Source: Gymnodinialimonas phycosphaerae (GTDB lineage: Bacteria; Pseudomonadota; Alphaproteobacteria; Rhodobacterales; Rhodobacteraceae). Taken from it: DNA of 64,000 nt. The translations under genes were made by a program, and so were the position numbers. Below, in pieces: positions 1 through 64,000 of this stretch (its first letter is position 1; every line of letters starts with the position of its first letter). Below the pieces are notes generated by a model that made no database searches, had not been told where the DNA came from, and worked only from the letters and a program-made list of their open reading frames with translations. The DNA is taken from contig NZ_JAIMBW010000001.1 of NCBI RefSeq assembly GCF_019195455.1, positions 3,686,001 to 3,750,000 on the forward strand, given 5' to 3'.

Positions 1-1
1 G

Positions 2-1354
2 GGTGCTGTGCAGATGGGGGCGAAGGTTGTCTTGCTCGAAGGCCATCTGATGGGCGGCGATTGTCTGAACTATGGCTGCGTGCCGTCCAAGGCGCTGCTG
101 GCGGCAGGCCACAAGGCACATCAGACAGCAGAGGCGGCCTTCGGCGTGGCGGGCCACGACCCCGCGCCGGATTACGCGGCCGCCAAGGACCACGTCCGCG
201 CGGTGATCGAAGAGATCGAGCCGGTCGATTCGCAGGAACGGTTCGAAGGCCAGGGCGTGCAGGTGATCCGTGAATTCGGCAAATTCATCTCACACACCGA
301 GGTGCAGGCCGGTGATGACGTCATCAAGGCGCGTCGGTTTGTGATCGCCACAGGGTCTCGCCCGTTCGTGCCGCCGATCTCTGGCCTTGATACCGTGGAT
401 TACCACACCAACGAGACGATCTTTGACCTCCGCGAAAAGCCCGATCACCTGATCATTATCGGTGGCGGCCCCATTGGCATGGAAATGGCGCAGGCCCATC
501 GGCGTCTTGGCAGCCGTGTCACGGTGTTGGAAGGCGCGAAGGCCATGGGCAAGGATGACCCGGAGGCTGCGGCGATTGTGCTGGAGACCCTGCGCCGAGA
601 GGGGGTCGAGATTGTGGAAGGTGCCACCGCCGCGCAAGTCAGCGGCTTGGACGGGGTGATCAAGGTCGAGACGGAGGACGGCGCCTCGTTTGAGGGCTCT
701 CACCTTCTGATCGCCGTGGGGCGGCAGGTAAACGTCGACACGCTGGACCTGCACAAGGCAGGCGTCGCGTTCGACCGGGGCGGTGTGACGGTAGGCGACG
801 ATCTTCGGTCCACCAATGCCCGTGTCTATGCCGTGGGCGACGTCGCTGGCGGTGCGCAGTTCACCCACGTGGCGGGCTACCACGCGGGCGTTATCATCCG
901 CCCGATGCTGTTTGGCCTGCCCGCCAAGGCGCGCACGGATCACATTCCCTGGGCCACCTACACGTCACCAGAACTGGCGCAGGTCGGCCTGACCGAGGCC
1001 GAGGCAAAGGATCAGCACGGCGACAAGGTCTTCATCGCCAAGGCAGAATTTGCGCACAATGATCGCGGCATAGCGACGGAACAGACCACGGGCTTCGTGA
1101 AAGTCATGGTTGTGGAGGGCAAACCCGTGGGTGCGACGATCGTGGGGGCCCAGGCGGGGGAACTCATCGGGGTCTGGTCGCTTGCGATTGCAAACAAGCT
1201 GAAGATGAGCGCGGTCGCCAATATGATCACGCCCTATCCGACACTGGGGGAAGTCAACAAGCGCGCCGCCAGCGCCTACTTCACACCGAAGCTTTTCGAC
1301 AGCCCGATGGTCAAGAAGGTCGTCGGGTTTGTGCAAAGGTTCGGTCGGCCCTAA
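2..1354 (+). CDS. FAD-dependent pyridine nucleotide-disulfide oxidoreductase (5' partial)
   Basis: This is the C-terminal part of a mercuric-reductase/dihydrolipoamide-dehydrogenase-like flavoprotein. The frame is open to the left edge, and the N-terminal GxGxxG FAD motif expected just before the first visible residues (GAVQMGAKVVLLEG) is missing, so the true start is outside the window. The redox-active CxxxxC motif is visible as GGDCLNYGCVPSK. A second dinucleotide fold, IIIGGGPIGMEMA, binds NAD(P)H, and VYAVGDVAG is the second FAD contact. The C-terminal dimerisation region has TPYPTLGEVNKRAA, where classical lipoamide dehydrogenases carry a His-Pro pair, so it is probably not a lipoamide dehydrogenase. 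The electron acceptor is unknown. Confidence 0.9.
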   Translation, partial: GAVQMGAKVVLLEGHLMGGDCLNYGCVPSKALLAAGHKAHQTAEAAFGVAGHDPAPDYAAAKDHVRAVIEEIEPVDSQERFEGQGVQVIREFGKFISHTEVQAGDDVIKARRFVIATGSRPFVPPISGLDTVDYHTNETIFDLREKPDHLIIIGGGPIGMEMAQAHRRLGSRVTVLEGAKAMGKDDPEAAAIVLETLRREGVEIVEGATAAQVSGLDGVIKVETEDGASFEGSHLLIAVGRQVNVDTLDLHKAGVAFDRGGVTVGDDLRSTNARVYAVGDVAGGAQFTHVAGYHAGVIIRPMLFGLPAKARTDHIPWATYTSPELAQVGLTEAEAKDQHGDKVFIAKAEFAHNDRGIATEQTTGFVKVMVVEGKPVGATIVGAQAGELIGVWSLAIANKLKMSAVANMITPYPTLGEVNKRAASAYFTPKLFDSPMVKKVVGFVQRFGRP

Positions 1355-1396
1355 AAGAGGTATTGCCCGGACATCGGGCACAAGAGGGAGCCCCCG

Positions 1397-2782
1397 GTGG
1401 CAAACACACTTTCCGGTCGATTCTTGATGCTCACCGTCATCTTCGTGATGCTGGCAGAGGTATTCATTTTCGTCCCCTCCATCGCGCGGTTCCGTGAGGA
1501 ATACCTTCTGGCCCGACTGGAACGGGCACAGATCGCGTCGCTGGCCCTGTTGGCGACCGATGGGATGATCGACGATGACCTGGAATATGAACTGCTTGAG
1601 AATGCAGAGGTTCTGAACGTCGTGTTGCGCCGCGATGCGGTGCGGCAGTTGATTCTGTCCACCGATGGGATGGAGCCGATTACGGCGACGTTCGATCTGC
1701 GTGATGCCTCGGCCTGGGAGTTGATTCGCGACGCCTCCATCCGACTGTTTGAGACCGACGAGCAGAACATCCGTGTGATCGGTGAACCGGTGCGCCAGGC
1801 GGGCCTGCTGATCGAAGTCACCATGGAAACCGCGCCTTTGCGTATGGCGATGATCGACTACGGCCTGAGGGTTCTGCTGCTGTCGGCGATGATCTCCATC
1901 TTTACGGCGCTGTTGTTGTTCGTGGCCGTGCGGATCTTGATGGTGAACCCGATTAAACGTGTCGTTGGCGCGATGATGAGCTACGCGGAAGCGCCCGATG
2001 ATGCGAACCGCATCATCACCCCGCGCGGCTCGGTCAGGGAATTACGCGACGCGGAAGAGGCCTTGCAGAGCATGCAAACCCAACTGACCTCGCTGCTGCG
2101 GCAGCGTGAACGGCTGGCGCAATTGGGCGAGGCTGTCGCCAAGATCAGCCATGATCTGCGCAATATGCTCTCGGTCGCGACACTGGTCGCGGACCGGCTA
2201 GAATTGAGCAGTGATCCCACGGTGAAGCGCATCGCGCCCAAGCTGATCAATTCGCTGTCGCGTGCCATCAATCTGACCGAGGCGACGTTGGCCTTTGGCC
2301 GCGCTGAAGAACCCGCGCCCAAGCTTGACCGCGTGACGTTGGAGCCGTTGGTCGACGACGTTCTCGACAACGATAACCTTGCCCAAGGTGATGGAGAGGT
2401 CAGCTATGACGCAGATATCGAGCCAGGCATGGTCGTGCGTGCCGACCCCGAGCAGTTGCACCGGGTGCTGTCCAATCTGGTGCGCAACGCGCGTCAGGCG
2501 ATCACGGCGACGGGCAAGCCCGGCGAAGTGACGGTGCGGGGGTTCGAGCATGAAGGTGGCTGGTGTATCGAGGTCATCGACACAGGTCCCGGCCTGCCAA
2601 AAGGCTCTGAACAAGGGTTGTTCAAGCCGTTCTCGTCCACCGACAAGGTCGGGGGATCGGGCCTGGGCCTGGCGATCTGCGCCGAGATCCTGCGCGGACA
2701 TGGTGGCCAGTTGAAGCTGCTGGGCACGGGACCGGAGGGAACGACCTTCGCCCTATTCCTTCCCGGCGGCATGGCGGCTTGA
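1397..2782 (+). CDS. membrane sensor histidine kinase
   Basis: A 461-residue two-component sensor kinase with a GTG start preceded by AGAGGGAG. Transmembrane helices lie at about residues 8-28 and 156-183 and flank a periplasmic sensor domain of roughly 125 residues. A HAMP-like linker follows (NPIKRVVGAMMSY), then the dimerisation helix with the phospho-acceptor His at about 252 (KISHDLRNML). The HATPase domain has the N box (SNLVRNARQAI), G1 (DTGPGLP) and G2 (GGSGLGLAI). No response regulator lies beside it, so it is an orphan here and its signal is unknown. It starts 42 nt after the oxidoreductase and may be co-transcribed with it. Confidence 0.9.
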   Translation: MANTLSGRFLMLTVIFVMLAEVFIFVPSIARFREEYLLARLERAQIASLALLATDGMIDDDLEYELLENAEVLNVVLRRDAVRQLILSTDGMEPITATFDLRDASAWELIRDASIRLFETDEQNIRVIGEPVRQAGLLIEVTMETAPLRMAMIDYGLRVLLLSAMISIFTALLLFVAVRILMVNPIKRVVGAMMSYAEAPDDANRIITPRGSVRELRDAEEALQSMQTQLTSLLRQRERLAQLGEAVAKISHDLRNMLSVATLVADRLELSSDPTVKRIAPKLINSLSRAINLTEATLAFGRAEEPAPKLDRVTLEPLVDDVLDNDNLAQGDGEVSYDADIEPGMVVRADPEQLHRVLSNLVRNARQAITATGKPGEVTVRGFEHEGGWCIEVIDTGPGLPKGSEQGLFKPFSSTDKVGGSGLGLAICAEILRGHGGQLKLLGTGPEGTTFALFLPGGMAA

Positions 2783-2828
2783 TTGCCCCTTGCACTGACG
2801 AAGTAGCGGGGTTAAACGCACCCCACGC

Positions 2829-2905
2829 GGATTGGTAGCTCAGCTGGATAGAGTACTTGACTACGAATCAAGGGGTCGGGGGTTCGAATCCTCCCCAGTC
2901 CGCCA
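2829..2905 (+). tRNA. tRNA-Arg (anticodon ACG)
   Basis: A complete 77-nt cloverleaf with encoded CCA. The acceptor stem GGATTGG pairs with CCAGTCC (one G-T pair). The D arm begins TAGCTCAG, the anticodon stem is CTTGA/TCAAG around loop CTACGAA, giving anticodon ACG, and the T arm is GGGGG-TTCGAAT-CCTCC. This is the arginine tRNA whose A34 is normally deaminated to inosine. It sits at the left edge of the accessory exopolysaccharide segment, a common integration position, but I saw no second copy of its 3' end in the window. Confidence 0.95.
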
Positions 2906-3173
2906 TTTTCCAAATTTGAGGGTTTCGTCAGTCCTGATGTCTTTGCTGTCGGGGCGTATTGCTCGATGCGGTTGCTTCTGATGGGCATTTTTTGGTTTTC
3001 GCTGAGGCGGCGGTCTTGCCTGCCTTGCAAGCCTCCCGACCGAAGGCCCATCTGTGTCGAGCGCTGCCCTGTTCCCAAACGTAGCCCCAAACACAGCCCG
3101 CAAAGACAGATTGTCAGGGCAGGGGTCCTGCGCTACGAATGCACTAGAAATTAAACCCATTTGGAGCTTCGCC

Positions 3174-3377
3174 ATGAAAAAAGTCCTTCTGACGACCGCA
3201 TTTATCGCCGCTCTTGGCACCTCTGCCACGGCCCAGGGCATCACGCCCGTGACCACAGCGCCCGCCACCGACGTCACCGTCGGCACCATGGTGGCGCAAA
3301 CCGGCCTTCTGATCGGGCTCGGCACGGTTGCCGTGATCATCGCGGCCGCAGCGTCCAGCAGCGACGGCACCAACTAA
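3174..3377 (+). CDS. small exported or membrane-anchored protein
   Basis: A 67-residue protein starting MKKVLLTTAFIAALG with GGAG about 8 nt upstream. An upstream in-frame ATG would add 40 residues in front of the signal peptide and is unlikely. The signal peptide probably ends near SATAQG. A short Thr/Ala/Val-rich segment follows, then one hydrophobic glycine-rich helix (LLIGLGTVAVIIAAAA) and a polar tail SSSDGTN. An intrinsic terminator follows at once. Function is unknown. It converges on the export lipoprotein gene across a tandem repeat, so a role in surface polysaccharide is only a guess. Confidence 0.7.
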   Translation: MKKVLLTTAFIAALGTSATAQGITPVTTAPATDVTVGTMVAQTGLLIGLGTVAVIIAAAASSSDGTN

Positions 3378-3412
3378 GCCGCCTGCCGCCAGACGGCGGA
3401 CCGGTGACTGAC

Positions 3413-3451
3413 AAAAAAGCCCCGCCGGGTGTGATCCGGCCGGGGCTTTTT
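3413..3451 (+). terminator. intrinsic terminator after the small exported protein
   Basis: A GC-rich hairpin with GCCCCGCCGG facing CCGGCCGGGGC (one bulged base), preceded by AAAAAA and followed by TTTTT. The flanking A and T runs extend the stem, so it could terminate transcription from both sides. Confidence 0.85.
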
Positions 3452-3473
3452 CGTGTCTGGTGTGCGGGGCGCT

Positions 3474-3700
3474 GGGGGCGGCTTTTGGGTTGCGCGCACC
3501 GGGTCCCAAAACCGGTTCCCACTTTTGGGGGGGCAGCCTTTTTATTGCGCGCACCTGATCCCAAAACCGGCTCCCACTTTTGGGGGTGCAGCCTTTTGAT
3601 TACGCGCACCTGATCCCAAAACCGGTTCCCACTTTTGGGGGTGCAGCCTTTTGATTACGCGCACCTGATCCCAAAACCGGTTCCCACTTTTGGGGGTGCG
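3474..3700. repeat. 55-bp tandem repeat, about 3.7 copies plus a degenerate half copy
   Basis: Units begin with GCGCACC at 3494, 3549, 3604 and 3659, an exact 55-bp period. The last unit is cut off at 3700, and a degraded half unit precedes the first (about 3474-3493). Each unit contains CCCAAAACCGG, TTCCCAC and TTTTGGG, so the outer CCCAAAA/TTTTGGG arms can form a hairpin. Units 2-4 are nearly identical and unit 1 is more diverged. The array fills the space between two convergent genes and ends five bases before the stop codon of the export lipoprotein gene. Confidence 0.9.
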
Positions 3701-3704
3701 CTTG

Positions 3705-5066
3705 TCAGTTCACCGCCGCCGCGCCAAGGTTGATCACCGTCGGCGTGATCTGGTTGATCACCCGGCTCCACCGCGTCACCGGCTGTTCGGCCACGAACAC
3801 CACATCGCCGGGGCGCAGTTCCAGCCGCGTCGCCAGCACCAGGTTGGCCGCGTTCGAGCCGTCCAGCCGGTAGGCCGTCACCGTGCTGGCGTAGGAGGAA
3901 TTCTCCTGCGCGCGCATCAGGTAGATCTGCGACGGGTTGCCGGTGCTGGCGCTCCAGCCGCCCGCGTCGAACAGGGCGTCGGCCAGGACCGCGCGGTTCT
4001 CGAACGGCAACTCGAACCGGCCGGGCGTGGTCACTTCGCCTGCGATATAGACGAACTCTCCGCCCTCGGCCCCGAACTCGACGCGGTCGCGGAAGTTCTG
4101 GCGGCTTTCTTCCAGGGCGCCCCGGCGGATCGAGACCTCGGTCTGCAACTCGGCGATGGCATTGGCGCGCGCACTCTGCGTGTACTCGGCCCGCGCGATG
4201 ACCTCTTCGAAATAGGCCTGGGCCTGGTCGAAATCATAGGCGGTGTCGACGAACAGGCTGTCGCCGTCGACCAGGCGGATGCGCTGCAGGCCCTGGTCGG
4301 AATAGAGGTCCGAAGTTGGGATTTGGTAAAGATTGCCGTCGCGGTAGATGCGGATCACGGCGAAGTCGTCCGAGGTGATGTCGAGCCCGCCCGCCGAGGC
4401 CAGAACCTCGGCCAGGTAGACCGGCGTCATGCCCACGGGCACCACGCCCGGGTTGCGCACCGCGCCGCCCACCGAGATCCGCTGGGAGTTGAACTCGGCC
4501 ACTTCCAGGCTGAACGAGGGGTCGATGCGGGCGGCGATCAGGCGTTCAAAAATGGCGTCTTCGGCCTCGGCGAGGGTCATGTCGCCCACGGTGATGCGGC
4601 CCACGTCGGGGATCGCAATGTCGCCGTCGTCCTGCACGGTATAGCCTTGGCGCTGGTTCTGGGCGGCGACCAGCCCGGCGAGTTCCTCAACGGTCGATTC
4701 GCCGCGCGGCGTGGCCAGCAGCAGCACATCGCCGACGCCGATCCGGTAGGAGCCGGGGTTGACCGCGGGCGGCACCCGCAATTCCACCGCGCCGGGGCGG
4801 GCTTGGGCGTCGAACACCGGATCCGGCAGCCGCGCCGCCCCGCGCGGGCCAGTGGTCCCGCCCGCAATCCGCGAAAACGCCGCCGGCAGATCCTGCGGCT
4901 GATAGGCCGAGCGGTTCGCATGGGTCACAACCGCAGGCGACAGATCCACCACCTGAACCCCGTCGTCCCCCCCAAAACCAGACACGTCCGGCGACACATA
5001 CGCCGACCCGCACGCCCCCAAGACAATTACACACATGCATGCAAGCAGAGTTTGCAGCGTGACCAT
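3705..5066 (-). CDS. Wza-type polysaccharide export lipoprotein
   Basis: A 453-residue outer-membrane auxiliary polysaccharide export protein. The chosen start gives a lipoprotein signal, MVTLQTLLACMCVIVLGAC, with lipobox LGAC and Cys19 as lipid-attachment site; GGAGGG lies 6 nt upstream. The longer open frame (to 5288) would put 74 unrelated residues before the signal. The Poly_export region (YRIGVGDVLLLATPRGEST) is followed by SLBB-type beta-grasp domains (ISVGGAVRNPGVVPVGMTPV; VYIAGEVTTPGRFELPFENR) and a long helical stretch. It should carry capsule or EPS through the outer membrane. No Wzc kinase or glycosyltransferase lies nearby, and the facing GDP-mannose genes are broken. Confidence 0.88.
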   Translation of the reverse strand: MVTLQTLLACMCVIVLGACGSAYVSPDVSGFGGDDGVQVVDLSPAVVTHANRSAYQPQDLPAAFSRIAGGTTGPRGAARLPDPVFDAQARPGAVELRVPPAVNPGSYRIGVGDVLLLATPRGESTVEELAGLVAAQNQRQGYTVQDDGDIAIPDVGRITVGDMTLAEAEDAIFERLIAARIDPSFSLEVAEFNSQRISVGGAVRNPGVVPVGMTPVYLAEVLASAGGLDITSDDFAVIRIYRDGNLYQIPTSDLYSDQGLQRIRLVDGDSLFVDTAYDFDQAQAYFEEVIARAEYTQSARANAIAELQTEVSIRRGALEESRQNFRDRVEFGAEGGEFVYIAGEVTTPGRFELPFENRAVLADALFDAGGWSASTGNPSQIYLMRAQENSSYASTVTAYRLDGSNAANLVLATRLELRPGDVVFVAEQPVTRWSRVINQITPTVINLGAAAVN

Positions 5067-5412
5067 CAAACACCCTCCATCTAGTGTGCAGGCGATTCCC
5101 GACACACCATCACTTCCCCTTTCCATACAGCCTTCACGGCAGAAGCCCCACACAAGTTCACACCTTTTGACAACGATCCGATGCTCCTGCGACAAGATCA
5201 TGGGCCGGTTGCGGGAAGGGGGCCGCTGCGAGATTCTGACGTCGCCCGGCCCGTCCTTTGGCACAACTTGGGGATGCCGGGTCTTCACGCGGGGGGGCGA
5301 AACAAGCCGATGGACGTTTGGGGGGCGCGTTGGGTAGGCTTGGCCCGGAATGGGCGAAATGTGTCCAATCCTCCAAGCCCTTCACGCTGCGCCTGCCCCG
5401 GAAAGAGACGAC
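5067..5412. other. intergenic region between divergent wza-like gene and manC pseudogene
   Basis: These 346 bp lie between two divergently transcribed genes and should hold both promoters. I see the GGAGGG ribosome binding site of the minus-strand gene and no other clear motif, repeat or RNA. Open frames crossing it lack start signals. Confidence 0.5.
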
Positions 5413-6859
5413 ATGAGACGGATCATTCACCCCGTCCTTCTCTCTGGAGGGTCAGGCACCCGCCTTTGGCCTCTGTCGCGGAAGTCCTATCCCAAGCAAT
5501 TCGCGGAACTGACAGGGGAGGAGAGCCTTTATCAGGCGTCTGCGCGGCGCTTGTCCGGCGCCGGATTTGCCGCGCCTTGCATCGTGACGGGGGCAGACTT
5601 CCGGTTCATTGCTCAACAGTAGTTAGACGCAATCAAGGTCGTGCCGGGCGACATCCTGACTGAGCCTTCCGCCAAGAATACCGCTGCCGCGATTTGTGCA
5701 CCAGCTGTGGCGCTGGATGCGCAAACGCCGGGGGCGTTGATGCTTGTCGCGCCCTCCGATCACGTGATCCCGGACGCCGGGCGTCTTCGCGCAACGATAG
5801 AAACGGCAGTTCCTGCCGCGCTTGACGGGCGGCTTGTGGCCTTCGGCACCCGGCCCGACCGGGCGGAAACCGGCTATGGTTGGTTGGAGTTGAGCCACCC
5901 GACGCAAGATTTCGCTCCGGTGCCCCAACCCTTGCGGAGTTTCGTGGAGAAGCCCGACCAAGTTCGTGCCGAGGCGCTTCTGGCGGATGGGCTCCACCTT
6001 TGGAACGCGGGTATCTTCCTGTTCTCGACCTCTGTTATCCTGGAAGCCTTTGCATTCCTCGCGCCCGAGGTCCTGGGCCCCGTGCGCGCCGCGTTCGAGG
6101 ACGCAGAGCAGGATCTGGGCTTCACACGCCTCGCCCCCGCGCCGTGGGACGCGCTTCCCGACATTTCCATCGACCGCGCAGTGATGGAACGTGCCGCCAA
6201 CCTGACGGTAGTCCCCTATGCCGGGGCCTGGTCGGACCTTGGCAATTGGCCGGCGATCTGGACAGAGGCGGATGCCGATGCCTCAGGCACCGTCACGGCG
6301 GGGCCTGCGACGGCGATCGATTGCGAAGGCTCGCTCTTGCAAGCCACAAGCGAGGCGCAGCACATGGTGGGTCTTGGCCTGAAGGACATCATTGCCGTGG
6401 CGATGCCGGATGCGGTTCTTGTTGTCCACAAGGACCGCGCGCAAGAGGTAAGCCACGCTGTCAGCGTCCTGAAGAAGAACGCCGTCGATCAAGCCGAGAA
6501 CCTGCCCCGCGATTGCCGCCCGTGGGGGTGGTACGAAAGCCTCGTCATCGGTGCCCGGTTTCAAGTGAAGCGCATCGTGGTCCATCCCGATGCGTCGCTT
6601 AGCCTGCAAAGCCATCACCACCGGGCAGAGCATTGGATTGTCGTGGAAGGCACCGCGAAAGTCACGATTGACTGACACCGTCAGCACAGTTTCCGAGAAC
6701 CAGTCCGTCTACATTCCGCTTGGCGCGAAGCATCGGCTAGAGAACCCCGGCAAGATGAACCTGACCCTGATCGAGGTGCAGACCGGTGCCTATCTGGGTG
6801 AAGACGACATTACCCGCTTCGACGATGTCTATGCCCGCGGCCAAGGGGCCAAGGGCTGA
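5413..6859 (+). pseudogene. manC: mannose-1-phosphate guanylyltransferase/mannose-6-phosphate isomerase, disrupted
   Basis: The reading begins MRRIIHPVLLSGGSGTRLWP, the nucleotidyltransferase signature of ManC/AlgA, which makes GDP-mannose. An in-frame TAG at 5620-5622 interrupts after FRFIAQQ; reading resumes in the same frame (LDAIKVVPGDILTEPSAKNT) and includes FVEKP and HLWNAGIF. The C-terminal cupin (isomerase) part reaches [20 protein letters not shown] and stops at 6673-6675, while homology continues in the +2 frame as [20 protein letters not shown] to 6859. So there is one nonsense and one frameshift lesion. The total span of about 480 codons matches a full-length ancestor. Sequencing error is unlikely to explain both plus the lesions in the next gene. 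Confidence 0.9.
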
Positions 6860-8190
6860 AGCCGCTTACTTGCTTCAAGGCCTATGACATTCGCGGGCGG
6901 CTTGGTGTCGATCTGGATGAAGACGTCGCCTATCGCATTGGCCGTGCCTTTGCGCAGGCTCTGGACGCGAAGACGGTCGTGCTTGGCCGCGCATGTGGCG
7001 CGGGGTTTGACGGACAAAGGTTGCAGCGTGCTTGACCTTGGGTTGTCGGGCACGGAAGAGATGTACTTCGCCACCTCGCATTTCGGCGCGGATGGGGGGA
7101 TTTGCGTCACCGCCTCGCACAAGCCGATTGATTACAATGGGATGAAGATGGTGCGTACGGGTTCTGCTCCGGTGGGGCAGGCGACCGGGCTGGCGCAGAT
7201 CAAGACGCTGGCCGAGGCAAGAGCCTTTGAGGCGGCACCTGAGCGCGGTACCTTGTCCGATATCGCCGAGGAGGCCCGCGCAGCTTACGTGGCGCGGATC
7301 TGTGGCTTTGCCGATGTACCCACCCTCAAGCCCCTGAGAATTCTGGTCAACGCAGGTCACGGTGCGGCGGCGCCAACGTTTGACGCCATCGCGGCACGTC
7401 TGGCCGCCCTTGGCGTCCCCCGACATTCGAGCGTCTGTTCCACACCCCCGATGGCACCTTTCCGCAAAGCATTCCGAATCCTCTATTGCCCGAAAACCGC
7501 CCCGCGACGGCCGATGCGGTCCGGGCCTTTGGCGCGGATTTCGGGGTGGCGTGGGATGGGGATTTCGACCGGTGCTTTTTCTTCGACCACACCGGCGCCT
7601 TCATCGACGGCGAATATGTCGTGGGCCTTCTGGCCAAGGCCTTTCTGATTCAGGAACCCGGTGCGACAATCATCCATGACGGCCGGGTGATCTGGAACAC
7701 GCAAGACATCGTGGCGCGGGCGGGCGGGCGCAGTGTGCAGACCCGCACCGGCCATACCTTCATCAAGCAAGCGCTGCGCGATGAAGACGCCGTCTACGGC
7801 GGCGAGATGTCGGCCCATCACTATTTTCGCGACTTCGTGTGCTGCGATAGCGGCATGATTCTCTGGGTGCTGGTGGCGAACCTTGTCAGTCGTGGCGGCG
7901 CGCTGGCCGATCTTGTGGCCGATCGGAAGGCGGCCTTCCCGTCCTCTGGCGAAATCAACTTCACCCTTGAGGACCCGCAAGCCGCCGTGGATCGCGTCCG
8001 CGCGGCGTTCGAGGGCGAGGCGCGGGCCATTGATCATCTGGACGGAGACAGTTTCGATTTCGGCACCTGGCGATTCAATCTGCGCCGCTCCAACACGGAA
8101 CCGATGGTGCGCCTGAATGTCGAAGCGCGCGGAGACGCGGAACTGGTGGCCGTCGGCGTGGCGCGCGTGATGGCGGTTTTATTGTCGTGA
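6856..8190 (+). pseudogene. manB: phosphomannomutase, disrupted by start loss, deletion and frameshift
   Basis: Frame 1 reads [20 protein letters not shown] from a CTG at 6856, where an ATG overlapping the manC stop would be expected. At about 6982-6991 (cttggccgcg) the homology jumps from frame 1 (TVVLGR) to frame 2 ([13 protein letters not shown]); the residues expected between them are missing, so there is an internal deletion. The phosphoserine loop reads TASHKP instead of the family TASHNP. At about 7410-7426 it jumps back to frame 1 ([14 protein letters not shown]) and runs through the metal loop DGDFDR to 8190. Several independent lesions show a dead gene. Confidence 0.9.
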
Positions 8191-8294
8191 TCGTGGATTT
8201 GCGTTACCGGAATTTGATTGTTCGAGATCGTTTAGTAACGCTTTTCCCACTTTCCCTCGCCTGATATCATATCGTAACCAACGGGAGATATGCC

Positions 8295-9500
8295 ATGGCC
8301 GAGGCCTTCATTTGCGACTATATCCGCACGCCCATCGGGCGGTTCGGGGGGGCGTTGGCGGGGGTGCGCGCCGATGATCTGGGGGCGGTCCCCCTGGCTG
8401 CGCTGATGGCGCGCAATCCAGGCGTCGACTGGGCAGCTGTCGAGGATATCTACTTCGGCTGCGCCAATCAGGCGGGAGAGGATAACCGCAATGTGGCGCG
8501 CATGTCGGCGCTGCTGGCGGGGCTGCCCGAGGCCGTGCCGGGCACGACGATCAATCGCCTGTGCGGCTCGGGGATGGACGCAGTGATTGCGGCGGCCCGC
8601 GCGATCAAGGCCGGAGAGGCCGAGTTGATGATTGCGGGCGGTGTGGAGTCCATGTCGCGCGCGCCTTTCGTGGTGCCCAAGGCCGATGCGGCCTTTTCTC
8701 GCAAGGCCGAGATTTATGACACAACCATCGGCTGGCGCTTCGTGAACCCGGTGATGAAGGCGCAATATGGCATCGATTCCATGCCGGAAACGGCGGAGAA
8801 TGTCGCCGAGGACTACGGGGTGTCGCGCGTCGATCAGGATGCGTTTGCCGCCCGGTCCCAGGCCAAGGCGGGCGCCGCGATGGCCTCTGGTCGGCTGGCG
8901 GAAGAGATCACGCCGGTGACCATGCCTCGCCGCAAGGGCGATCCGGTCGTGGTGGCAGAGGATGAACATCCCCGGCCTGCGACGGATGTCGCGGCACTGG
9001 CCAAACTGCGGGCGCCGTTCCGAGAGGGCGGCAGCGTCACGGCGGGCAACGCCTCGGGCGTCAACGATGGCGCGGCGGGGCTGATCATCGCGTCCGAGGC
9101 GGCGGCGGTGAAGCATGGGCTGACACCGATCGCGCGCGTGCTTGGCGGGGCCGTGGCTGGCGTGGCGCCACGGGTCATGGGGATCGGGCCGTTACCGGCA
9201 TCGCAAAAGCTGATGGCGCGGCTGGAGCTGACGATTGCGGATTTCGACGTGATTGAATTGAACGAGGCGTTTGCCGCCCAGGGACTTGCCGTGATGCGGG
9301 GACTTGGGATCGCCGACGATGATGCGCGCGTGAACCCCAATGGTGGGGCGATTGCGCTGGGACATCCCTTGGGGATGTCGGGCGCTCGGATCACCGGGAC
9401 AGCCGCATTGGAGATGCGCCTGCGCGGCGGCAAACGGGCCTTGGCCACCATGTGTATCGGCGTGGGGCAGGGGATTGCGGTGGCGCTGGAAGCTGTCTGA
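8295..9500 (+). CDS. paaJ: 3-oxoadipyl-CoA thiolase (PaaJ/PcaF type)
   Basis: A 401-residue thiolase that cleaves beta-ketoadipyl-CoA (and, in the phenylacetate route, 3-oxo-5,6-dehydrosuberyl-CoA) to acetyl-CoA and a shorter acyl-CoA. The start is MAEAFICDYIRTPIGRFGG with GGGAGA upstream. The acylated Cys is in NRLCGSGMDAV (about residue 90). NEAFAAQG, GGAIALGHPLGMSGAR and the C-terminal CIGVGQG complete the active site. It converges on paaE, so it belongs to the phenylacetate region but is transcribed alone. It can also serve the Box pathway, whose product enters as 3-oxoadipyl-CoA. Confidence 0.9.
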   Translation: MAEAFICDYIRTPIGRFGGALAGVRADDLGAVPLAALMARNPGVDWAAVEDIYFGCANQAGEDNRNVARMSALLAGLPEAVPGTTINRLCGSGMDAVIAAARAIKAGEAELMIAGGVESMSRAPFVVPKADAAFSRKAEIYDTTIGWRFVNPVMKAQYGIDSMPETAENVAEDYGVSRVDQDAFAARSQAKAGAAMASGRLAEEITPVTMPRRKGDPVVVAEDEHPRPATDVAALAKLRAPFREGGSVTAGNASGVNDGAAGLIIASEAAAVKHGLTPIARVLGGAVAGVAPRVMGIGPLPASQKLMARLELTIADFDVIELNEAFAAQGLAVMRGLGIADDDARVNPNGGAIALGHPLGMSGARITGTAALEMRLRGGKRALATMCIGVGQGIAVALEAV

Positions 9501-9563
9501 AACGGTGGTGCGGACGTCGCCGTCGTATGTATATTTTTGCAACGGAGAGGGGCAGGGCGCGCA

Positions 9564-10628
9564 TCAGTGGTCGAGGTATTCGACCGTGATCTTGTCCCCG
9601 ATGGGCAGAGCCTGACAGCTGAGGACCATGCCTTGGGCAACCTCATAATCCTCTAACGCATGGTTGGTGATCATCTGTGCCTCGCCCTCCGTCACCTTGC
9701 ACATGCAGGTCGAGCAGACACCGGCCTGGCACGCGTAGGGCGCATCAAGGCCCGCACGCAGGGCGGCGGCAAGGAGGGTCTCACCGGGGGCGACGGCGAC
9801 CTCTTGCGCGGTCCCGTCCACGATGATCGTCGCAGTCGTTTGAGTGGCGGCATCTTCGGGCGCATGGCTTTGCGGGAGACGGCCTTGTTGGGTGGCCGCC
9901 GCGAAAAGCTCATATTTGATGGCGTCGCGGGCCATTCCGTGGTGGGCGAGGCGGTCCGCGATGGTTTCCATCGCAGGTTCCGGCCCGCAGATGAAGGCGG
10001 CATCGGCTGTGTCGACATCAACCCACTGGGCAAACATGGCGTCCAGCTTCGCCGCGTCGATGCGGCCGGTGAAGAGGTCGATGCCCGTGGGGTCGTTCTT
10101 GAGGATATGGACGATCGTGAGGCGCGTGAGGTTCTCGTTCTTGAGGTCCTCCAACTCCTCCCGAAACATGACGTCACGGGCGGTGCGATTGGCGTAGATC
10201 AGGGTGAACCGGCTTTTGGGCTCCACGGCGAGGGTGCTGCGCAGGATGGACAAGATCGGTGTGATCCCAGAGCCGATGGCGAAGCCCAGGTAGTGGTTTC
10301 GTGCATCCGGATTCAGCGGGGTATGGAAGCTTCCCATTGGGGAAAGCGCTTCGACGGTGTCGCCGATGGCCAGCGTCTCATTGGCCCAGGTGGAAAAGGC
10401 GCCCCCCGCGACGCGCTTGATCCCAACCTCCAGCGTGCCGTCGGCAACGCCCGCACTGATTGAATAGGCGCGCCGCAGTTCCACGCCGTCGATCACTTGC
10501 CGGAAGGTGAGATACTGCCCTTGCGTGAACGGCAGCGTGGAGCCGTCTTTCGGGACCAACCGGACCGAGACCGCATCGGCGGTGGTGCGGTGGATACCCG
10601 TGACAGTGAGGGGGATGAATTTGGCCAT
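9564..10628 (-). CDS. paaE: phenylacetyl-CoA epoxidase reductase subunit PaaE
   Basis: A 354-residue oxidoreductase that passes electrons from NADPH to the PaaABC(D) epoxidase. The N-terminal FAD-binding part has RAYSIS, the NAD(P) part has GFAIGSGITPILSIL, and the C-terminal plant-type ferredoxin domain has CQAGVCSTCMCKV for the 2Fe-2S cluster. It is the last gene of the paaA-to-paaE run and starts directly after the paaD stop. Length is typical of the family. Confidence 0.95.
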   Translation of the reverse strand: MAKFIPLTVTGIHRTTADAVSVRLVPKDGSTLPFTQGQYLTFRQVIDGVELRRAYSISAGVADGTLEVGIKRVAGGAFSTWANETLAIGDTVEALSPMGSFHTPLNPDARNHYLGFAIGSGITPILSILRSTLAVEPKSRFTLIYANRTARDVMFREELEDLKNENLTRLTIVHILKNDPTGIDLFTGRIDAAKLDAMFAQWVDVDTADAAFICGPEPAMETIADRLAHHGMARDAIKYELFAAATQQGRLPQSHAPEDAATQTTATIIVDGTAQEVAVAPGETLLAAALRAGLDAPYACQAGVCSTCMCKVTEGEAQMITNHALEDYEVAQGMVLSCQALPIGDKITVEYLDH

Positions 10629-11090
10629 TCAGATACACTTGAAATAGTCGAAGGGTTCCAGGCAGTCCTTGCAGCGCCATTGGGCCTTGCAGGGGGTAGA
10701 GCCGAACTGGCTGATCCGTTCGAGGTTTGTGGAGTGACAGCGTGGGCATTGGGCCGGGCCGCCCGCCGGATTGGGCGGGGCGATGCCGTATTCCTCCAGC
10801 TTGGCGCGGCCCTTTTCCGACAGCCAATCGGTGGTCCAGGGCGGCGCGATCTGCCGCTTCAGCGTAAGGGTGTCGATGCCGTTCCCGTGCAACGCCTGCG
10901 TCACCGACATCTCGATTACAGCGGTTGCGGGACAGCCGGAATATGTGGGCGTCAGGGTGACTTCGAGGGTGTCGCCGCGCCATTGCACATCGCGGACGAT
11001 TCCAAGGTCGACCACAGAGATCACGGGGATTTCCGGGTCGGGAATAGCATCGAGCCAATCCCAGATCTGCTCGGTGGAGGGCCTCACCAT
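10629..11090 (-). CDS. paaD: phenylacetyl-CoA epoxidase assembly protein PaaD
   Basis: A 153-residue protein with an N-terminal DUF59/MIP18-like domain (DAIPDPEIPVISVVDLGIV), found in Fe-S or metal-centre maturation factors, and a C-terminal zinc-ribbon (CPRCHSTN ... CKDC). The start MVRPSTEQIWDWL at 11090 overlaps the paaC stop by 7 nt; a longer frame to 11210 would only read back into paaC. PaaD is needed for active epoxidase but is not part of the catalytic core. Confidence 0.93.
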   Translation of the reverse strand: MVRPSTEQIWDWLDAIPDPEIPVISVVDLGIVRDVQWRGDTLEVTLTPTYSGCPATAVIEMSVTQALHGNGIDTLTLKRQIAPPWTTDWLSEKGRAKLEEYGIAPPNPAGGPAQCPRCHSTNLERISQFGSTPCKAQWRCKDCLEPFDYFKCI

Positions 11091-11833
11091 GAGGCGCCGG
11101 GATAGGCGCGTTGCAGCCACTGCATCTGCGTCAGAAGATGGCCCAGATGCTCGGAATGACGAGCGCCGGTGAGGCCGCCTTGGTGGGCGAAGCGGCTTTC
11201 GGGGACGCATAGCGTGGACTCTGACAGCACTGCCCCGGTGGCGGCATCATAGGCCGCGCGCAGGGCGGACGGATCAGGGGCGATGCCGGGAAGTGCTGTG
11301 TTCGGCGTGAAGAGTTCCCCGACGTAGGGGTAGAGCAAGTCCAGCGCGCCCTGCATCTTGGCGTGGCTTTCCTCGGTACCGTCGCCCAGGCGGATCACCA
11401 GATCGGCAGAGCGCTCGGCTTGGTAGGTGACTTCCTTTTCCGCCTTCGCGGCAATGGCGGCGATCTGGTCATGGGTGCTGGCCTTGAGGGCGCGAAGGGC
11501 GCCCAAGTGCCAGTGATCAAATAGGAATTGCCGCATCATGGTTTGGCCGAAGTGGCCATTGGGTTGCTGCACCAGAAGGCAACAGCGAAAATCCCAGGCG
11601 TCGCGAAGCATTGCCAGATCGTCGGCGGACCGGCCCGCGCCCTCAACTTCACCGGCAAGGCCAAGCCACATTTGCGTCTGGCCGATAAAGTCCAACGCGG
11701 TGTTGGCCAGGGCGATGTCCTCTTCCAGGATCGGGCCCTTGCCGCACCATTCCGACAGGCGATGGCCCAGGATCAGGGTGTTGTCACCCATCCGCAGCAG
11801 AAACTCGAAAAGAGCTGTGTCGGTATTTGGCAT
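11084..11833 (-). CDS. paaC: phenylacetyl-CoA epoxidase structural subunit PaaC
   Basis: A 249-residue ferritin-like subunit that pairs with PaaA. It starts MPNTDTALFEFLLRMGDNTLILGHRLSEW. Two adjacent ATGs occur (11836 and 11833); GAGG lies five bases before the second, which I chose. The frame stays open upstream through a 36-bp repeat array, so an N-terminal extension of 12-residue repeats (FSPTASLLEDAA) is formally possible, but known PaaC proteins start at MPNT-like positions. The ribosome binding site lies inside the last repeat unit. It overlaps paaD by 7 nt. Confidence 0.93.
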   Translation of the reverse strand: MPNTDTALFEFLLRMGDNTLILGHRLSEWCGKGPILEEDIALANTALDFIGQTQMWLGLAGEVEGAGRSADDLAMLRDAWDFRCCLLVQQPNGHFGQTMMRQFLFDHWHLGALRALKASTHDQIAAIAAKAEKEVTYQAERSADLVIRLGDGTEESHAKMQGALDLLYPYVGELFTPNTALPGIAPDPSALRAAYDAATGAVLSESTLCVPESRFAHQGGLTGARHSEHLGHLLTQMQWLQRAYPGASW

Positions 11834-11837
11834 CATG

Positions 11838-11945
11838 TCCTCACGTAGCGAAGCGGTAGGACTGAAAGCTGCGTCCTCAAGTAGCGAAGCGGTGGGACTG
11901 AAAGCTGCGTCCTCCAGAAGCGAAGCGGTAGGACGGAAAAAAACT
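11838..11945. repeat. 36-bp tandem repeat, three copies, between paaB and paaC
   Basis: Units run 11838-11873, 11874-11909 and 11910-11945. The first two differ at only two positions; the third is diverged at its end. On the minus strand each unit ends in GAGGAC, and the last of these is the ribosome binding site of paaC. GTCCT and AGGAC at the unit ends can pair, so each unit could form a weak hairpin. The array takes up almost the whole paaB-paaC gap in an otherwise tightly packed operon. Confidence 0.92.
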
Positions 11946-11948
11946 CCA

Positions 11949-12254
11949 TCACATCGGGCCCACTTCTTTTGGGATGTTGAAGAAGGTGGGATGACGGTAG
12001 GCCTTGTCTTCGGCCGGGTCATACATCGGGCCCTTCTTGGAGGGGCTGGAGGCGGCAATCGCGTTCGCGGGCACGGCCCAGATGGAGATGCCTTCCTTTC
12101 GGCGGGTGTAGACGTCGCGGGCGTTCAGGATTGCCATTTCGGCGTCGGGCGCGTGAAGCGATCCGACATGGCGGTGCGAGGCGCCGTGCTGTCCCCGGAT
12201 GAAGATTTCCCACAGGGGCCATTCGCGCCGATCGGATTTGGAACTGTCAGTCAT
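11949..12254 (-). CDS. paaB: phenylacetyl-CoA epoxidase subunit PaaB
   Basis: A 101-residue complete PaaB: REWPLWEIFIRGQHGASHRHVGS near the start, then DAEMAILNARDVYTRRKEG and SIWAVPANAI. PaaB bridges PaaAC heterodimers and is thought to help electron transfer. It starts a few bases after the stop of the DUF3291 gene and is followed by the repeat array before paaC. Confidence 0.95.
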   Translation of the reverse strand: MTDSSKSDRREWPLWEIFIRGQHGASHRHVGSLHAPDAEMAILNARDVYTRRKEGISIWAVPANAIAASSPSKKGPMYDPAEDKAYRHPTFFNIPKEVGPM

Positions 12255-12257
12255 GGT

Positions 12258-12731
12258 TTACTCCGCAGCGGTAAGGGGGGCGCATCGCTTGGCATGCCAG
12301 CGGGTTGCACCGGGGACGTCGGCCCAACCGAACGCGGTGTCGCTTGGCCCGTGGGCGTCCAGATGCGCCAGGCGCGCCATGGCGTCGGCCGGGGTGACGT
12401 AGGTGCCGGGTGGCACCCACCACATGGCGAAATGCATGGATCCGAGCGCTTCGAACCACTCGGCCCGGCGGTGGTAGAATTGCTTGTGGATGGTGCCCCA
12501 GACGAAGGTTTCCAGTGCCTGCGCATCGCGCCATGTGGAGGCATTGAAAATCACCAGCGGGTCTGTCGCCACCTGCGTGTCGGTCGCATTGCCGCTGTCG
12601 TCTGTGTAGCGCCAAATGAAACCGTCGATGCGTTCCGCGATGGTGTTCACGCGTTCCAGCGCGTCAATGAAGGGCGCGACCAGAGGATCACCCGCGGGCG
12701 CTTTGAGGCGCGCGATATTCACCTCGGCCAA
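12258..12731 (-). CDS. DUF3291-family protein inserted in the paa operon
   Basis: About 157 residues with the DUF3291 pattern: [20 protein letters not shown] near the N-terminus, then [33 protein letters not shown] and [25 protein letters not shown]3291 relatives resemble small antibiotic-biosynthesis-monooxygenase-like dimers; the reaction is unknown. It lies between paaA and paaB and is translationally tied to paaA. The start is uncertain: no ATG precedes the domain, so TTG at 12731 (chosen, gives MAEVNIAR) or GTG at 12722, which overlaps the paaA stop as GTGA. Confidence 0.75.
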
Positions 12732-13735
12732 CTGCCAGTTGGTATGAGGCGCGTGGATAATTCCGCAGCAACCTTGGCGGCGGCTTTCTTGTCGGCGTGG
12801 GCGTTCATCGCTTCGCGCACCCAAGCCCCGTCGTCCCAGGCCTTCTGGCGGGTGGCGATGCGATCGGTGGAGCAGGGGCCATTGCCCTTGAGGACATCGA
12901 AGAATTCTTCCCAATCAGGCTCGGCGAAATCGTAGCCTTTCTTTTTGTCGTTCCACTTCAGCGTTTCGTCCGGGATCGTCAGGCCGAGGTATTCGGCCTG
13001 AGGTACGGTTTGATCCACGAACTTCTGGCGCAACTCGTCGTTGGTGTTCATCTTGATTTTCCACGCCATGGACTGGCTGGAATGAACGCTGTCCTTGTCA
13101 GAGGGGCCGAACATCATCAGGGACGGGAACCACAGACGGTTGAGCGCGTCTTGCGCCATGCGTTTTTGCGCGTCCGTGCCGGCGCACATCTTCATCATGA
13201 CGTCGAAGCCCTGGCGCTGGTGGAAGGATTCCTCTTTGCAAACCCGGATCATGGCCCGTGAATACGGCCCAAAGGATGTGCGCTGAAGCGGCACCTGGTT
13301 CATGATGGCGGCGCCATCGACCAGCCAGCCCACGGCACCCATGTCAGCCCAAGTCAAGGTCGGATAGGCGAAGATAGACGAATATTTCATCCGTCCGTCC
13401 AGCAGCATTTCCGTCATCTCATCGCGGGAAATCCCCAGCGTTTCCGCTGCGCAATAGAGGTAGAGGCCGTGCCCGGCCTCGTCCTGCACCTTGGCCAGCA
13501 AGATCGCCTTGCGCTCCAACGTGGGCGCCCGGGTGATCCAGTTCCCTTCGGGCAGTTGGCCCACGATTTCCGAATGCGCGTGCTGGCCGATCTGGCGGAT
13601 CAGCGTCTTGCGATAGCCTTCAGGCATCCAGTCCTTGGGTTCAATCTTTTCGCCCGCATCGATGCGGGCCTGGAAGGCGGCAAGCAATTCCGGATCGTCG
13701 GAGGTAGCCTCGGATTTCACCATTTGCGCGTACAT
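12719..13735 (-). CDS. paaA: phenylacetyl-CoA epoxidase catalytic subunit PaaA
   Basis: A 338-residue di-iron subunit that forms ring-1,2-epoxyphenylacetyl-CoA from phenylacetyl-CoA and O2. It starts [18 protein letters not shown] with GGGAGGA 5 nt upstream; the extra nine residues of the longer frame have no such signal. Iron ligand motifs include [18 protein letters not shown] and [11 protein letters not shown]. It is the first gene of the paaA-DUF3291-paaB-paaC-paaD-paaE operon. Confidence 0.96.
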
Positions 13736-13794
13736 GTAAGTCCTCCCATTCGACGCTCGCATCTATCAGATTCCAGCAATCTCGTCCACATAAT

Positions 13795-13840
13795 GTTACC
13801 GCTGCTAGCTCAATTGAAAATATTGGTAACGTAACGCTCT
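13795..13840 (-). promoter_or_regulatory. possible paaA operon control region
   Basis: GTTACC at 13795-13800 faces GGTAAC at 13825-13830 with a 24-nt AT-rich spacer, followed by GTAACGCT. The GTAACGCT string also occurs ahead of the thiolase at about 8235, hinting at a shared regulator such as the PaaX-like protein. No consensus for this family was checked. Confidence 0.25.
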
Positions 13841-13893
13841 CTTTCATCTTGCTGGAAAAACTCTCAGGGGGTCCGGGGGATGAAATCCCCCGG
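13841..13893 (-). terminator. hairpin element after paaK (dispersed repeat copy)
   Basis: On the minus strand, CCGGGGGAT-TTC-ATCCCCCGG forms a perfect 9-bp stem (13873-13893), followed by ACCCCCTGAGAGTTTTTCC and GCAAGATGAA. The T run lies about 12 nt past the stem, so it is a plausible but imperfect terminator. A close copy lies between glcD and glcE (51025-51076). Confidence 0.55.
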
Positions 13894-13924
13894 TCGGTCG
13901 GCCCGTCCTTGCCGGGGCGACGCC

Positions 13925-15229
13925 CTAGGGGCGCTTGTCAATGACCCGGCGCGCCTTGCCCTGGCTGCGTTCGACCGTGCCCGGCACCGCGACAACGACC
14001 TTGGCCGAGACGCCGACCACCTCCTTGATCCGGTGCGCCAGCGTGGCGGCCTGCACAGCCTGCGACTCGCCGTCGCCATGCTCGGGCAGGCTTTCGACAT
14101 GGACCTTCATGGCGTCCATCTGGCCGTCCTTGACCAGCTCGATCTGGTAGTAGGGGGCGAGGCCGTCGACGGTCAGCACCTGCTCTTCGATCTGGGTCGG
14201 GAAAACGTTGACGCCGCGCAGGATGATCATGTCGTCGGAACGGCCGGTGACTTTCTCCATCCGTCGCATCGACCGCGCGGTGCCGGGCAGAAGGCGGGTG
14301 AGGTCACGGGTGCGGTAGCGGATGATCGGCATGCCTTCCTTGGTGAGCGTGGTGAAGACCAGTTCGCCTATCTCGCCGTCTTCCACGGGCTCGCCCGTCT
14401 GGGGGTCGATGACCTCGGGGTAGAAGTTGTCTTCCCAGATGTGCAACCCGTCCTTGGTCTCCACGCATTCGTTGGCGACGCCGGGGCCCATGACTTCGGA
14501 CAGGCCGTAGATGTCGACGGCGTGCATGTCGAAGGCTGCTTCGACCTCGGACCGCATCTTGTTGGTCCAGGGCTCTGCCCCAAAGATACCGACTTCAAGG
14601 GAGGTACTGCGCGGGTCGATGCCCTGGCGGTGAAATTCCTCCAGCAGGTTCAGCATGTAGGACGGCGTAACCATGATGGTGGTGGGGCGGAAATCCTCGA
14701 TCAGGGTGACCTGGCGCGCGGTCATCCCGCCCGAGACGGGCACAACGGAGCAGCCCAGTTTCTCGGCCCCGTAGTGTGCGCCGAGGCCGCCAGTGAAAAG
14801 GCCGTAGCCATAAGCGATATGGACAAGGTCGCAGGGCCGGGTGCCGGAGGCGCGCATGGAGCGGGCGACCATGTTGGACCACATCTCGATATCATTGGCC
14901 GTGTAGCCCACGACCGTGGGCTTGCCGGTTGTCCCCGATGACGCGTGGATGCGGGTGATCTGGTCGCGGGGGACGGCGAACATGCCGAAGGGGTAATTGT
15001 CGCGCAGGTCAGATTTCACCGTGAAGGGAAACTTGGCAAGGTCCGTGAGGCTGTGCAGGTCCGAGGGGTGCACGCCATGGTTGTCGAATTGTGCGCGGTA
15101 GAACGGCACATTGTCGTAAGCATGGGCGAGCGACCACTTGAGACGCGAGAGTTGCAAGGCGCTGATTTCGTCGCGGGAGGCCACTTCGATCGGGTCCAGC
15201 GTGTCGCGGGGCGGGGTGAGGTCGCGCAT
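13925..15229 (-). CDS. paaK: phenylacetate-CoA ligase
   Basis: A 434-residue AMP-forming ligase that makes phenylacetyl-CoA from phenylacetate, ATP and CoA, the first step of the Paa route. The phosphate loop is HASSGTTGKPTVVGYT; YGLSEVMGPGVA, YRTRDLTR and the C-terminal GRSDDMIILRGVNVFPTQIEE match PaaK proteins. It is downstream of paaI with a 3-nt gap and is separated from paaA by about 190 bp containing a hairpin. Confidence 0.95.
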   Translation of the reverse strand: MRDLTPPRDTLDPIEVASRDEISALQLSRLKWSLAHAYDNVPFYRAQFDNHGVHPSDLHSLTDLAKFPFTVKSDLRDNYPFGMFAVPRDQITRIHASSGTTGKPTVVGYTANDIEMWSNMVARSMRASGTRPCDLVHIAYGYGLFTGGLGAHYGAEKLGCSVVPVSGGMTARQVTLIEDFRPTTIMVTPSYMLNLLEEFHRQGIDPRSTSLEVGIFGAEPWTNKMRSEVEAAFDMHAVDIYGLSEVMGPGVANECVETKDGLHIWEDNFYPEVIDPQTGEPVEDGEIGELVFTTLTKEGMPIIRYRTRDLTRLLPGTARSMRRMEKVTGRSDDMIILRGVNVFPTQIEEQVLTVDGLAPYYQIELVKDGQMDAMKVHVESLPEHGDGESQAVQAATLAHRIKEVVGVSAKVVVAVPGTVERSQGKARRVIDKRP

Positions 15230-15232
15230 GAT

Positions 15233-15673
15233 CTATTCCTCGAACAGGGTGCCACCGATGGCGCGGGAGGCACCTCGGAACAGGGCGACCGTGTCGCCGG
15301 TTTGATTGGTGACGGTGACGTCGGTGATGCCGGAGCGGCCCTTGAGCGTCGTTTCGACGGCGGTGGCGGTGAGTGTGTCGCCCAAGCGAACCGGGGCGAG
15401 GAAACTGATCGTGTTGTGTTGCGCGACCGTGGCTGCGTTGCGCGAATTGCACGCGAAGGCGAAAGCGCTGTCGGCAAGCATGAACGTGACGCCGCCGTGG
15501 CCGATGCCGTGACCGTTGCAGTGGTCTTCGCGAATCCTGAGGGAAAGAGTGGCGGTACCCTCATCGATATGGGTGATCTCCATGCCGACCCAGGTCGAGG
15601 CACGGTCCCCCTCCCACATGGCCGCGGCGCTTTTCTGGGCGCGGTCCTTCGGTGTCATGGAACTTGTGGTCAT
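15233..15673 (-). CDS. paaI: PaaI-type acyl-CoA thioesterase
   Basis: A 146-residue hot-dog thioesterase. The signature HCNGHGIGHGGVTFMLADSAFAFACNS holds the catalytic Asp region of the PaaI family. Such enzymes hydrolyse stalled hydroxyphenylacetyl-CoA or oxepin-type dead ends and release CoA. It is the first gene of the paaI-paaK pair and is divergent from paaZ, sharing a 118-bp promoter region. Confidence 0.92.
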   Translation of the reverse strand: MTTSSMTPKDRAQKSAAAMWEGDRASTWVGMEITHIDEGTATLSLRIREDHCNGHGIGHGGVTFMLADSAFAFACNSRNAATVAQHNTISFLAPVRLGDTLTATAVETTLKGRSGITDVTVTNQTGDTVALFRGASRAIGGTLFEE

Positions 15674-15791
15674 TTTTTCAGTCGCGCGATCGCGTCGCTA
15701 CCTGAGCGCATGTGATGCCTCCCAACATCGGTGTTGCGCGATCCTTACCGATACCGCAAAGTGTTACAAGATTTTTCGGGAGGGGAAGATC

Positions 15792-17786
15792 ATGCAACAT
15801 GTCAGCAGCTTCGCAAAAGGCCTATGGGTGCCCGCTGGTGCAGGCGCACGAGAAGTGGCCGATGCCGCGACCGGGCAGGTCATCGCCTTGGCGGGAAATG
15901 AAAATCTCGATGTGGAAGGCATGATCGGCTACGCGCGGGAGGTTGGCGGGCCTGCCTTGCGGGCAATGGATTTCCACGACCGGGCGCGGATGTTGAAGGC
16001 GCTGGCGCTGCATCTGAATGCGAACAAACAGGCGCTCTATGACCTGTCGTTCACCACCGGGGCGACCCAGGCGGACCACGGGTTTGACGTGGACGGGGGC
16101 ATCGGGACGCTGTTCGTTTTCGCATCCAAGGGGCGCCGAGAGATGCCCGAGGGGCATGTGCTGCTTGATGGCGGGTTCGAAAGCCTCGGACGCACCGGTG
16201 CCTTCGGGGGGCAGCATATCTATACACCGCGGCTGGGCGTGGCGCTGCACATCAATGCCTTCAATTTCCCGGTCTGGGGCATGTTGGAAAAGATCGCCCC
16301 CGCGCTACTGGCGGGGGTGGCAAGCATCGTGAAACCGGCGACGGCCACGTGCCATGTGACGGAGCTATGCGTGCGGCTCATGCTGGACGCGGGCGTGTTG
16401 CCGGATGGCGCATTGCAGTTGATCTGCGGCGGGGTGGGCGATGGGTTGAGCCATTTGGGGCCGCAGGATGCGGTGACGTTCACCGGCTCTGCCGCGACGG
16501 CGGAGGTGGTGCAGAACGCCTTGCCAAGGGGCGTGCCGTTCACGGCAGAGCAGGATTCGCTGAATGCCTCGATCATGGGAACGGATGTGACGGCAGAAAG
16601 CCCGGAGTTCGACCTGATGGTGAAAGAAGTGGTCCGCGAGATGACCACCAAGGCGGGCCAAAAGTGCACCGCCATCCGGCGGGTGTTGGTGCCGCAACCC
16701 CTCCTCCAACCGCTCATTGAGCGGCTGTCCTCGCAGTTGTCGGGGCTGGTGGTGGGCGACCCACGGGACAAGGCCACACGGATGGGGCCTGTCGTCTCGG
16801 CGTCGCAAAGGGATGACGTGTTGGAGAAGGCCGCGCTGATTGGCACCGAAGCGGAATGCGTGTTCGAAGGAGAGCACGGGATGGACCGTGGCGCCTTCTT
16901 CTCTCCCAAGCTATTCCACTGTGCGGACCCGGATGGGGCAGAGGCCGTGCACGGGACAGAGGCCTTTGGACCAGTGTCGACGGTGATGGGTTATCGCGAT
17001 CTGGGCCATGCGGTTGCATTGGCCAACAAAGGGCAAGGGTCGCTGGTGGCATCGCTTTTCACCCACGATAGCGACGTCGCGCGAGACGTCGCGCTGGGGA
17101 TCGGCGCGTGGCACGGGCGGGTCTATATCAATGACCGTGACACGGGTCGCGAGGCCACGGGCCACGGCGCGCCGATGCCGCATTTGACTCATGGCGGGCC
17201 GGGACGGGCTGGCGGTGGGGAAGAGCTGGGGGGCATCCGGGCGGTGAAGCATTACATGCACCGGGTGGCGGTACAGGGCTCGCCTTCCATGATCTCGGCC
17301 GTAACGGGGCGTTGGGTGCCGGGGGCGTCCAAGGTTGAGGCCAAGCCGCATCCGTTCACGCTGAAATTCGGTGATCTGGCCTTGGGGCGGACGTTGCGGA
17401 CCGAGGCCCGCACGATCACGCTGGAGGATGTGGAGACCTTTGCGCGCTTCACCGGCGACACATTTTACGCCCATATGGACGAGGACGCCGCCAAGCGGAA
17501 TCCGTTCTTTCCGGGGCGCGTGGCGCACGGCTACCTGATCCTGTCGTTTGCGGCGGGGCTGTTTGTGGAACCGGCGGAGGGCCCTGTCTTGGCGAATACG
17601 GGCCTTGATAACCTGCGGTTCCTGAAGCCTGTCGTGCCTGGCGATAGCATCACAGTTGACCTGACGGTGATGGACCGGAAGTCTCGGAATGAAGACTACG
17701 GCGAGGTGCGATGGCACGCGGCGGTGTCTAATCAGGATGGTGAGGCCGTTGCAGAATACGAATTGCTTACGATGGTGGCCAAGTGA
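15792..17786 (+). CDS. paaZ: bifunctional oxepin-CoA hydrolase / 3-oxo-5,6-dehydrosuberyl-CoA semialdehyde dehydrogenase
   Basis: A 664-residue fusion. Residues 1 to about 520 are an aldehyde dehydrogenase (TFTGSAATAEVV for NADP binding; catalytic Cys in MTTKAGQKCTAIRR). The C-terminal 120 residues are a MaoC-type hydratase (FTGDTFYAHMDEDAA, FPGRVAHGYL) that opens the oxepin ring. The start MQHVSSFAKGLW has AGGGGAAG upstream; the longer frame would overlap paaI antisense. Because no separate BoxD is present, the dehydrogenase half is a candidate for the related 3,4-dehydroadipyl-CoA semialdehyde step of the Box route, which is inference only. Confidence 0.95.
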   Translation: MQHVSSFAKGLWVPAGAGAREVADAATGQVIALAGNENLDVEGMIGYAREVGGPALRAMDFHDRARMLKALALHLNANKQALYDLSFTTGATQADHGFDVDGGIGTLFVFASKGRREMPEGHVLLDGGFESLGRTGAFGGQHIYTPRLGVALHINAFNFPVWGMLEKIAPALLAGVASIVKPATATCHVTELCVRLMLDAGVLPDGALQLICGGVGDGLSHLGPQDAVTFTGSAATAEVVQNALPRGVPFTAEQDSLNASIMGTDVTAESPEFDLMVKEVVREMTTKAGQKCTAIRRVLVPQPLLQPLIERLSSQLSGLVVGDPRDKATRMGPVVSASQRDDVLEKAALIGTEAECVFEGEHGMDRGAFFSPKLFHCADPDGAEAVHGTEAFGPVSTVMGYRDLGHAVALANKGQGSLVASLFTHDSDVARDVALGIGAWHGRVYINDRDTGREATGHGAPMPHLTHGGPGRAGGGEELGGIRAVKHYMHRVAVQGSPSMISAVTGRWVPGASKVEAKPHPFTLKFGDLALGRTLRTEARTITLEDVETFARFTGDTFYAHMDEDAAKRNPFFPGRVAHGYLILSFAAGLFVEPAEGPVLANTGLDNLRFLKPVVPGDSITVDLTVMDRKSRNEDYGEVRWHAAVSNQDGEAVAEYELLTMVAK

Positions 17787-18556
17787 GCGACCCTGTCCGC
17801 CAATTGGCCGAGGCCCTGGAGGCGCAAGCGCCATTGAAGCTGTGGTCGGTTCTGGTGTCATGCCTTGGGGACGTGAGCCAGGAGCAAGCGGTCGAGGTTT
17901 CGGGCATCGCGCTGTCGGCCCTGGTGGAGCGCGTCGGATTGCAGCCGCAAGCGATGCGGGTGGCGTTGCACCGGTTGAAGCGGGATGGCTGGGTGGAAAG
18001 CCGCCGCGACGGACGGGTGGGATTTCACCGCCTCTCGGCGTCGGCGCTTGCGCAGACATGGCGCGTGGCGGGGCGGATTTATGGCCCGGCGGCGGGCTCG
18101 GGCGGGTGGCATCTGGTGGGGATGCCACCGGACATGCCGGATGGGTTGACGGTGCTGCCCGACAGCGTCTCGGCTGTTGCGATCTCGCGCAGTTTTGCGC
18201 TGGCGTTCGGGCCGGTGGAGGACATGCCGAAGGCTTGGCTGGTGACGGCACCGGGCCCGAGGGGCCTGCCGGGATGGGTGCGCGATGTGGTGGCAGAGGC
18301 GGGATGCGAACGCGAGTTCTTGGCGCTGGAGGCAGCGGTCGCCGCGATCGGGGCCTTGCCCGACGACCCGCTGGATCGCTTGGCGCTGCGGGTGCTGGTG
18401 TTGCACGGCTGGCGGCGGTTGATCCTACGGTCGAACCCTGCGGCGGAGATGGCCTTGGGTGAGACACGGGCCGAGATTGCCTGCCGCGCGACGGTACACG
18501 GGATATTGGAGAGCCTTGGACCGACAACGCAGGAATGGCTTCAGGTGGCGTCGTGA
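17783..18556 (+). CDS. PaaX-family transcriptional regulator
   Basis: A 257-residue regulator with an N-terminal winged helix (SALVERVGLQPQAMRVALHRLKRDGWVESRRDGR) and PaaX-type middle and C-terminal regions (HLVGMPPDMP; LEAAVAAIGALPDDPLDRLALRVLVLHGWRRLILRSNP). PaaX relatives repress paa genes until phenylacetyl-CoA binds. GTG start overlaps the paaZ stop as GTGA. Its 3' end overlaps the convergent marR gene by 16 nt. Confidence 0.88.
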   Translation: MSDPVRQLAEALEAQAPLKLWSVLVSCLGDVSQEQAVEVSGIALSALVERVGLQPQAMRVALHRLKRDGWVESRRDGRVGFHRLSASALAQTWRVAGRIYGPAAGSGGWHLVGMPPDMPDGLTVLPDSVSAVAISRSFALAFGPVEDMPKAWLVTAPGPRGLPGWVRDVVAEAGCEREFLALEAAVAAIGALPDDPLDRLALRVLVLHGWRRLILRSNPAAEMALGETRAEIACRATVHGILESLGPTTQEWLQVAS

Positions 18557-19017
18557 GCGGGCTTCGAGACCAATGGCGCGCGGGCGCTTGCATTGCCCGC
18601 CTCGGCCACCTTGGCGGCGAGGCGAATGAACTCGGTACGCTCGGACTCGGTCAGGCCGGGCAAGATGTCGGGCTGGATGTCACGGACGTAGGGAAGCAGG
18701 TGCTGGAACAGGGCGGCCCCTTCGTCTGTAAGAGCCAAGACTTTGGCGCGGCGATCTTTTTCGTTCTGATGGCGGGTGACAAGGCCCTTGGCCTCCAACC
18801 TCTCGACCACGCCGCCAATCGTCGGGCGGTCATGGGCAATCATCCCCGCCAGTGTCGCCTGATCGATGCCCGGGGCGCGCGCCAGAACCGCCAGCGTCGC
18901 AAACTGCGGCGCGGTCAGGTCGTGACCCAGCGCGCGCATTCGGTCCGAGAAGACCGAAATCGAGATTTGTTGCAAACGCCGTATCAGATGACCCGGCATC
19001 GTGTAGATTTCACTCAT
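18541..19017 (-). CDS. MarR-family transcriptional regulator
   Basis: A 158-residue winged-helix repressor: LTAPQFATLAVLARAPGIDQATLAGMIAHDRPTIGGVVERL is the recognition region and EKDRRAKVLALTDEGAALF the wing. It is divergent from the TRAP transporter operon and convergent with the paaX-like gene. Relatives beside aromatic catabolism genes respond to aryl-CoA thioesters or the free acids, so a role at the TRAP promoter is likely. Confidence 0.88.
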   Translation of the reverse strand: MSEIYTMPGHLIRRLQQISISVFSDRMRALGHDLTAPQFATLAVLARAPGIDQATLAGMIAHDRPTIGGVVERLEAKGLVTRHQNEKDRRAKVLALTDEGAALFQHLLPYVRDIQPDILPGLTESERTEFIRLAAKVAEAGNASARAPLVSKPAHDAT

Positions 19018-19162
19018 GGAAGTGATTCTATCGGGTCCTCTGGCAGCACGGCAAGCGCGACAATGATAAGTGCGCTTTCTTTTGTTCAGGAAGAACGAGA
19101 TTTGTTCGGAAGTAACGGGCGTACTGCGAGGGACTCGAGCAGAAATCGAGTAAAATTGGTGA

Positions 19163-19180
19163 CATGATATAACTATTATG
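19163..19180. promoter_or_regulatory. candidate MarR operator upstream of the TRAP operon
   Basis: CATGATA-TAAC-TATTATG is an inverted repeat with one mismatch in an AT-rich stretch between the marR gene and dctP. Half sites resemble those at 22581-22596 and 29898-29906. Confidence 0.35.
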
Positions 19181-19287
19181 CTCCATATCTATTTAGCGCG
19201 CAGTTGAGTCAGGGAGGTTTGGCTGCGCAAGTTTCGGGAACCAGGCGGACAAACCGTCACCGAAGAACCAATGGGAGGAAGATCAAC

Positions 19288-20322
19288 ATGACGAAGAAAA
19301 CCCTTATGACGGCGCTTGGCACCGTTGCGGTGGGGGCCATGGTGGCCTCTGGCGCGATGGCCCAGGAGGTCACATTGCGCCTGCACCAGTTCTTGCCGGC
19401 GCAGGCCAACGTGCCGTCGCTGGTGCTGGACGTGTGGGCCGATCAGGTCGAAGAGGCCTCGGGCGGTCGTATCGAGATCGAGCGCTACCCCTCGATGCAG
19501 TTGGGAGGCTCCCCGCCTGAATTGATGGACCAGGCAATCGACGGCGTGGCCGATATCGTCTGGACCGTGGTCGGCTATACGCCGGGCCGCTTCCCGTCGA
19601 CCGAGGTGTTTGAACTGCCGTTCATGGTTGCAGACGCGCGCGCCGCGTCCTGCGCTTATTGGACGATGTACGAGGAAAGCATGCAGGAGGAGTTCTCCTC
19701 CGTGCACCTGCTTGGCACCTGGGTCCACGGCCCCGGTATGTTCCACACGGCTGATCCGGTCGAGGTCCCATCCGACCTTGAGGGCATGCAGATCCGGGGC
19801 GGCTCTCGCCTTGTGAACCAATTGTTGGAACTGACGGGGGCGACGCCCGTGGGTATGCCGGTGCCGGCGGTGTCCGAGGCCCTGTCGCGCGGTACGATTG
19901 ATGGCACCACGATCCCGTGGGAAGTCACCGCCGCGCTGCGCGTGTCGGAGCTGGTCGAGAACCACACCGAATTCGAAGGTCCCGCACTGTACAACCTGAC
20001 CTTCGTGCTGGCGATGAACAACGAGGCCTATGAGGCCATGCCGGAAGATCTCCAGCAAATCCTCGACGAGAATTCCGGTCTCGAATTCTCGATCTTCGCG
20101 GGTGGCACACAATCGGACGCGGATGGTCCGGCACGGGAAATCGCGGTGGAGTTGGGCAACAACATCATCACCATTGACCAGGAAACGGCCGAGTCGACCT
20201 GGATGCCCATCGTCGAGCCGATCTATGCCAGCTGGATCGCTGATCTGGCCGGCAACGGTATGGACGGCCAGGCGCTGATTGACCGCGCGCGTGAGCTGAT
20301 GTCGGGCGATTGCGCCCAGTAA
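19288..20322 (+). CDS. TRAP transporter substrate-binding protein (DctP type)
   Basis: A 344-residue periplasmic solute receptor. The signal peptide MTKKTLMTALGTVAVGAMVASGAMAQ is preceded by GGGAGGAAG. The mature part begins EVTLRLHQFLPAQANVPSLVLDVWADQVEEASGGRIEI, typical of DctP, with the conserved Arg region MQIRGGSRLVNQLLELTGATPVGMP expected to hold a carboxylate. Placement at the head of an aryl-CoA operon suggests benzoate or a phenylpropenoid acid as ligand. Confidence 0.93.
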   Translation: MTKKTLMTALGTVAVGAMVASGAMAQEVTLRLHQFLPAQANVPSLVLDVWADQVEEASGGRIEIERYPSMQLGGSPPELMDQAIDGVADIVWTVVGYTPGRFPSTEVFELPFMVADARAASCAYWTMYEESMQEEFSSVHLLGTWVHGPGMFHTADPVEVPSDLEGMQIRGGSRLVNQLLELTGATPVGMPVPAVSEALSRGTIDGTTIPWEVTAALRVSELVENHTEFEGPALYNLTFVLAMNNEAYEAMPEDLQQILDENSGLEFSIFAGGTQSDADGPAREIAVELGNNIITIDQETAESTWMPIVEPIYASWIADLAGNGMDGQALIDRARELMSGDCAQ

Positions 20323-20392
20323 GGGCTGATCAACGGGGCCGTGGCAAAGCATCTGCTGCGGCCCTTTGACTTGCAGCGCCCGGGGAGGGGTC

Positions 20393-20977
20393 ATGCACCG
20401 CGCATTTACGTATCTGTCTCGTGTCATGGCGATCCTGGGGGGGGCCATGCTGTCGATCGTCATTGGCTTGACGGTCTATGGCGTCTTGATGCGGATGCTG
20501 GACCGATTGTTTCATTGGATGGTCGATGCGCAGATCCTCGCGGGTCTGGGGCAATGGATGATCGATGCGGGCGTCGGCCCGCTTCTTGGCACCTTTGAGT
20601 TGATCGAGGCAGGCATCGGTTTCGTCGTTTTCGCGTTCCTGCCGATCTGCCAGATCACCGGTGGCCATGCGACCGTGGACATCTTCACCTCGGCCATGTC
20701 GGAAGGCACCAACCGGGTGTTGCGCGCCGTGACAGAGGTGATCTTCGCCGCCGTCCTGATCCTGATCGCGGTGCAGCTTTACGGCGGTATGATGACGAAA
20801 TTCAACTCGGGACAGACGACGTTGGAGCTGCAGCTTCCGGTCTGGTATTCCTACGCGATTGGCTTGGTGGGGGCCGCGTTGGCGGCTATCGTGTCAAGCT
20901 ATCTGGCGATCGTACGGGTGATCGAGACGATCACCAAGCGCACGATCCTGCCCGCTGAATTAGGGGCAGAGCATTGA
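20393..20977 (+). CDS. TRAP transporter small permease (DctQ type)
   Basis: A 194-residue inner-membrane protein with four hydrophobic helices (about residues 8-28, 65-85, 105-125 and 140-165 of the chosen start). The start MHRAFTYLSRVMAIL has GGAGGGG immediately upstream. ITGGHATVDIFTSAM matches the DctQ pattern. It is somewhat long because of a loop between helices 1 and 2. Confidence 0.88.
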   Translation: MHRAFTYLSRVMAILGGAMLSIVIGLTVYGVLMRMLDRLFHWMVDAQILAGLGQWMIDAGVGPLLGTFELIEAGIGFVVFAFLPICQITGGHATVDIFTSAMSEGTNRVLRAVTEVIFAAVLILIAVQLYGGMMTKFNSGQTTLELQLPVWYSYAIGLVGAALAAIVSSYLAIVRVIETITKRTILPAELGAEH

Positions 20978-22575
20978 GCGACCAACTGATCGGGATCCTG
21001 TCGTTCCCGCTTTTGCTGACGATGATCTTCCTGCGGGTGCCGATTGGCTTGTCGATGTTCGTGACTGGCCTGATCGGATTGGTCCTTGTGACCGACGGCA
21101 CACAAGTGCCCTTCGGCCGGTTGAAGTCTGAGACGTTCACGACGTTCTCAAGCTATTCGCTATCCATCATCCCGATGTTCCTGCTGATGGGGCATTTCGC
21201 GACCTTGGGCGGTATGTCCCAGGCGCTTTTCAAAGCGGCTGAGGGCTGGTTGGGCCACCGCAAGGGCGGCGTGGCGATGGCGGCCGTGGGGGCCTGCGCG
21301 GGGTTCGGGGCGATCTGCGGCTCGTCGCTGGCCACCGCCGCCACCATGGGCCGTGTGGCCCTACCCGAGATGCGGCGCTACGGTTATGACGGCGGATTTT
21401 CCACGGCGGTTCTGGCCGCGGGTGGCACGCTGGGCATCCTGATCCCGCCCTCCATCGTGCTGGTGATCTATGCGATCCTGGTCGAGCAGAACATCGCCAA
21501 ACTGTTCCTCGCAGCCTTCATCCCCGGCGTCATCGCGGCCCTGGGATATGTTCTGGCGATTTCAATCTATGTGCGCCTGTTTCCCGAGAGGGGCGGCATC
21601 ATGCCGAGGGTTCCCTACGCCGAGCGCTTCGCATCCATGGTCAAGATCTGGCCGGTGTTGGTGGTGTTCGGTGCCGTTGTCGGTGGCATTTACGCGGGCT
21701 GGTTCACGCCCACCGAAGGGGCTGCGGTAGGGGCGTTGGGCACCGGATTGATCGCCTGGTTCAACGGCGGGCTGACGCGCGTGACATTGGTGGAGTCGTT
21801 CACTGTCACCGCGCGCGCCACGGCGATGATCTTTTTCATCATTCTTGGCGCGGCGTTCTACAACGGCTTCCTTGCGCTGACACAGGTGCCCCAAGGCATC
21901 GCGGAATGGGTCGGGAGCAGCGGTTTCAGCCCCTACACGATCCTGATCATGATCTTGGTTTTCTATCTGATCCTTGGTTGCTTCATGGACAGCCTGTCGA
22001 TGATCCTGTTGACGATCCCGATCTTCTGGCCGGTGATGCAGGGTCTCGATTTCGGCTTTGTCTCGATGGTCGACCTGCATGGCGCACGCGCGATGGAAGC
22101 GCTGCTGGCGGTGCCGGAGATGACCGCGCAGGGCATAGAGGGCCTTCTGGCAAGCTATCGTGACGGGGTGGATCTGACGCTGGCCCAGACCGTGCAGTTC
22201 GACGCCATCCGCGTACATTTCGATGCCGATATCGTGGCGCTTGACGGGGCGTTCCAGGCGCTCGCTGCGGGCGAAGAACTGACCCGAGACCAGATCCGCG
22301 CATTGGAATTGCGCCGGGTGAACGCGGGCGCGCTGAACCGGATCAACACCGAGTTGATCGCGATCTGGTTCGGCATCCTCGTGCTGATCGTTGTGGAAGT
22401 CGGCCTGATCACGCCGCCTGTGGGCATGAACCTGTTCATTATCAACGCGATGGATCGGACCACGAAGATGACGGCCACCTACAAGGCGGTGCTGTTCTTC
22501 GTCGCCTCGGACCTGCTGCGGGTGGTGCTGTTGGTGGCCTTCCCAGTGATCACGTTGATGTTTATCACGTGGTGA
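20974..22575 (+). CDS. TRAP transporter large permease (DctM type) with an extra ~100-residue loop
   Basis: A 533-residue sodium-coupled importer subunit with TTG start overlapping the dctQ stop as TTGA. Family motifs include GICG-like AICGSSLATAATMGRVALPEM, GGTLGILIPPSIVLVIYAILVEQ and VEVGLITPPVGMNLFIINAM. Typical DctM proteins are about 430 residues; here roughly 100 residues (about 355-455; LHGARAMEALLAVPEMTAQG ... ELRRVNAGALNRIN) are inserted between IFWPVMQGLDFG and ELIAIWFGIL, just before the last helices. The insert is soluble and helix-rich. Confidence 0.9.
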   Translation: MSDQLIGILSFPLLLTMIFLRVPIGLSMFVTGLIGLVLVTDGTQVPFGRLKSETFTTFSSYSLSIIPMFLLMGHFATLGGMSQALFKAAEGWLGHRKGGVAMAAVGACAGFGAICGSSLATAATMGRVALPEMRRYGYDGGFSTAVLAAGGTLGILIPPSIVLVIYAILVEQNIAKLFLAAFIPGVIAALGYVLAISIYVRLFPERGGIMPRVPYAERFASMVKIWPVLVVFGAVVGGIYAGWFTPTEGAAVGALGTGLIAWFNGGLTRVTLVESFTVTARATAMIFFIILGAAFYNGFLALTQVPQGIAEWVGSSGFSPYTILIMILVFYLILGCFMDSLSMILLTIPIFWPVMQGLDFGFVSMVDLHGARAMEALLAVPEMTAQGIEGLLASYRDGVDLTLAQTVQFDAIRVHFDADIVALDGAFQALAAGEELTRDQIRALELRRVNAGALNRINTELIAIWFGILVLIVVEVGLITPPVGMNLFIINAMDRTTKMTATYKAVLFFVASDLLRVVLLVAFPVITLMFITW

Positions 22576-22580
22576 TAATG

Positions 22581-22596
22581 ATTATATGGTATAATG
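22581..22596. promoter_or_regulatory. candidate MarR operator upstream of the SDR gene
   Basis: ATTATA-TGG-TATAAT is a perfect inverted repeat just after dctM. It lies about 80 bp ahead of the SDR gene, so it probably marks an internal promoter. The GGTATAATG string recurs, inverted, upstream of boxC (29898-29906). Confidence 0.4.
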
Positions 22597-22671
22597 ATTT
22601 TGTAGAATCGGTTTGAATCAACCGGCGCGCGTCTCGCCGACGGCGGAGACAGCGTACGGAGGGAGGACGTC

Positions 22672-23436
22672 ATGCAGCTTGAAGGACAGGTGGCGATTGT
22701 CACCGGCGGTGCCAGCGGACTGGGAGAGGCCACGGCGCGGTATCTGGCGGAACGGGGCTGTGATGTGGCGGTGCTCGACTTCAACGGGGACCGTGCCCGC
22801 GAGGTCGCGGCAGAGATCGGCGGCTACTCTCAACAATGCGACGTCACTGACGCCGAGCATGCGGCGACGGCAGTGACCAGCGTCATGGCGCGTTTCGGGC
22901 AAGCGGCGCGGATCTGCGTGAATTGCGCGGGTGTTGGCCTTGCCGCGCGGATCGTGGGGCGCGAGGGGAAGACCTCACTCGATACGTTCCGCAAGGTGAT
23001 CGAGGTTAATCTGTTCGGTACCTACAACGTGATGACCTATGCCGTGCAGGCGATGATGGACCTGCCGCCGCTGGACACGGGCGAGCGGGGCGTCGTGGTG
23101 AACACGGCCAGCGCGGCCTATCAGGACGGGCAGGTGGGGCAATCGGCTTATGCGGCGTCGAAGGGGGCGATTGCGTCGATGTGTTTGCCTTTGGCGCGAG
23201 AATTGGCGCGGCCCGGCATTCGGGTCAACGCCATCGCGCCGGGGTTGTTCAACACGCCGATGATGGAGAGCCTGCCTGACGAAACAACAGCGGCTATCGT
23301 GGCCAATGTGCCGTTCCCTGCGCGCCTCGGACATCCAGCGGAGTTTGGGCAATTGGTCGCCAGCATAGCGGAAAACCCCTACCTGAACGGCGAAGTCATC
23401 CGGTTGGACGGCGCAACAAGGTTGCCGCCGAAATGA
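22672..23436 (+). CDS. short-chain dehydrogenase, likely 3-hydroxyacyl-CoA dehydrogenase
   Basis: A 254-residue SDR. The N-terminal VTGGASGLGEATARYLAERG binds NAD, NCAGVG is the NAG motif, and catalytic residues appear as Ser in NTASAAYQDGQVGQSAYAASKG with Tyr and Lys of YxxxK. The C-terminal part resembles type II 3-hydroxyacyl-CoA dehydrogenases (HSD10-like). Between an enoyl-CoA hydratase and a thiolase, it would oxidise a 3-hydroxyacyl-CoA. The next gene overlaps by ATGA. Confidence 0.88.
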   Translation: MQLEGQVAIVTGGASGLGEATARYLAERGCDVAVLDFNGDRAREVAAEIGGYSQQCDVTDAEHAATAVTSVMARFGQAARICVNCAGVGLAARIVGREGKTSLDTFRKVIEVNLFGTYNVMTYAVQAMMDLPPLDTGERGVVVNTASAAYQDGQVGQSAYAASKGAIASMCLPLARELARPGIRVNAIAPGLFNTPMMESLPDETTAAIVANVPFPARLGHPAEFGQLVASIAENPYLNGEVIRLDGATRLPPK

Positions 23437-24185
23437 GCCTTGATATTGCCATCGACGGTCGCGTGGCGACCCTGACCCTGAACCGTCCAGACAAGCGCAA
23501 TGCGATGAATGACGCATTGATCGCGGAGTTGTCCGGGTTTTGCGACGCCCCGCCCGAAGGCGTGCGGGTGATCATCCTGACGGGGGCGGGCGGGCATTTC
23601 TGCGCCGGCCTCGATCTGGCGGAGCAGGTGGAACGTGACCCGGCGGAAGGCATGGCTCATTCGCGTGGCTGGCATCGGGCGCTGGAGCGGGTGCAATTCG
23701 GCGGGCTTCCCATCGTGACGGCGATGGGCGGTGCGGTGATCGGCGGCGGGCTGGAGGTGGCCTCGTCCTGCCATGTGCGCGTCGCGGGGCCGGACGTGAA
23801 GTTCCAACTGCCCGAAGGCAAGCGCGGCTTCTTTGTGGGGGGGGGGGCGACGGTGCGCGTGGGCAAGATCATCGGGCCGGATCGGCTGACCGAGATGATG
23901 CTAACCGGTCGTTCCTACGGTGCCGAGGAGGGTCTGACACTTGGCCTGTGTCACTACGTGGCCGAGGATCCGCTGGCGAAGGCGAGAGAACTGGCGGAAC
24001 AGATCGCCAGCAACGCCCGAATGTCGAATTACTTCGCCATTCACGGGGTCGCCAGGATCAACGCGATGGCACCGGAGGAGGGCTTTTTCACCGAGGCGCT
24101 GTGCACGGCCATGGCCCAGACCTCGCCCGACGCGAAGGAGGGGTTTCGTGCGTTCCTTGAAAAGCGCGCACCTGATTTCGGATGA
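23433..24185 (+). CDS. enoyl-CoA hydratase/isomerase (crotonase family)
   Basis: A 250-residue crotonase. Oxyanion-hole segments are GGHFCAGLDLAE and GGAVIGGGLEVASSCHVRV; the second catalytic region reads PEGKRGFFVGGGATVRVGKIIG. Context favours hydration of a cinnamoyl-CoA-type substrate. Start and stop overlap neighbours on both sides (ATGA), so the SDR, this gene and the MarR gene are translationally coupled. Exact substrate is not deducible. Confidence 0.88.
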   Translation: MSLDIAIDGRVATLTLNRPDKRNAMNDALIAELSGFCDAPPEGVRVIILTGAGGHFCAGLDLAEQVERDPAEGMAHSRGWHRALERVQFGGLPIVTAMGGAVIGGGLEVASSCHVRVAGPDVKFQLPEGKRGFFVGGGATVRVGKIIGPDRLTEMMLTGRSYGAEEGLTLGLCHYVAEDPLAKARELAEQIASNARMSNYFAIHGVARINAMAPEEGFFTEALCTAMAQTSPDAKEGFRAFLEKRAPDFG

Positions 24186-24673
24186 AAGAGCGTGATGCGG
24201 AACTGCGCGCGTTGGTGGGCTACGGCGTGAAGCGCGCAAACTCGGCGCTTGTGGGCGGGGTAGCGCAGCTTCTGGGGCGCTTCGATCTGCGGCGCACGAC
24301 GTTTTCGGCGCTGTCGGTGATCGCGAACAACGCGGGCATTCGGCAGTCGGATCTGGCGGAGGTGCTGGCGATCGAACGGCCCAACCTGGTGCAGATCCTC
24401 GATGAAGTGCAGCGCGCAGGGTGGATCGCACGGGCGCGCGACGGGGCGGACCGGCGCGTGTATCGGCTGACGGTGACAGCGGCCGGGCTGGCGCGGCTAA
24501 CCGAGGCGGGGGACGCGCTGCGGACCTATGATGCGCGGCTGACGCGGGGGATGTCGGCGCAGGAGCGCACGGCATTGATCGCGGCGCTGCGGCGGGTGGA
24601 GGAAAACGGCCTCCACGCATTGGACGAAGAGGCTTGGGAGGGCCCGGACGTTGGGGAAATATCAACCACATGA
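24182..24673 (+). CDS. MarR-family regulator inside the catabolic operon
   Basis: A 163-residue winged-helix protein: RRTTFSALSVIANNAGIRQSDLAEVLAIERPNLVQILDEV then DGADRRVYRLTVTAAGLARL. Gene order with a hydratase and a hydroxycinnamate-type CoA ligase recalls CouR/FerR-like regulators that bind p-coumaroyl- or feruloyl-CoA. It overlaps the hydratase by ATGA and the ligase by 23 nt, so it is co-expressed with the enzymes, which fits feedback on its own operon. Confidence 0.85.
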   Translation: MKERDAELRALVGYGVKRANSALVGGVAQLLGRFDLRRTTFSALSVIANNAGIRQSDLAEVLAIERPNLVQILDEVQRAGWIARARDGADRRVYRLTVTAAGLARLTEAGDALRTYDARLTRGMSAQERTALIAALRRVEENGLHALDEEAWEGPDVGEISTT

Positions 24674-26363
24674 CGTGATCCGGGAGGACCGGAACGACGG
24701 TGCCATCGTGCTGCGTGCCCGGCCCGACCTGGGCCCCGTGGCAGAGCGTGTGACCGATTGGTTGGAGCATTGGGCCGAGGCCACGCCGGAGGCGGTGTTT
24801 CTGGCGGAACGCTCTGGCGAGGGATGGCGCGAGGTCAGCTATGCCGAAGCCCGCGACACGGCGCGCGCGATTGCGGTGGGCCTGGCAGATATGGGGTTGG
24901 GGCCGGGACGCCCGGTCATGGTGATCAGCGGCAACTCGGTTGCGCATGGATTATTGGCCTTGGCGTGCTTTTACGTGGGCGCACCGGTGGTGCCGGTGGC
25001 CGAGCAATATGCGGCGATCCCCGCTGCGCGGGCGCAGTTGGATCATATCGCGTCCCTCATCCAGCCTGCGGCTGTCTTCGCAGAGGATGGCGCCGTCCTG
25101 GCGGACGTGATGTCGCGCGCGGCGCTGCGCGCGGCGACGCCGCTGACGGGGCAGAGCCTGCACGAATTGGCGCGGGTTGGCGGCACGATAGAGGCAGACG
25201 TCGGGCCGGACACGGTCGCGAAGATCCTGATGACCAGCGGCAGCACCTCGGCGCCGAAGGGGGTGATGACCACGCACCGGATGATGTGCGTCAACCAGGC
25301 GCAGATCTCTGCGTGCCTGCCGTTCGTGCGAGAGCGTCCTCCGGTTCTGGTGGATTGGCTGCCGTGGAACCACGTCTTTGGCGGCTCGCACAATTTCAAT
25401 CTGGTGCTCGCAAATGGCGGCGCGCTTTACATTGATGGCGGCAAGCCGGCGCCTGCGCTGGTGGGCAAGACGATCGAGAACAACCGCCTGAAACAGGGCA
25501 CGATCAGCTTCAACGTCCCGGTCGGATTTGCGGCGCTACGCGACGCGATGCTGGCGGACAAGGGCTTTGCGCAGGCGTTTTTCCAAGATCTCGATATGTT
25601 GTTCTACGCGGGCGCGAGCCTGCCGCAGGACGTGTGGGCGGATCTGGAAAAGATGGCGCTAGAGGTGCGGGGGGAAATGCCGCTGTTCACCTCTAGCTGG
25701 GGCCTGACGGAGACGGCCCCTGCTGCTTTGCTGCAGCACGCGCCCACGGATCGCTCTGGCGTCGTTGGGGTGCCTTTGCCCGGTGTCCACGTGAAGCTGA
25801 TCCCGGTGGAGGACCGTTATGAGGTGCGGGTAAAGGGCCCATCGATCTTCAAGGGATACCTGGGAGATGCCGACAAGACGGCGGAGGCCTTTGATGCGGA
25901 AGGGTACTTCCGCACCGGGGACGCGATGGCCTTCGTGGACCCGGCTGACATGAACCTGGGCCTGAAGTTCGATGGGCGGATCGGAGAGGACTTCAAGCTG
26001 ATGACGGGCACCTGGGTGCGCGCAGCGGCGCTGCGGTTGGAGGTGCTCAACGTGCTGAAAGGCGTGGCGCAAGATGTGGTGCTGGTGGGCGAAGGGCACA
26101 GCGAATTGGGCGCTTTGATTGTGCCTTTGCCAGGCCGTGAGGGTGCCGCCGAGGTCGCCGCGCAACGATTGGGCACGCTACAAGGCGGCTCGGCCGCGCG
26201 GGTGGCACGGGTCGTGGTGATGGCGGAACCCCCAAGCCTTGCGGACGGAGAAATCACCGCGAAGGGGAATTTGAATTTCGCGCGGATCAAGTCCCGTCGT
26301 GCGGATCTGGTCGAGCGGCTCTACGCAGGTGGCGAGGGCGTGTATCTGGTAGGAGAAACCTGA
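24651..26363 (+). CDS. feruloyl-CoA synthase-like aryl-CoA ligase
   Basis: A 570-residue AMP-forming ligase. TTG start at 24651 is supported by GGGAGGG eight bases upstream and lies inside the marR gene. The phosphate loop is ILMTSGSTSAPKGVMTTHRMM; LVDWLPWNHVFGGSHNFN, SSWGLTETAP and the late KLMTGTWVRAAALR match feruloyl-CoA synthases rather than PaaK or benzoate-CoA ligase. Without ferulate-specific hydratase-lyase nearby, the acid may be cinnamate or another phenylpropenoate processed by beta-oxidation. Confidence 0.85.
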   Translation: MGKYQPHDVIREDRNDGAIVLRARPDLGPVAERVTDWLEHWAEATPEAVFLAERSGEGWREVSYAEARDTARAIAVGLADMGLGPGRPVMVISGNSVAHGLLALACFYVGAPVVPVAEQYAAIPAARAQLDHIASLIQPAAVFAEDGAVLADVMSRAALRAATPLTGQSLHELARVGGTIEADVGPDTVAKILMTSGSTSAPKGVMTTHRMMCVNQAQISACLPFVRERPPVLVDWLPWNHVFGGSHNFNLVLANGGALYIDGGKPAPALVGKTIENNRLKQGTISFNVPVGFAALRDAMLADKGFAQAFFQDLDMLFYAGASLPQDVWADLEKMALEVRGEMPLFTSSWGLTETAPAALLQHAPTDRSGVVGVPLPGVHVKLIPVEDRYEVRVKGPSIFKGYLGDADKTAEAFDAEGYFRTGDAMAFVDPADMNLGLKFDGRIGEDFKLMTGTWVRAAALRLEVLNVLKGVAQDVVLVGEGHSELGALIVPLPGREGAAEVAAQRLGTLQGGSAARVARVVVMAEPPSLADGEITAKGNLNFARIKSRRADLVERLYAGGEGVYLVGET

Positions 26364-27544
26364 TGGCATTCATTCCATACGGCGCCTATTGGGCGACGCC
26401 GTTTGCACGCTGGCAGGGCACGTTGGCGCATCTCAACTCGGTCGAGTTCGCGGCCCATGTGGGCCGCGGGGAACTGGCTCGGATCGGGATTGCGGCAGAA
26501 AGCTTCGATTTTGCGGCCTTTGGGCAGACGGTGATCCAGAAGGGCAGTTTCTTTGGCGGCCCATGGTTCACTGCGATGTTGGGCGCTGAAGGGCTGGCCG
26601 CGCCGATGGTATCGCAAGCCTGCGCCACGGGCGCGCGGCTGATCGCGACGGCGGTGGGAGAGATCGCGCAAGGCGCTCAGCAGGCTTTGATCGTGTCGGG
26701 GGACCGATGCTCGAACGGGCCGCACGTGTATTTTCCGGCGCCCTCCGCGCCCGGTGGTACGGGGCAGAAAGAAGATGTCGTGATGGATAACTTCGGTCAT
26801 GATCCATGGGCGTGCAACGGGATGATCCAGACCGGAGAGAACGTAGCAGCGCGCGAGGGGATCGAGACATCCGAGCAGCATGACCTCGTGGCGTGCAGGC
26901 GTGCGCAATATGACGACGCGCTGGCGGACGACCGGGCGTTTCAGCGGCGGTATATGCCGGTGCTGGAAGTGCCGGATGCGCGGTTCCGCAAGACGGTTGC
27001 GACGCTGGAGACTGACGAGGGTGTGGAGCCGCTGGACGCCGAGAAGCTGGCGCGCCTGAAGCCGGTGGTGCCGGGGGGAACGATCACTTTTGCAGGGCAG
27101 ACACATCCCGCCGATGGCAATGCCGGGATGGTGGTGGTTGCCGACCGCTCGCGGGCTAAGGAGATTTCCGATGGACCGGTGGTAGAGGTGCTGGCCGTGA
27201 GGCAGGCGCGTGAGGAAAAGGGCTTCATGCCCGCCGCGCCGATCAAGGCTGCCGCCGTGGCGCTAAAGCGGGCGGGCATCGGGATCGAGGGGGTCGACGC
27301 GATCAAGTCGCATAACCCGTTTGCCGTGAATGACATTGCGTTTGCGCGTGCCTTCGGGCTCGATTGGCGGGGCATGAACAACTTTGGGTCTTCGCTGATC
27401 TGGGGGCATCCGCAGGGGCCGACGGGCCTGCGCGCGATGATTGAACTTATAGAAGAATTGGCCGTGCGCGGCGGTGGCGTAGGCCTGTTTCAGGGTTGCG
27501 CGGCAGGGGACTCGGCGATGGCCGTCGTGCTCAGGGTTGCCTAG
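26363..27544 (+). CDS. thiolase-family protein with divergent active site
   Basis: A 393-residue thiolase. The nucleophile Cys is in VSQACATGARLIATA. The usual NEAFA motif is replaced by SHNPFAVNDIAFA, GHPxGxTG is kept as WGHPQGPTGLRAM, and the C-terminal CxGxG is GCAAGDSAM. In this operon it would thiolytically cleave a 3-oxo-3-arylpropionyl-CoA to acetyl-CoA and aroyl-CoA, which would feed the Box pathway. The start overlaps the ligase stop (TGATG). Confidence 0.82.
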   Translation: MAFIPYGAYWATPFARWQGTLAHLNSVEFAAHVGRGELARIGIAAESFDFAAFGQTVIQKGSFFGGPWFTAMLGAEGLAAPMVSQACATGARLIATAVGEIAQGAQQALIVSGDRCSNGPHVYFPAPSAPGGTGQKEDVVMDNFGHDPWACNGMIQTGENVAAREGIETSEQHDLVACRRAQYDDALADDRAFQRRYMPVLEVPDARFRKTVATLETDEGVEPLDAEKLARLKPVVPGGTITFAGQTHPADGNAGMVVVADRSRAKEISDGPVVEVLAVRQAREEKGFMPAAPIKAAAVALKRAGIGIEGVDAIKSHNPFAVNDIAFARAFGLDWRGMNNFGSSLIWGHPQGPTGLRAMIELIEELAVRGGGVGLFQGCAAGDSAMAVVLRVA

Positions 27545-27592
27545 CGCTCGGGTAGGGACGCCGTGGGGCATGGAAGATCTGGGAGGAGAGAC

Positions 27593-29104
27593 ATGGGAAA
27601 CGCAGCGGAGTATTTCGTGGATCGGCATATCGCCGAGGGGCGCAGCGACAAGGCTGCGTTTGTCGAGGCCGATGGCAAGCAGCGCACGCTGACGTATGGG
27701 CTGCTACATGAGGAAGCGGGGCGTTTCGCCGGCGCACTAGGGCGGCACGGGGTGCGGCGCGAAGAGCGGATCGCGATGATCGTGCGCGATCAGATCGAAT
27801 GGCCGGTGGTCTTTTGGGGTGCGATGAAGATGGGCGCGATCCCAGTGCCGCTGAACACGCTTTTGTCAGCAGATGTCTATGAAACCATTCTGAACGACAG
27901 CCGGGCGTCCATTCTGGTCGTCAGTGAAGAGATGTGGGAGATCGTGGAGCCTGCCACGCGCGACAACCGGTTCTTGCGCGTGATCCTTGTGATCGGAGAC
28001 GCGCCAGAGGGGACGGAAAGCTACCGGGTGTTCACCGACGGCGCACCGGTCGAGGAAACGGTAGAGGCCCACGAGGATGAACTGGCGTTTTGGCTTTATT
28101 CATCTGGCTCGACCGGGCAGCCCAAGGGGGTGCGCCATGTGCATGGGGCCCTGAAGGCGACCTGCGACACCTTTGGTGATCAGGTCCTGGGCATTCGCGA
28201 GGATGACGTGGTCTATTCGGTCGCCAAGATGTTCTTCGCCTACGGGCTGGGGAACGCGGTGTCGTTTCCGCAGTCGGTGGGCGCCACGACGGTGCTTTTC
28301 GGCGGTCGGCCCACGCCAGCCGCGGTCTATGACATCATGGCGCGGCTTGAGCCAAGCATCCTCTGCGCCGTGCCGACGCTGTTTGCGGCGATGGTGCAGG
28401 CGGCGGATGGCACACCGCAACATACGCTCCGACTTTGCACGTCGGCGGGGGAGGCCTTGCCAAGAGACGTGGGCGAGGGGTGGGAACGGCTGACGGGGGT
28501 TGAGATCGTGGACGGTGTCGGCTCGACCGAGATGCTGCACATCTTCCTGTCGAATCGACCAGGCGCGTGCCTTTACGGCACGAGCGGAGAGGCGGTGCCG
28601 GGCTATGATCTTCGGCTGGTGGACGAACATGACGAGGAAGTCGCTGATGGAGAGGTCGGAGAGTTGCTGGTGCGCGGTCCGTCCTCGGCAGAGGGGTATT
28701 GGAACCGGCGCGCGAAATCTCAGTCCACGTTCGAGGGGTTCTGGACGCGGACCGGCGACAAGTACGAGCGCCATGACGGGCGCTACACCTACTGCGGACG
28801 CACGGACGACATGTTCAAGGTTTCGGGCATCTGGGTGTCGCCGTTCGAAGTGGAAAGCGCGCTGATCGACCATCCCAGTGTCTTGGAGGCAGCAGTGGTG
28901 GCGAGGGCCGATGACGCGGGATTGGACAAGCCGGCGGCCTTCGTGGTGCTTAAAGAGGGTGCTGACCCGCCGGAAGCGGACGCCCTGAAAGAGTTCGTGA
29001 AAGACAAGATCGGGATGTGGAAGTACCCGCGCTGGGTGGAGGTCGTTGACGATCTGCCGAAGACCGCCACGGGCAAGATCCAGCGGTTCAAGCTGCGTGC
29101 CTGA
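27593..29104 (+). CDS. bclA: benzoate-CoA ligase
   Basis: A 503-residue ligase that makes benzoyl-CoA from benzoate. The start MGNAAEYFVDRHIAEGRSDK is preceded by GGGAGGAG. The AMP/phosphate loop is FWLYSSGSTGQPKGVRHVH; FFAYGLGNAVSFP, GVGSTEMLHIFLSN and the C-terminal GRTDDMFKVSGIWVSP and PKTATGKIQRFKLR are characteristic of benzoate-CoA ligases. It follows the thiolase by 48 nt and overlaps the hydrolase gene. Confidence 0.94.
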   Translation: MGNAAEYFVDRHIAEGRSDKAAFVEADGKQRTLTYGLLHEEAGRFAGALGRHGVRREERIAMIVRDQIEWPVVFWGAMKMGAIPVPLNTLLSADVYETILNDSRASILVVSEEMWEIVEPATRDNRFLRVILVIGDAPEGTESYRVFTDGAPVEETVEAHEDELAFWLYSSGSTGQPKGVRHVHGALKATCDTFGDQVLGIREDDVVYSVAKMFFAYGLGNAVSFPQSVGATTVLFGGRPTPAAVYDIMARLEPSILCAVPTLFAAMVQAADGTPQHTLRLCTSAGEALPRDVGEGWERLTGVEIVDGVGSTEMLHIFLSNRPGACLYGTSGEAVPGYDLRLVDEHDEEVADGEVGELLVRGPSSAEGYWNRRAKSQSTFEGFWTRTGDKYERHDGRYTYCGRTDDMFKVSGIWVSPFEVESALIDHPSVLEAAVVARADDAGLDKPAAFVVLKEGADPPEADALKEFVKDKIGMWKYPRWVEVVDDLPKTATGKIQRFKLRA

Positions 29105-29870
29105 CTGGTCGGCAGGCGCGGTCGAGGCGGGCGGCAAGCGGCTGGAATATCGCTGTTGGGGCGCGCTGCCGCGCGATGGGCGCACGATTGTGCTGCTTCA
29201 TGAAGGATTGGGCTGTGTGGCGCTGTGGAAAGGGTTTCCGGAGGCGCTGCACCGGGCCACGGGGCTGCCTGTGATGGCCTATTCGAGGGCGGGGTATGGG
29301 TTTTCTGACCCGGATGATCTCCCGCGTCCGCTGGATTGGATGACGCAAGAGGCGGGGGTATTGGCAGAGGTCGTGGCCGCCTTCGGCCTGACACACCCGG
29401 TCTTGGTGGGGCATTCGGACGGGGCCACGATTGCCGCGATCGCGGCGGGAACGCTTTTGCGTGAGGATGTTTTCGGCGCTGTTTTGATTGCGCCGCATTT
29501 TTTCACCGAAGAGATGGGACTGACCGAGATTGCGCGGGCGAATGCGGGGTTCGATGCCTCGGGTTTGGCGCAGCGGATGGGCAAATATCATCGCGATCCG
29601 GTAGCGACGTTTCGCGGTTGGGCGGATGCCTGGCTTTCGCCGGATTTCAAGGATTGGAACGTAGAGGCCGCGCTGGACGGAATCACGGCACCGACCTTGG
29701 TGATCCAAGGGCGCGATGACCAATACGGGACGCTGGCGCAGGTTGAGGCCGCGCAGAAGCGTGCCGGGGCCGAGGCGCTGATTCTGGAGGGATGCCGCCA
29801 TGTGCCGCATTTGGAGCAGCCAGGGGCAGTTCTGGGTCGGGTCGTAGAATTTGTGCATAATATCGCATAA
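29097..29870 (+). CDS. alpha/beta hydrolase of the box cluster
   Basis: A 257-residue alpha/beta hydrolase. The oxyanion segment is LLHEGLGCVALWK, the nucleophile elbow GHSDGATIAA (Ser), the acid near QGRDDQYGT and the His in CRHVPHLEQPG. GTG start overlaps the ligase stop by 8 nt. Similar hydrolases sit in other box clusters and may clear wrong aryl-CoA or lactone intermediates; the true substrate is not visible. Confidence 0.85.
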   Translation: MPDWSAGAVEAGGKRLEYRCWGALPRDGRTIVLLHEGLGCVALWKGFPEALHRATGLPVMAYSRAGYGFSDPDDLPRPLDWMTQEAGVLAEVVAAFGLTHPVLVGHSDGATIAAIAAGTLLREDVFGAVLIAPHFFTEEMGLTEIARANAGFDASGLAQRMGKYHRDPVATFRGWADAWLSPDFKDWNVEAALDGITAPTLVIQGRDDQYGTLAQVEAAQKRAGAEALILEGCRHVPHLEQPGAVLGRVVEFVHNIA

Positions 29871-29962
29871 ATCAACCAATTGGGGCAAAAAATTAGCATT
29901 ATACCGCTTGCTTGACGCGCCCTTGGCGCTATTCTGCGTACATGCATAGGGAGAGCGCACGC

Positions 29963-31618
29963 ATGTCCAAGGTCATCGATTTCCGGACCGATCCGTCGAA
30001 ATACCGCCATTGGTCCGTCACGTACGACGGCCCCGTTGCCACTTTGACGATGGATGTGGACGAGGATGGGGGGCTGTTCGACGGCTACCAGTTGAAGCTG
30101 AATTCCTACGATCTGGGCGTGGATATCGAGCTGAACGATATCGTGCAACGGATGCGCTTCGAGCATCCCGAGGTGCGCGTCGTGGTCATGCAATCCGGCA
30201 AGGACAAGGTGTTTTGCGCCGGGGCGAATATCCGAATGCTCGGTGGTGCGGCTCATTCCCACAAGGTCAACTTCTGCAAATTCACTAACGAGACGCGCAA
30301 CGCCTACGAAGCGGCCGAAGAGGAATCCGGCCAGAAATACGTGGCAGCCATCAAGGGCGCCTGCGCGGGCGGCGGGTATGAGTTGGCCCTGGCGTGCAAC
30401 CACATCATGCTGGTGGATGATGCGACGTCGTCTGTTTCCTTGCCAGAGGTGCCATTGCTGGCGGTCTTGCCCGGCACTGGCGGGCTGACGCGGGTCACCG
30501 ACAAGCGCATGGTGCGCCGTGATCTGGCGGATGTGTTCTGCGCCACGGAAGAAGGCGTGAAGGGCAAGCGGGCCGTCGATTGGCGGCTTGTGGACGAAGT
30601 TGTACCCAATTCGAGGTTTGACGAGGTCGTCGCGGCACGCGCGGCGGAGTTCGCCGCCGCGGATCCGCGCGACGCAACGGGCATCACCCTGGGGCCGTTG
30701 GAGCGGACCGTGGCGGAAGATGGCTCGATCGCCTACGGGTTCGTGGAGGTCAGCGTCGATCGCGCGGCGCGCACGGCGGTGATCACGCTGAAGGGGCCAT
30801 CTGACGCGGCACCTGCCGATATGGAGGCGCTGCACGCGCAGGGCGATCAGGCCTATTTGCTGCGGCTGGCGCGTGAATTCGAGGATGCGATCCTGCATCT
30901 GCGCCTCAATGAAATGGAATGCGGCTTGTGGACCCTGCGCACGCAGGGTGATCCAGAGCTGTTGGCGGCCCATGAGGCGGTCTTGCGCGACGGTGGCGAC
31001 CATTGGCTGGCATCGGAAATCCGGACCTACTGGAAGCGGACGTTGAAGCGGTTGGATGTGACGTCGCGCAGCCTCGTGACGCTGGTAGAACACGGCAGCT
31101 GTTTCGCGGGCGTGTTGGCCGAGCTGATCTGGGCCTCGGACCGCAGCTACATGATGGAAGACGAGTTCGAGGGCGATAATCGCCCGATGGCGACGATCAC
31201 GCTGACCGAGGACAACTTTGGCACATATCCGATGGGCAACGGCCTGACCCGGCTACAGACGCGCTTTCTGGCGCAGCCGGAAGCGGTGGAGGCGATGCGC
31301 GAGCAGATCGGCGAGGCGCTGGAAGCGGAGGAGGCTGACGGGATGGGGCTTGTGACGATGATTATGGACGACATCGATTGGGAGGATGAGGTCCGCATCA
31401 TTCTGGAAGAGCGGGCATCCTTCAGCCCCGATGCAATGACGGGCATGGAGGCGAACCTGCGCTTTGCCGGTCCCGAAACGATGGAGACACGGATCTTCGG
31501 GCGCCTGACCGCTTGGCAGAACTGGATTTTCAACCGCCCCAACGCGGTGGGTGAGAACGGTGCGTTGCAGCGATACGGCAGCGGCATCCGCGGTGATTAC
31601 AACATGGAGCGCGTGTGA
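29963..31618 (+). CDS. boxC: benzoyl-CoA-dihydrodiol lyase BoxC
   Basis: A 551-residue crotonase-related ring-opening enzyme that converts 2,3-epoxybenzoyl-CoA with two waters to 3,4-dehydroadipyl-CoA semialdehyde and formate. The start MSKVIDFRTDPSKYRHWSV has AGGGAGAG upstream; another in-frame ATG at 29942 lacks one. Crotonase motifs are VFCAGANIRMLGG and KGACAGGGYELALACNHIM. The second half (SLVTLVEHGSCFAGVLAELI) is a degenerate crotonase-like domain typical of BoxC. It is preceded by a 92-bp AT-rich gap with a possible promoter. Confidence 0.96.
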   Translation: MSKVIDFRTDPSKYRHWSVTYDGPVATLTMDVDEDGGLFDGYQLKLNSYDLGVDIELNDIVQRMRFEHPEVRVVVMQSGKDKVFCAGANIRMLGGAAHSHKVNFCKFTNETRNAYEAAEEESGQKYVAAIKGACAGGGYELALACNHIMLVDDATSSVSLPEVPLLAVLPGTGGLTRVTDKRMVRRDLADVFCATEEGVKGKRAVDWRLVDEVVPNSRFDEVVAARAAEFAAADPRDATGITLGPLERTVAEDGSIAYGFVEVSVDRAARTAVITLKGPSDAAPADMEALHAQGDQAYLLRLAREFEDAILHLRLNEMECGLWTLRTQGDPELLAAHEAVLRDGGDHWLASEIRTYWKRTLKRLDVTSRSLVTLVEHGSCFAGVLAELIWASDRSYMMEDEFEGDNRPMATITLTEDNFGTYPMGNGLTRLQTRFLAQPEAVEAMREQIGEALEAEEADGMGLVTMIMDDIDWEDEVRIILEERASFSPDAMTGMEANLRFAGPETMETRIFGRLTAWQNWIFNRPNAVGENGALQRYGSGIRGDYNMERV

Positions 31619-31633
31619 AGCGCCTCTAGCCAG

Positions 31634-31671
31634 GGCCCGGTCTACGGGTCGTCACAAATGTAGACCGGGCC
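31634..31671 (+). other. perfect 12-bp stem-loop between boxC and boxB
   Basis: GGCCCGGTCTAC pairs exactly with GTAGACCGGGCC across a 14-nt loop. No T run follows, so it is more likely an mRNA stability or processing element than a terminator. The boxB ribosome binding site (AGGAGA) begins about 18 nt after it. Confidence 0.8.
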
Positions 31672-31700
31672 AAGGTCCGGGTTTCAACAGGAGACATCAG

Positions 31701-33149
31701 ATGAGTGCTTTGGACGTAGAATACGACACGCTAATTCCCAACAACGTGGGTCTTGGGAAGGACCGGAAGGTTCTCAAGGCGCTGGAAAAGTGGCACCCCG
31801 GCTACCTTGATTGGTGGAACAAGCTGATCCCGCAGAACTTCCAGGAGAGTATGGTCTACCTGCGCACCGCCGTATCCGTGGACCCCAAGGGATGGGCCAA
31901 ATTCGACTACGTGAAGATGCCCGAGTATCGCTGGGGCGTCTTGCTTGCCCCTGAAGTGGACGGTCGTACCATCCCGTGTGGCGAACATGCAGGTCAGCCC
32001 GCGTGGCAGGAGGTCCCGGGCGAATACCGCAACATGCTCAAGCGCCTGATCGTCATTCAGGGCGATACCGAGCCGGGCAGCGTGGAGCAGCAGCGGTTCC
32101 TGGGCCTTACCGCGCCGTCGCTTTACGACATGCGCAACCTGTTCCAGGTGAACGTCGAAGAAGGCCGCCACCTCTGGGCGATGGTCTATCTGCTGCAGAA
32201 ATACTTCGGCAAGGACGGCCGCGAAGAGGCGGACGATATGCTGCGCCGGTCCTCCGGGTCCGAAGAAGCGCCGCGGATGCTGGGCGCCTTCAACGAGGAA
32301 ACGCCGGATTGGCTGAGCTTCTTCATGTTCACCTATTTCACCGACCGCGATGGCAAGATGCAGCTGGAAAGCCTTGCGCAATCGGGCTTCGACCCGCTGT
32401 CGCGTACCTGCCGCTTCATGCTGACAGAAGAAGCGCACCACATGTTCGTGGGCGAAACCGGCGTGGGCCGGATCGTGCAACGCACCTGCGAGGCTATGGT
32501 GGAGGCGGGGATCACCGACCCTTATGACATCGGTCGCGTGCGGAATTTGGGTGTGATCGATCTGCCGACGATCCAGAAAAAGCTGAACATGCACTACTCG
32601 CTGTCGCTTGATCTGTTCGGGCAGGAGGTCTCGACCAACGCCGCCAATGCGTTCAACGCAGGCGTCAAAGGCCGGTACATGGAGATGCGGATCGACGATG
32701 ATCACCGCCTGACCGATGCCACTTACACGGTGAAACTGATCGAGGATGGCAAGATCCTCGACAAGGAAGTGCCGGCGCTGACCGCGATCAACATGCGCCT
32801 GCGCGATGATTACATTCGTGACGCATCCGGTGGTCTGCGCCGGTGGAACAAGATGATCCAGCGCACGGGGATCGAGTTTGAACTCAAGCTGCCGGATCAG
32901 GCGTTCCACCGTCAGATTGGTGTCTTTGCGGCGATCAAGGCGGACCCGGAGGGCAACTTGATCAGTCAGGCCGATTGGGACGCGCGCGCCCTTGAGTGGT
33001 TGCCAACGGCCGATGACGGCGCGTTCATCCAATCGCTGATGGTGCCCTGCTATGAGCCCGGAAAATACGCCAGCTGGATCGCGCCGCCCAAGGTCGGCAT
33101 CGACAACAAGCCGGGCGATTTCGAGTACGTCAAACTGCACATGGCATGA
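31701..33149 (+). CDS. boxB: benzoyl-CoA 2,3-epoxidase BoxB
   Basis: A 482-residue class I di-iron monooxygenase that epoxidises benzoyl-CoA at the ring using O2 and two electrons. The start MSALDVEYDTLIPNNVGLGK has AGGAGA upstream. Iron ligands lie in QVNVEEGRHLWAMVYLLQK (about residue 150) and MLTEEAHHMFVGETG (about 240). Length is typical. Stem-loops stand on both sides of the gene. Its usual reductase partner BoxA is not in the window; a flavodoxin follows instead. Confidence 0.97.
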   Translation: MSALDVEYDTLIPNNVGLGKDRKVLKALEKWHPGYLDWWNKLIPQNFQESMVYLRTAVSVDPKGWAKFDYVKMPEYRWGVLLAPEVDGRTIPCGEHAGQPAWQEVPGEYRNMLKRLIVIQGDTEPGSVEQQRFLGLTAPSLYDMRNLFQVNVEEGRHLWAMVYLLQKYFGKDGREEADDMLRRSSGSEEAPRMLGAFNEETPDWLSFFMFTYFTDRDGKMQLESLAQSGFDPLSRTCRFMLTEEAHHMFVGETGVGRIVQRTCEAMVEAGITDPYDIGRVRNLGVIDLPTIQKKLNMHYSLSLDLFGQEVSTNAANAFNAGVKGRYMEMRIDDDHRLTDATYTVKLIEDGKILDKEVPALTAINMRLRDDYIRDASGGLRRWNKMIQRTGIEFELKLPDQAFHRQIGVFAAIKADPEGNLISQADWDARALEWLPTADDGAFIQSLMVPCYEPGKYASWIAPPKVGIDNKPGDFEYVKLHMA

Positions 33150-33155
33150 GGTATG

Positions 33156-33208
33156 GGGCGGTTGGGGTGACCCTCGACCGCCCTGTCGTGGACCGGGCCT
33201 TGGCCCGG
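33156..33208 (+). other. two stem-loops after boxB
   Basis: GGGCGGTTGGGG (33156-33167) pairs with CCCTCGACCGCC-C (33172-33183) through 12 pairs including two G-T pairs and a 4-nt loop. A second near-palindrome, CCGGGCC-TT-GGCCCGG, lies at 33193-33208. Neither is followed by a T run. They may protect the boxB 3' end or reduce read-through to the flavodoxin gene. Confidence 0.75.
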
Positions 33209-33239
33209 GACCTGCCCGTTGAGACAAGGACTGACCCTG

Positions 33240-33698
33240 ATGAAGTTACACTTTCTGTTTGGCACGGAGACGGGCTCTGCCGAGATGCTGTGCGAGGATA
33301 TCCGCGATGATCTGGGCGATGCGTTTGAGTGTGAGATCACGTCGCTTGGCGATGTTGACCCGACCACGCTGGACGCCGACACGTTCTACTTTTTCGTCTC
33401 GTCCACCTATGGCAACGGCGACCTGCCAGTGACCGCGCAACCCTTCTATGATGCGATCGTGGAGAAGGGCATTGATCTGTCCCACGTCCGTTTCGCAATC
33501 TACGGCCTGGGCGACATGGTCTTCGCTGAGACTTTCGCCTTCGGCTCCAAAACGCTGATGGAGAAGTTGTTGGAACAAGGCGCAACCATGATCGGCGAAC
33601 GCTGCGTTCACGATGCCTCGTCGCCGGATCTGCCAGAGGATCTGGGCATCCCTTGGGCCCATGATGTGATTGCACAGCTCAAAGCGCGGGCGGCCTGA
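33240..33698 (+). CDS. flavodoxin-like protein next to boxB
   Basis: A 152-residue single flavodoxin domain. The start MKLHFLFGTETGSAEMLCEDI contains the FMN phosphate loop (GTETGSAE); STYGNGDLP and YGLGDMVFAETFAFGSKTL are the other FMN contacts, close to MioC and to the flavodoxin half of diflavin reductases. There is no NADPH or FAD domain. Its position directly after boxB, where BoxA would be expected, makes it a candidate electron carrier for the epoxidase (inference). AAGGA precedes the start; the thioesterase gene overlaps its stop. Confidence 0.88.
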   Translation: MKLHFLFGTETGSAEMLCEDIRDDLGDAFECEITSLGDVDPTTLDADTFYFFVSSTYGNGDLPVTAQPFYDAIVEKGIDLSHVRFAIYGLGDMVFAETFAFGSKTLMEKLLEQGATMIGERCVHDASSPDLPEDLGIPWAHDVIAQLKARAA

Positions 33699-34141
33699 TG
33701 TCCGCGCGCCCTGGCTCGGCCTTCGTCCATGATGTTCGCGTCACCTGGGGCGATTGTGATCCCGCCAAGATTGCCTACACCGGGCGCTTGCCATGGTTCG
33801 CGCTGGACGCGATTGATGCCTGGTGGTCCGAAATTCACGGTCCCGGCGGCTGGTATCATCTGGAACTGGACACCAATGTTGGCACCCCCTTCGTGCGGCT
33901 GGAGATGGATTTCAGATCTCCGGTGACGCCGCGCCATATCCTCAAGTGTCACGTCTGGCCCACCCGTCTCGGTACCAAGTCGATCACCTTCCGTGTCGAT
34001 GGCGTGCAGGATGGTGTGACCTGCTTCGAGGGCGCGTTCACCTGCGTTTTCATCATCGCGGATCAGTTCAAGTCCCAAGCGGCACCGGAGCACCTGCGTG
34101 CGTTGATCGAACCCCATATTCCGGCCATCGAAAAGGCGTAG
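33698..34141 (+). CDS. hot-dog acyl-CoA thioesterase (4-hydroxybenzoyl-CoA thioesterase type)
   Basis: A 147-residue hot-dog protein. RVTWGDCDPAKIAYTGRLPWFALDAIDAWW carries the catalytic Asp (WGDCDP) of the 4-hydroxybenzoyl-CoA thioesterase family. It overlaps the flavodoxin stop (TGATG). In box clusters such an enzyme can release CoA from blocked benzoyl-CoA derivatives. Confidence 0.88.
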   Translation: MSARPGSAFVHDVRVTWGDCDPAKIAYTGRLPWFALDAIDAWWSEIHGPGGWYHLELDTNVGTPFVRLEMDFRSPVTPRHILKCHVWPTRLGTKSITFRVDGVQDGVTCFEGAFTCVFIIADQFKSQAAPEHLRALIEPHIPAIEKA

Positions 34142-34145
34142 CGCC

Positions 34146-35039
34146 ATGTCCAGCGAAGACCGCCATCCCCCTGTCGCGTTAGATGCTTCCATCCTTGCGT
34201 TGCAGGGTCGCGTCGGCGACCGCGTGCGCGGTGCGCGTACGGCACGGGGCATGTCGCGGCGCGTGTTGTCCGAGGTCTCGGGCGTATCGCCGCGCTACCT
34301 TGCGCAGTTGGAAGGGGGCGAGGGCAACATTTCCATCGGGCTGTTGTTTCGGGTCGCCGAGGCGTTGGGCGTTTCGATGGAAATGCTCATTTCCCCCGGT
34401 GACTTGACCGCCGAAGCCCGGCGCATGGCAGAGGCTTTCGTGGGTGCCGATCTGGCCACGCAAGCGCAGGTCCGCACGCTTTTGTCCGGGGCGGCGACGA
34501 AGGCCGGGCGGGTATGCCTGATCGGTTTGCGGGGTGCGGGAAAGTCGACCCTTGGCGCGGCGGCGGCCAAGGCGCTGGACGTACCCTTCATCGAGTTGAA
34601 CCGCGCCATCGAGGCGGCGGGTGGCATGCCGATCAGCGAAATCATGGGGCTTTATGGTCCCGAGGGGTATCGGCAGCTGGAGGCCGACGCCCTCAACAAG
34701 ATCGTGGCCGAGCAGGACCGCGTGGTGGTTGCGGTAGCGGGCGGAATCGTTGGTGATTCACAGACTTTTGAACGCCTGCTGGACCGGTTTCACACGGTGT
34801 GGCTCAAGGCCTCGCCGGAAGAACACATGGCCCGGGTGCGCGCACAGGGCGACACGCGCCCGATGGAAGGCAACCCGCAAGCGATGGCGCAATTGCGCCT
34901 GATCCTGACCAGCCGAGAGACCGAGTACGCCCGCGCCGATGCGGTTCTGGACACCGGCGGGCAAGGTGTTTCCGCGTCGCTTGCCGCACTGTTGGCGTTG
35001 ATCGATCGCAACCGATTCATTCCAAAGGACATGCCATGA
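34146..35039 (+). CDS. boxR: BoxR/BzdR-type regulator with shikimate-kinase-like domain
   Basis: A 297-residue fusion. Residues 22-85 are an XRE helix-turn-helix (RTARGMSRRVLSEVSGVSPR, EGGEGNISIGLLFRVAEALG). Residues from about 120 are a shikimate-kinase-like sensor domain with P-loop GLRGAGKSTLG (127-137). BzdR and BoxR repress benzoyl-CoA genes and are released by benzoyl-CoA binding to this domain. It starts 4 nt after the thioesterase stop and overlaps the next gene by ATGA. Confidence 0.95.
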   Translation: MSSEDRHPPVALDASILALQGRVGDRVRGARTARGMSRRVLSEVSGVSPRYLAQLEGGEGNISIGLLFRVAEALGVSMEMLISPGDLTAEARRMAEAFVGADLATQAQVRTLLSGAATKAGRVCLIGLRGAGKSTLGAAAAKALDVPFIELNRAIEAAGGMPISEIMGLYGPEGYRQLEADALNKIVAEQDRVVVAVAGGIVGDSQTFERLLDRFHTVWLKASPEEHMARVRAQGDTRPMEGNPQAMAQLRLILTSRETEYARADAVLDTGGQGVSASLAALLALIDRNRFIPKDMP

Positions 35040-37099
35040 GCGTTCGCTGTATCCAAGACGGTCTGACGGGCTTCGTCACCCTCGACAATCCGCCGGTGAA
35101 CGCCATTGGACGCGAGATGCGGCAAGGGTTGCTGGAGGCGGTGGCATGGGCCGAGGGGCTGAACCTCGACCGGGTGATCGTGACCGGTGCAGGGCGAGCC
35201 TTTGCGGCCGGTGCCGACGCTAAGGAATTCGACGGCCCGCCACTGGAGCCGTATTTGCCCGATGTGCTCGACGCGATCGAGCGGTCGTTCGTGCCGTGGA
35301 TCGCCGCGATTAACGGCGTGGCACTGGGCGGCGGGGCCGAGATCGCGCTGGCGTGCCGAATGCGCATCATGGGGCCAGGGGCGCAGATCGGCCTGCCCGA
35401 GGTCACGCTTGGTGTGATCCCCGGCGCGGGCGGCACCCAGCGCGCGATGCGGCTTTGTGGGTTGGAGACGGCGTTGGAGTTGATCGCCTTCGGCAAGCCA
35501 ATGGGCGCCAAGGCGGCTTTGGCGGCGGGCTTGGTTCATGCCGTTGAAGACGATCCGGTGGAGGCCGCTGATATGGTCAATACGGAAGAACTGCTTTGCG
35601 TGGTGCCGACGTGGGAACTCCCGGCGCCCGAGATGGACGTGGCCGCGTTCTCAGCGGTCCGGGAAAATCTGGCGAAGCGGTCGCCGGGGCAGATCGCGCC
35701 GCACCGCGCGGTGGAGGTAATGGAGGCCGGTCTGGGGCTGGACTTCGCGGAGGCCATGGCGCTGGAGCGGGCCACGTTTCTGGATCTGAAAAGCGGTGAC
35801 CAGTCTCGTGCCCTACGGCATATGTTTTTCAGCGAGCGGGCGGCGAAGGCGCCTGCGGATTTGCCCGCCGCGCCCCAGATCACTCAGGTCGCGGTGGTCG
35901 GCGGCGGCACAATGGGGGCGGGTATCGCCTACGCCTGCCTGTCGGTCGGACTGTCCGTGGTATTGCTGGAAACAGACGCCGATGGTGTTGCGCGGGCGAC
36001 GGAAAATGTCGAACGGTTGATCGTGGCGGGGCTCAAGCGGGGGCGGTTGGACGACAGCAGCGCTGAGGTGTTGCGCGCGCGGCTGGTGATCACCGACGAT
36101 TACGGGGCGGCCTCCGGGTCGAGCCTTGCCATTGAGGCGGCGTTTGAGGCGATGGAGGTTAAGAAAGAGATCTTCGCCAAACTCGATGCAGCCCTGCCCG
36201 CCGACACCATTCTGGCGACCAACACGTCCTATCTGGACATTGATGAGGTTGCCGCAGGCACGAAGGACCCGTCCCGCGTGTTGGGCCTGCACTTCTTTGC
36301 CCCCGCGCACATCATGCGTCTGCTGGAGATCGTCCAGGGTGCGCAAACCGGCGACCGGGCTTTGGCGATGGGCTTTGGCCTTGCCAAATTACTGAAGAAG
36401 GTGCCTGTTCTGGCCGGTGTTTGCGATGGCTTTATCGGCAATCGTATTTTCAGCCGCTACCGCGAAGAGGCGGACTTCCTGCTGATGGATGGCGCCGTGC
36501 CTTGGGAGGTTGACGAGGTGATGGAGGCCTTTGGCTACGCCATGGGACCCTACGAGGTCGGTGACCTCTCGGGTCTCGACATTGGGTTCGCCAACCGCCG
36601 CAGGCAGGACGCCACGCGTGACCCGAAGCGGCGCTATGTTCCGATCGCCGACCGGATGGTGAATGAGGGGCGCTTGGGTCGGAAGACCAGTGTCGGCTGG
36701 TATCGCTATCCCGGTGGCGGCGGCAAGGTTGTGGACCCTCTGATCGAGGATCTGATCGCGGAGGAAGCCCATTTCGCGGGGGTCACTCGTGCGGAGATTC
36801 CCGATGATGTCGTGCGCGAGCGGTTGCTGCTGGCGATGATCAATGAGGCGGCGAATATCCTGGGTGAAGGCATCGCGCACTCTGCCGCTGACATCGATCT
36901 TGTCACGGTGTTCGGGTATGGCTTCCCCCGTTGGCGCGGTGGCTTGATGCACTTTGCGGATGCATGGGGCGTTGTGGAAATAGTGGAAAAACTGCGCCTG
37001 CTGGAGGCTCAGGATCCGGTGGTTTGGGCGGTCAGCCCGGTGTTGGCGGAATGTGCTGCTGCCGGAATGGCGCTGACGGATTGGCGCGCCAAGGGCTGA
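35036..37099 (+). CDS. fused enoyl-CoA hydratase / 3-hydroxyacyl-CoA dehydrogenase
   Basis: A 687-residue FadB/FadJ-like protein. The N-terminal crotonase domain has GAGRAFAAGADAKEF and NGVALGGGAEIALACRM. A Rossmann domain starts near residue 282 (VAVVGGGTMGAGIAYACLS), followed by two 3HCDH C-terminal domains (GNRIFSRYREEADFLLMDGA; GFPRWRGGLMHFADAWG). It could carry 3,4-dehydroadipyl-CoA to 3-oxoadipyl-CoA (hydration, then oxidation), linking Box to the thiolase. No paaF, paaG or paaH gene is present, so it may serve the Paa route as well. Last gene of the operon. Confidence 0.93.
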   Translation: MSVRCIQDGLTGFVTLDNPPVNAIGREMRQGLLEAVAWAEGLNLDRVIVTGAGRAFAAGADAKEFDGPPLEPYLPDVLDAIERSFVPWIAAINGVALGGGAEIALACRMRIMGPGAQIGLPEVTLGVIPGAGGTQRAMRLCGLETALELIAFGKPMGAKAALAAGLVHAVEDDPVEAADMVNTEELLCVVPTWELPAPEMDVAAFSAVRENLAKRSPGQIAPHRAVEVMEAGLGLDFAEAMALERATFLDLKSGDQSRALRHMFFSERAAKAPADLPAAPQITQVAVVGGGTMGAGIAYACLSVGLSVVLLETDADGVARATENVERLIVAGLKRGRLDDSSAEVLRARLVITDDYGAASGSSLAIEAAFEAMEVKKEIFAKLDAALPADTILATNTSYLDIDEVAAGTKDPSRVLGLHFFAPAHIMRLLEIVQGAQTGDRALAMGFGLAKLLKKVPVLAGVCDGFIGNRIFSRYREEADFLLMDGAVPWEVDEVMEAFGYAMGPYEVGDLSGLDIGFANRRRQDATRDPKRRYVPIADRMVNEGRLGRKTSVGWYRYPGGGGKVVDPLIEDLIAEEAHFAGVTRAEIPDDVVRERLLLAMINEAANILGEGIAHSAADIDLVTVFGYGFPRWRGGLMHFADAWGVVEIVEKLRLLEAQDPVVWAVSPVLAECAAAGMALTDWRAKG

Positions 37100-37188
37100 A
37101 AATTCCTTGCAAGGAATTTTCCAAAGCCTTGCAAGGCTTTGGTTACCAGGCTTTTGCAAAAGCCTGTTCAGACCCTTGCGAGGGTCTG
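37099..37188. repeat. run of four consecutive palindromes between convergent genes
   Basis: Palindrome 1 (37099-37120, 22 bp) is perfect, with arm AAAATTCCTTG. Palindrome 2 (37121-37142, 22 bp) abuts it and is perfect, with arm CCAAAGCCTTG. Palindrome 3 (37148-37165, 18 bp) is perfect, with arm AGGCTTTTG. Palindrome 4 (37169-37188, 20 bp) has an 8-bp stem CAGACCCT/AGGGTCTG around TTGCGA-like centre TGCG. The first three share the centre TTGCAA. The run fills the whole gap between the two stop codons. Confidence 0.95.
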
Positions 37189-37189
37189 T

Positions 37190-38398
37190 TTACCGCACGC
37201 GGATCGGCAGTGACGTCCATCCGCGAAACCGTGCAAGGCCGAGCCGTTTCCCGGGGCCGTTTTGGGCAAGTCGCGGAAAGCGCTGCACGAAGTCGCCCAA
37301 GGCGATCTTTCCCTCCATTCGCGCCAGCGACGCGCCAAGGCAGACGTGGATGCCGGTGATGAAGGCGATGTGCGGATTGGGTTTTCGGCTGATATCCAGG
37401 CGGTCTGGGTTGGAAAAGACCTCGGGATCGCGGTTGGCGGCGGCAATGGAGGTGTGGATGTAGGTGCCTTTGCGCACCAAGGTGCCGGAGGGCAGGGTGA
37501 CGTCCTCACTGGCCAACCGATTGCCGATCTGCAGCGGGCTTTCCATCCGCAGAGTTTCCTCCACCGTCGTGCCGATCAGGGAGGGGTCCTCCTTGAGGCG
37601 GCGATGCTCTTCCGGATTGCACATCAGCAGTGAAATGGCATTGCCGACGAAGGAGGTCGTCGTTTCGTGCCCGGCGTTGAGCAGGAAGATACAATTCTGG
37701 ATCAGCTCTTCCTGGGTCAGGGTTCGGCCGTCATGCTCTCCAAAAATCAGCGCCTCCAGCACTTCTCCTTCGGCGGCTGCATCGGGGTGCGCGCGGCGGT
37801 GGTTGATCAACTCGTCCAGGATCGCGCCGAATTCCACAACGGCGCGGTTACCAGCGTCCATCTGGGCTTGCGACACCACCGGGTCAAGCGCACCGAGAAT
37901 AGCGGTGGAATACCCCCTCAACTGGGTGCGGTAGGCTTCGGGCACGCCAAGCATGATAGAGATGATCTCCGTCGGCAGCATCATCGCGAAATCGGCGATC
38001 AAGTCCAGCTCGCCAAGATCCTCGACCCGGTCCAGCAGGCGCGCCACGATCCGCTCGATCGCGCGTTCCATTTCTTTCAGTTTCCGCGGTGTGAAAGCCC
38101 CGGCGATCAGTTTGCGCACGACCGTGTGGTAAGGGGGGTCGTTGAAGATCAGCGACGTCGTGTGGTGGAGCTTCAGAGGGCATTCGCCGAATTTCTTCCC
38201 GAAGGCCTCGGTCTTGTCCGACAGCATGTCGGGGGCCCTGTAGGTGGCGAGGCAATCGTCATGGCGCGTCAGGAAAACCGACCCGTCTGCGTTGCGATGC
38301 ACCGGTGCTGCGCGGCGCAAGGCTGCCAACGTCGAATAGGGATCCTCGATGAAGGCGGCGTCGATCTTGTTGAGATCGAATCCTGAGATGTCCGTCAT
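37190..38398 (-). CDS. cytochrome P450
   Basis: A 402-residue soluble bacterial P450. The start MTDISGFDLNKIDAAF is preceded by GGGAG; the longer frame to 38563 adds 55 arginine-rich residues without homology. The I-helix oxygen-binding motif is LLNAGHETTTSF, the K-helix ExxR is EETLRMES, and the heme-Cys loop is FITGIHVCLGASLARME. It lacks a dedicated ferredoxin gene nearby. Substrate is unknown. It is divergent from the B12-domain regulator and convergent with the box operon. Confidence 0.93.
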   Translation of the reverse strand: MTDISGFDLNKIDAAFIEDPYSTLAALRRAAPVHRNADGSVFLTRHDDCLATYRAPDMLSDKTEAFGKKFGECPLKLHHTTSLIFNDPPYHTVVRKLIAGAFTPRKLKEMERAIERIVARLLDRVEDLGELDLIADFAMMLPTEIISIMLGVPEAYRTQLRGYSTAILGALDPVVSQAQMDAGNRAVVEFGAILDELINHRRAHPDAAAEGEVLEALIFGEHDGRTLTQEELIQNCIFLLNAGHETTTSFVGNAISLLMCNPEEHRRLKEDPSLIGTTVEETLRMESPLQIGNRLASEDVTLPSGTLVRKGTYIHTSIAAANRDPEVFSNPDRLDISRKPNPHIAFITGIHVCLGASLARMEGKIALGDFVQRFPRLAQNGPGKRLGLARFRGWTSLPIRVR

Positions 38399-38837
38399 GT
38401 GCTGAGCTCCCTTGATTGCGGTAGTATTGGGAACCGCATCCGCAGCCGCAAGGGGGCAATATAGAAGAACTCGCTTCGACGGGCGGTGGCGTTTAGCCGG
38501 GCCGGGGATCTGTGTCTCAGCCACGTTGCGGGTGCTTGCGGGGTTGGCAGAGGGTACCCCCACGGGCAGCGGGTCCGAAGACCTGAAAAGCGTGGCGGGC
38601 GAAAATTTCGCGAAAGCGCATGGGTACCATGGTGTAGCCCTAAGCCTTGCAAATCAAACGGTTGCAGAGGTTTCCCCGGCCAATGGCCTGCGGGAAATGT
38701 CAAGTTGACCTCCCATGTAGTGTAAGCTTTTATTGACACTCGGAATGAAAGCCGTGGTATACAGTGATAGACTGCATGGGGCCGATGCTTCTTCTGACCA
38801 GAAGCGTTCATGTGCTGAGGTCAAGGGGAGATCGACC
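38399..38837. other. intergenic region between P450 and B12-domain regulator
   Basis: A 439-bp divergent intergenic region. The right part holds a PpsR-type site and a promoter for the regulator (listed separately). The left part must hold the P450 promoter, but I see no clear motif there beyond its GGGAG ribosome binding site. No convincing small gene was found. Confidence 0.5.
38719..38763 (+). promoter_or_regulatory. PpsR/CrtJ-type operator overlapping a promoter
   Basis: TGTAAGCTTTTATTGACA (38721-38738) fits the TGT-N12-ACA recognition rule of PpsR/CrtJ; the match extends to AGTGT and ACACT arms. TTGACA (38733-38738) at its right end can act as -35 with TATACA (38758-38763) as -10, though the 19-nt spacer is long. 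Binding would block the promoter. The start codon is 75 nt downstream. Confidence 0.55.
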
Positions 38838-39659
38838 ATGATCAATCAAGCCAACTTCGAACGTCGCCCTGATATACAAGAGCTATCTTCGGCCGTTCGA
38901 GACTGCCTTGCGGAAGATCCCATTCTTCATCTTGCCCGCCAAGCCATGGCCAAAGTGGTAGCGGAATCGCGCGACACCGCCGCGCGGCAGCAAACCCTGG
39001 GTCAGACCCCGTCGCCCCATATCTCGGAATTGGCCAGTGCCCTTGCTGATACGGATCATTCGGTGGCCGAAGCGCGGATCGCTGAGCTGTTGAAAGCAGG
39101 CGTGGGTGTGCCGGATCTGTGTCTGGAACATCTGGCCCCCGCTGCCCGCGAATTGGGAGAGCGGTGGGAACGTGATGCATTGCAATTTGCCGATGTCACA
39201 ATGGCAACCGCCCGGATTCAATCGATTCTGCGCAGTATTCCTTCGACGCACAAGGCCAAGGCCGGACCGTCCGAGGGCGGCGCGCTCTTTGCCGCTGTCC
39301 CCGGCGAGGCACACACCCTGGGCGTCATCATGGCCGCCGATCATTTCCGCAGGATGGGGTGGGATGTGGGTCTTCTGATCGGTATGGAGCATGGGGAGTT
39401 GTGCCGGAGAATTGCAAAGGATGACCGCACGGTCATCGCGCTCAGCTGCGCTGGTCGCCATTCTGCCCCCGCATTGCACATGCTTGTGGAGGAGCTTCGC
39501 GGATTACGCCCGGATATTGGCATTGTCCTGAGTGGCAATGTCCTCAACGACAAGGCCGTGATGCAAAGCCTGCCCCGTTTCGACGGGGTTGTTGACGGCT
39601 TGGCGACGGCAGAGAAGGTCTTGAACGGCGTTGCCGAGGCCGCATTGGTCTCGGGCTGA
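38838..39659 (+). CDS. PpaA/AerR-like B12-binding-domain regulator
   Basis: A 273-residue protein with AAGGGGAG before the start MINQANFERRPD. The first half is helical with a MetH-type cap (AELLKAGVGVPDLCLEHLAPAARELGERWERDALQFADVTMATARIQ). The second half is a cobalamin-binding Rossmann-like domain: ALFAAVPGEAHTLGVIMAADHFRRMGWDVGLL and LSCAGRHSAPALHMLVEEL. The GExHTLG motif resembles the AerR/PpaA family, which tune PpsR/CrtJ in response to light-sensitive B12 or heme. There is no DNA-binding helix-turn-helix, so it would act through a partner. Whether photosynthesis genes exist elsewhere is unknown. Confidence 0.82.
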   Translation: MINQANFERRPDIQELSSAVRDCLAEDPILHLARQAMAKVVAESRDTAARQQTLGQTPSPHISELASALADTDHSVAEARIAELLKAGVGVPDLCLEHLAPAARELGERWERDALQFADVTMATARIQSILRSIPSTHKAKAGPSEGGALFAAVPGEAHTLGVIMAADHFRRMGWDVGLLIGMEHGELCRRIAKDDRTVIALSCAGRHSAPALHMLVEELRGLRPDIGIVLSGNVLNDKAVMQSLPRFDGVVDGLATAEKVLNGVAEAALVSG

Positions 39660-39740
39660 CCGCGACCTGCGGCCCGGATCGTTTGGTAAGGCTGTTATCC
39701 GCGCCATCTTGCGTTGAAGCGGGGCAAGGCCCGTCTCGCC

Positions 39741-40454
39741 TCACTCCCTGCAAGGGCCTCTCATACTACGATGGTTCTGATCGAACTGCGTTTCGTAGAA
39801 GTGTTCCAACGTTTGGTCGGGTTCCGGGATGAAAGATCCCAGGCTGCGGGCGTCAAGGATCCGGTCGAGACGAAACATCCGGAAGGCTTGGCGCAATTCA
39901 CACCATGCGACGAGGGTCCAGACCGAGCCCCAGAACCAAAGGCCCAAGGGGCGTAGAATGCGTTCCGTGGCGGCCCCCTTGTCATCACGGTAGTCGATTG
40001 CGAGGCGTTCGGGCGCCTGGATTGCGGCCTCGACGGTGTCGATGGTGGCGCGGGTTCTGGTGTCGAGCGGATTTGTCGTCCAGGCCTCGAACCGCAGACG
40101 CTCGGCCCGCGTGCGGGTGGCGTCCGGCAAAACGGCGGTGATCTTGTCGAGCGCGCTTCCCGCCCCGCGCGCCATCGAGGTGCCGCCCCAGGTCTGCAGC
40201 ATCCGTGCGCCGACGCCCAGCGCGACGATTTCCTCTTCGGTAAACATCAGTGGCGGCAGGTTGTAGCCGTCGCGCATCATGTAGCCCAGGCCTGCCTCGC
40301 CATCGATTGGCACGCCCGAGCCCTGCAAGTGGGCGATATCGCGGTAGATCGTACGCTCGGACACCTCCATCGCCTCGGCCAGGGCGCGGGCGGTGGTCAG
40401 CTTGCCGGGACGCAAACGGTCGATCAGTCGGAAGAGGCGGTCAACACGGCGCAT
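39741..40454 (-). CDS. YafY-family HTH/WYL-domain regulator
   Basis: A 237-residue regulator. The N-terminal winged helix is VDRLFRLIDRLRPGKLTTARALAEAMEVSERTIYRDIAHLQ, followed by the linker GAGLGYMMRDGYNLPPLMF-like segment and a WYL domain (LGLWFWGSVWTLVAWCELRQAFRMFRLDRI). It lies downstream of the VOC gene on the same strand, 156 nt away. Members often control adjacent small enzymes; the ligand is unknown. Confidence 0.88.
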   Translation of the reverse strand: MRRVDRLFRLIDRLRPGKLTTARALAEAMEVSERTIYRDIAHLQGSGVPIDGEAGLGYMMRDGYNLPPLMFTEEEIVALGVGARMLQTWGGTSMARGAGSALDKITAVLPDATRTRAERLRFEAWTTNPLDTRTRATIDTVEAAIQAPERLAIDYRDDKGAATERILRPLGLWFWGSVWTLVAWCELRQAFRMFRLDRILDARSLGSFIPEPDQTLEHFYETQFDQNHRSMRGPCRE

Positions 40455-40610
40455 GGGACGAGGCTACCTCGCAGGGAGAGAGGGGGGAAGGGCCCCGCGC
40501 GCAAGGCGAGCATGGCGCGCGGGGCCGGTGGCGGGAATGAGTTGTATTTGGCAAGATGAAAGGGGAGCCCGGCGCGAACGGGACAGCATCGCGCCGGGCG
40601 GATAGTAGGA

Positions 40611-40985
40611 TCACCCGTTGAACTTGAACATGCCGAGCGAGTTGCCGTCGATGTCACGGGCATAAAAGAAGTTGCCCGGCGGGATCTGAATGTCGGGGCT
40701 TTCCACTTCACCGCCCGCCGCGATGATCCGTTCGCGCGCCGCATCAAGGCTGTCTCCCACAACCAGATGTATGGTGGCGCCTTCGCGGGACGGCTTGCCG
40801 GGGTAGAGATGCCCGCCAATGCCGGGGGTGTCATCGTTGAACGGCAGCATAACCATCGGGTTCGGGCCGGTGTTGTCGATGCTGAGATCCTGTTGCAGGA
40901 CCGCGCCGTAGAAAGCCATGGAGGCATCCAGATCGCTGACCGCGATTTCGAACCAGCAGCCGCAGTTTTGAGCAGGGTTGGACAT
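40611..40985 (-). CDS. VOC-family (glyoxalase/bleomycin-resistance-like) protein
   Basis: A 124-residue single-unit VOC protein: CGCWFEIAVSDLDASMAFYGAVLQ and PGNFFYARDIDGNSLGMFKFNG mark the paired beta-alpha-beta-beta-beta folds and metal-ligand positions. Function is unassigned. Pairing with a YafY-type regulator is common. A tail of the dispersed repeat (GTTGTATTTGGCAAGATGAA) lies just downstream at 40541-40560. Confidence 0.85.
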   Translation of the reverse strand: MSNPAQNCGCWFEIAVSDLDASMAFYGAVLQQDLSIDNTGPNPMVMLPFNDDTPGIGGHLYPGKPSREGATIHLVVGDSLDAARERIIAAGGEVESPDIQIPPGNFFYARDIDGNSLGMFKFNG

Positions 40986-41075
40986 GGGTTTTTTCCTTCA
41001 TTCCTATGTTGATGAAGGTGGTCTAACGGACCCCTCCTGACAGCGTCGTGTCAGGAGCGTGTCAGGGATTTCAAA

Positions 41076-41636
41076 TTAAATTTCCAGCTCGGCCATCGGG
41101 ATGATCGGGAAGAAGCAACCGCGTGACCAGACGCCGAACATAGGCGTGCCGTCGAGATCGTGCGCCTCACCCATATCCACGAGGCGGTAGAAGCTTTTGC
41201 GGTCGATCAACGCCTCAAGGCCCGCCCGGATATGAACGTAGGGGGAGGGTTCTCCACCCGCGTCGCGTTCGACACGGATCGCATGGCCCTCGCCCGCTGT
41301 CACAGTATCGCCGACGTTGGTGGTGAAGGTGATGCCATCATCGGTTTGCTCGATATCGACGGCCACGAAAGGCGCATCGACGACGCGTATTCCGACTTTC
41401 TCCACCGGCGTCACAAGGAAATACTTGTCCCCCTCGCGCTTCAGGATCGTCGAGAACAAACGCACCAGCGGTTTCCGGCCAATCGGCGTGCCCTCATAAA
41501 ACCACGTCCCGTCGCGACGGATCTCCATGTCCAGATCGCCGCAAAAATCCGGATTCCACAGGTGAACGGGCGGAAGTTTGCCTTGTTTTGCGGCATCTTG
41601 CGCGGCTTTAAGCAATTGATCGGTGGCGGGTGTCAT
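41076..41636 (-). CDS. DUF1285 protein
   Basis: A 186-residue protein of the DUF1285 family: LPPVHLWNPDFCGDLDMEIRRDGTWFYEGTPIGRKPLVRLFSTIL then DKYFLVTPVEKVGIRVVDAPFVAVDIE. The chosen ATG at 41636 has AGAAGGAC upstream; the frame to 41729 adds basic residues without homology. Function is unknown. It is divergent from the MoxR operon across about 160 bp. Confidence 0.87.
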   Translation of the reverse strand: MTPATDQLLKAAQDAAKQGKLPPVHLWNPDFCGDLDMEIRRDGTWFYEGTPIGRKPLVRLFSTILKREGDKYFLVTPVEKVGIRVVDAPFVAVDIEQTDDGITFTTNVGDTVTAGEGHAIRVERDAGGEPSPYVHIRAGLEALIDRKSFYRLVDMGEAHDLDGTPMFGVWSRGCFFPIIPMAELEI

Positions 41637-41794
41637 GGCGATGATGTCCTTCTGACCCTTTCGGTTACGGTTTTTCACAAGTCGCGACCCCCTGGTCACG
41701 ATCTTTTGTCCCTCATTCCCTTTTGCCATTTGTGGTCAGAGGAATAGGTCTGTTACCTGTGTAGCTATATTTAACACTCACGTGGAGCATTGCC

Positions 41795-42802
41795 ATGGCC
41801 GACACCGAATCCCTTGTCGCTGAGATTGAAGCGCTCGGCGCGAAACTGGGCGAGGCGAAGACCTCGATCGCGCAGCGGATCATCGGGCAGGAAGAGGTGG
41901 TGGAGCTGGCGCTGTCGGCGATGCTGTCGGGCGGTCACGCGCTGCTTATGGGTCTGCCGGGCCTGGGCAAGACGCTGTTGGTGGACACGCTGTCGACGGT
42001 CATGGGCCTGTCGGCCAACCGCGTGCAGTTCACCCCGGACCTGATGCCTGCGGATATCCTCGGATCAGAGGTGTTGGAGACGGCGGACGATGGCAGCCGC
42101 AATTTCCGGTTCCTTGAGGGGCCGGTTTTTTGTCAGCTCTTGATGGCCGATGAGATCAACCGCGCCTCGCCCCGGACGCAATCGGCGCTTTTGCAGGCGA
42201 TGCAGGAAAAGGAAGTGACGATCGCGGGGGAACATCGTCCGCTGCCCGCGCCGTTCCACGTGCTGGCGACCCAGAACCCGATCGAGCAGGAGGGGACCTA
42301 TCCGCTTCCCGAAGCGCAGTTGGACCGCTTCCTTGTGAAAATTGACGTGCCCTACCCGGACCGCGACACCGAGCGGGGGATTCTGATTGCCACCACCGGC
42401 ATGGACCAGGCCGCGGCGAAAGAGGTCTTTACCCCGCAAGAGTTGATCCGCGCCCAGAATGTGGTGCGGCAGATGCCGGTGGGCGAGGCGATTGTCGAGG
42501 TGATCCTTGATCTCGTCCGCGCCTGCCGCCCGCACGAGGCCGATGCGCCGGATATCGTCAAGCGCACCGTCGCTTGGGGCCCCGGCCCCCGCGCAGCGCA
42601 GGCCTTGATGCTGACCGCGCGCGCCCGCGCGTTGCTGGACGGGCGCCTTGCGCCCTCGGTCGAGGATGTCGCGGCGCTGGCCCGTCCGGTTCTGGGTCAC
42701 CGAATGGCACTGTCCTTCTCGGCCCGCGCGGAAGGGGCAGAGCTGGAGCAGGTGATCGACGAGGTCACCGCCCGCGTCACCCGGATCGAGGCTGCGGCTT
42801 GA
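41795..42802 (+). CDS. MoxR-family AAA ATPase
   Basis: A 335-residue MoxR ATPase: Walker A GLPGLGKTLLVD, Walker B LLMADEINRASPRTQSALLQAM, sensor LATQNPIEQEGTYPLPEAQLDRF. MoxR proteins act as chaperone-like partners of DUF58 and VWA proteins in the envelope. It is the first gene of a four-gene operon whose next start overlaps as TTGA. Confidence 0.95.
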   Translation: MADTESLVAEIEALGAKLGEAKTSIAQRIIGQEEVVELALSAMLSGGHALLMGLPGLGKTLLVDTLSTVMGLSANRVQFTPDLMPADILGSEVLETADDGSRNFRFLEGPVFCQLLMADEINRASPRTQSALLQAMQEKEVTIAGEHRPLPAPFHVLATQNPIEQEGTYPLPEAQLDRFLVKIDVPYPDRDTERGILIATTGMDQAAAKEVFTPQELIRAQNVVRQMPVGEAIVEVILDLVRACRPHEADAPDIVKRTVAWGPGPRAAQALMLTARARALLDGRLAPSVEDVAALARPVLGHRMALSFSARAEGAELEQVIDEVTARVTRIEAAA

Positions 42803-43686
42803 ACGAACTTTCCCGCCACTCGCCTGACTCTCTGCGATCCAGGTCCGAGGCCGTTGCGGCCTCGCTTCCGCCGCTGATGGCCGATGCACAGCATCTGGCC
42901 GCGACGGTTCTTCTTGGGGTGCATGGCCGTAAACGGGCAGGGACGGGGGATGAATTCTGGCAGTATCGCCCGGCCGAACAGGGGGACAGCTATCGGTCCA
43001 TCGACTGGCGGCGTTCTGCGCGGTCGGACGGGCATTTCCTGCGTCAAACCGAATGGCAGGCCGCGCAATCGGTGATGATCGGCGTGGATGATGCGGCGTC
43101 GATGACCTATGCGGGCGCGAAATCGCGTCCCTCCAAGTTGCGCCGGGCGCAGACGCTTGCGATGGCGTTGGCAATCATTGCTGTGCGTGGCGGAGAACGC
43201 GTTGGCCTGACGCATCTGGCGGAACCGCCCCGCGGCGGGCAGGCGCAATTATTGCGCATGGCAACGGCCCTGATGGATGGCGTGGATCGCCCGGAATACG
43301 GCGCCCCCAAGCCGCAGGTCATGCCTGCGGGCGCGCGTGCGGTATTCTTCAGCGATTTCCTGGGGGACCCGGCGGCGATCGAAACTGTTCTGGGCCGCGC
43401 GGCAGATCGCGGCGTCGAAGGCGCCTTGGTGCAGATCCTAGACCCGGATGAAGAGGCTTTCCCCTTCGACGGGCGTACCCTGTTCGAAAGCATGTCTGGT
43501 ACGATCCGGTTTGAGACGTTGAAGGCACGGTCCCTGCGCGAAGAGTACCTGTCGCGCCTGGCCGCGCGCAAAGATGCCTTGCGGGAGATGACCCGACGCA
43601 CGGGGTGGCGGTTCCATGTCCATCATACCGATGCGCCCGCTGAACCCACGCTCCTGTGGCTCTATCAAGCGTTGGAGCGTCGCTGA
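42799..43686 (+). CDS. DUF58 protein
   Basis: A 295-residue soluble DUF58 protein. TTG start at 42799 overlaps the moxR stop (TTGA) and gives MNELSRHSPDSLRSRSEAV; the frame is open further upstream but that part lies in moxR. The DUF58 signature is GDSYRSIDWRRSARSDGHFLRQTEWQ. The C-terminal half has a VWA-like fold (VMIGVDDAASM). It works with MoxR and the next membrane protein, probably in envelope maintenance. Confidence 0.9.
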   Translation: MNELSRHSPDSLRSRSEAVAASLPPLMADAQHLAATVLLGVHGRKRAGTGDEFWQYRPAEQGDSYRSIDWRRSARSDGHFLRQTEWQAAQSVMIGVDDAASMTYAGAKSRPSKLRRAQTLAMALAIIAVRGGERVGLTHLAEPPRGGQAQLLRMATALMDGVDRPEYGAPKPQVMPAGARAVFFSDFLGDPAAIETVLGRAADRGVEGALVQILDPDEEAFPFDGRTLFESMSGTIRFETLKARSLREEYLSRLAARKDALREMTRRTGWRFHVHHTDAPAEPTLLWLYQALERR

Positions 43687-46445
43687 TGTTGAGCTCTGTC
43701 GGATTTGCCTCGCCGCTTCTTCTGCTGGCGCTGATCGCGCTGCCGCTGTTGTGGTGGCTGCTGCGCGCCGTGCCACCCGCCCCGATCAAGCGCCGGTTTC
43801 CGGGGATCGCGCTTCTGCTGGGGCTGACGGACGACGAAAGCCAGACCGACAAGACGCCTTGGTGGCTGTTGCTGTTGCGGATGGCCGCGATTGCGGCGGC
43901 AATCATCGGATTTGCGGGCCCCGTGCTGAACCCGCAAGAGCAACGGGCAGCGGGCGACGGGCCCTTGTTGATCGTGATGGACGGCTCGTGGGCCTCGGCA
44001 CGGGATTGGCCTGCGCGGTTGGACCGGGTCGGCGTGTTGCTGGACGACGCCGCCAGGGCGGGTCGTGAAGTGGCCCTTGTGCAGTTGACGAACCCGCCGC
44101 CGGGTGCCCCGTCGTTTCAGGCGGCCAACGCCTTGGCGCCGCGGGTGCCGACGCTGGAACCTGCGCCTTACGGCCCCGATATGACCGCCGCCGCTGCGTG
44201 GGCGGCCACGTTGGAAGGCCCGGCGGAGGTTTTCTGGTTTTCCGACGGTGTCGCCTACGTCGATCGCGAGGATGTGGCGGACGCGCTGGCCGAACTTGGC
44301 CCGTTGTCGGTGTTCCAGGGCGACCGCGAGTTGATCGCGCTGGCACCGCCCCGGTTTGAGGACGGCATGGTGCGCGGCGATGTCTCGCGCCTTGGCGCAG
44401 AGACCCCGCGCGAGGTCACGATCGTGGCCCATGGCCTCGACCCTGCTGGCCTGCCCCGCGATCTTGCCCGCGGGTCTGCGACCTTTGATGCCGGAGAGAC
44501 GGTAGCCCAGGTCGAATTCGACCTGCCACCGGAACTGCGCAACCGTATCACCCGGTTCGAGGTGTCCGGTGAACGTCACGCGGGCGCAATCGCCCTGACG
44601 GATGATGCCCTGCAACGTCGTCAGGTCGCGCTGATCGCGGCGGGCGCGGATGATGAGCAGCAGGCGCTTTTGTCGCCGCTGCATTACCTGCGCCAGGCGT
44701 TGGAGCCGACCGCAGACCTGATGGAGGGCACGTTGAGCGATATCCTTGTGGCCAGCCCAGATGTGATCATGCTGGCCGATATCGCGACCCTCTCGCCCGA
44801 GGAAGAGTCCGGCTTGATCGCTTGGGTGGAAAACGGCGGCCTGCTGGTGCGTTTTGCCGGGCCGCGCATGGCGGCCTCGGACCTCGCGCGCGATGAAGCC
44901 GGGCCGCTGATGCCTGTGCGCTTGCGCGTCGGTGGCCGCACCGTGGGCGGCGCAATGTCGTGGGGTGAGCCGAAAGACCTTCGTCCGTTCGAGGAAGGCT
45001 CTCCTTTTTTCGGGCTAGCGGTGCCGGGCGATGTGCAGGTCTCAAGCCAGGTCGTGGCGCAGCCTGACCCGAGTTTGAGTGAGCGCACGATTGCCTCGCT
45101 GTCGGACGGAACGCCCTTGGTGACACGGTCCAATCTGGGCCAGGGCTCTGTCATCCTGTTCCACGTCACGGCGAATGCGGAATGGTCGACGCTGCCCCTG
45201 TCGGGGCTGTTCGTGCAGATGTTGGAGCGCTTGGCGATTTCCACGCGCCCCGTGGCACCCGACGCTGAGGATCTGGAGGGGACGATCTGGACACCGGAAG
45301 AGGTCTTGGACGGCTTCGGCGTGTTGCGCGACGCGGGCACGCGGCCCGGCGTGGCGGGCGAGGTGCTGGCCTCTGCGCCCTTGTCGGCAGAGGTTTTGCC
45401 GGGGCTCTATTCGGGCGAAGATCGCCGCTTGGCGCGCAATGTCATGGCGCAGGACGCCGGGCTTGTGGCGGCGGAATGGCCCGCTGATGTGCCGGTCGAG
45501 GGGATGTCGGTGACGCTGCCCACGTATCTGATGGCAAGTTTCCTGACAGGTGCCTTGGTGCTGTTGTTGATCGACGCCATCGCGGCGCTTTGGCTGGCGG
45601 GACGCCTGGGCGGGCTGGCGCGCAGCGCCGCCGTTCTTGCGGCGGTTCTTGTCGTCTCAGCTCCCGTTGACGCACAGATGACCCCGGCGGAGGAACTGGC
45701 GCTTCTGGCCACGTCAGAGGCCACGCTGGCCTATGTGCTGACCGGTGACGCAGAAGTGGACGAGACCTCTCGCGCGGGGCTTCAGGGCTTGTCGAACACG
45801 CTTTTTCAGCGGACGTCAGTGGAACCCGCACCGCCCATCGGTGTGGATCTGGAACTGGATGAACTGGCGTTCTTCCCGATGATCTATTGGCCGATCACGC
45901 CGGGCCAAGAGATCCCCTCGGCCAATGCCTACCGCCGCTTGAACGATTATCTGCGCGGGGGCGGCATGATCGTGTTTGACACCCGTGACGCCCATGTGGG
46001 CGGTTTTGGTTCGGGCACACCCGAAGGCCGCCGCCTTCAGGTGATCGCAGCGCCGCTCGACATTCCGCCGCTGGAGCCGATCCCCGAGGATCACGTTCTG
46101 ACGCGCACCTTCTACCTGCTGCAAGACTTCCCCGGCCGCCACATGTCGCGCGATGTCTGGGTCGAGGCCGCGCCGCCAGACGCGGAACAGATCGAAGGCA
46201 TGCCGTTTCGCAACCTCAACGACGGTGTCACGCCGGTTCTGATCGGTGGCAATGATTGGGCGGCGGCATGGGCGCAGGATGAACGGGGGCGGCCCCTCTA
46301 TCCCGTGGGCCGTGGCCAAACCGGAGAGCGCCAGCGCGAGATCGCGCTGCGGTTCGGGGTCAATCTGGTGATGCATGTCCTCAGCGGAAACTACAAATCC
46401 GACCAGGTCCATGTGCCTGCCTTGCTTGATCGGTTGGGGCAATGA
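43686..46445 (+). CDS. BatA-like membrane protein with C-terminal DUF4159
   Basis: A 919-residue protein. The N-terminal aerotolerance-regulator type region has two helices (FASPLLLLALIALPLLWWLLRA; LLLLRMAAIAAAIIGFAGPVL) and a VWA-like domain (LLIVMDGSWASARDWPARLD) lacking a full MIDAS. A third helix lies near 625-650, followed by a second exported-like part and DUF4159 (FFPMIYWPITPGQEIPSANAYRRLNDYLRGGGMIVFDTRDAH). The TGATG overlap couples it to DUF58. Function is unproven; envelope stress or surface assembly is likely. Confidence 0.88.
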   Translation: MLSSVGFASPLLLLALIALPLLWWLLRAVPPAPIKRRFPGIALLLGLTDDESQTDKTPWWLLLLRMAAIAAAIIGFAGPVLNPQEQRAAGDGPLLIVMDGSWASARDWPARLDRVGVLLDDAARAGREVALVQLTNPPPGAPSFQAANALAPRVPTLEPAPYGPDMTAAAAWAATLEGPAEVFWFSDGVAYVDREDVADALAELGPLSVFQGDRELIALAPPRFEDGMVRGDVSRLGAETPREVTIVAHGLDPAGLPRDLARGSATFDAGETVAQVEFDLPPELRNRITRFEVSGERHAGAIALTDDALQRRQVALIAAGADDEQQALLSPLHYLRQALEPTADLMEGTLSDILVASPDVIMLADIATLSPEEESGLIAWVENGGLLVRFAGPRMAASDLARDEAGPLMPVRLRVGGRTVGGAMSWGEPKDLRPFEEGSPFFGLAVPGDVQVSSQVVAQPDPSLSERTIASLSDGTPLVTRSNLGQGSVILFHVTANAEWSTLPLSGLFVQMLERLAISTRPVAPDAEDLEGTIWTPEEVLDGFGVLRDAGTRPGVAGEVLASAPLSAEVLPGLYSGEDRRLARNVMAQDAGLVAAEWPADVPVEGMSVTLPTYLMASFLTGALVLLLIDAIAALWLAGRLGGLARSAAVLAAVLVVSAPVDAQMTPAEELALLATSEATLAYVLTGDAEVDETSRAGLQGLSNTLFQRTSVEPAPPIGVDLELDELAFFPMIYWPITPGQEIPSANAYRRLNDYLRGGGMIVFDTRDAHVGGFGSGTPEGRRLQVIAAPLDIPPLEPIPEDHVLTRTFYLLQDFPGRHMSRDVWVEAAPPDAEQIEGMPFRNLNDGVTPVLIGGNDWAAAWAQDERGRPLYPVGRGQTGERQREIALRFGVNLVMHVLSGNYKSDQVHVPALLDRLGQ

Positions 46446-48514
46446 ACATGGCCAGCCAAATCCTTTTTGACCCGCATCTGGCGTGGCCCGTGATCTATGG
46501 GCTTGGCGCGGCGTTGGTCTTGATCATCGCGCTGTCGATCTGGCGTGGCCTTTCGGGCTGGCCCTATCGCCTTTTGGCGGGGGCCGCGCTTTTGGCGGCG
46601 CTGATCAACCCGTCCCTGCAAACCGAAGACCGGGAACCCCTGTCGGACATCGTCTTGCTTGTCGTTGATGAAAGCGCCAGCCAGCGGATCTCGGATCGCC
46701 CCGACCAAACGGCAGAGGCGTTGGCCGCGCTGGAGGCCGAGGTCGAAGCACTGGGGATGGAAACGCGGATTGCCCGCGTGGGCGACGCAGATGATAACTC
46801 GGGCACACTGTTGATGTCCGAGTTGCAACGCCTGATGGCGGAAGAGCCGCGCGCGCGCATCGCCGGGGCCTTGGTGATCACCGACGGACGGCTCCATGAT
46901 CCAGAACTGGTGCCCGACATGCCCGTGCCGATCCATGCGCTGATCACCGGGCGTGAGATGGACTGGGACCGCCGCCTTGTGGTGGAAACGGCGCCCGCCT
47001 TCGGGATCATCGGGGAAGAGCTTTTGCTGACGATCCGCCTTGAAGATCAAGGCGCGGTGCCTGCGGGGCTGGAAGGCCGCTCGCAGATCGTGATTGCCGT
47101 CGATGGGGGCGCGCCCCAGACCTATGTGGTTCCCGTGGGTGAAAGCCTGGAGTTGCCCCTGACATTGGAGCACGCGGGCCAGAACGTGATCCAGTTCACC
47201 GTACCCGAGGCCGACGGCGAACTGACCACGCGCAACAACGCCGCCGTGGTCCAGATCAATGGCATCCGCGACCGCCTGCGCGTGCTGCTGGTATCCGGGG
47301 AGCCGCACCCCGGCCAGCGGACATGGCGGAACCTTTTGAAGTCCGACCCCTCTGTCGATCTGGTGCATTTCACCATTCTTCGGCCGCCCGACCGCCAGGA
47401 CGGCGTGCCCGTGTCTGAATTGTCCCTGATCGCATTCCCGACGCGGGAGCTGTTCATGGAGCGGGTGGACGACTTCGATCTGATCATCTTCGACCGCTAC
47501 CAACGGCGGGGTATCCTGCCGATGGTCTATATCGACAACATTCGCCGGTACGTGGAAGACGGCGGCGCCCTTTTGCTGGCGGCTGGCCCTGATTTCGCAG
47601 GCGCCTCGTCCCTCTATCGCACACCCTTGGCGGACATCCTGCCGGGCCGGCCCACGGCGCGGGTAATCGAAGAGCCTTACGTGCCAATGATCAGCACCTT
47701 GGGCGCGCGCCACCCGGTGACGACGGGGCTGGAAGGCGAGCATACGCCGCTTCCCGGCAGTGAGGACCCTTGGGGCCGCTGGCTGCGCCAGATCGAGTTG
47801 ACCGAGCAGGGCGGGCAGACCGTGATGGAGGGCGTCGACGGCGCGCCCTTGTTGATGCTGGATCGCGTGGGGCAGGGGCGCGTGGCGCTGCTGGCCTCGG
47901 ATCATGCGTGGTTATGGGACCGTGGCTATGAAGGCGGGGGGCCGCAGTTGGAACTGCTGCGTCGCTTGGCCCACTGGATGATGGGTGAGCCGGATCTAGA
48001 GGAAGAGGCGCTGGTAGCTGAAGTCGATGGTCAGACCATCACGATCACCCGCCGGACATTGGCCGATGAAGTGGGCAGCGTGATCGTCACGACACCCGAT
48101 GGCGAACAGTTGGAAGTGCTGCTGGAGGAGACCGCGCCGGGCGCATTCACTGCCGAGATCGAGGGCGAGGAACAGGGCCTCTACCGCTTGGTGGAAGGTG
48201 ATCTGGAGCGTGTCATCGCGCTGGGGCCCGCCGCGCCGCGCGAATTCGAAGTGACGATTGCGGGGGCGGAGCAGATTGATCCGCTACTGGAGGCCGAAGG
48301 CGGGCGCTCTGTGCGGCTGGAAGACGGTTTGCCTGATCTGCGACGCGTCTCTGAAGGGCGCACTGCGCATGGGCGCGGGTGGCTGGGGCTGACGACGCGA
48401 GAGGCTTACATCACGACAGATGTGACAGTGACGCCGTTCATTCAGGCCTGGGTCTTCCTGCTTCTGGCGGCGGGGCTGATGCTGGCGGGCTGGCTGCGCG
48501 AAGGCCGTCAGTAG
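46442..48514 (+). CDS. membrane protein with glutamine-amidotransferase-like domain
   Basis: A 690-residue protein, partner of the preceding gene (ATGA overlap). Helices lie near residues 15-35 and 40-58, then a VWA-like domain (IVLLVVDESASQRI), a beta-rich domain, and a GATase1-like fold (VLLVSGEPHPGQRTWRNLLKSDPSVDLVHFTIL ... YVEDGGALLLAAGPDF) without the catalytic Cys nucleophile. A last helix (WVFLLLAAGLMLAGWL) is at the C-terminus. Similar proteins end MoxR-DUF58 operons in alphaproteobacteria. Confidence 0.85.
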   Translation: MNMASQILFDPHLAWPVIYGLGAALVLIIALSIWRGLSGWPYRLLAGAALLAALINPSLQTEDREPLSDIVLLVVDESASQRISDRPDQTAEALAALEAEVEALGMETRIARVGDADDNSGTLLMSELQRLMAEEPRARIAGALVITDGRLHDPELVPDMPVPIHALITGREMDWDRRLVVETAPAFGIIGEELLLTIRLEDQGAVPAGLEGRSQIVIAVDGGAPQTYVVPVGESLELPLTLEHAGQNVIQFTVPEADGELTTRNNAAVVQINGIRDRLRVLLVSGEPHPGQRTWRNLLKSDPSVDLVHFTILRPPDRQDGVPVSELSLIAFPTRELFMERVDDFDLIIFDRYQRRGILPMVYIDNIRRYVEDGGALLLAAGPDFAGASSLYRTPLADILPGRPTARVIEEPYVPMISTLGARHPVTTGLEGEHTPLPGSEDPWGRWLRQIELTEQGGQTVMEGVDGAPLLMLDRVGQGRVALLASDHAWLWDRGYEGGGPQLELLRRLAHWMMGEPDLEEEALVAEVDGQTITITRRTLADEVGSVIVTTPDGEQLEVLLEETAPGAFTAEIEGEEQGLYRLVEGDLERVIALGPAAPREFEVTIAGAEQIDPLLEAEGGRSVRLEDGLPDLRRVSEGRTAHGRGWLGLTTREAYITTDVTVTPFIQAWVFLLLAAGLMLAGWLREGRQ

Positions 48515-48548
48515 AGGTTTCGCCGTGCCTTCGGCACGCGCGACGGTG

Positions 48549-48569
48549 GCGAGGGGGAAACCCCCTCGC
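48549..48569. terminator. hairpin between convergent genes
   Basis: GCGAGGGGG-AAA-CCCCCTCGC forms a perfect 9-bp stem between the operon end and the convergent minus-strand gene. There is no T run, so it is a possible bidirectional, Rho-aided stop. Confidence 0.5.
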
Positions 48570-48604
48570 GCTCCCCCAAACCCGCGTATCCATGGGACGT
48601 CAGG

Positions 48605-48961
48605 CTAGGTGTCGGGCAGGGCGAAAACGGTCGTATCCTCGGCCCATCCCTCAACCTTGGTGCGTGCGCGGATGAAGACCCGTGGTGTGCCCTCGGGGAT
48701 CGAGATGCCGGAGGTCGAGCGGGTGAACGGTTGCTCCTGAACATGGGGATGTGCCAGGGGGCGGTCGCCGATCACAGTCCCATCGGCCAGTTCGACCCGC
48801 CATCCGTCGGCGTAGTCATCCCACCCGGTGTCGCCATGGGCGATCGTGACGTCGAAGCGCCAGCCGGTGGCGCCGGGAGTGGCCTCGATGCCCACGACTT
48901 GGGCGGGGTCTGAGAGCGCAGGAGAGGCGACAAGCAGCAATGGGATGATGTAACGTTTCAT
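48605..48961 (-). CDS. small periplasmic protein
   Basis: A 118-residue protein with signal peptide MKRYIIPLLLVASPALSDP; the open frame upstream of this ATG has no support. The mature part (VVGIEATPGATGWRFDVTIAHGDTGWDDYADGWRVEL ... DRPLAHPHVQEQPFTRS) looks like a small beta-sandwich. Similar proteins occur in many Rhodobacteraceae; I do not know a function. Confidence 0.78.
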   Translation of the reverse strand: MKRYIIPLLLVASPALSDPAQVVGIEATPGATGWRFDVTIAHGDTGWDDYADGWRVELADGTVIGDRPLAHPHVQEQPFTRSTSGISIPEGTPRVFIRARTKVEGWAEDTTVFALPDT

Positions 48962-49014
48962 GCCGCCACAATACGTGCCCCCGTGCGAGGTGCTATCCAC
49001 GATTGCGTGAGGGG

Positions 49015-49425
49015 TCAGAACGGCTTGTAAACCACAAGGATCAGCACGCCGATGGCACCAAAGACGCTGATCTCGTTGAAGACGCGTAGCCAGCGGTCGC
49101 TCTCGGTGAAAATGCCTTTGCGGGCCCTGAGCACCAGCCGCCCGGTCCAGCCATAATGCGCCGCCAACAACAGCACGACACAGATTTTCACCAACGACCA
49201 CGTGGGCCAGCCCCAGAGGTAGGCCAGATACAATCCCGAGAGAATCGCGATCACGCCAAGCCCGAGCGAGAAGCGGTAGATGCGGATCGTCAGATCACCT
49301 GTGGGACCGAAGGTGCCTTGGGCCTCCCACTCTCGCTTCCAGAAAATGATCGCGCGGGGGGTGGCGAAGATACCGGTCATCCACCCGAAAACACACAACA
49401 GATGTAAGACTTTGACCCATTCCAT
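49015..49425 (-). CDS. CopD/HemJ-like membrane protein
   Basis: A 136-residue membrane protein with four helices: EWVKVLHLLCVFGWMTGIFATPRAIIF, FSLGLGVIAILSGLYLAYLWG, WSLVKICVVLLLAAHYGWTGRLVL and ISVFGAIGVLILVVYKPF. The N-terminal His and the later LKxxxxLLLxxxH pattern resemble the CopD/HemJ superfamily. AGAAGG precedes the start. The substrate or heme role is not deducible. Confidence 0.8.
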   Translation of the reverse strand: MEWVKVLHLLCVFGWMTGIFATPRAIIFWKREWEAQGTFGPTGDLTIRIYRFSLGLGVIAILSGLYLAYLWGWPTWSLVKICVVLLLAAHYGWTGRLVLRARKGIFTESDRWLRVFNEISVFGAIGVLILVVYKPF

Positions 49426-49505
49426 GGGACACCTTCTGGTCAGGATCGCGTAGCGCCGCAAGATGCCACATTGCGCCGCGGCAAAAACAATTGCCTAATT
49501 TCCAT

Positions 49506-49528
49506 ATTGGTTATATTATTTTACCAAT
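49506..49528. promoter_or_regulatory. inverted repeat upstream of glcD
   Basis: ATTGGT and ACCAAT, perfect 6-bp arms separated by 11 AT-rich bases (TATATTATTTT), stand 37 bp before the glcD start. It may be an operator or promoter core for glcDEF; the spacer is wider than the usual TGGT-N3-ACCA of FadR/GlcC-type GntR proteins. Confidence 0.4.
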
Positions 49529-49564
49529 TAGTGGGATTTGCCCGCCGCAAGGGAGGATACGTCG

Positions 49565-51010
49565 ATGGAAATGCCAACACCTGACGCCGGGATCTTGAAC
49601 CGGAAAGCGCGGATCGTGGAACGGTTGGCAAGCGTGCTTCCCAAGACGGCGGTGATTGATGACGCGACGCAGACCAAGGCCTACGAATGCGACGCCCTGA
49701 CCGCCTATAAGTGCCCGCCCCTTGCGGTTGTCCTTCCGGCGACGACGGCAGAGGTCGCGGCGGTGCTGAAGATCTGCCATCAGGAAGGGGTGCCGGTTGT
49801 CCCTCGGGGGTCGGGGACGTCGCTGGCCGGCGGCGCGCTGCCGACGGCGGACTCCGTGATCCTGGGCGTGGCGCGGCTGAACCAGGTGCTGGAGACGGAC
49901 TATGAGAACCGGATCATCCGGGTGCAGTCCGGCCGCACCAACCTAAGCGTTACCGGCGCCGTGGAATCCGAGGATTTCTTCTATGCGCCCGACCCGTCAT
50001 CTCAGTTGGCCTGTGCCATCGCGGGCAATATCGCGATGAACTCGGGCGGGGCCCATTGCCTGAAGTACGGTGTAACGACCAACAACCTTCTGGGTGTCAC
50101 CATGGTGACGATGGAGGGCGAGATCCTGAAGATCGGCGGCGCGTACCTTGATAGCGGCGGTTATGACCTTCTGGGTCTGATCTGCGGCAGCGAAGGCCAG
50201 TTGGGCGTCGTGACCGAAGCCACCCTGCGCATCTTGCGCAAGCCCGAAGGCGCGCGACCCGTTCTGATCGGTTTCGACAGCAACGAAGTGGCGGGCGCAT
50301 GTGTGTCCGACATCATCAAGGCGGGTGTTTTGCCCGTGGCGATCGAGTTCATGGACCGTCCGATCCTTGAGATCGCCGAGAACTATGCCAAGGCGGGCTA
50401 CCCCGACTGTGAGGCGGTGCTGATTGTGGAGGTCGAAGGCTCGTCCGCTGAAATCGACGCGCAGCTTGGGCTGATCAAGCAGATCGCGCGGTCTCACAAC
50501 CCGGTGGAACTGCGCGAGGCGGAGACGGCGGAAGAGGCTGCGCGGATCTGGCTTGGCCGCAAGAGCGCGTTCGGCGCGGTCGGTCAGGTGGCCGATTACA
50601 TGTGCCTTGACGGGACGATCCCGGTGGGCGAACTGCCCCGCGTGCTCAAGGGCATCAAGGACATCGGCGACAAATACGGGTTGAAGGTCGGTAACGTGTT
50701 CCACGCGGGCGATGGCAACATGCATCCGCTAATCATGTTCGATGCCAACAAGCCCGGTGATCTGGAACTGTGCGAGCAATGCGGCGCCGATATCCTGACG
50801 CTCTGCGTTGAGGTCGGCGGTTGCCTGACCGGAGAGCACGGCGTGGGCGTCGAGAAGCGTGACCTGATGGGGGCACAGTTCACGCCGGCGGACATGGAAG
50901 CGCAGATGTGGGTGAAGGATGTGTTCGACCCCACATGGCTACTGAACCCTGCCAAGGTGTTCCCGTTGGAGACATCGCGCACCCGGCGCGAGCGGGATTT
51001 CGCCGCCTGA
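49565..51010 (+). CDS. glcD: glycolate oxidase subunit GlcD
   Basis: A 481-residue FAD-linked oxidase that converts glycolate (or lactate) to glyoxylate. GGGAGGA lies ahead of the start MEMPTPDAGILNRKA. The FAD_binding_4 part has PVVPRGSGTSLAGGALP and SSQLACAIAGNIAMNSGGAHCLKYG; the C-terminal part has VGNVFHAGDGNMHPLIMFD and GCLTGEHGVGVEKRDLM. It is followed by glcE and glcF, forming a membrane-associated complex. Confidence 0.94.
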   Translation: MEMPTPDAGILNRKARIVERLASVLPKTAVIDDATQTKAYECDALTAYKCPPLAVVLPATTAEVAAVLKICHQEGVPVVPRGSGTSLAGGALPTADSVILGVARLNQVLETDYENRIIRVQSGRTNLSVTGAVESEDFFYAPDPSSQLACAIAGNIAMNSGGAHCLKYGVTTNNLLGVTMVTMEGEILKIGGAYLDSGGYDLLGLICGSEGQLGVVTEATLRILRKPEGARPVLIGFDSNEVAGACVSDIIKAGVLPVAIEFMDRPILEIAENYAKAGYPDCEAVLIVEVEGSSAEIDAQLGLIKQIARSHNPVELREAETAEEAARIWLGRKSAFGAVGQVADYMCLDGTIPVGELPRVLKGIKDIGDKYGLKVGNVFHAGDGNMHPLIMFDANKPGDLELCEQCGADILTLCVEVGGCLTGEHGVGVEKRDLMGAQFTPADMEAQMWVKDVFDPTWLLNPAKVFPLETSRTRRERDFAA

Positions 51011-51024
51011 CGGCGTCGACCGCG

Positions 51025-51076
51025 CTGGGGGGATTTCATCCCCCCAGACCCCCCGAGAGTTGTACTTGCAAGATGA
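51025..51076 (+). repeat. dispersed hairpin repeat between glcD and glcE
   Basis: CTGGGGGGAT-TTC-ATCCCCCCAG is a perfect 10-bp stem (51025-51047), followed by ACCCCCCGAGAGTTGTAC and GCAAGATGAA. The same arrangement lies on the minus strand after paaK (13841-13893), and its right part recurs at 40541-40560. The glcE ribosome binding site AAGGAG begins at the edge of the repeat. Confidence 0.75.
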
Positions 51077-51089
51077 AGGAGCGGGCAAG

Positions 51090-52238
51090 ATGTTGAGCCC
51101 TGCCAATGAGGCTGAATTGAGCGATGCGGTGGCCGGTGCCTCGGGTGCGTTGCGGGTGGTGGGCGGCGGGACGCGTTCCATCGGCGCGGCACGTGCAGGG
51201 GAAGTCCTGTCGCTGTCCGAGCTTGTCGGGATCGAAATGTACGACCCCGGTGCTTTGACGTTGGTTGCGAAGGCGGGCACGCCTTTGGATGATATCGAGG
51301 CCGCCTTGTCGGCTGAGGGACAGATGCTGGCCTTCGAGCCCACGGATATGCGGGCGCTTCTGGGACGCGACGGCGCGTCGACCATTGGCGGCGTGGTGGC
51401 GGCAAATGCCTCTGGCCCGCGGCGTTTGCAGGCGGGCGCCTGCCGGGATTCCCTTTTGGGTGTGCGGTTCGTGGATGGGCGCGGCGACGTGTTGAAGAAT
51501 GGGGGCCGGGTGATGAAGAACGTCACGGGCTACGACCTGGTGAAGCTGATGGCCGGGTCCTACGGCACCTTGGGTGTGATGTCTGAGGTGGCGCTGAAGG
51601 TGCTGCCGAAGCTGGACGGTGCAACAGTCGTCGTGCGTGACGCGGACGCGCTGGAGGTGATGACTCAGGCGATGATGTCGCCGTTCGAGGTTTCTGGCGC
51701 GGCGGCGATCCCTGGTGAAGGGGTGTTCCTGCGCCTGGAGGGGCTGGAGGTCTCGGTGCAATACCGCACCGAGAAGCTGCGCGCGCTTTTGGGTAAATTG
51801 GGTGAGATCGAGGTGATATCCGATCCTGCGCAATCCGCGGCCCTGTGGCGGCGCCTGCGCGATGTGACGGATTTCGCCGATGGCACAAGCGCCGTGTGGC
51901 GTGTGTCGATGAAGCCGTCAGACCTGATGTCTGGGCTGATGCCTGCGCTGGGGGGCGGCTTGGACGTGCAATACGATTGGGCGGGTGGCCTTGCATGGCT
52001 GCGGATGGGCACCGGGATAGATGATGCGCAGATCGTGGAGATGCACGAAGCGATCCAAACGGGCGTCACGGCCCATGGCGGTGGTCATGCCACGCTGTTC
52101 AAGGCGCCTGATGCCGTCCTGTCACGCGTCATCCCTTTCCAGCCGGAAACGCCCGGCGTTGCCCTGTTGGCAAAGGGGTTGCGGGCAAAGTTCGACCCCC
52201 GCGCCATTCTGAACCCCGGCCTGATGGGAGCTGCCTGA
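51090..52238 (+). CDS. glcE: glycolate oxidase subunit GlcE
   Basis: A 382-residue FAD-binding subunit related to GlcD but shorter. It starts MLSPANEAELSDAVAGASG with AAGGAG upstream. VVGGGTRSIGAA, STIGGVVAANASGPRRLQAG and KNGGRVMKNVTGYDLVKLMAGSYGTLGVM are family motifs. The glcF start follows the stop by one base. Confidence 0.93.
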   Translation: MLSPANEAELSDAVAGASGALRVVGGGTRSIGAARAGEVLSLSELVGIEMYDPGALTLVAKAGTPLDDIEAALSAEGQMLAFEPTDMRALLGRDGASTIGGVVAANASGPRRLQAGACRDSLLGVRFVDGRGDVLKNGGRVMKNVTGYDLVKLMAGSYGTLGVMSEVALKVLPKLDGATVVVRDADALEVMTQAMMSPFEVSGAAAIPGEGVFLRLEGLEVSVQYRTEKLRALLGKLGEIEVISDPAQSAALWRRLRDVTDFADGTSAVWRVSMKPSDLMSGLMPALGGGLDVQYDWAGGLAWLRMGTGIDDAQIVEMHEAIQTGVTAHGGGHATLFKAPDAVLSRVIPFQPETPGVALLAKGLRAKFDPRAILNPGLMGAA

Positions 52239-52239
52239 C

Positions 52240-53568
52240 ATGCAAACCACCTTCACGCCAGAGCAGTTGAAAGACCCAGCCACCGCGCGCTCCAACGAGA
52301 TTCTGCGGTCTTGCGTCCATTGTGGGTTCTGCACCGCAACTTGCCCAACCTACCAGGTTCTGGGGGACGAGTTGGATAGCCCGCGCGGGCGAATCTACCT
52401 GATCAAGGATATGCTGGAGAACAACCGGCCTGCCGACGAGAAGACAGTGAAGCACATCGACCGTTGCCTGTCATGTCTGGCGTGCATGACGACCTGCCCC
52501 TCGGGGGTGCACTACATGCACCTGGTCGATCACGCGCGCGAGTATATCGAGCAGACTTACAAACGCCCGAGGTTCGAGCGTGTCTTGCGGTGGACCCTGG
52601 CGCAGATCCTGCCGTATCCCACGCGGTTCCGGCTGGCGCTTCTGGGGGCCAAGATCGGGCGTCCCTTCGCGCGCCTGATGCCCGACGCGCGTCTGCGGGC
52701 GATGCTGGAGATGGCACCGGATTATATCCCTCCGGTCAGTCGCAATGACGATCCGCAGACGTTTCCGGCCAAGGACAAGAAGATGCGTGTGGCGCTGATG
52801 ACGGGCTGTGCCCAAAAGGCGCTGAACACGGATATCAACGATGCGACGATCCGGGTCCTGACGCGGCTTGGCGCCGAGGTTGTCGTCGCCGAGGGCGCAG
52901 GGTGTTGTGGGGCGTTGACGCACCACATGGGCAAGACCGAGGAAAGCCACGGGACGGCGGCGAAGAATATTCGCGCCTGGGCCAAGGAAATGCGCGGCGA
53001 GGGGTTGGACGCGATCGTGATCAACACCTCGGGCTGCGGCACGACGGTGAAGGACTATGGCCATATGTTCCGAGAGGATGCGGCGCTGGCGGAGGACGCG
53101 GCAGTCGTGGCGGGATTGGCCAAGGACATCAGCGAAGTGCTGATCGACCTGATGCCCGAGGACGTGGTGCAGAAAAACGGTGAGGGGGTGCACGTGGCGT
53201 ATCACGCGGCCTGTTCGCTCCAGCATGGGCAGCAGATCAAGACCTATCCCAAGGACCTGTTGAAGCGCGCCGGGTTCAAGGTGTTGGAGCCTGCCGATAG
53301 CCACCTGTGTTGCGGGTCGGCGGGGACCTACAACCTGATGCAGCCTGAGATTTCGGGGCAGTTGAAAGAGCGCAAGGTGCAGACGTTGGAAGCCACGCGA
53401 CCCGACATCATCTCGGCCGGGAACATCGGCTGCATGATGCAGATCGGCGGCGGCACGGATGTGCCGATTGTCCACACGGTGGAGTTGCTGGATTGGGCGA
53501 CGGGTGGTCCGCGTCCGGCGGCACTGGACCGCGACCGGGACGAGCCCTTGGTGCCGATGCTGCGTTAG
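52240..53568 (+). CDS. glcF: glycolate oxidase iron-sulfur subunit GlcF
   Basis: A 442-residue Fe-S protein. Two 4Fe-4S motifs are visible, CVHCGFCTATCPTYQVLG and CLSCLACMTTCPSGVHY, then two CCG domains (CAQKALN ... GCCGALTHHMG; AACSLQHGQQ ... LCCGSAGTYN). It passes electrons from GlcDE to the respiratory chain. Stop codon is TAG. Confidence 0.95.
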   Translation: MQTTFTPEQLKDPATARSNEILRSCVHCGFCTATCPTYQVLGDELDSPRGRIYLIKDMLENNRPADEKTVKHIDRCLSCLACMTTCPSGVHYMHLVDHAREYIEQTYKRPRFERVLRWTLAQILPYPTRFRLALLGAKIGRPFARLMPDARLRAMLEMAPDYIPPVSRNDDPQTFPAKDKKMRVALMTGCAQKALNTDINDATIRVLTRLGAEVVVAEGAGCCGALTHHMGKTEESHGTAAKNIRAWAKEMRGEGLDAIVINTSGCGTTVKDYGHMFREDAALAEDAAVVAGLAKDISEVLIDLMPEDVVQKNGEGVHVAYHAACSLQHGQQIKTYPKDLLKRAGFKVLEPADSHLCCGSAGTYNLMQPEISGQLKERKVQTLEATRPDIISAGNIGCMMQIGGGTDVPIVHTVELLDWATGGPRPAALDRDRDEPLVPMLR

Positions 53569-53717
53569 GGGCCAAGGAGGGGCAGGCGCGCAGGCGGGCG
53601 TCCCACCCAGCCACCCCGCCCGCCTCCGCGCCTGCGGGGCGGGTGTTGGCGGCCCATGGTCATATTCTTGCCCTGCTTCCCAGGTACCTCCGTGGCACCA
53701 TGTCAGGAGGGTCATCC

Positions 53718-54572
53718 ATGAAGCGGGCGTTTGTCGCGGGAATTCTTTGTTTTCTGGGGGTCGCACTTGGCGGTCCCGGCGCGGTGCAGGCGCAGGGCCT
53801 GCCACAGGTGCAGCTTTCGGAAGGGCACGGCAACCTTCGGGCATTGACCCCCGGCACCGAGGCGCAGGTCTGGCGCGCCGTTGGGCGCCTGGATTCGGGC
53901 GTTTCTTTTTGTTCGGCCACGCTTATTCGTGAGAATCTTGTTCTGACCGCGGCCCATTGCGTGTATCACCCCGCCACATCCCGCGCCTTCGAGCCGGCTG
54001 ATTTGACGTTTCTGGCGGGGCTGCGCAACGGTCGTGCGGAAGCGATCCGCGGTGTCCGCCGGATCATGATCCTACCAGACTATCGGCCGGAAGCGGGCCC
54101 TGATTTCGAGATGATCGGTCGCGATGTCGCCCTGCTGGAGTTGGCGATGCCGATCTCGATGGCGTCCATCACGCCCATCTCGGTGGCGCAGACAGCGTGG
54201 CGCGAGGGGCGGGTAACGGTTGTGTCCTACGGGCGCGACCGGGAAGACTACGCCTCCATCGAAGAGGGGTGCGAAATCCTGGAAAGGCAGGATTCGGTTC
54301 GATCGCTTAGCTGTGAAGTGGTGTCGGGGGCCTCGGGCTCGCCGGTGCTGCGGGTCAATCAGGGGCGCGCCGAGGTGGTTGCGGTGATCTCGGCCAGCGC
54401 ACAATCGGGTGATGATGATGTCTCGCTTGCGGTGACCTTGGATGACCACCTGTCCACGCTTATGGCGCAGTACCAAGGCGGTGCGGTGCGGGCGACGGGC
54501 GGCGGCCTGTCGCTGCTGAACCGGGGTGGCGACGCGCGATCTGACATTGGCGCGCGGTTTATTCGGCCCTGA
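53718..54572 (+). CDS. exported trypsin-like serine protease
   Basis: A 284-residue protein with signal peptide MKRAFVAGILCFLGVALGG (cleavage near AVQAQ) and AGGAGG before the start. The catalytic triad is visible: His80 in VLTAAHC, Asp136 in GRDVALLELA and Ser208 in SGASGSPVL. Cys65/Cys81 and Cys185/Cys199 may form disulfides. It is likely periplasmic or secreted. The C-terminal 50 residues are low-complexity. No partner inhibitor is nearby. Confidence 0.9.
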   Translation: MKRAFVAGILCFLGVALGGPGAVQAQGLPQVQLSEGHGNLRALTPGTEAQVWRAVGRLDSGVSFCSATLIRENLVLTAAHCVYHPATSRAFEPADLTFLAGLRNGRAEAIRGVRRIMILPDYRPEAGPDFEMIGRDVALLELAMPISMASITPISVAQTAWREGRVTVVSYGRDREDYASIEEGCEILERQDSVRSLSCEVVSGASGSPVLRVNQGRAEVVAVISASAQSGDDDVSLAVTLDDHLSTLMAQYQGGAVRATGGGLSLLNRGGDARSDIGARFIRP

Positions 54573-54582
54573 TCGCCAAGGG

Positions 54583-54611
54583 CTTGAAACCCGCTTTCTG
54601 CCTTCCCAAAT
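54583..54611 (+). promoter_or_regulatory. RpoH (sigma-32)-type heat-shock promoter for hsp20
   Basis: CTTGAAA (54583-54589) matches the RpoH -35, and TCCCAAAT (54604-54611) resembles the CCCCATnT -10 with a 14-nt spacer. It lies about 105 bp ahead of the Hsp20 start, directly after the protease gene. Confidence 0.6.
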
Positions 54612-54714
54612 TCATCCTGTCGGTGCCGCCTAGCGGGCCGACACCCGTAACAGGGCCTGCGCCTGATGGTCAGGGCGGCCCCTCATATCGTTATCGCTCA
54701 ATGGAGGATGACCC

Positions 54715-55176
54715 ATGCGAACCTATGATTTTTCCCCGCTCTACCGTGCCACTGTCGGCTTTGACCGTGTGGCAGACATGCTGGACCGCGTCTTGACGCA
54801 AGACGCCGGCCAATCGACCTACCCGCCCTACAACATCGAAAAGCTGGACGAGAATTCCTACCGGATCTCGGTGGCCGTGGCCGGGTTTTCGGACGCGGAC
54901 CTGAACGTGGAACAGCGCGAGCATCAGCTTGTGATTTCCGCCAAGCGTGAGAAGGACGAGGACGCGCGCACCTATCTGCATCGTGGCATTGCCACACGTG
55001 CCTTCGAGAAGCGCTTCCAACTGGCCGACCATGTCCGGGTGACACAGGCCGTGGCCGAGCACGGAATGCTGCACATCGACCTTGTGCGCGAAGTGCCCGA
55101 AGCGCTGAAGCCGCGCCGGATCGAGATCGGCACCAGTGGTACCCGCGCGATCGAAGCGGACACTGTCGAAGCCTGA
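54715..55176 (+). CDS. Hsp20-family small heat-shock protein
   Basis: A 153-residue IbpA-like chaperone. FSPLYRATVGFDRVADMLDRV is the N-terminal arm, YPPYNIEKLDENSYRISVAVAGFSDADLNVEQREHQLVISAKRE the start of the alpha-crystallin domain, and IATRAFEKRFQLADHVRVTQAVAEHGMLHIDLVRE its end. It prevents aggregation of unfolded proteins. An RpoH-like promoter precedes it and a strong terminator follows. Confidence 0.95.
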   Translation: MRTYDFSPLYRATVGFDRVADMLDRVLTQDAGQSTYPPYNIEKLDENSYRISVAVAGFSDADLNVEQREHQLVISAKREKDEDARTYLHRGIATRAFEKRFQLADHVRVTQAVAEHGMLHIDLVREVPEALKPRRIEIGTSGTRAIEADTVEA

Positions 55177-55195
55177 TGGCCTGACACGACACCCG

Positions 55196-55225
55196 AAAGG
55201 CGGCCCCCACAGGGGTCGCCTTTTT
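55196..55225 (+). terminator. intrinsic terminator after hsp20
   Basis: AAAGGCGGCCCC and GGGGTCGCCTTTTT form a stem around CACA with flanking A and T runs. It also serves as end of the convergent RTX/Hint gene. Confidence 0.88.
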
Positions 55226-55228
55226 CGT

Positions 55229-56665
55229 TCAGGCGGACTTCAGGCGGCGGGGACGCACGCCCTTACGCTCGATCCGGCGGGCGGGCTCCATGCCGATGGC
55301 ATGATCCAACATGCGCCGGGCGGCCTTGGTTTGCCGCGACAGACTGCGCGACGTGACAAGCAGGCTTTCGACCCAACACCCGGCGGCCTGAATGACGGAA
55401 TGACGCTCCATCACGACGTTGAGGTATTCGGCCCGTTTCTTGCCGCGCATCCGGCGTATGCCCTTGTGGCCAATCAGCTTGATGGCGGGGACCAGAACCT
55501 CTTCCCCGGTCTCTTCGATCACCTGAAGGACACGGTGTTGCGGCGACAGGATGAGGTCGGTTTGCGGTTGATTTTCCCCCAGTGCCCCGGCCGGGATCAG
55601 GATCGGCTTGGCCTTGTCGTCGCGGGTCTTGAACACCATGGTTTCGCGCACCACGAGACGCAGGGCCTGCCAGCCGTGGTCCTTGGTCCAGAGAATATCG
55701 TCGGGGCGCAGGTCTTCGATCGCGACCCCGCCGCGTTCGGTCAGCATCAAGGTGCCTGCCAGAAAGAAAACGGGGCCTGCGGAGAACGAGAAGTTGGACG
55801 CGTTGACGTCGTCGCGCTCGAACCCGCTCAGCTGCAGCGTTTCACCGTTGTCGAAGGTAATCAGCGTGTTGTCGCCGCCGGACATCCGGTCCAACATGTC
55901 CTGATAGCTGCTGATCTCGGCCATATCAAAGGCGATCACGTCGTTCGATCCGAAGCCGTTTATCACATCACTTCCGTGGCCATCGCGGTACACGAACGTC
56001 TCATTTCCCGACCCGGCCTTGATCGTATCGTCGCCAGCTCCGGCCTCCACCACATCGTTGCCAGACCCGGTTTCGATGTAATCGTCGCCGTCGCCACCGA
56101 TGATGGTGTCATCGCCGCTTCCCCCTTTTATGCTGTCGTCGTCGTCGCCCCCGAAAAGACGGTCATTCCCTGAACCGCCGGTGATCGTATCGTGGCCTTC
56201 GTCGCCGTAGACCGTGGCACTATCGGACCCGACCGAGATCTTGTCGTGGCCAGCCCCGCCTTCGATCATATCGTTGCCTTGGCCCGTGATGGTGTCGTCG
56301 CCGTCACCGCCATCAATCAGGTCCGCGCCGTTGCCGCCTTCGATCTTGTCGCTACCGCCGCCGCCGTCGATGGTGTCATTGCCATCGCCCCCCTTGATTT
56401 CGTCATCGCCGTAGCCGCCGAAAATGACGTCATCGCGATCTTCGCCCTCCAGTTTGTCGTTGTCACTGCCGCCATCTATGGTGTCGTTGCTGGTACCGCC
56501 CTTGATGTCTTTCGTCCCGGAATTGCCGACAAGCGAGTCATCTCCGGCGTCGCCATCCAGCGTATCGTCACCGCTGTTGCCAATGATCGTATCATCGCCG
56601 TCGAGACAGTTGTTGTTGTCATTGCCTGATGCACCCGTGATGGAATCGTTTCCATTGGTCGCCAT
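55229..56665 (-). CDS. RTX-repeat protein with C-terminal Hint domain
   Basis: A 478-residue acidic protein. Residues 1-220 are calcium-binding nonapeptide repeats (GGDGNDTI, GGAGHDKI, GGSGDDTI and many variants). After FGSNDVIAFDMAEI comes a Hint_2-type domain from about residue 295: AGTLMLTERGGVAIEDLRPDDIL, LILSPQHRVLQV and RAEYLNVVMERHSVIQAAG. In active Hint domains the residue before this AGT stretch is a Cys; here it is PVFFLAGT, with no Cys, so self-splicing is doubtful. Such proteins are type I secretion substrates in Rhodobacteraceae; no transporter is adjacent. Confidence 0.88.
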   Translation of the reverse strand: MATNGNDSITGASGNDNNNCLDGDDTIIGNSGDDTLDGDAGDDSLVGNSGTKDIKGGTSNDTIDGGSDNDKLEGEDRDDVIFGGYGDDEIKGGDGNDTIDGGGGSDKIEGGNGADLIDGGDGDDTITGQGNDMIEGGAGHDKISVGSDSATVYGDEGHDTITGGSGNDRLFGGDDDDSIKGGSGDDTIIGGDGDDYIETGSGNDVVEAGAGDDTIKAGSGNETFVYRDGHGSDVINGFGSNDVIAFDMAEISSYQDMLDRMSGGDNTLITFDNGETLQLSGFERDDVNASNFSFSAGPVFFLAGTLMLTERGGVAIEDLRPDDILWTKDHGWQALRLVVRETMVFKTRDDKAKPILIPAGALGENQPQTDLILSPQHRVLQVIEETGEEVLVPAIKLIGHKGIRRMRGKKRAEYLNVVMERHSVIQAAGCWVESLLVTSRSLSRQTKAARRMLDHAIGMEPARRIERKGVRPRRLKSA

Positions 56666-56793
56666 TGAACCGTCCTGATCGAATTTAAGGTCGATCAGAG
56701 AGCTGGACCAAAATGGCTAACGTCAGTTTAGGACGATCACGCGAAATCCTTAGAATTCGCGGTAAAACTGGTCTGGTTTTGGGGGCTTTGGGG

Positions 56794-57672
56794 TCAGAAC
56801 CATTGCCCCGGTTCCATCAGGCCCAACTCCATCAACTGCATGGAGGACCAGTGGAATTGGGTGGATTTGTGCCAGCGGAAATCTGGAATGTCGTGGCGCG
56901 ATCCGGGGTTGGTGCGCAGCGCCTTGGCCACCCGGAATGAGCAGATCGAGGCCGACAGCGAATGGTGCCAGGGGCAGGCGTAGGTGTTCAGTTCTTCATC
57001 GGACAGCGTGTGATCCTCGCGCAGGGTCAGGCCCGGCGCGGCGCGGAACAGTCCCACGCGGTCGATCTTGCGTTTGGGTTTGGCGACGTGTTCCTCGAAC
57101 CGCCAGCGCAGGCCGCCGTAGAAATTCAGCTGACGTTCCATCACTTCATCCAGTTCCGGCCCGCCGCGCCGCGTCTCGGCGTAGTAGCCCGAACTGTCGA
57201 GAAGCGCGCCGTCCAGGTCGACGGCATTGGGATGCGCGCTCAGGTCGCCCGCATAGAGATCCACGACATAGGTCAGCACCGACTCGCGCCGTTCCTCCAT
57301 CACCCAGGTGACCAATTCGCCGATCGTGCGATCCTCGCAGAACGGATAGAACAGGTATTCGCCATTGTAGCAGTAATGGATCCACTGGCCGGGCACCTTT
57401 TCGATCAAGGCATTTACCACGGCTTGCGTGGCGCCGAGCTGGCGGGACGGGTGGCGGATAATGTGTTGCAGGCATTTGGCTCCCTTGGGGGCGTCGGGCA
57501 CCGCCACCTCATCGGGGGCGAGGATGAAGATCGCCTTGAAGGCCAGCGAATGCAGGTGATCAAGGCTCGAGGCAAGCTCCACCCGGTCCTCCGCGATCAG
57601 GATGGCGAAGGGGCCTTTTGCGAAGCTCGCGTCGGGGGCGGCTTTGAAACTGGAGAGGCTGTCGAAGTTCAT
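56794..57672 (-). CDS. uncharacterised protein, possibly glycosyltransferase-like
   Basis: A 292-residue cytosolic-looking protein that I cannot assign firmly. The N-terminal half (GPFAILIAEDRVELASSLDHLHSLAFKAIFILAPDEV ... HIIRHPSRQLGATQAVVNALIEKVPGQWIHYCYNGEYLFYPF) has the layout of family-2-like glycosyltransferases of alphaproteobacteria. The rest is rich in Trp, His and Cys (YACPWHHSLSAS, FRWHKSTQFHWSSM). It lies upstream of the RTX gene on the same strand, 128 nt apart. Confidence 0.65.
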   Translation of the reverse strand: MNFDSLSSFKAAPDASFAKGPFAILIAEDRVELASSLDHLHSLAFKAIFILAPDEVAVPDAPKGAKCLQHIIRHPSRQLGATQAVVNALIEKVPGQWIHYCYNGEYLFYPFCEDRTIGELVTWVMEERRESVLTYVVDLYAGDLSAHPNAVDLDGALLDSSGYYAETRRGGPELDEVMERQLNFYGGLRWRFEEHVAKPKRKIDRVGLFRAAPGLTLREDHTLSDEELNTYACPWHHSLSASICSFRVAKALRTNPGSRHDIPDFRWHKSTQFHWSSMQLMELGLMEPGQWF

Positions 57673-57813
57673 CTTTGGATGCTGCTCGAATTTTCAACAC
57701 AAGATGCCTGCCTGCGCCGGATTTTGCAATCGCGCCATCGGTTGAACCGGAGGCCCCCGCACGATAGACCCCATCCGTTGCGATTTCCTTGATCCCGCGT
57801 GAGGCATCCCCCG

Positions 57814-59127
57814 ATGACCAAGAAGCTGTTCGTTAAGACCTATGGCTGTCAGATGAACGTCTATGACAGTGAGCGCATGGCCGAGGCTTTGGGCGCTGAG
57901 GGGTATGAACAGGTCAGCACCCCCGAGGGCGCGGATATGATCCTGCTCAACACCTGCCACATCCGCGAGAAAGCGGCAGAGAAGATGTATTCCGAGCTGG
58001 GGCGCCTGCGGCCCCTGCGCGACGCGAACCCGGACCTCAAGATCGGCGTGGCGGGCTGTGTGGCGCAGGCCGAGGGGGAAGAGATCATGCGCCGTCAGCC
58101 GCTGGTCGATCTGGTCGTGGGGCCGCAGACCTACCACCGCTTGCCGAAGATGATGGAGGCGGTGAACGCGGGTGAAAAGGCGCTGGATACGGATTTCCCC
58201 GAGGAAGACAAATTCCTGAAATTGCCGAAATCCCGCGCGACGCGCGGCCCGACGGCGTTCCTGACTGTGCAGGAAGGCTGCGACAAGTTTTGTGCCTTCT
58301 GCGTGGTCCCCTACACGCGCGGGGCAGAGGTTTCGCGTCCCGCCGAGCGTCTGATGGCCGAGGCCCGCGACCTGGTGGATCGTGGCGTTCGCGAGATTAC
58401 CCTGCTGGGGCAGAACGTGAATGCCTATCATGGCGCGGGGCCGGACGGCACCTGGGGCCTTGCGCGCCTGATCCGCGAGATGGCGAAGATCGACGGGTTG
58501 GATCGTCTGCGTTTCACCACCTCGCACCCCAACGACATGGAAGACGACCTGATCGCAGCCCATGGCGATTGCCCTGAGTTGATGCCGTATCTGCACCTGC
58601 CCGTGCAGGCGGGCAGCGACAAGATCCTCAAGGCGATGAATCGCAAGCATACGGCGGATCAATACATTCGCCTGATCGAGCGTATCCGCGCCGCAAGGCC
58701 AGATTTGCACCTGTCCGGTGACTTCATCGTCGGCTTCCCCGGCGAAACGGAAGAAGACTTTCAGGCGACTTTGGATCTGGTCGAAACGGTCGGCTATGGC
58801 ACCGCCTATTCGTTCAAATACTCCGCCCGTCCCGGCACACCTGCGGCAGAACGCAAGGGGCAGGTCAGTGACGCCGAAGCGGGTGAACGCCTTCAACGCT
58901 TGCAAGCGCTTTTGACGACCCAGCAGCGCGCGGCACAGGACGCGATGGTGGGACGTCGCGTGAAGGTGCTGTTCGAAAAGCCGGGCCGCAATCCCGGCCA
59001 GATGATCGGCAAATCCGACTACCTGCACTCGGTCCACGCGGATGGCCCTGACACCCTGCGCGGGCAGATCGCCGAGGTCGAGATTGTCGAAAGCATGACG
59101 AACTCGCTGACCGGACGGCTGGTCTAG
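57814..59127 (+). CDS. miaB: tRNA-2-methylthio-N6-dimethylallyladenosine synthase MiaB
   Basis: A 437-residue radical-SAM methylthiotransferase acting on A37 of tRNAs. The start [22 protein letters not shown] is at 57814 (a GTG at 57799 is possible). The N-terminal cluster Cys are in [16 protein letters not shown] and VAGCVAQ; the radical-SAM motif is [15 protein letters not shown]; a TRAM domain ends the protein ([28 protein letters not shown]). It begins the core block that continues to phoH, ybeY, corC and lnt. Confidence 0.96.
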
Positions 59128-59626
59128 GCCTTACCGGCGCGGTCCGGACGGTCGACCGCGCGCGCATTGCGGCAGGCGCAAGCAGAAGTGCGCGCCCCCG
59201 AGGGCAGAGATCCGCATTTGACTGCGGATGTGCCCAAAGCTGAACAGGCCGTTAACACGTTGGCGCCATCACGAATTCTGGGCTGGTCTAGATTCGCAAA
59301 CGGCAGAAACAAACGGAACCGATTCGCCTGATCGTCTCGTGTTTAAAGACATTAGCGCAAAAAAATGCGAGCTTGGCAGGACTACCTCTAGCGCGTTTCA
59401 TTACCCAATAGGCAAAAATGGACGAATCGCCCGCCTGCTGTTTCCGAATCCGCAACTCCGGCACCAATAAACCTCTTCCCAACATGGGATAAGTTGCTAT
59501 CCTTCTGAAATATACACGTTTTCTGAATCAGCGCTGCAAGCTGGCCGGAATGACGCAGGAATCAATTGATCGAAGCCCTCCGCGCAGCACGTGTCTTTGG
59601 GATTCGGAACTAAGGGGGATGCACGA
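59128..59626. other. 499-bp region without a recognised gene
   Basis: After miaB a hairpin GCGCGGTC/GACCGCGC (59137-59161) may act as a weak terminator. The remainder is less GC-rich than its surroundings, has no supported coding frame, and probably contains the promoter of the OmpA-like gene. I see no RNA or repeat here. Confidence 0.5.
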
Positions 59627-60214
59627 GTGATTGACGCTCTGACACGCGGTTTGACGCGGGGAATGATTAGCACGCTTGGCGTTGCCGCCCTGGTTGCGGG
59701 GGCGTTTATGGCCACCTCGACTCCGGCGGCCGCACAGCAGCAGATTATCGTAAGCGGGCAAGTTTAGCCGGGCCTTTGGGTTGACCCCGACGGGTGTCTG
59801 CACTGGGTCGCCGACGGTGGCATCGAAGGCTACATGGAAGGCCGCGTGAACCCCGAGAACGGGATGCCGGTTTGCCTGGATGTGAACCCATGCGGCGTCG
59901 CGAACACCGACACTATGTTCCACACTGACAGCGCACGTCTGACCGGCTCCGGCCGTCAGTACCTGCAACAGTTCTTCACGCAGGCCGGGGCCTATGCCTA
60001 CGCCATCTACGGCCACACCGACAGCCGCGCCTCGGACGAATACAATATGCGCCTGAGCGAGCGTCGTGCCGCTGCCGTGGCCAACGTAGCCCGTTCCGTC
60101 GGGGCGCGCATCGCCCGTGAAATCGGATATGGCGAGCGTCGCCCCGTCGCACCGAACGATTCGGCTGCGAACATGCAGCGCAACCGCCGCGTCGAAATCG
60201 TGTGCTACCGCTAA
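59627..60214 (+). pseudogene. OmpA-family protein interrupted by an in-frame amber codon
   Basis: From GTG at 59627 the frame encodes a signal peptide (LGVAALVAGAFMATSTPAAAQ), then QIIVSGQV and TAG at 59765-59767. The same frame goes on without shift: PGLWVDPDGCLHWVADGGIEGYMEGR, NPENGMPVC and an OmpA C-terminal peptidoglycan-binding domain (FFTQAGAYAYAIYGHTDSRASDEYNMRLSERRAAAVANVARS ... NRRVEIVCYR). A CAG-to-TAG change is the simplest explanation. An internal ATG at 59834 would give a 126-residue protein without signal peptide. Other genes here stop normally at TAG, so reassignment is unlikely. Confidence 0.8.
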
Positions 60215-60235
60215 GGCGGAGGAAGGGACTACAAG

Positions 60236-60604
60236 ATGAACATGTTTAAACTTCCTTTGCTGATCGCGGCACCTCTGGCCTTGATGGGCTGTGTAGAGAA
60301 CTTCGAAGGCGTGGGCCCTGCCCGCGTCGGTCCCAATGGCGAGCCGCCGGTGGTCGCCATCGGTGAAGACCGGGGTCGGGATGCGGGATCGCTTTCGCGG
60401 CTTGAGGCGGGCATTTATATCGATCCCGATGGCTGCCATATCTGGATGATCGACGACGGCCTTGAAGGTTATTGGTCGCGCCGTCTGGACCCGCGCTCGG
60501 GTCTGCCGGTCTGCACCGAACCCGCGCCGCGCGGCTCGATCATCGGCGATTACTCATCGGGGAGCCCGGGCATTGCGGATCGCGTGCCGCGCATCCGCAA
60601 CTGA
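60236..60604 (+). CDS. small lipoprotein with DPDGC domain
   Basis: A 122-residue lipoprotein with lipobox LMGC (MNMFKLPLLIAAPLALMGC). A Pro/Gly-rich linker leads to GIYIDPDGCHIWMIDDGLEGYWSRR and DPRSGLPVC, which repeats the motif of the preceding OmpA-like protein almost residue for residue. The two conserved Cys (DPDGC and PVC) could form a disulfide. It follows the OmpA gene by 21 nt, so both were probably one operon. Function unknown. Confidence 0.8.
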   Translation: MNMFKLPLLIAAPLALMGCVENFEGVGPARVGPNGEPPVVAIGEDRGRDAGSLSRLEAGIYIDPDGCHIWMIDDGLEGYWSRRLDPRSGLPVCTEPAPRGSIIGDYSSGSPGIADRVPRIRN

Positions 60605-60624
60605 CCGCGCACCAGTTGTTTGCG

Positions 60625-60652
60625 AACGGGTGGCCCTTGGGTCGCCCGTTTT
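60625..60652 (+). terminator. intrinsic terminator after the lipoprotein
   Basis: AACGGGTGGC pairs with GTCGCCCGTT through ten pairs (two G-T) around CCTTGG, ending in TTTT. Confidence 0.8.
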
Positions 60653-60813
60653 GCGTTAAAAGGGGGCAGGGTTGGTGGTCCATTGGGCCCATGCATACGA
60701 AATATTGGTGACAGACCTCTTTGGTGTGTGGACAACACCCCGCCCTGACGCCAGACTCGATCCATCGCGCGCCTCGGGTGGTCCGGGACGCCTCAGCCCA
60801 ACCGGAGAAGTCT

Positions 60814-61842
60814 TTGGCAATCAACACGCTGCCCCCCTCGGACCCGTCCAGCGCCCCGTCTGTTGCCCCCGAATCCCTTGAGCGAACCATAGAGTTTTCT
60901 GACAATCGGCTGCTAATCGAACTTTGCGGCGAATACGACCGCAACCTGGCGCAGGTCGAGCAGTTGGTCTCGGTCCAGATCAATCGGCGCGGAAATATCC
61001 TGGCGATCCTGGGCGAGGCGCGTGACCGCGCAGCCGAGGTCCTTCAGGGCCTTTACGAGAGGTTGGAGCAGGGCAAGCAGGTGGAACCCGGTGATATCGA
61101 CGCGGCCGTGCGGATGGGCGGATCGGCGGCTGGAACGGGCGTGCGCGACGGTGACCAGATCGAGATGTTCAAGGGCGGCACGCTGGAGATCGGTACCCGC
61201 AAGAAAACGGTCGAGCCGCGCACCAAGGCGCAGCAGGACTACGTCCGTGCGCTGTATGACAACGAATTGGCTTTTGGCATCGGGCCCGCCGGCACAGGCA
61301 AGACCTATATCGCCGTCGCCGTTGCCGTGAACCAGATGATGAGCGGTCATGTCGACAAGATCATTCTGAGCCGACCGGCGGTTGAAGCTGGTGAGCGCCT
61401 CGGCTTCCTTCCCGGCGACATGAAGGACAAGGTCGATCCCTACATGCAGCCGCTCTATGACGCGCTGAATGACTTTCTGCCGGGCAAGCAATTGGCGAAG
61501 CTGATTGAGGAAAAGACCATCGAGATCGCGCCGCTGGCTTTCATGCGCGGTCGGACTCTGTCGAACGCCTATGTGGTGCTGGACGAGGCGCAGAATGCGA
61601 CCTCGATGCAGATGAAGATGTTCCTGACGCGGTTGGGGCAGGGGTCCCGCATGGTAATTACCGGGGACCGCACGCAGGTGGACCTGCCGCGTGGCGTGAC
61701 CTCGGGCCTGTCCGATGCGGAACGCATTCTCAAGGATGTGCCCGGGATCGGCTTCAACTACTTCACCGCCAAGGACGTCGTGCGTCACCACATGGTCGCC
61801 AAGATCATTCAGGCCTACGACAAGGACGGACCTGTCGGCTAG
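60814..61842 (+). CDS. phoH: PhoH-family ATPase
   Basis: A 342-residue PhoH-like ATPase/RNA-binding protein. I chose TTG at 60814 (MAINTLPPSDPSSAPS) because GGAGAAG lies 5 nt upstream and the N-terminus then matches relatives; the frame is open to 60721. RTIEFSDNRLLIELCGEYDRNLAQVE is the N-terminal domain, Walker A is GIGPAGTGKTYIA, and Walker B is NAYVVLDEAQNAT. It precedes ybeY, as in most alphaproteobacteria. Confidence 0.93.
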   Translation: MAINTLPPSDPSSAPSVAPESLERTIEFSDNRLLIELCGEYDRNLAQVEQLVSVQINRRGNILAILGEARDRAAEVLQGLYERLEQGKQVEPGDIDAAVRMGGSAAGTGVRDGDQIEMFKGGTLEIGTRKKTVEPRTKAQQDYVRALYDNELAFGIGPAGTGKTYIAVAVAVNQMMSGHVDKIILSRPAVEAGERLGFLPGDMKDKVDPYMQPLYDALNDFLPGKQLAKLIEEKTIEIAPLAFMRGRTLSNAYVVLDEAQNATSMQMKMFLTRLGQGSRMVITGDRTQVDLPRGVTSGLSDAERILKDVPGIGFNYFTAKDVVRHHMVAKIIQAYDKDGPVG

Positions 61843-61878
61843 CCACATGCGGCTAGAAGGGGCCTTGGTGTCGAGGGT

Positions 61879-62016
61879 TTAGTTGTCTTTCTCGCGTTTG
61901 CGCAGCAGCCACGATACGGAAATCCATCCAATGACGGTGAGGGCCAAGAACAGCTCAAGATGCTGAAAGTCTGCGATGGCGCGACTCATGTCCATTAATA
62001 TGCCTGTCGTGTTCAT
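61879..62016 (-). CDS. possible small single-helix membrane protein
   Basis: A 45-residue frame starting MNTTGILMDMSRAIADFQ with GAGG and AGG upstream on the minus strand. It has one hydrophobic helix (LELFLALTVIGWISVSWLL) and a basic tail RKREKDN. It lies between phoH and ybeY on the opposite strand. No family is recognised; comparison with relatives would decide. Confidence 0.4.
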   Translation of the reverse strand: MNTTGILMDMSRAIADFQHLELFLALTVIGWISVSWLLRKREKDN

Positions 62017-62162
62017 GGGCCTGCCTCGCACGTTTTGATTCTTGTTTGATCCCCGACGATGGCGAAACAATGTGGTCAAATTGGGGCGTTTGTTTCGATT
62101 TGGTCCGCATTCCTTCCGTAAGATGCGTTGCGCAAACCACCGCAGCGCCCTAAGTCCGCGCC

Positions 62163-62645
62163 ATGGAGATCGATATTCTGACAGAAGCGCCGCAGTGGGA
62201 CGCGCTTGATCTTGAGGGGCTGGCGCAAGCGGCTTTCACCGAGGCATTGCGGGATCTGTCGCTTGATCCTGATGCCTTCGCGCTCTCGATCCTGGCCTGC
62301 GACGATGTCCGCATCGCCACGCTGAACACCGAATTCCGCGGCAAGCCCACGGCGACAAACGTGCTAAGTTGGCCCACCGAGGACCGCGCGCCGGACGTTC
62401 CCGGCACGATGCCTGATCTTGCTGGCCTTCTGGAAGAACTCGGCGATCTGGCGCTGGCCTATGAAACCTGCGCGCGCGAGGCGCGCGACGGCGGCAAACC
62501 GTTTGCCGATCACGTGACCCATTTGCTTGTGCATGGCCTGTTGCATTGTCTTGGTTTCGACCACGAAACCGACCCGGACGCCACGCTAATGGAGGCGACA
62601 GAGACGCGGATACTTGCCAGACTAGGGGTCCCTGACCCATATTGA
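62163..62645 (+). CDS. ybeY: endoribonuclease/rRNA maturation factor YbeY
   Basis: A 160-residue YbeY. The zinc-binding motif HLLVHGLLHCLGFDHE is complete, and RGKPTATNVLSWPTE is the conserved substrate region. It takes part in 16S rRNA 3'-end maturation and ribosome quality control. Gene order phoH-ybeY-corC is conserved. Confidence 0.96.
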   Translation: MEIDILTEAPQWDALDLEGLAQAAFTEALRDLSLDPDAFALSILACDDVRIATLNTEFRGKPTATNVLSWPTEDRAPDVPGTMPDLAGLLEELGDLALAYETCAREARDGGKPFADHVTHLLVHGLLHCLGFDHETDPDATLMEATETRILARLGVPDPY

Positions 62646-62691
62646 ATGTGTAGGGGCGATTTCGGCCCGGTTTTACTTTTGGAAAGGAGCC

Positions 62692-63600
62692 ATGAGCTCA
62701 AACCCTGATCCGTCGTCTCCCGCGGCGCGTGGCGCGCCACCCAGCGAATATGAGACCGACGAAGATTCCCCGGCCCAGAGGCCCGGGTTTTTCGCCCGTT
62801 TTTTCGGCGCCGAAACGTCGGGGACAGACCCCGATGACGAGGTTCTGCCCGATGATCCATCTACCCCTCAAACGCTCGGCCCCCGGTTGCCCGGCATCTC
62901 CAACCTGCGACGGATGCGGGTGGAGGATGTGGCGATTCCACGGGCCGAGATCACCTCGGTTGCCAGTGATACAAACCTGCCCGATCTGGTGCAGGTGTTT
63001 CGCGACAGCGGCCTGACGCGCCTGCCGGTCTACGACGGGACGCTGGACGAGCCTATTGGCCTGGTCCACCTCAAGGACATCGCGTTGAGCTATGGGTTCA
63101 ACGGCGGCGATGAGCCCTTCATCCTGTCCGAAAGCTTGCGGCCCGTGCTTTATGTGCCGCCCTCGATGCCCATCGGTGTGCTGCTGACCAAGATGCAGGC
63201 GGATCGGATCCACATGGCGCTGGTGATCGACGAATACGGCGGTGTGGACGGTCTGCTGACCATCGAGGATCTGATCGAACAGGTCATTGGCGAGATCGAG
63301 GATGAACACGACATCGAAGAGGCGCAGCCTTGGATCAAGGAAGAAGATGGCGCCTTTCTGGCGCTGGCACGCGCGCCGCTTGATGAATTCGAATCCGAGA
63401 TCGGGCTGGATCTGGTTGATGAGGAGGAAGAGGAAGAGGTCGACACCCTTGGCGGCCTCGTATTCCTTCTGACGGGCCGCGTGCCTGCGCGGGGAGAGGT
63501 CGTGCCACATCCCTCAGGCGTGGAGTTCGAGGTGATCGATGCAGATCCCCGCCGCATCAAGCGCCTGCGCGTTCGGCTGCCGTCCGAGGCCGCTGAGTGA
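62692..63600 (+). CDS. corC: CorC/HlyC-type CBS-domain protein
   Basis: A 302-residue protein with two CBS domains (RVEDVAIPRAEITSVASDTNL; PFILSESLRPVLYVPPSMPIGVLLTKMQADRIHMALVIDEYGG) and a C-terminal CorC_HlyC domain (GLVFLLTGRVPARGEVVPHPSGVEFEVIDADPRRIKRLRV). The acidic run DEEEEEEVD precedes that domain. No membrane domain, so this is the short soluble form linked to Mg/Co efflux. Its stop overlaps the lnt start (GTGA). Confidence 0.93.
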   Translation: MSSNPDPSSPAARGAPPSEYETDEDSPAQRPGFFARFFGAETSGTDPDDEVLPDDPSTPQTLGPRLPGISNLRRMRVEDVAIPRAEITSVASDTNLPDLVQVFRDSGLTRLPVYDGTLDEPIGLVHLKDIALSYGFNGGDEPFILSESLRPVLYVPPSMPIGVLLTKMQADRIHMALVIDEYGGVDGLLTIEDLIEQVIGEIEDEHDIEEAQPWIKEEDGAFLALARAPLDEFESEIGLDLVDEEEEEEVDTLGGLVFLLTGRVPARGEVVPHPSGVEFEVIDADPRRIKRLRVRLPSEAAE

Positions 63601-64000
63601 CATCACTCGGTCGCTGGCAGGCCCGCGCGCTGGCGGTCTTCGCGGGGGGCGTGGCGGCGTTGGCCTTGCCGCCGTTCAATGCGTGGTACGCGATCTTTGC
63701 TGCCTTCGCGCTGATCGCGGCGCTTGTGGCCACGGCCGAGACGCCGCGCGGCGCGGCTTGGCGGGCGTGGGCCGCTGGCGTGGGGTGGTTTGGCGTCTCG
63801 ATGCATTGGATCGTGCAACCGTTTTTCGTGGATGCCGCCGTAACGGGCTGGATGGCCCCCTTCGCCCTCGTCCTGTTGGCGGGGGGCTTGGCGCTGTTCT
63901 GGGGGCTGGCCGGATGGGCCGCGGCACGGGTCAGCGAAGGCCCCGGGCGCGCGTGGGTCTTTGCCGGGCTATTGACTCTTTTGGAGGCGCTTCGCGGTCA
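63597..64000 (+). CDS. lnt: apolipoprotein N-acyltransferase (3' partial)
   Basis: The frame begins with GTG overlapping the corC stop and runs off the window. Its N-terminal part is a chain of hydrophobic helices with the Lnt-typical start (LALPPFNAWYAIFAAFALI) and GWFGVSMHWIVQPFFVDAAVTGWMAP. Lnt adds the third acyl chain to lipoproteins in the inner membrane. The catalytic nitrilase domain lies beyond the edge. Confidence 0.92.
   Translation, partial: MTSLGRWQARALAVFAGGVAALALPPFNAWYAIFAAFALIAALVATAETPRGAAWRAWAAGVGWFGVSMHWIVQPFFVDAAVTGWMAPFALVLLAGGLALFWGLAGWAAARVSEGPGRAWVFAGLLTLLEALRG

Follow-up and report, generated by a model that had tools for sequence, protein, structure and literature searches.

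The window analysed here, i.e., the whole stretch of 64,000 nucleotides taken from the genome of Gymnodinialimonas phycosphaerae, contains two convergent genes, both named from the initial annotation and by eye, whose 3' ends abut a row of four palindromes. The features of this junction are the following:

35036..37099, plus strand: enoyl-CoA hydratase/3-hydroxyacyl-CoA dehydrogenase-type gene
37098..37121, no strand: palindrome unit 1, GAAAATTCCTTGCAAGGAATTTTC, 24 bp, perfect, zero-loop, centre TTGCAA
37121..37142, no strand: palindrome unit 2, CCAAAGCCTTGCAAGGCTTTGG, 22 bp, perfect, zero-loop, centre TTGCAA
37147..37166, no strand: palindrome unit 3, CAGGCTTTTGCAAAAGCCTG, 20 bp, perfect, zero-loop, centre TTGCAA
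37169..37188, no strand: palindrome unit 4, CAGACCCTTGCGAGGGTCTG, arms of 8 bp and a 4-nt loop TGCG
37190..38398, minus strand: cytochrome P450-type gene, convergent to the former

The stop codon of the hydratase/dehydrogenase gene occupies positions 37097-37099, its last two bases falling inside unit 1, and that of the P450 gene positions 37190-37192 on the minus strand; the fourth unit has the near-centre TTGCGA, with a single mismatch beside the centre. The initial annotation had placed TTGCAA-centred perfect palindromes and an 8-bp stem-loop between the two stops, and this is confirmed at 37098-37188; concerning the lengths it gave (22, 22 and 18 bp), the second is right and the first and the third were undercounted by 2 bp (24 and 20 bp). 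Three palindromes with arms of 10-12 are thus packed into 69 bp; in 30 simulations under a third-order Markov model of the window, a mean of 0.2 palindromes per 64 kb reached arms of 10, and none exceeded them. The core CCTTGCAAGG occurs twice in the window, a count reached by none of 100 dinucleotide shuffles. On RNA folding, either strand of the array forms four hairpins (-44.4 and -46.0 kcal/mol), with stems of 8-10 bp, UGCA-type loops and linkers of 0-5 nt.

A dispersed cassette at the 3' ends of genes

The array of the window is one copy of a dispersed cassette family. Indeed, the G. phycosphaerae genome (4.32 Mb) contains 50 copies of CCTTGCAAGG and eight of the reversed control; for YYTTGCAARR the corresponding counts are 154 and 39. 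The window and the stretches taken from the same genome contain 28 arrays of one to four scored units (ten with four, eight with three, seven with two and three with one), a tally that excludes three lone hairpins of other kinds and in which the window array enters as three units, its fourth being unscored. The arm sequences of these arrays vary, and the centre is TTGCAA in most of them. Eleven other 20-kb stretches away from the core sites (220 kb) harbor 20 hairpins with arms of at least 9, none of which is centred on TTGCAA; four places with CCTTGCAAGG (in L017, L019, L027 and L037) are isolated matches without an array. One stretch of this genome, L043, carries three four-unit cassettes inside 8 kb (7861-7950, 10239-10326 and 15422-15509), two of which are near-identical in slot content (3 differences in 28 positions).

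The position of the arrays relative to genes, called with a simple codon-usage caller, was analyzed on 111 arrays (102 distinct, nine being duplicates) from the same genome, its relatives and the Rhodobacterales loci among the matches listed, of which 42 of 43 were used, L090 being left out since it ends at its array. Forty places given by the stricter pattern were taken, one in G005 and three in G007 being left out, and G007 arrays entered by other routes. Since the arrays beyond the G. phycosphaerae genome were found via an exact two-unit pattern, this set favors multi-unit arrays and perfect inner pairs. Fifty-three arrays lie between co-directional genes, 46 between convergent ones and two between divergent ones, four have a called neighbour on only one side and six overlap a called gene; the background of gene gaps in the G. 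phycosphaerae stretches is 385 co-directional, 92 convergent and 108 divergent. All 53 co-directional arrays begin from -4 to 36 nt past the upstream stop codon, and a stop codon lies at most 34 nt away from each of the 46 convergent ones. The search for many copies near gene ends, proposed by the initial annotation, was therefore positive on the basis of the genome counts, the 28 arrays and their placement.

The units follow each other at a pitch, centre to centre, of 22 bp (147) or 23 bp (66) in 213 of 236 spacings, and 12 of the 236 are 28-65 bp long, leaving wider gaps. The half-site derived from 323 perfect units is C/A-A-R-R-N-Y-Y-T-T-G, with A at -9 in 94% of them, only C or T at -4, C or T at -5 in 99% and loose preferences only at -6 to -8. 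In the 43 compact four-unit arrays, the CCTTG end is found in 83 of 86 inner and in 19 of 86 outer units, and the inner units mostly combine one CACGCC-type with one CAGAGCC- or CAAAGCC-type. This inner/outer slot order is common to non-orthologous cassettes (mean distance 9.6 versus 11.9 when slots are shuffled, the lowest of 200 shuffles being 11.5). Units of the same array are never identical, neither overall (0 of 258 pairs, 12.8 expected) nor when adjacent (0 of 236, 8.7 expected) nor as the two inner units of one cassette (0 of 43, against 6.4 under a slot-specific null); for outer pairs the value of 0 against a null of 1.0 is not significant. Such an avoidance of identical neighbours is what would be expected if each hairpin had to fold alone. 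A simple tandem duplication is ruled out by the absence of identical adjacent units. The motif GCGC lies 0-4 nt from the array edges (46 occurrences on the left and 52 on the right of 101 arrays). An outer stem closing the array through its GC-rich flanks was rejected, the mean longest complementarity being 4.74 versus 4.90 in shuffled flank pairs. In a few loci (about L044:5154-5172, about L036:10049-10069, L202 and L073), a GC-rich potential hairpin of the GCGCGC type was observed between two palindrome pairs.

Symmetry kept during sequence change

The comparison of orthologous arrays (52 array pairs, 1407 pair comparisons) revealed 173 compensated and 8 one-sided changes and 1226 unchanged pairs, counts made pairwise and hence not of independent events; the linkers differ at 207 of 362 sites. 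In nine orthologous 87-bp arrays, changes on both sides affect 10 of 32 pairs (27 such cells), no pair shows a one-sided standard change and only 2 of 288 cells are unpaired (99.3% paired). Four of five covariation measures computed on these nine arrays were matched by none of 500 shuffles; the fifth (further pair types) shows no excess, 340 of the 500 shuffles attaining its value of 14. The idea of a selection for symmetry itself, put forward in the initial annotation, is therefore supported by the covariation between orthologous arrays.

The symmetry appears stricter than RNA pairing would demand. A mismatch scan, blind to units with more than one outer mismatch, found 170 units of co-directional arrays with all nine pairs perfect; in the imperfect ones, read on the sense strand, two stem mismatches were G-U and two were T-T. 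Four stem mismatches were seen in convergent and unassigned arrays, none of them G-U on the strand read. One and the same hairpin finder gave 216 G-U among 1576 pairs for the ordinary 3' hairpins of these genomes, but only 15 among 1305 for co-directional arrays, where G-U is thus about tenfold rarer, and 5 among 1006 for convergent arrays. Part of the ordinary set must be due to chance, since its shuffled controls give 93 of 438. In each array two units have perfect inner pairs by construction of the seed pattern, so that the argument rests on the outer pairs and on the other units. In the terminators of Bacillus cereus, 4.02% of ancestral stem pairs are reported as G-U, which is described as the usual intermediate (PMC5381666). 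Arrays used in one direction should tolerate G-U, yet few are found, which suggests that the symmetry of the DNA itself is constrained, over and above the pairing of the RNA. The half-site consensus points the same way, and the source of such an extra constraint on the DNA might be a dimeric reader, template-switch copying or the use of the array in antisense.

On the whole, the position of the arrays, their predicted RNA folds and the covariation suggest hairpins acting in both directions at mRNA 3' ends. We therefore favor, with a probability of roughly 0.55, the interpretation that the array is a dispersed cassette, ideally of about 90 bp with four mutually different palindromes of 20-24 bp at a pitch of 22-23 bp directly after stop codons, which most likely serves as a two-way cluster of hairpins by which mRNA 3' ends are formed or protected. 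According to this interpretation, the cassette, transcribed from either side, would give a row of four hairpins able to stop or slow RNA polymerase and/or to block 3'-to-5' exonucleases, and each convergent mRNA would thereby gain a defined and protected end without running into the neighbour gene. The complementarity of the arms would be held perfect by selection on both strands, and template switching during replication, by re-copying one arm onto the other, probably helps to keep the symmetry. The initial suggestion of a bidirectional terminator array fits as far as position is concerned, but not in the canonical sense: no co-directional array (0 of 49) is followed by at least four T in the next 8 nt (mean 0.8), which makes a canonical terminator unlikely, and a terminator scan found no canonical terminator at the window array. 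More likely would be a terminator of the hairpin-cluster kind, or rho-dependent termination followed by a barrier to exonucleases. Counting against the favored interpretation are a half-site consensus beyond what pairing alone needs, the scarcity of G-U, the lack of a canonical terminator and the array-free junction of G011.

Some of these features would also fit the binding sites for a dimeric protein suggested in the initial annotation, namely an array of operator type that a homodimer recognises in double-stranded form and that works as an insulator, a roadblock terminator or a nucleoid organiser. Indeed, with the pitch found in 213 of 236 spacings, consecutive dimers would come to lie on about the same helix face, the half-site consensus has the form CARRNYYTTG, and G-U pairs are few even in one-direction arrays. 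We consider this unlikely, however, because the degenerate positions -6 to -8 are still symmetric, and the independent binding of half-sites needs no such symmetry; moreover, the central dinucleotide varies (TTCGAA in G007, G003 and one G009 array, and several others elsewhere) and the sites are at 3' ends rather than at promoters.

Distribution, gain and loss

Within the genus (13 genomes), seven genomes harbor many TTGCAA pairs and six none or one. The forward matches of the pair pattern are 41 in G000, 28 in G012, 24 in G011, 15 in G003, 14 in G007, 35 in G002 and 42 in G005; in the six other genomes there is no forward match and only one on the reverse strand (G001), controls giving 0-2. 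The stricter pattern was found in 7 of 101 relatives, all seven in the genus, and in 4 of 394 sampled genomes of the family (G305 and G398 by pattern match only). Named carriers among the matches listed (at least 80 loci) belong mostly to Roseicyclus, Roseibacterium and unclassified Rhodobacterales, and a single locus is from Nioella. No plasmid copies were detected at E 1e-5, and the two matches in viral contigs are both pairs of GC-rich palindromes within called genes. Among the matches listed, 37 of 80 are lookalikes from outside Rhodobacterales, mostly from Bacteroidales, and were treated as unrelated; the 15 inspected have core repeats without a row of varied symmetric arms. In Bacteroidaceae Horse_feces99 and relatives (L056, L058, L059, L063, L068 and others), CCTTGCAAGGA repeats with a spacing of about 22 bp were observed; they come from an unrelated phylum and seem to be another repeat whose pitch and core are similar.

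Carrier and non-carrier status is defined here by the TTGCAA form alone. TTCGAA-centred arrays are present in G007 and G003, and several other matches of the TTCGAA search correspond to one conserved coding sequence. A two-unit TTCGAA array was also seen just after a called gene in G009, which lacks the TTGCAA form (L301, around 1490-1550); the family may be wider than the TTGCAA search reveals. In a midpoint-rooted tree of three proteins, six carriers form one clade and G003 falls inside a group of non-carriers (support 0.98-1.0, its exact sister 0.296), which implies that gain or loss happened more than once or that arrays moved.

At the window junction the array has four units in G000 and two in G007, and none was found in seven other genomes in which both genes are adjacent (G011, G009, G010, G006, G001, G004 and G008); the stops of the two genes are just 2 bp apart in G011, and the lack of an array in that genome makes the array dispensable there. 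In G004 the junction carries one hairpin that is unrelated to the array. A gene judged by eye to be of the glutamine-synthetase type is followed by an array in G000 and G011 and by a TTCGAA version in G003. At the 3' end of the same gene, seven relatives (L278-L283 and L287) have a different palindrome, TTGGGGGCtgGCCCCCAA, in one to three copies replacing the TTGCAA array, each arm being one base longer in G012; this looks like a second family of 3'-end palindromes. Lastly, a four-unit cassette of about 91 bp, with a mismatched outer pair in two units, is present in G005 and absent at the same site in G002 (flanks about 93% identical) and in the more distant G012, which is best read as a gain en bloc.

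This case bears on the possibility that the arrays are small mobile or parasitic palindromic cassettes, lacking any host function and found at 3' ends since insertion there is harmless. The filled and empty sites, the slot order common to non-orthologous cassettes, the GCGC near both edges and the patchy occurrence within the genus are all in agreement with it. Nevertheless, the G005 cassette has no evident target duplication (one case, by eye) and no close donor in the four other genomes searched (the longest match is 77% over 87 bp, G005 itself being outside the search), a RAYT-type transposase (PF01797) was not seen in five of the seven carriers, and arrays at orthologous places have been retained, with compensated changes, in different species, something not expected of a useless insert; this makes the idea improbable. 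The particular form of it suggested in the initial annotation, a palindromic element inserting next to itself, is not supported, for adjacent units are never identical and the sole case of gain or loss involves a whole four-unit cassette. Finally, it is very improbable that the palindromes are mutational relics, perfect only via template-switch repair of mismatched hairpins in replication and without selection: template switching is described as homogenising inverted repeats (PMC7202029, PMC8604942) and would agree with the few one-sided changes (8 versus 173) and G-U intermediates, but the 3'-end location, the pitch, the common half-site consensus and the avoidance of identical neighbours would all be left unexplained.

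Relation to known elements and biological meaning

REP/BIME and REPIN elements are tagged by GTAG and associated with RAYTs. The arrays resemble them in being short extragenic palindromes in many copies, and differ in the unit-to-unit variation of the arms, with up to four or five different units. Identity with a REP/RAYT system was rejected: GTAG lies within 8 nt of only 2 of 204 array edges (edges only, inner linkers being outside the count), and PF01797 (Y1_Tnp) was not found in five of the seven carriers, the G. phycosphaerae genome included, whereas G003 and G007 each give one weak match, which in G007 barely passes the cut-off. Membership of an Rfam family was likewise rejected, since the best score in the window interval searched, 36900-37400, is 19.9 bits, under the gathering score of 70. 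We found no description of a family of TTGCAA palindrome arrays in the open-access literature, which is weak evidence of absence.

The CGTC-tagged palindromic repeats, described as commonest in alphaproteobacteria, with loops of 4-5 nt, no dedicated transposase and often as heterodimers (PMC3733652), share with the arrays, as far as that description goes, the loop size and the lack of a dedicated transposase; however, the arrays have a fixed pitch and a different centre, and the CGTC tag, unpaired at one end in those repeats, lies within 8 nt of only 9 of 204 edges. Canonical bidirectional rho-independent terminators are similar in having a hairpin between convergent genes, both strands usable and compensatory evolution (PMC5381666). 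The arrays do place a stable hairpin just after the stop, but they lack the U-rich tract, contain multiple hairpins and show about tenfold fewer G-U pairs than the ordinary 3' hairpins of their genomes. In layout the arrays resemble the hairpin-cluster intrinsic terminators proposed from RNA-seq by Gupta and Pal (2021, PMC8355165), described as several hairpins less than 15 nt apart, mostly at most 80 nt from the stop codon, for which a poly-U is not required. The arrays have the same spacing and distance from stops, except for the 12 wider gaps among 236 spacings. Unlike those clusters in their general description, they have a common centre and half-site, a fixed pitch and Watson-Crick pairing on both strands, and they represent a dispersed, lineage-specific cassette known from sequence rather than from 3'-end mapping.

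Going beyond the two-way 3'-end hairpin element that we favor, one might speculate, quite tentatively, that what is maintained in the four orthogonal palindromes is the exact symmetry of the DNA and not RNA pairing alone, either through a dedicated reader protein or because one arm is continually copied onto the other; the dispersing cassette could then constitute a lineage-specific, two-way punctuation of gene ends free of U-tracts.

To our knowledge, transcript ending without U-tracts is poorly mapped in GC-rich alphaproteobacteria. The family described here provides recognisable and alignable gene-end elements, 28 arrays of which are present in the genome of G. phycosphaerae itself, and the coexistence of carriers and non-carriers in one genus, together with a filled and an empty site between close relatives, makes both function and evolution directly testable. 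The functional question concerns termination or exonuclease blocking at the gene ends that bear an array, and the evolutionary one how perfect symmetry is retained as the sequence of a palindrome evolves.
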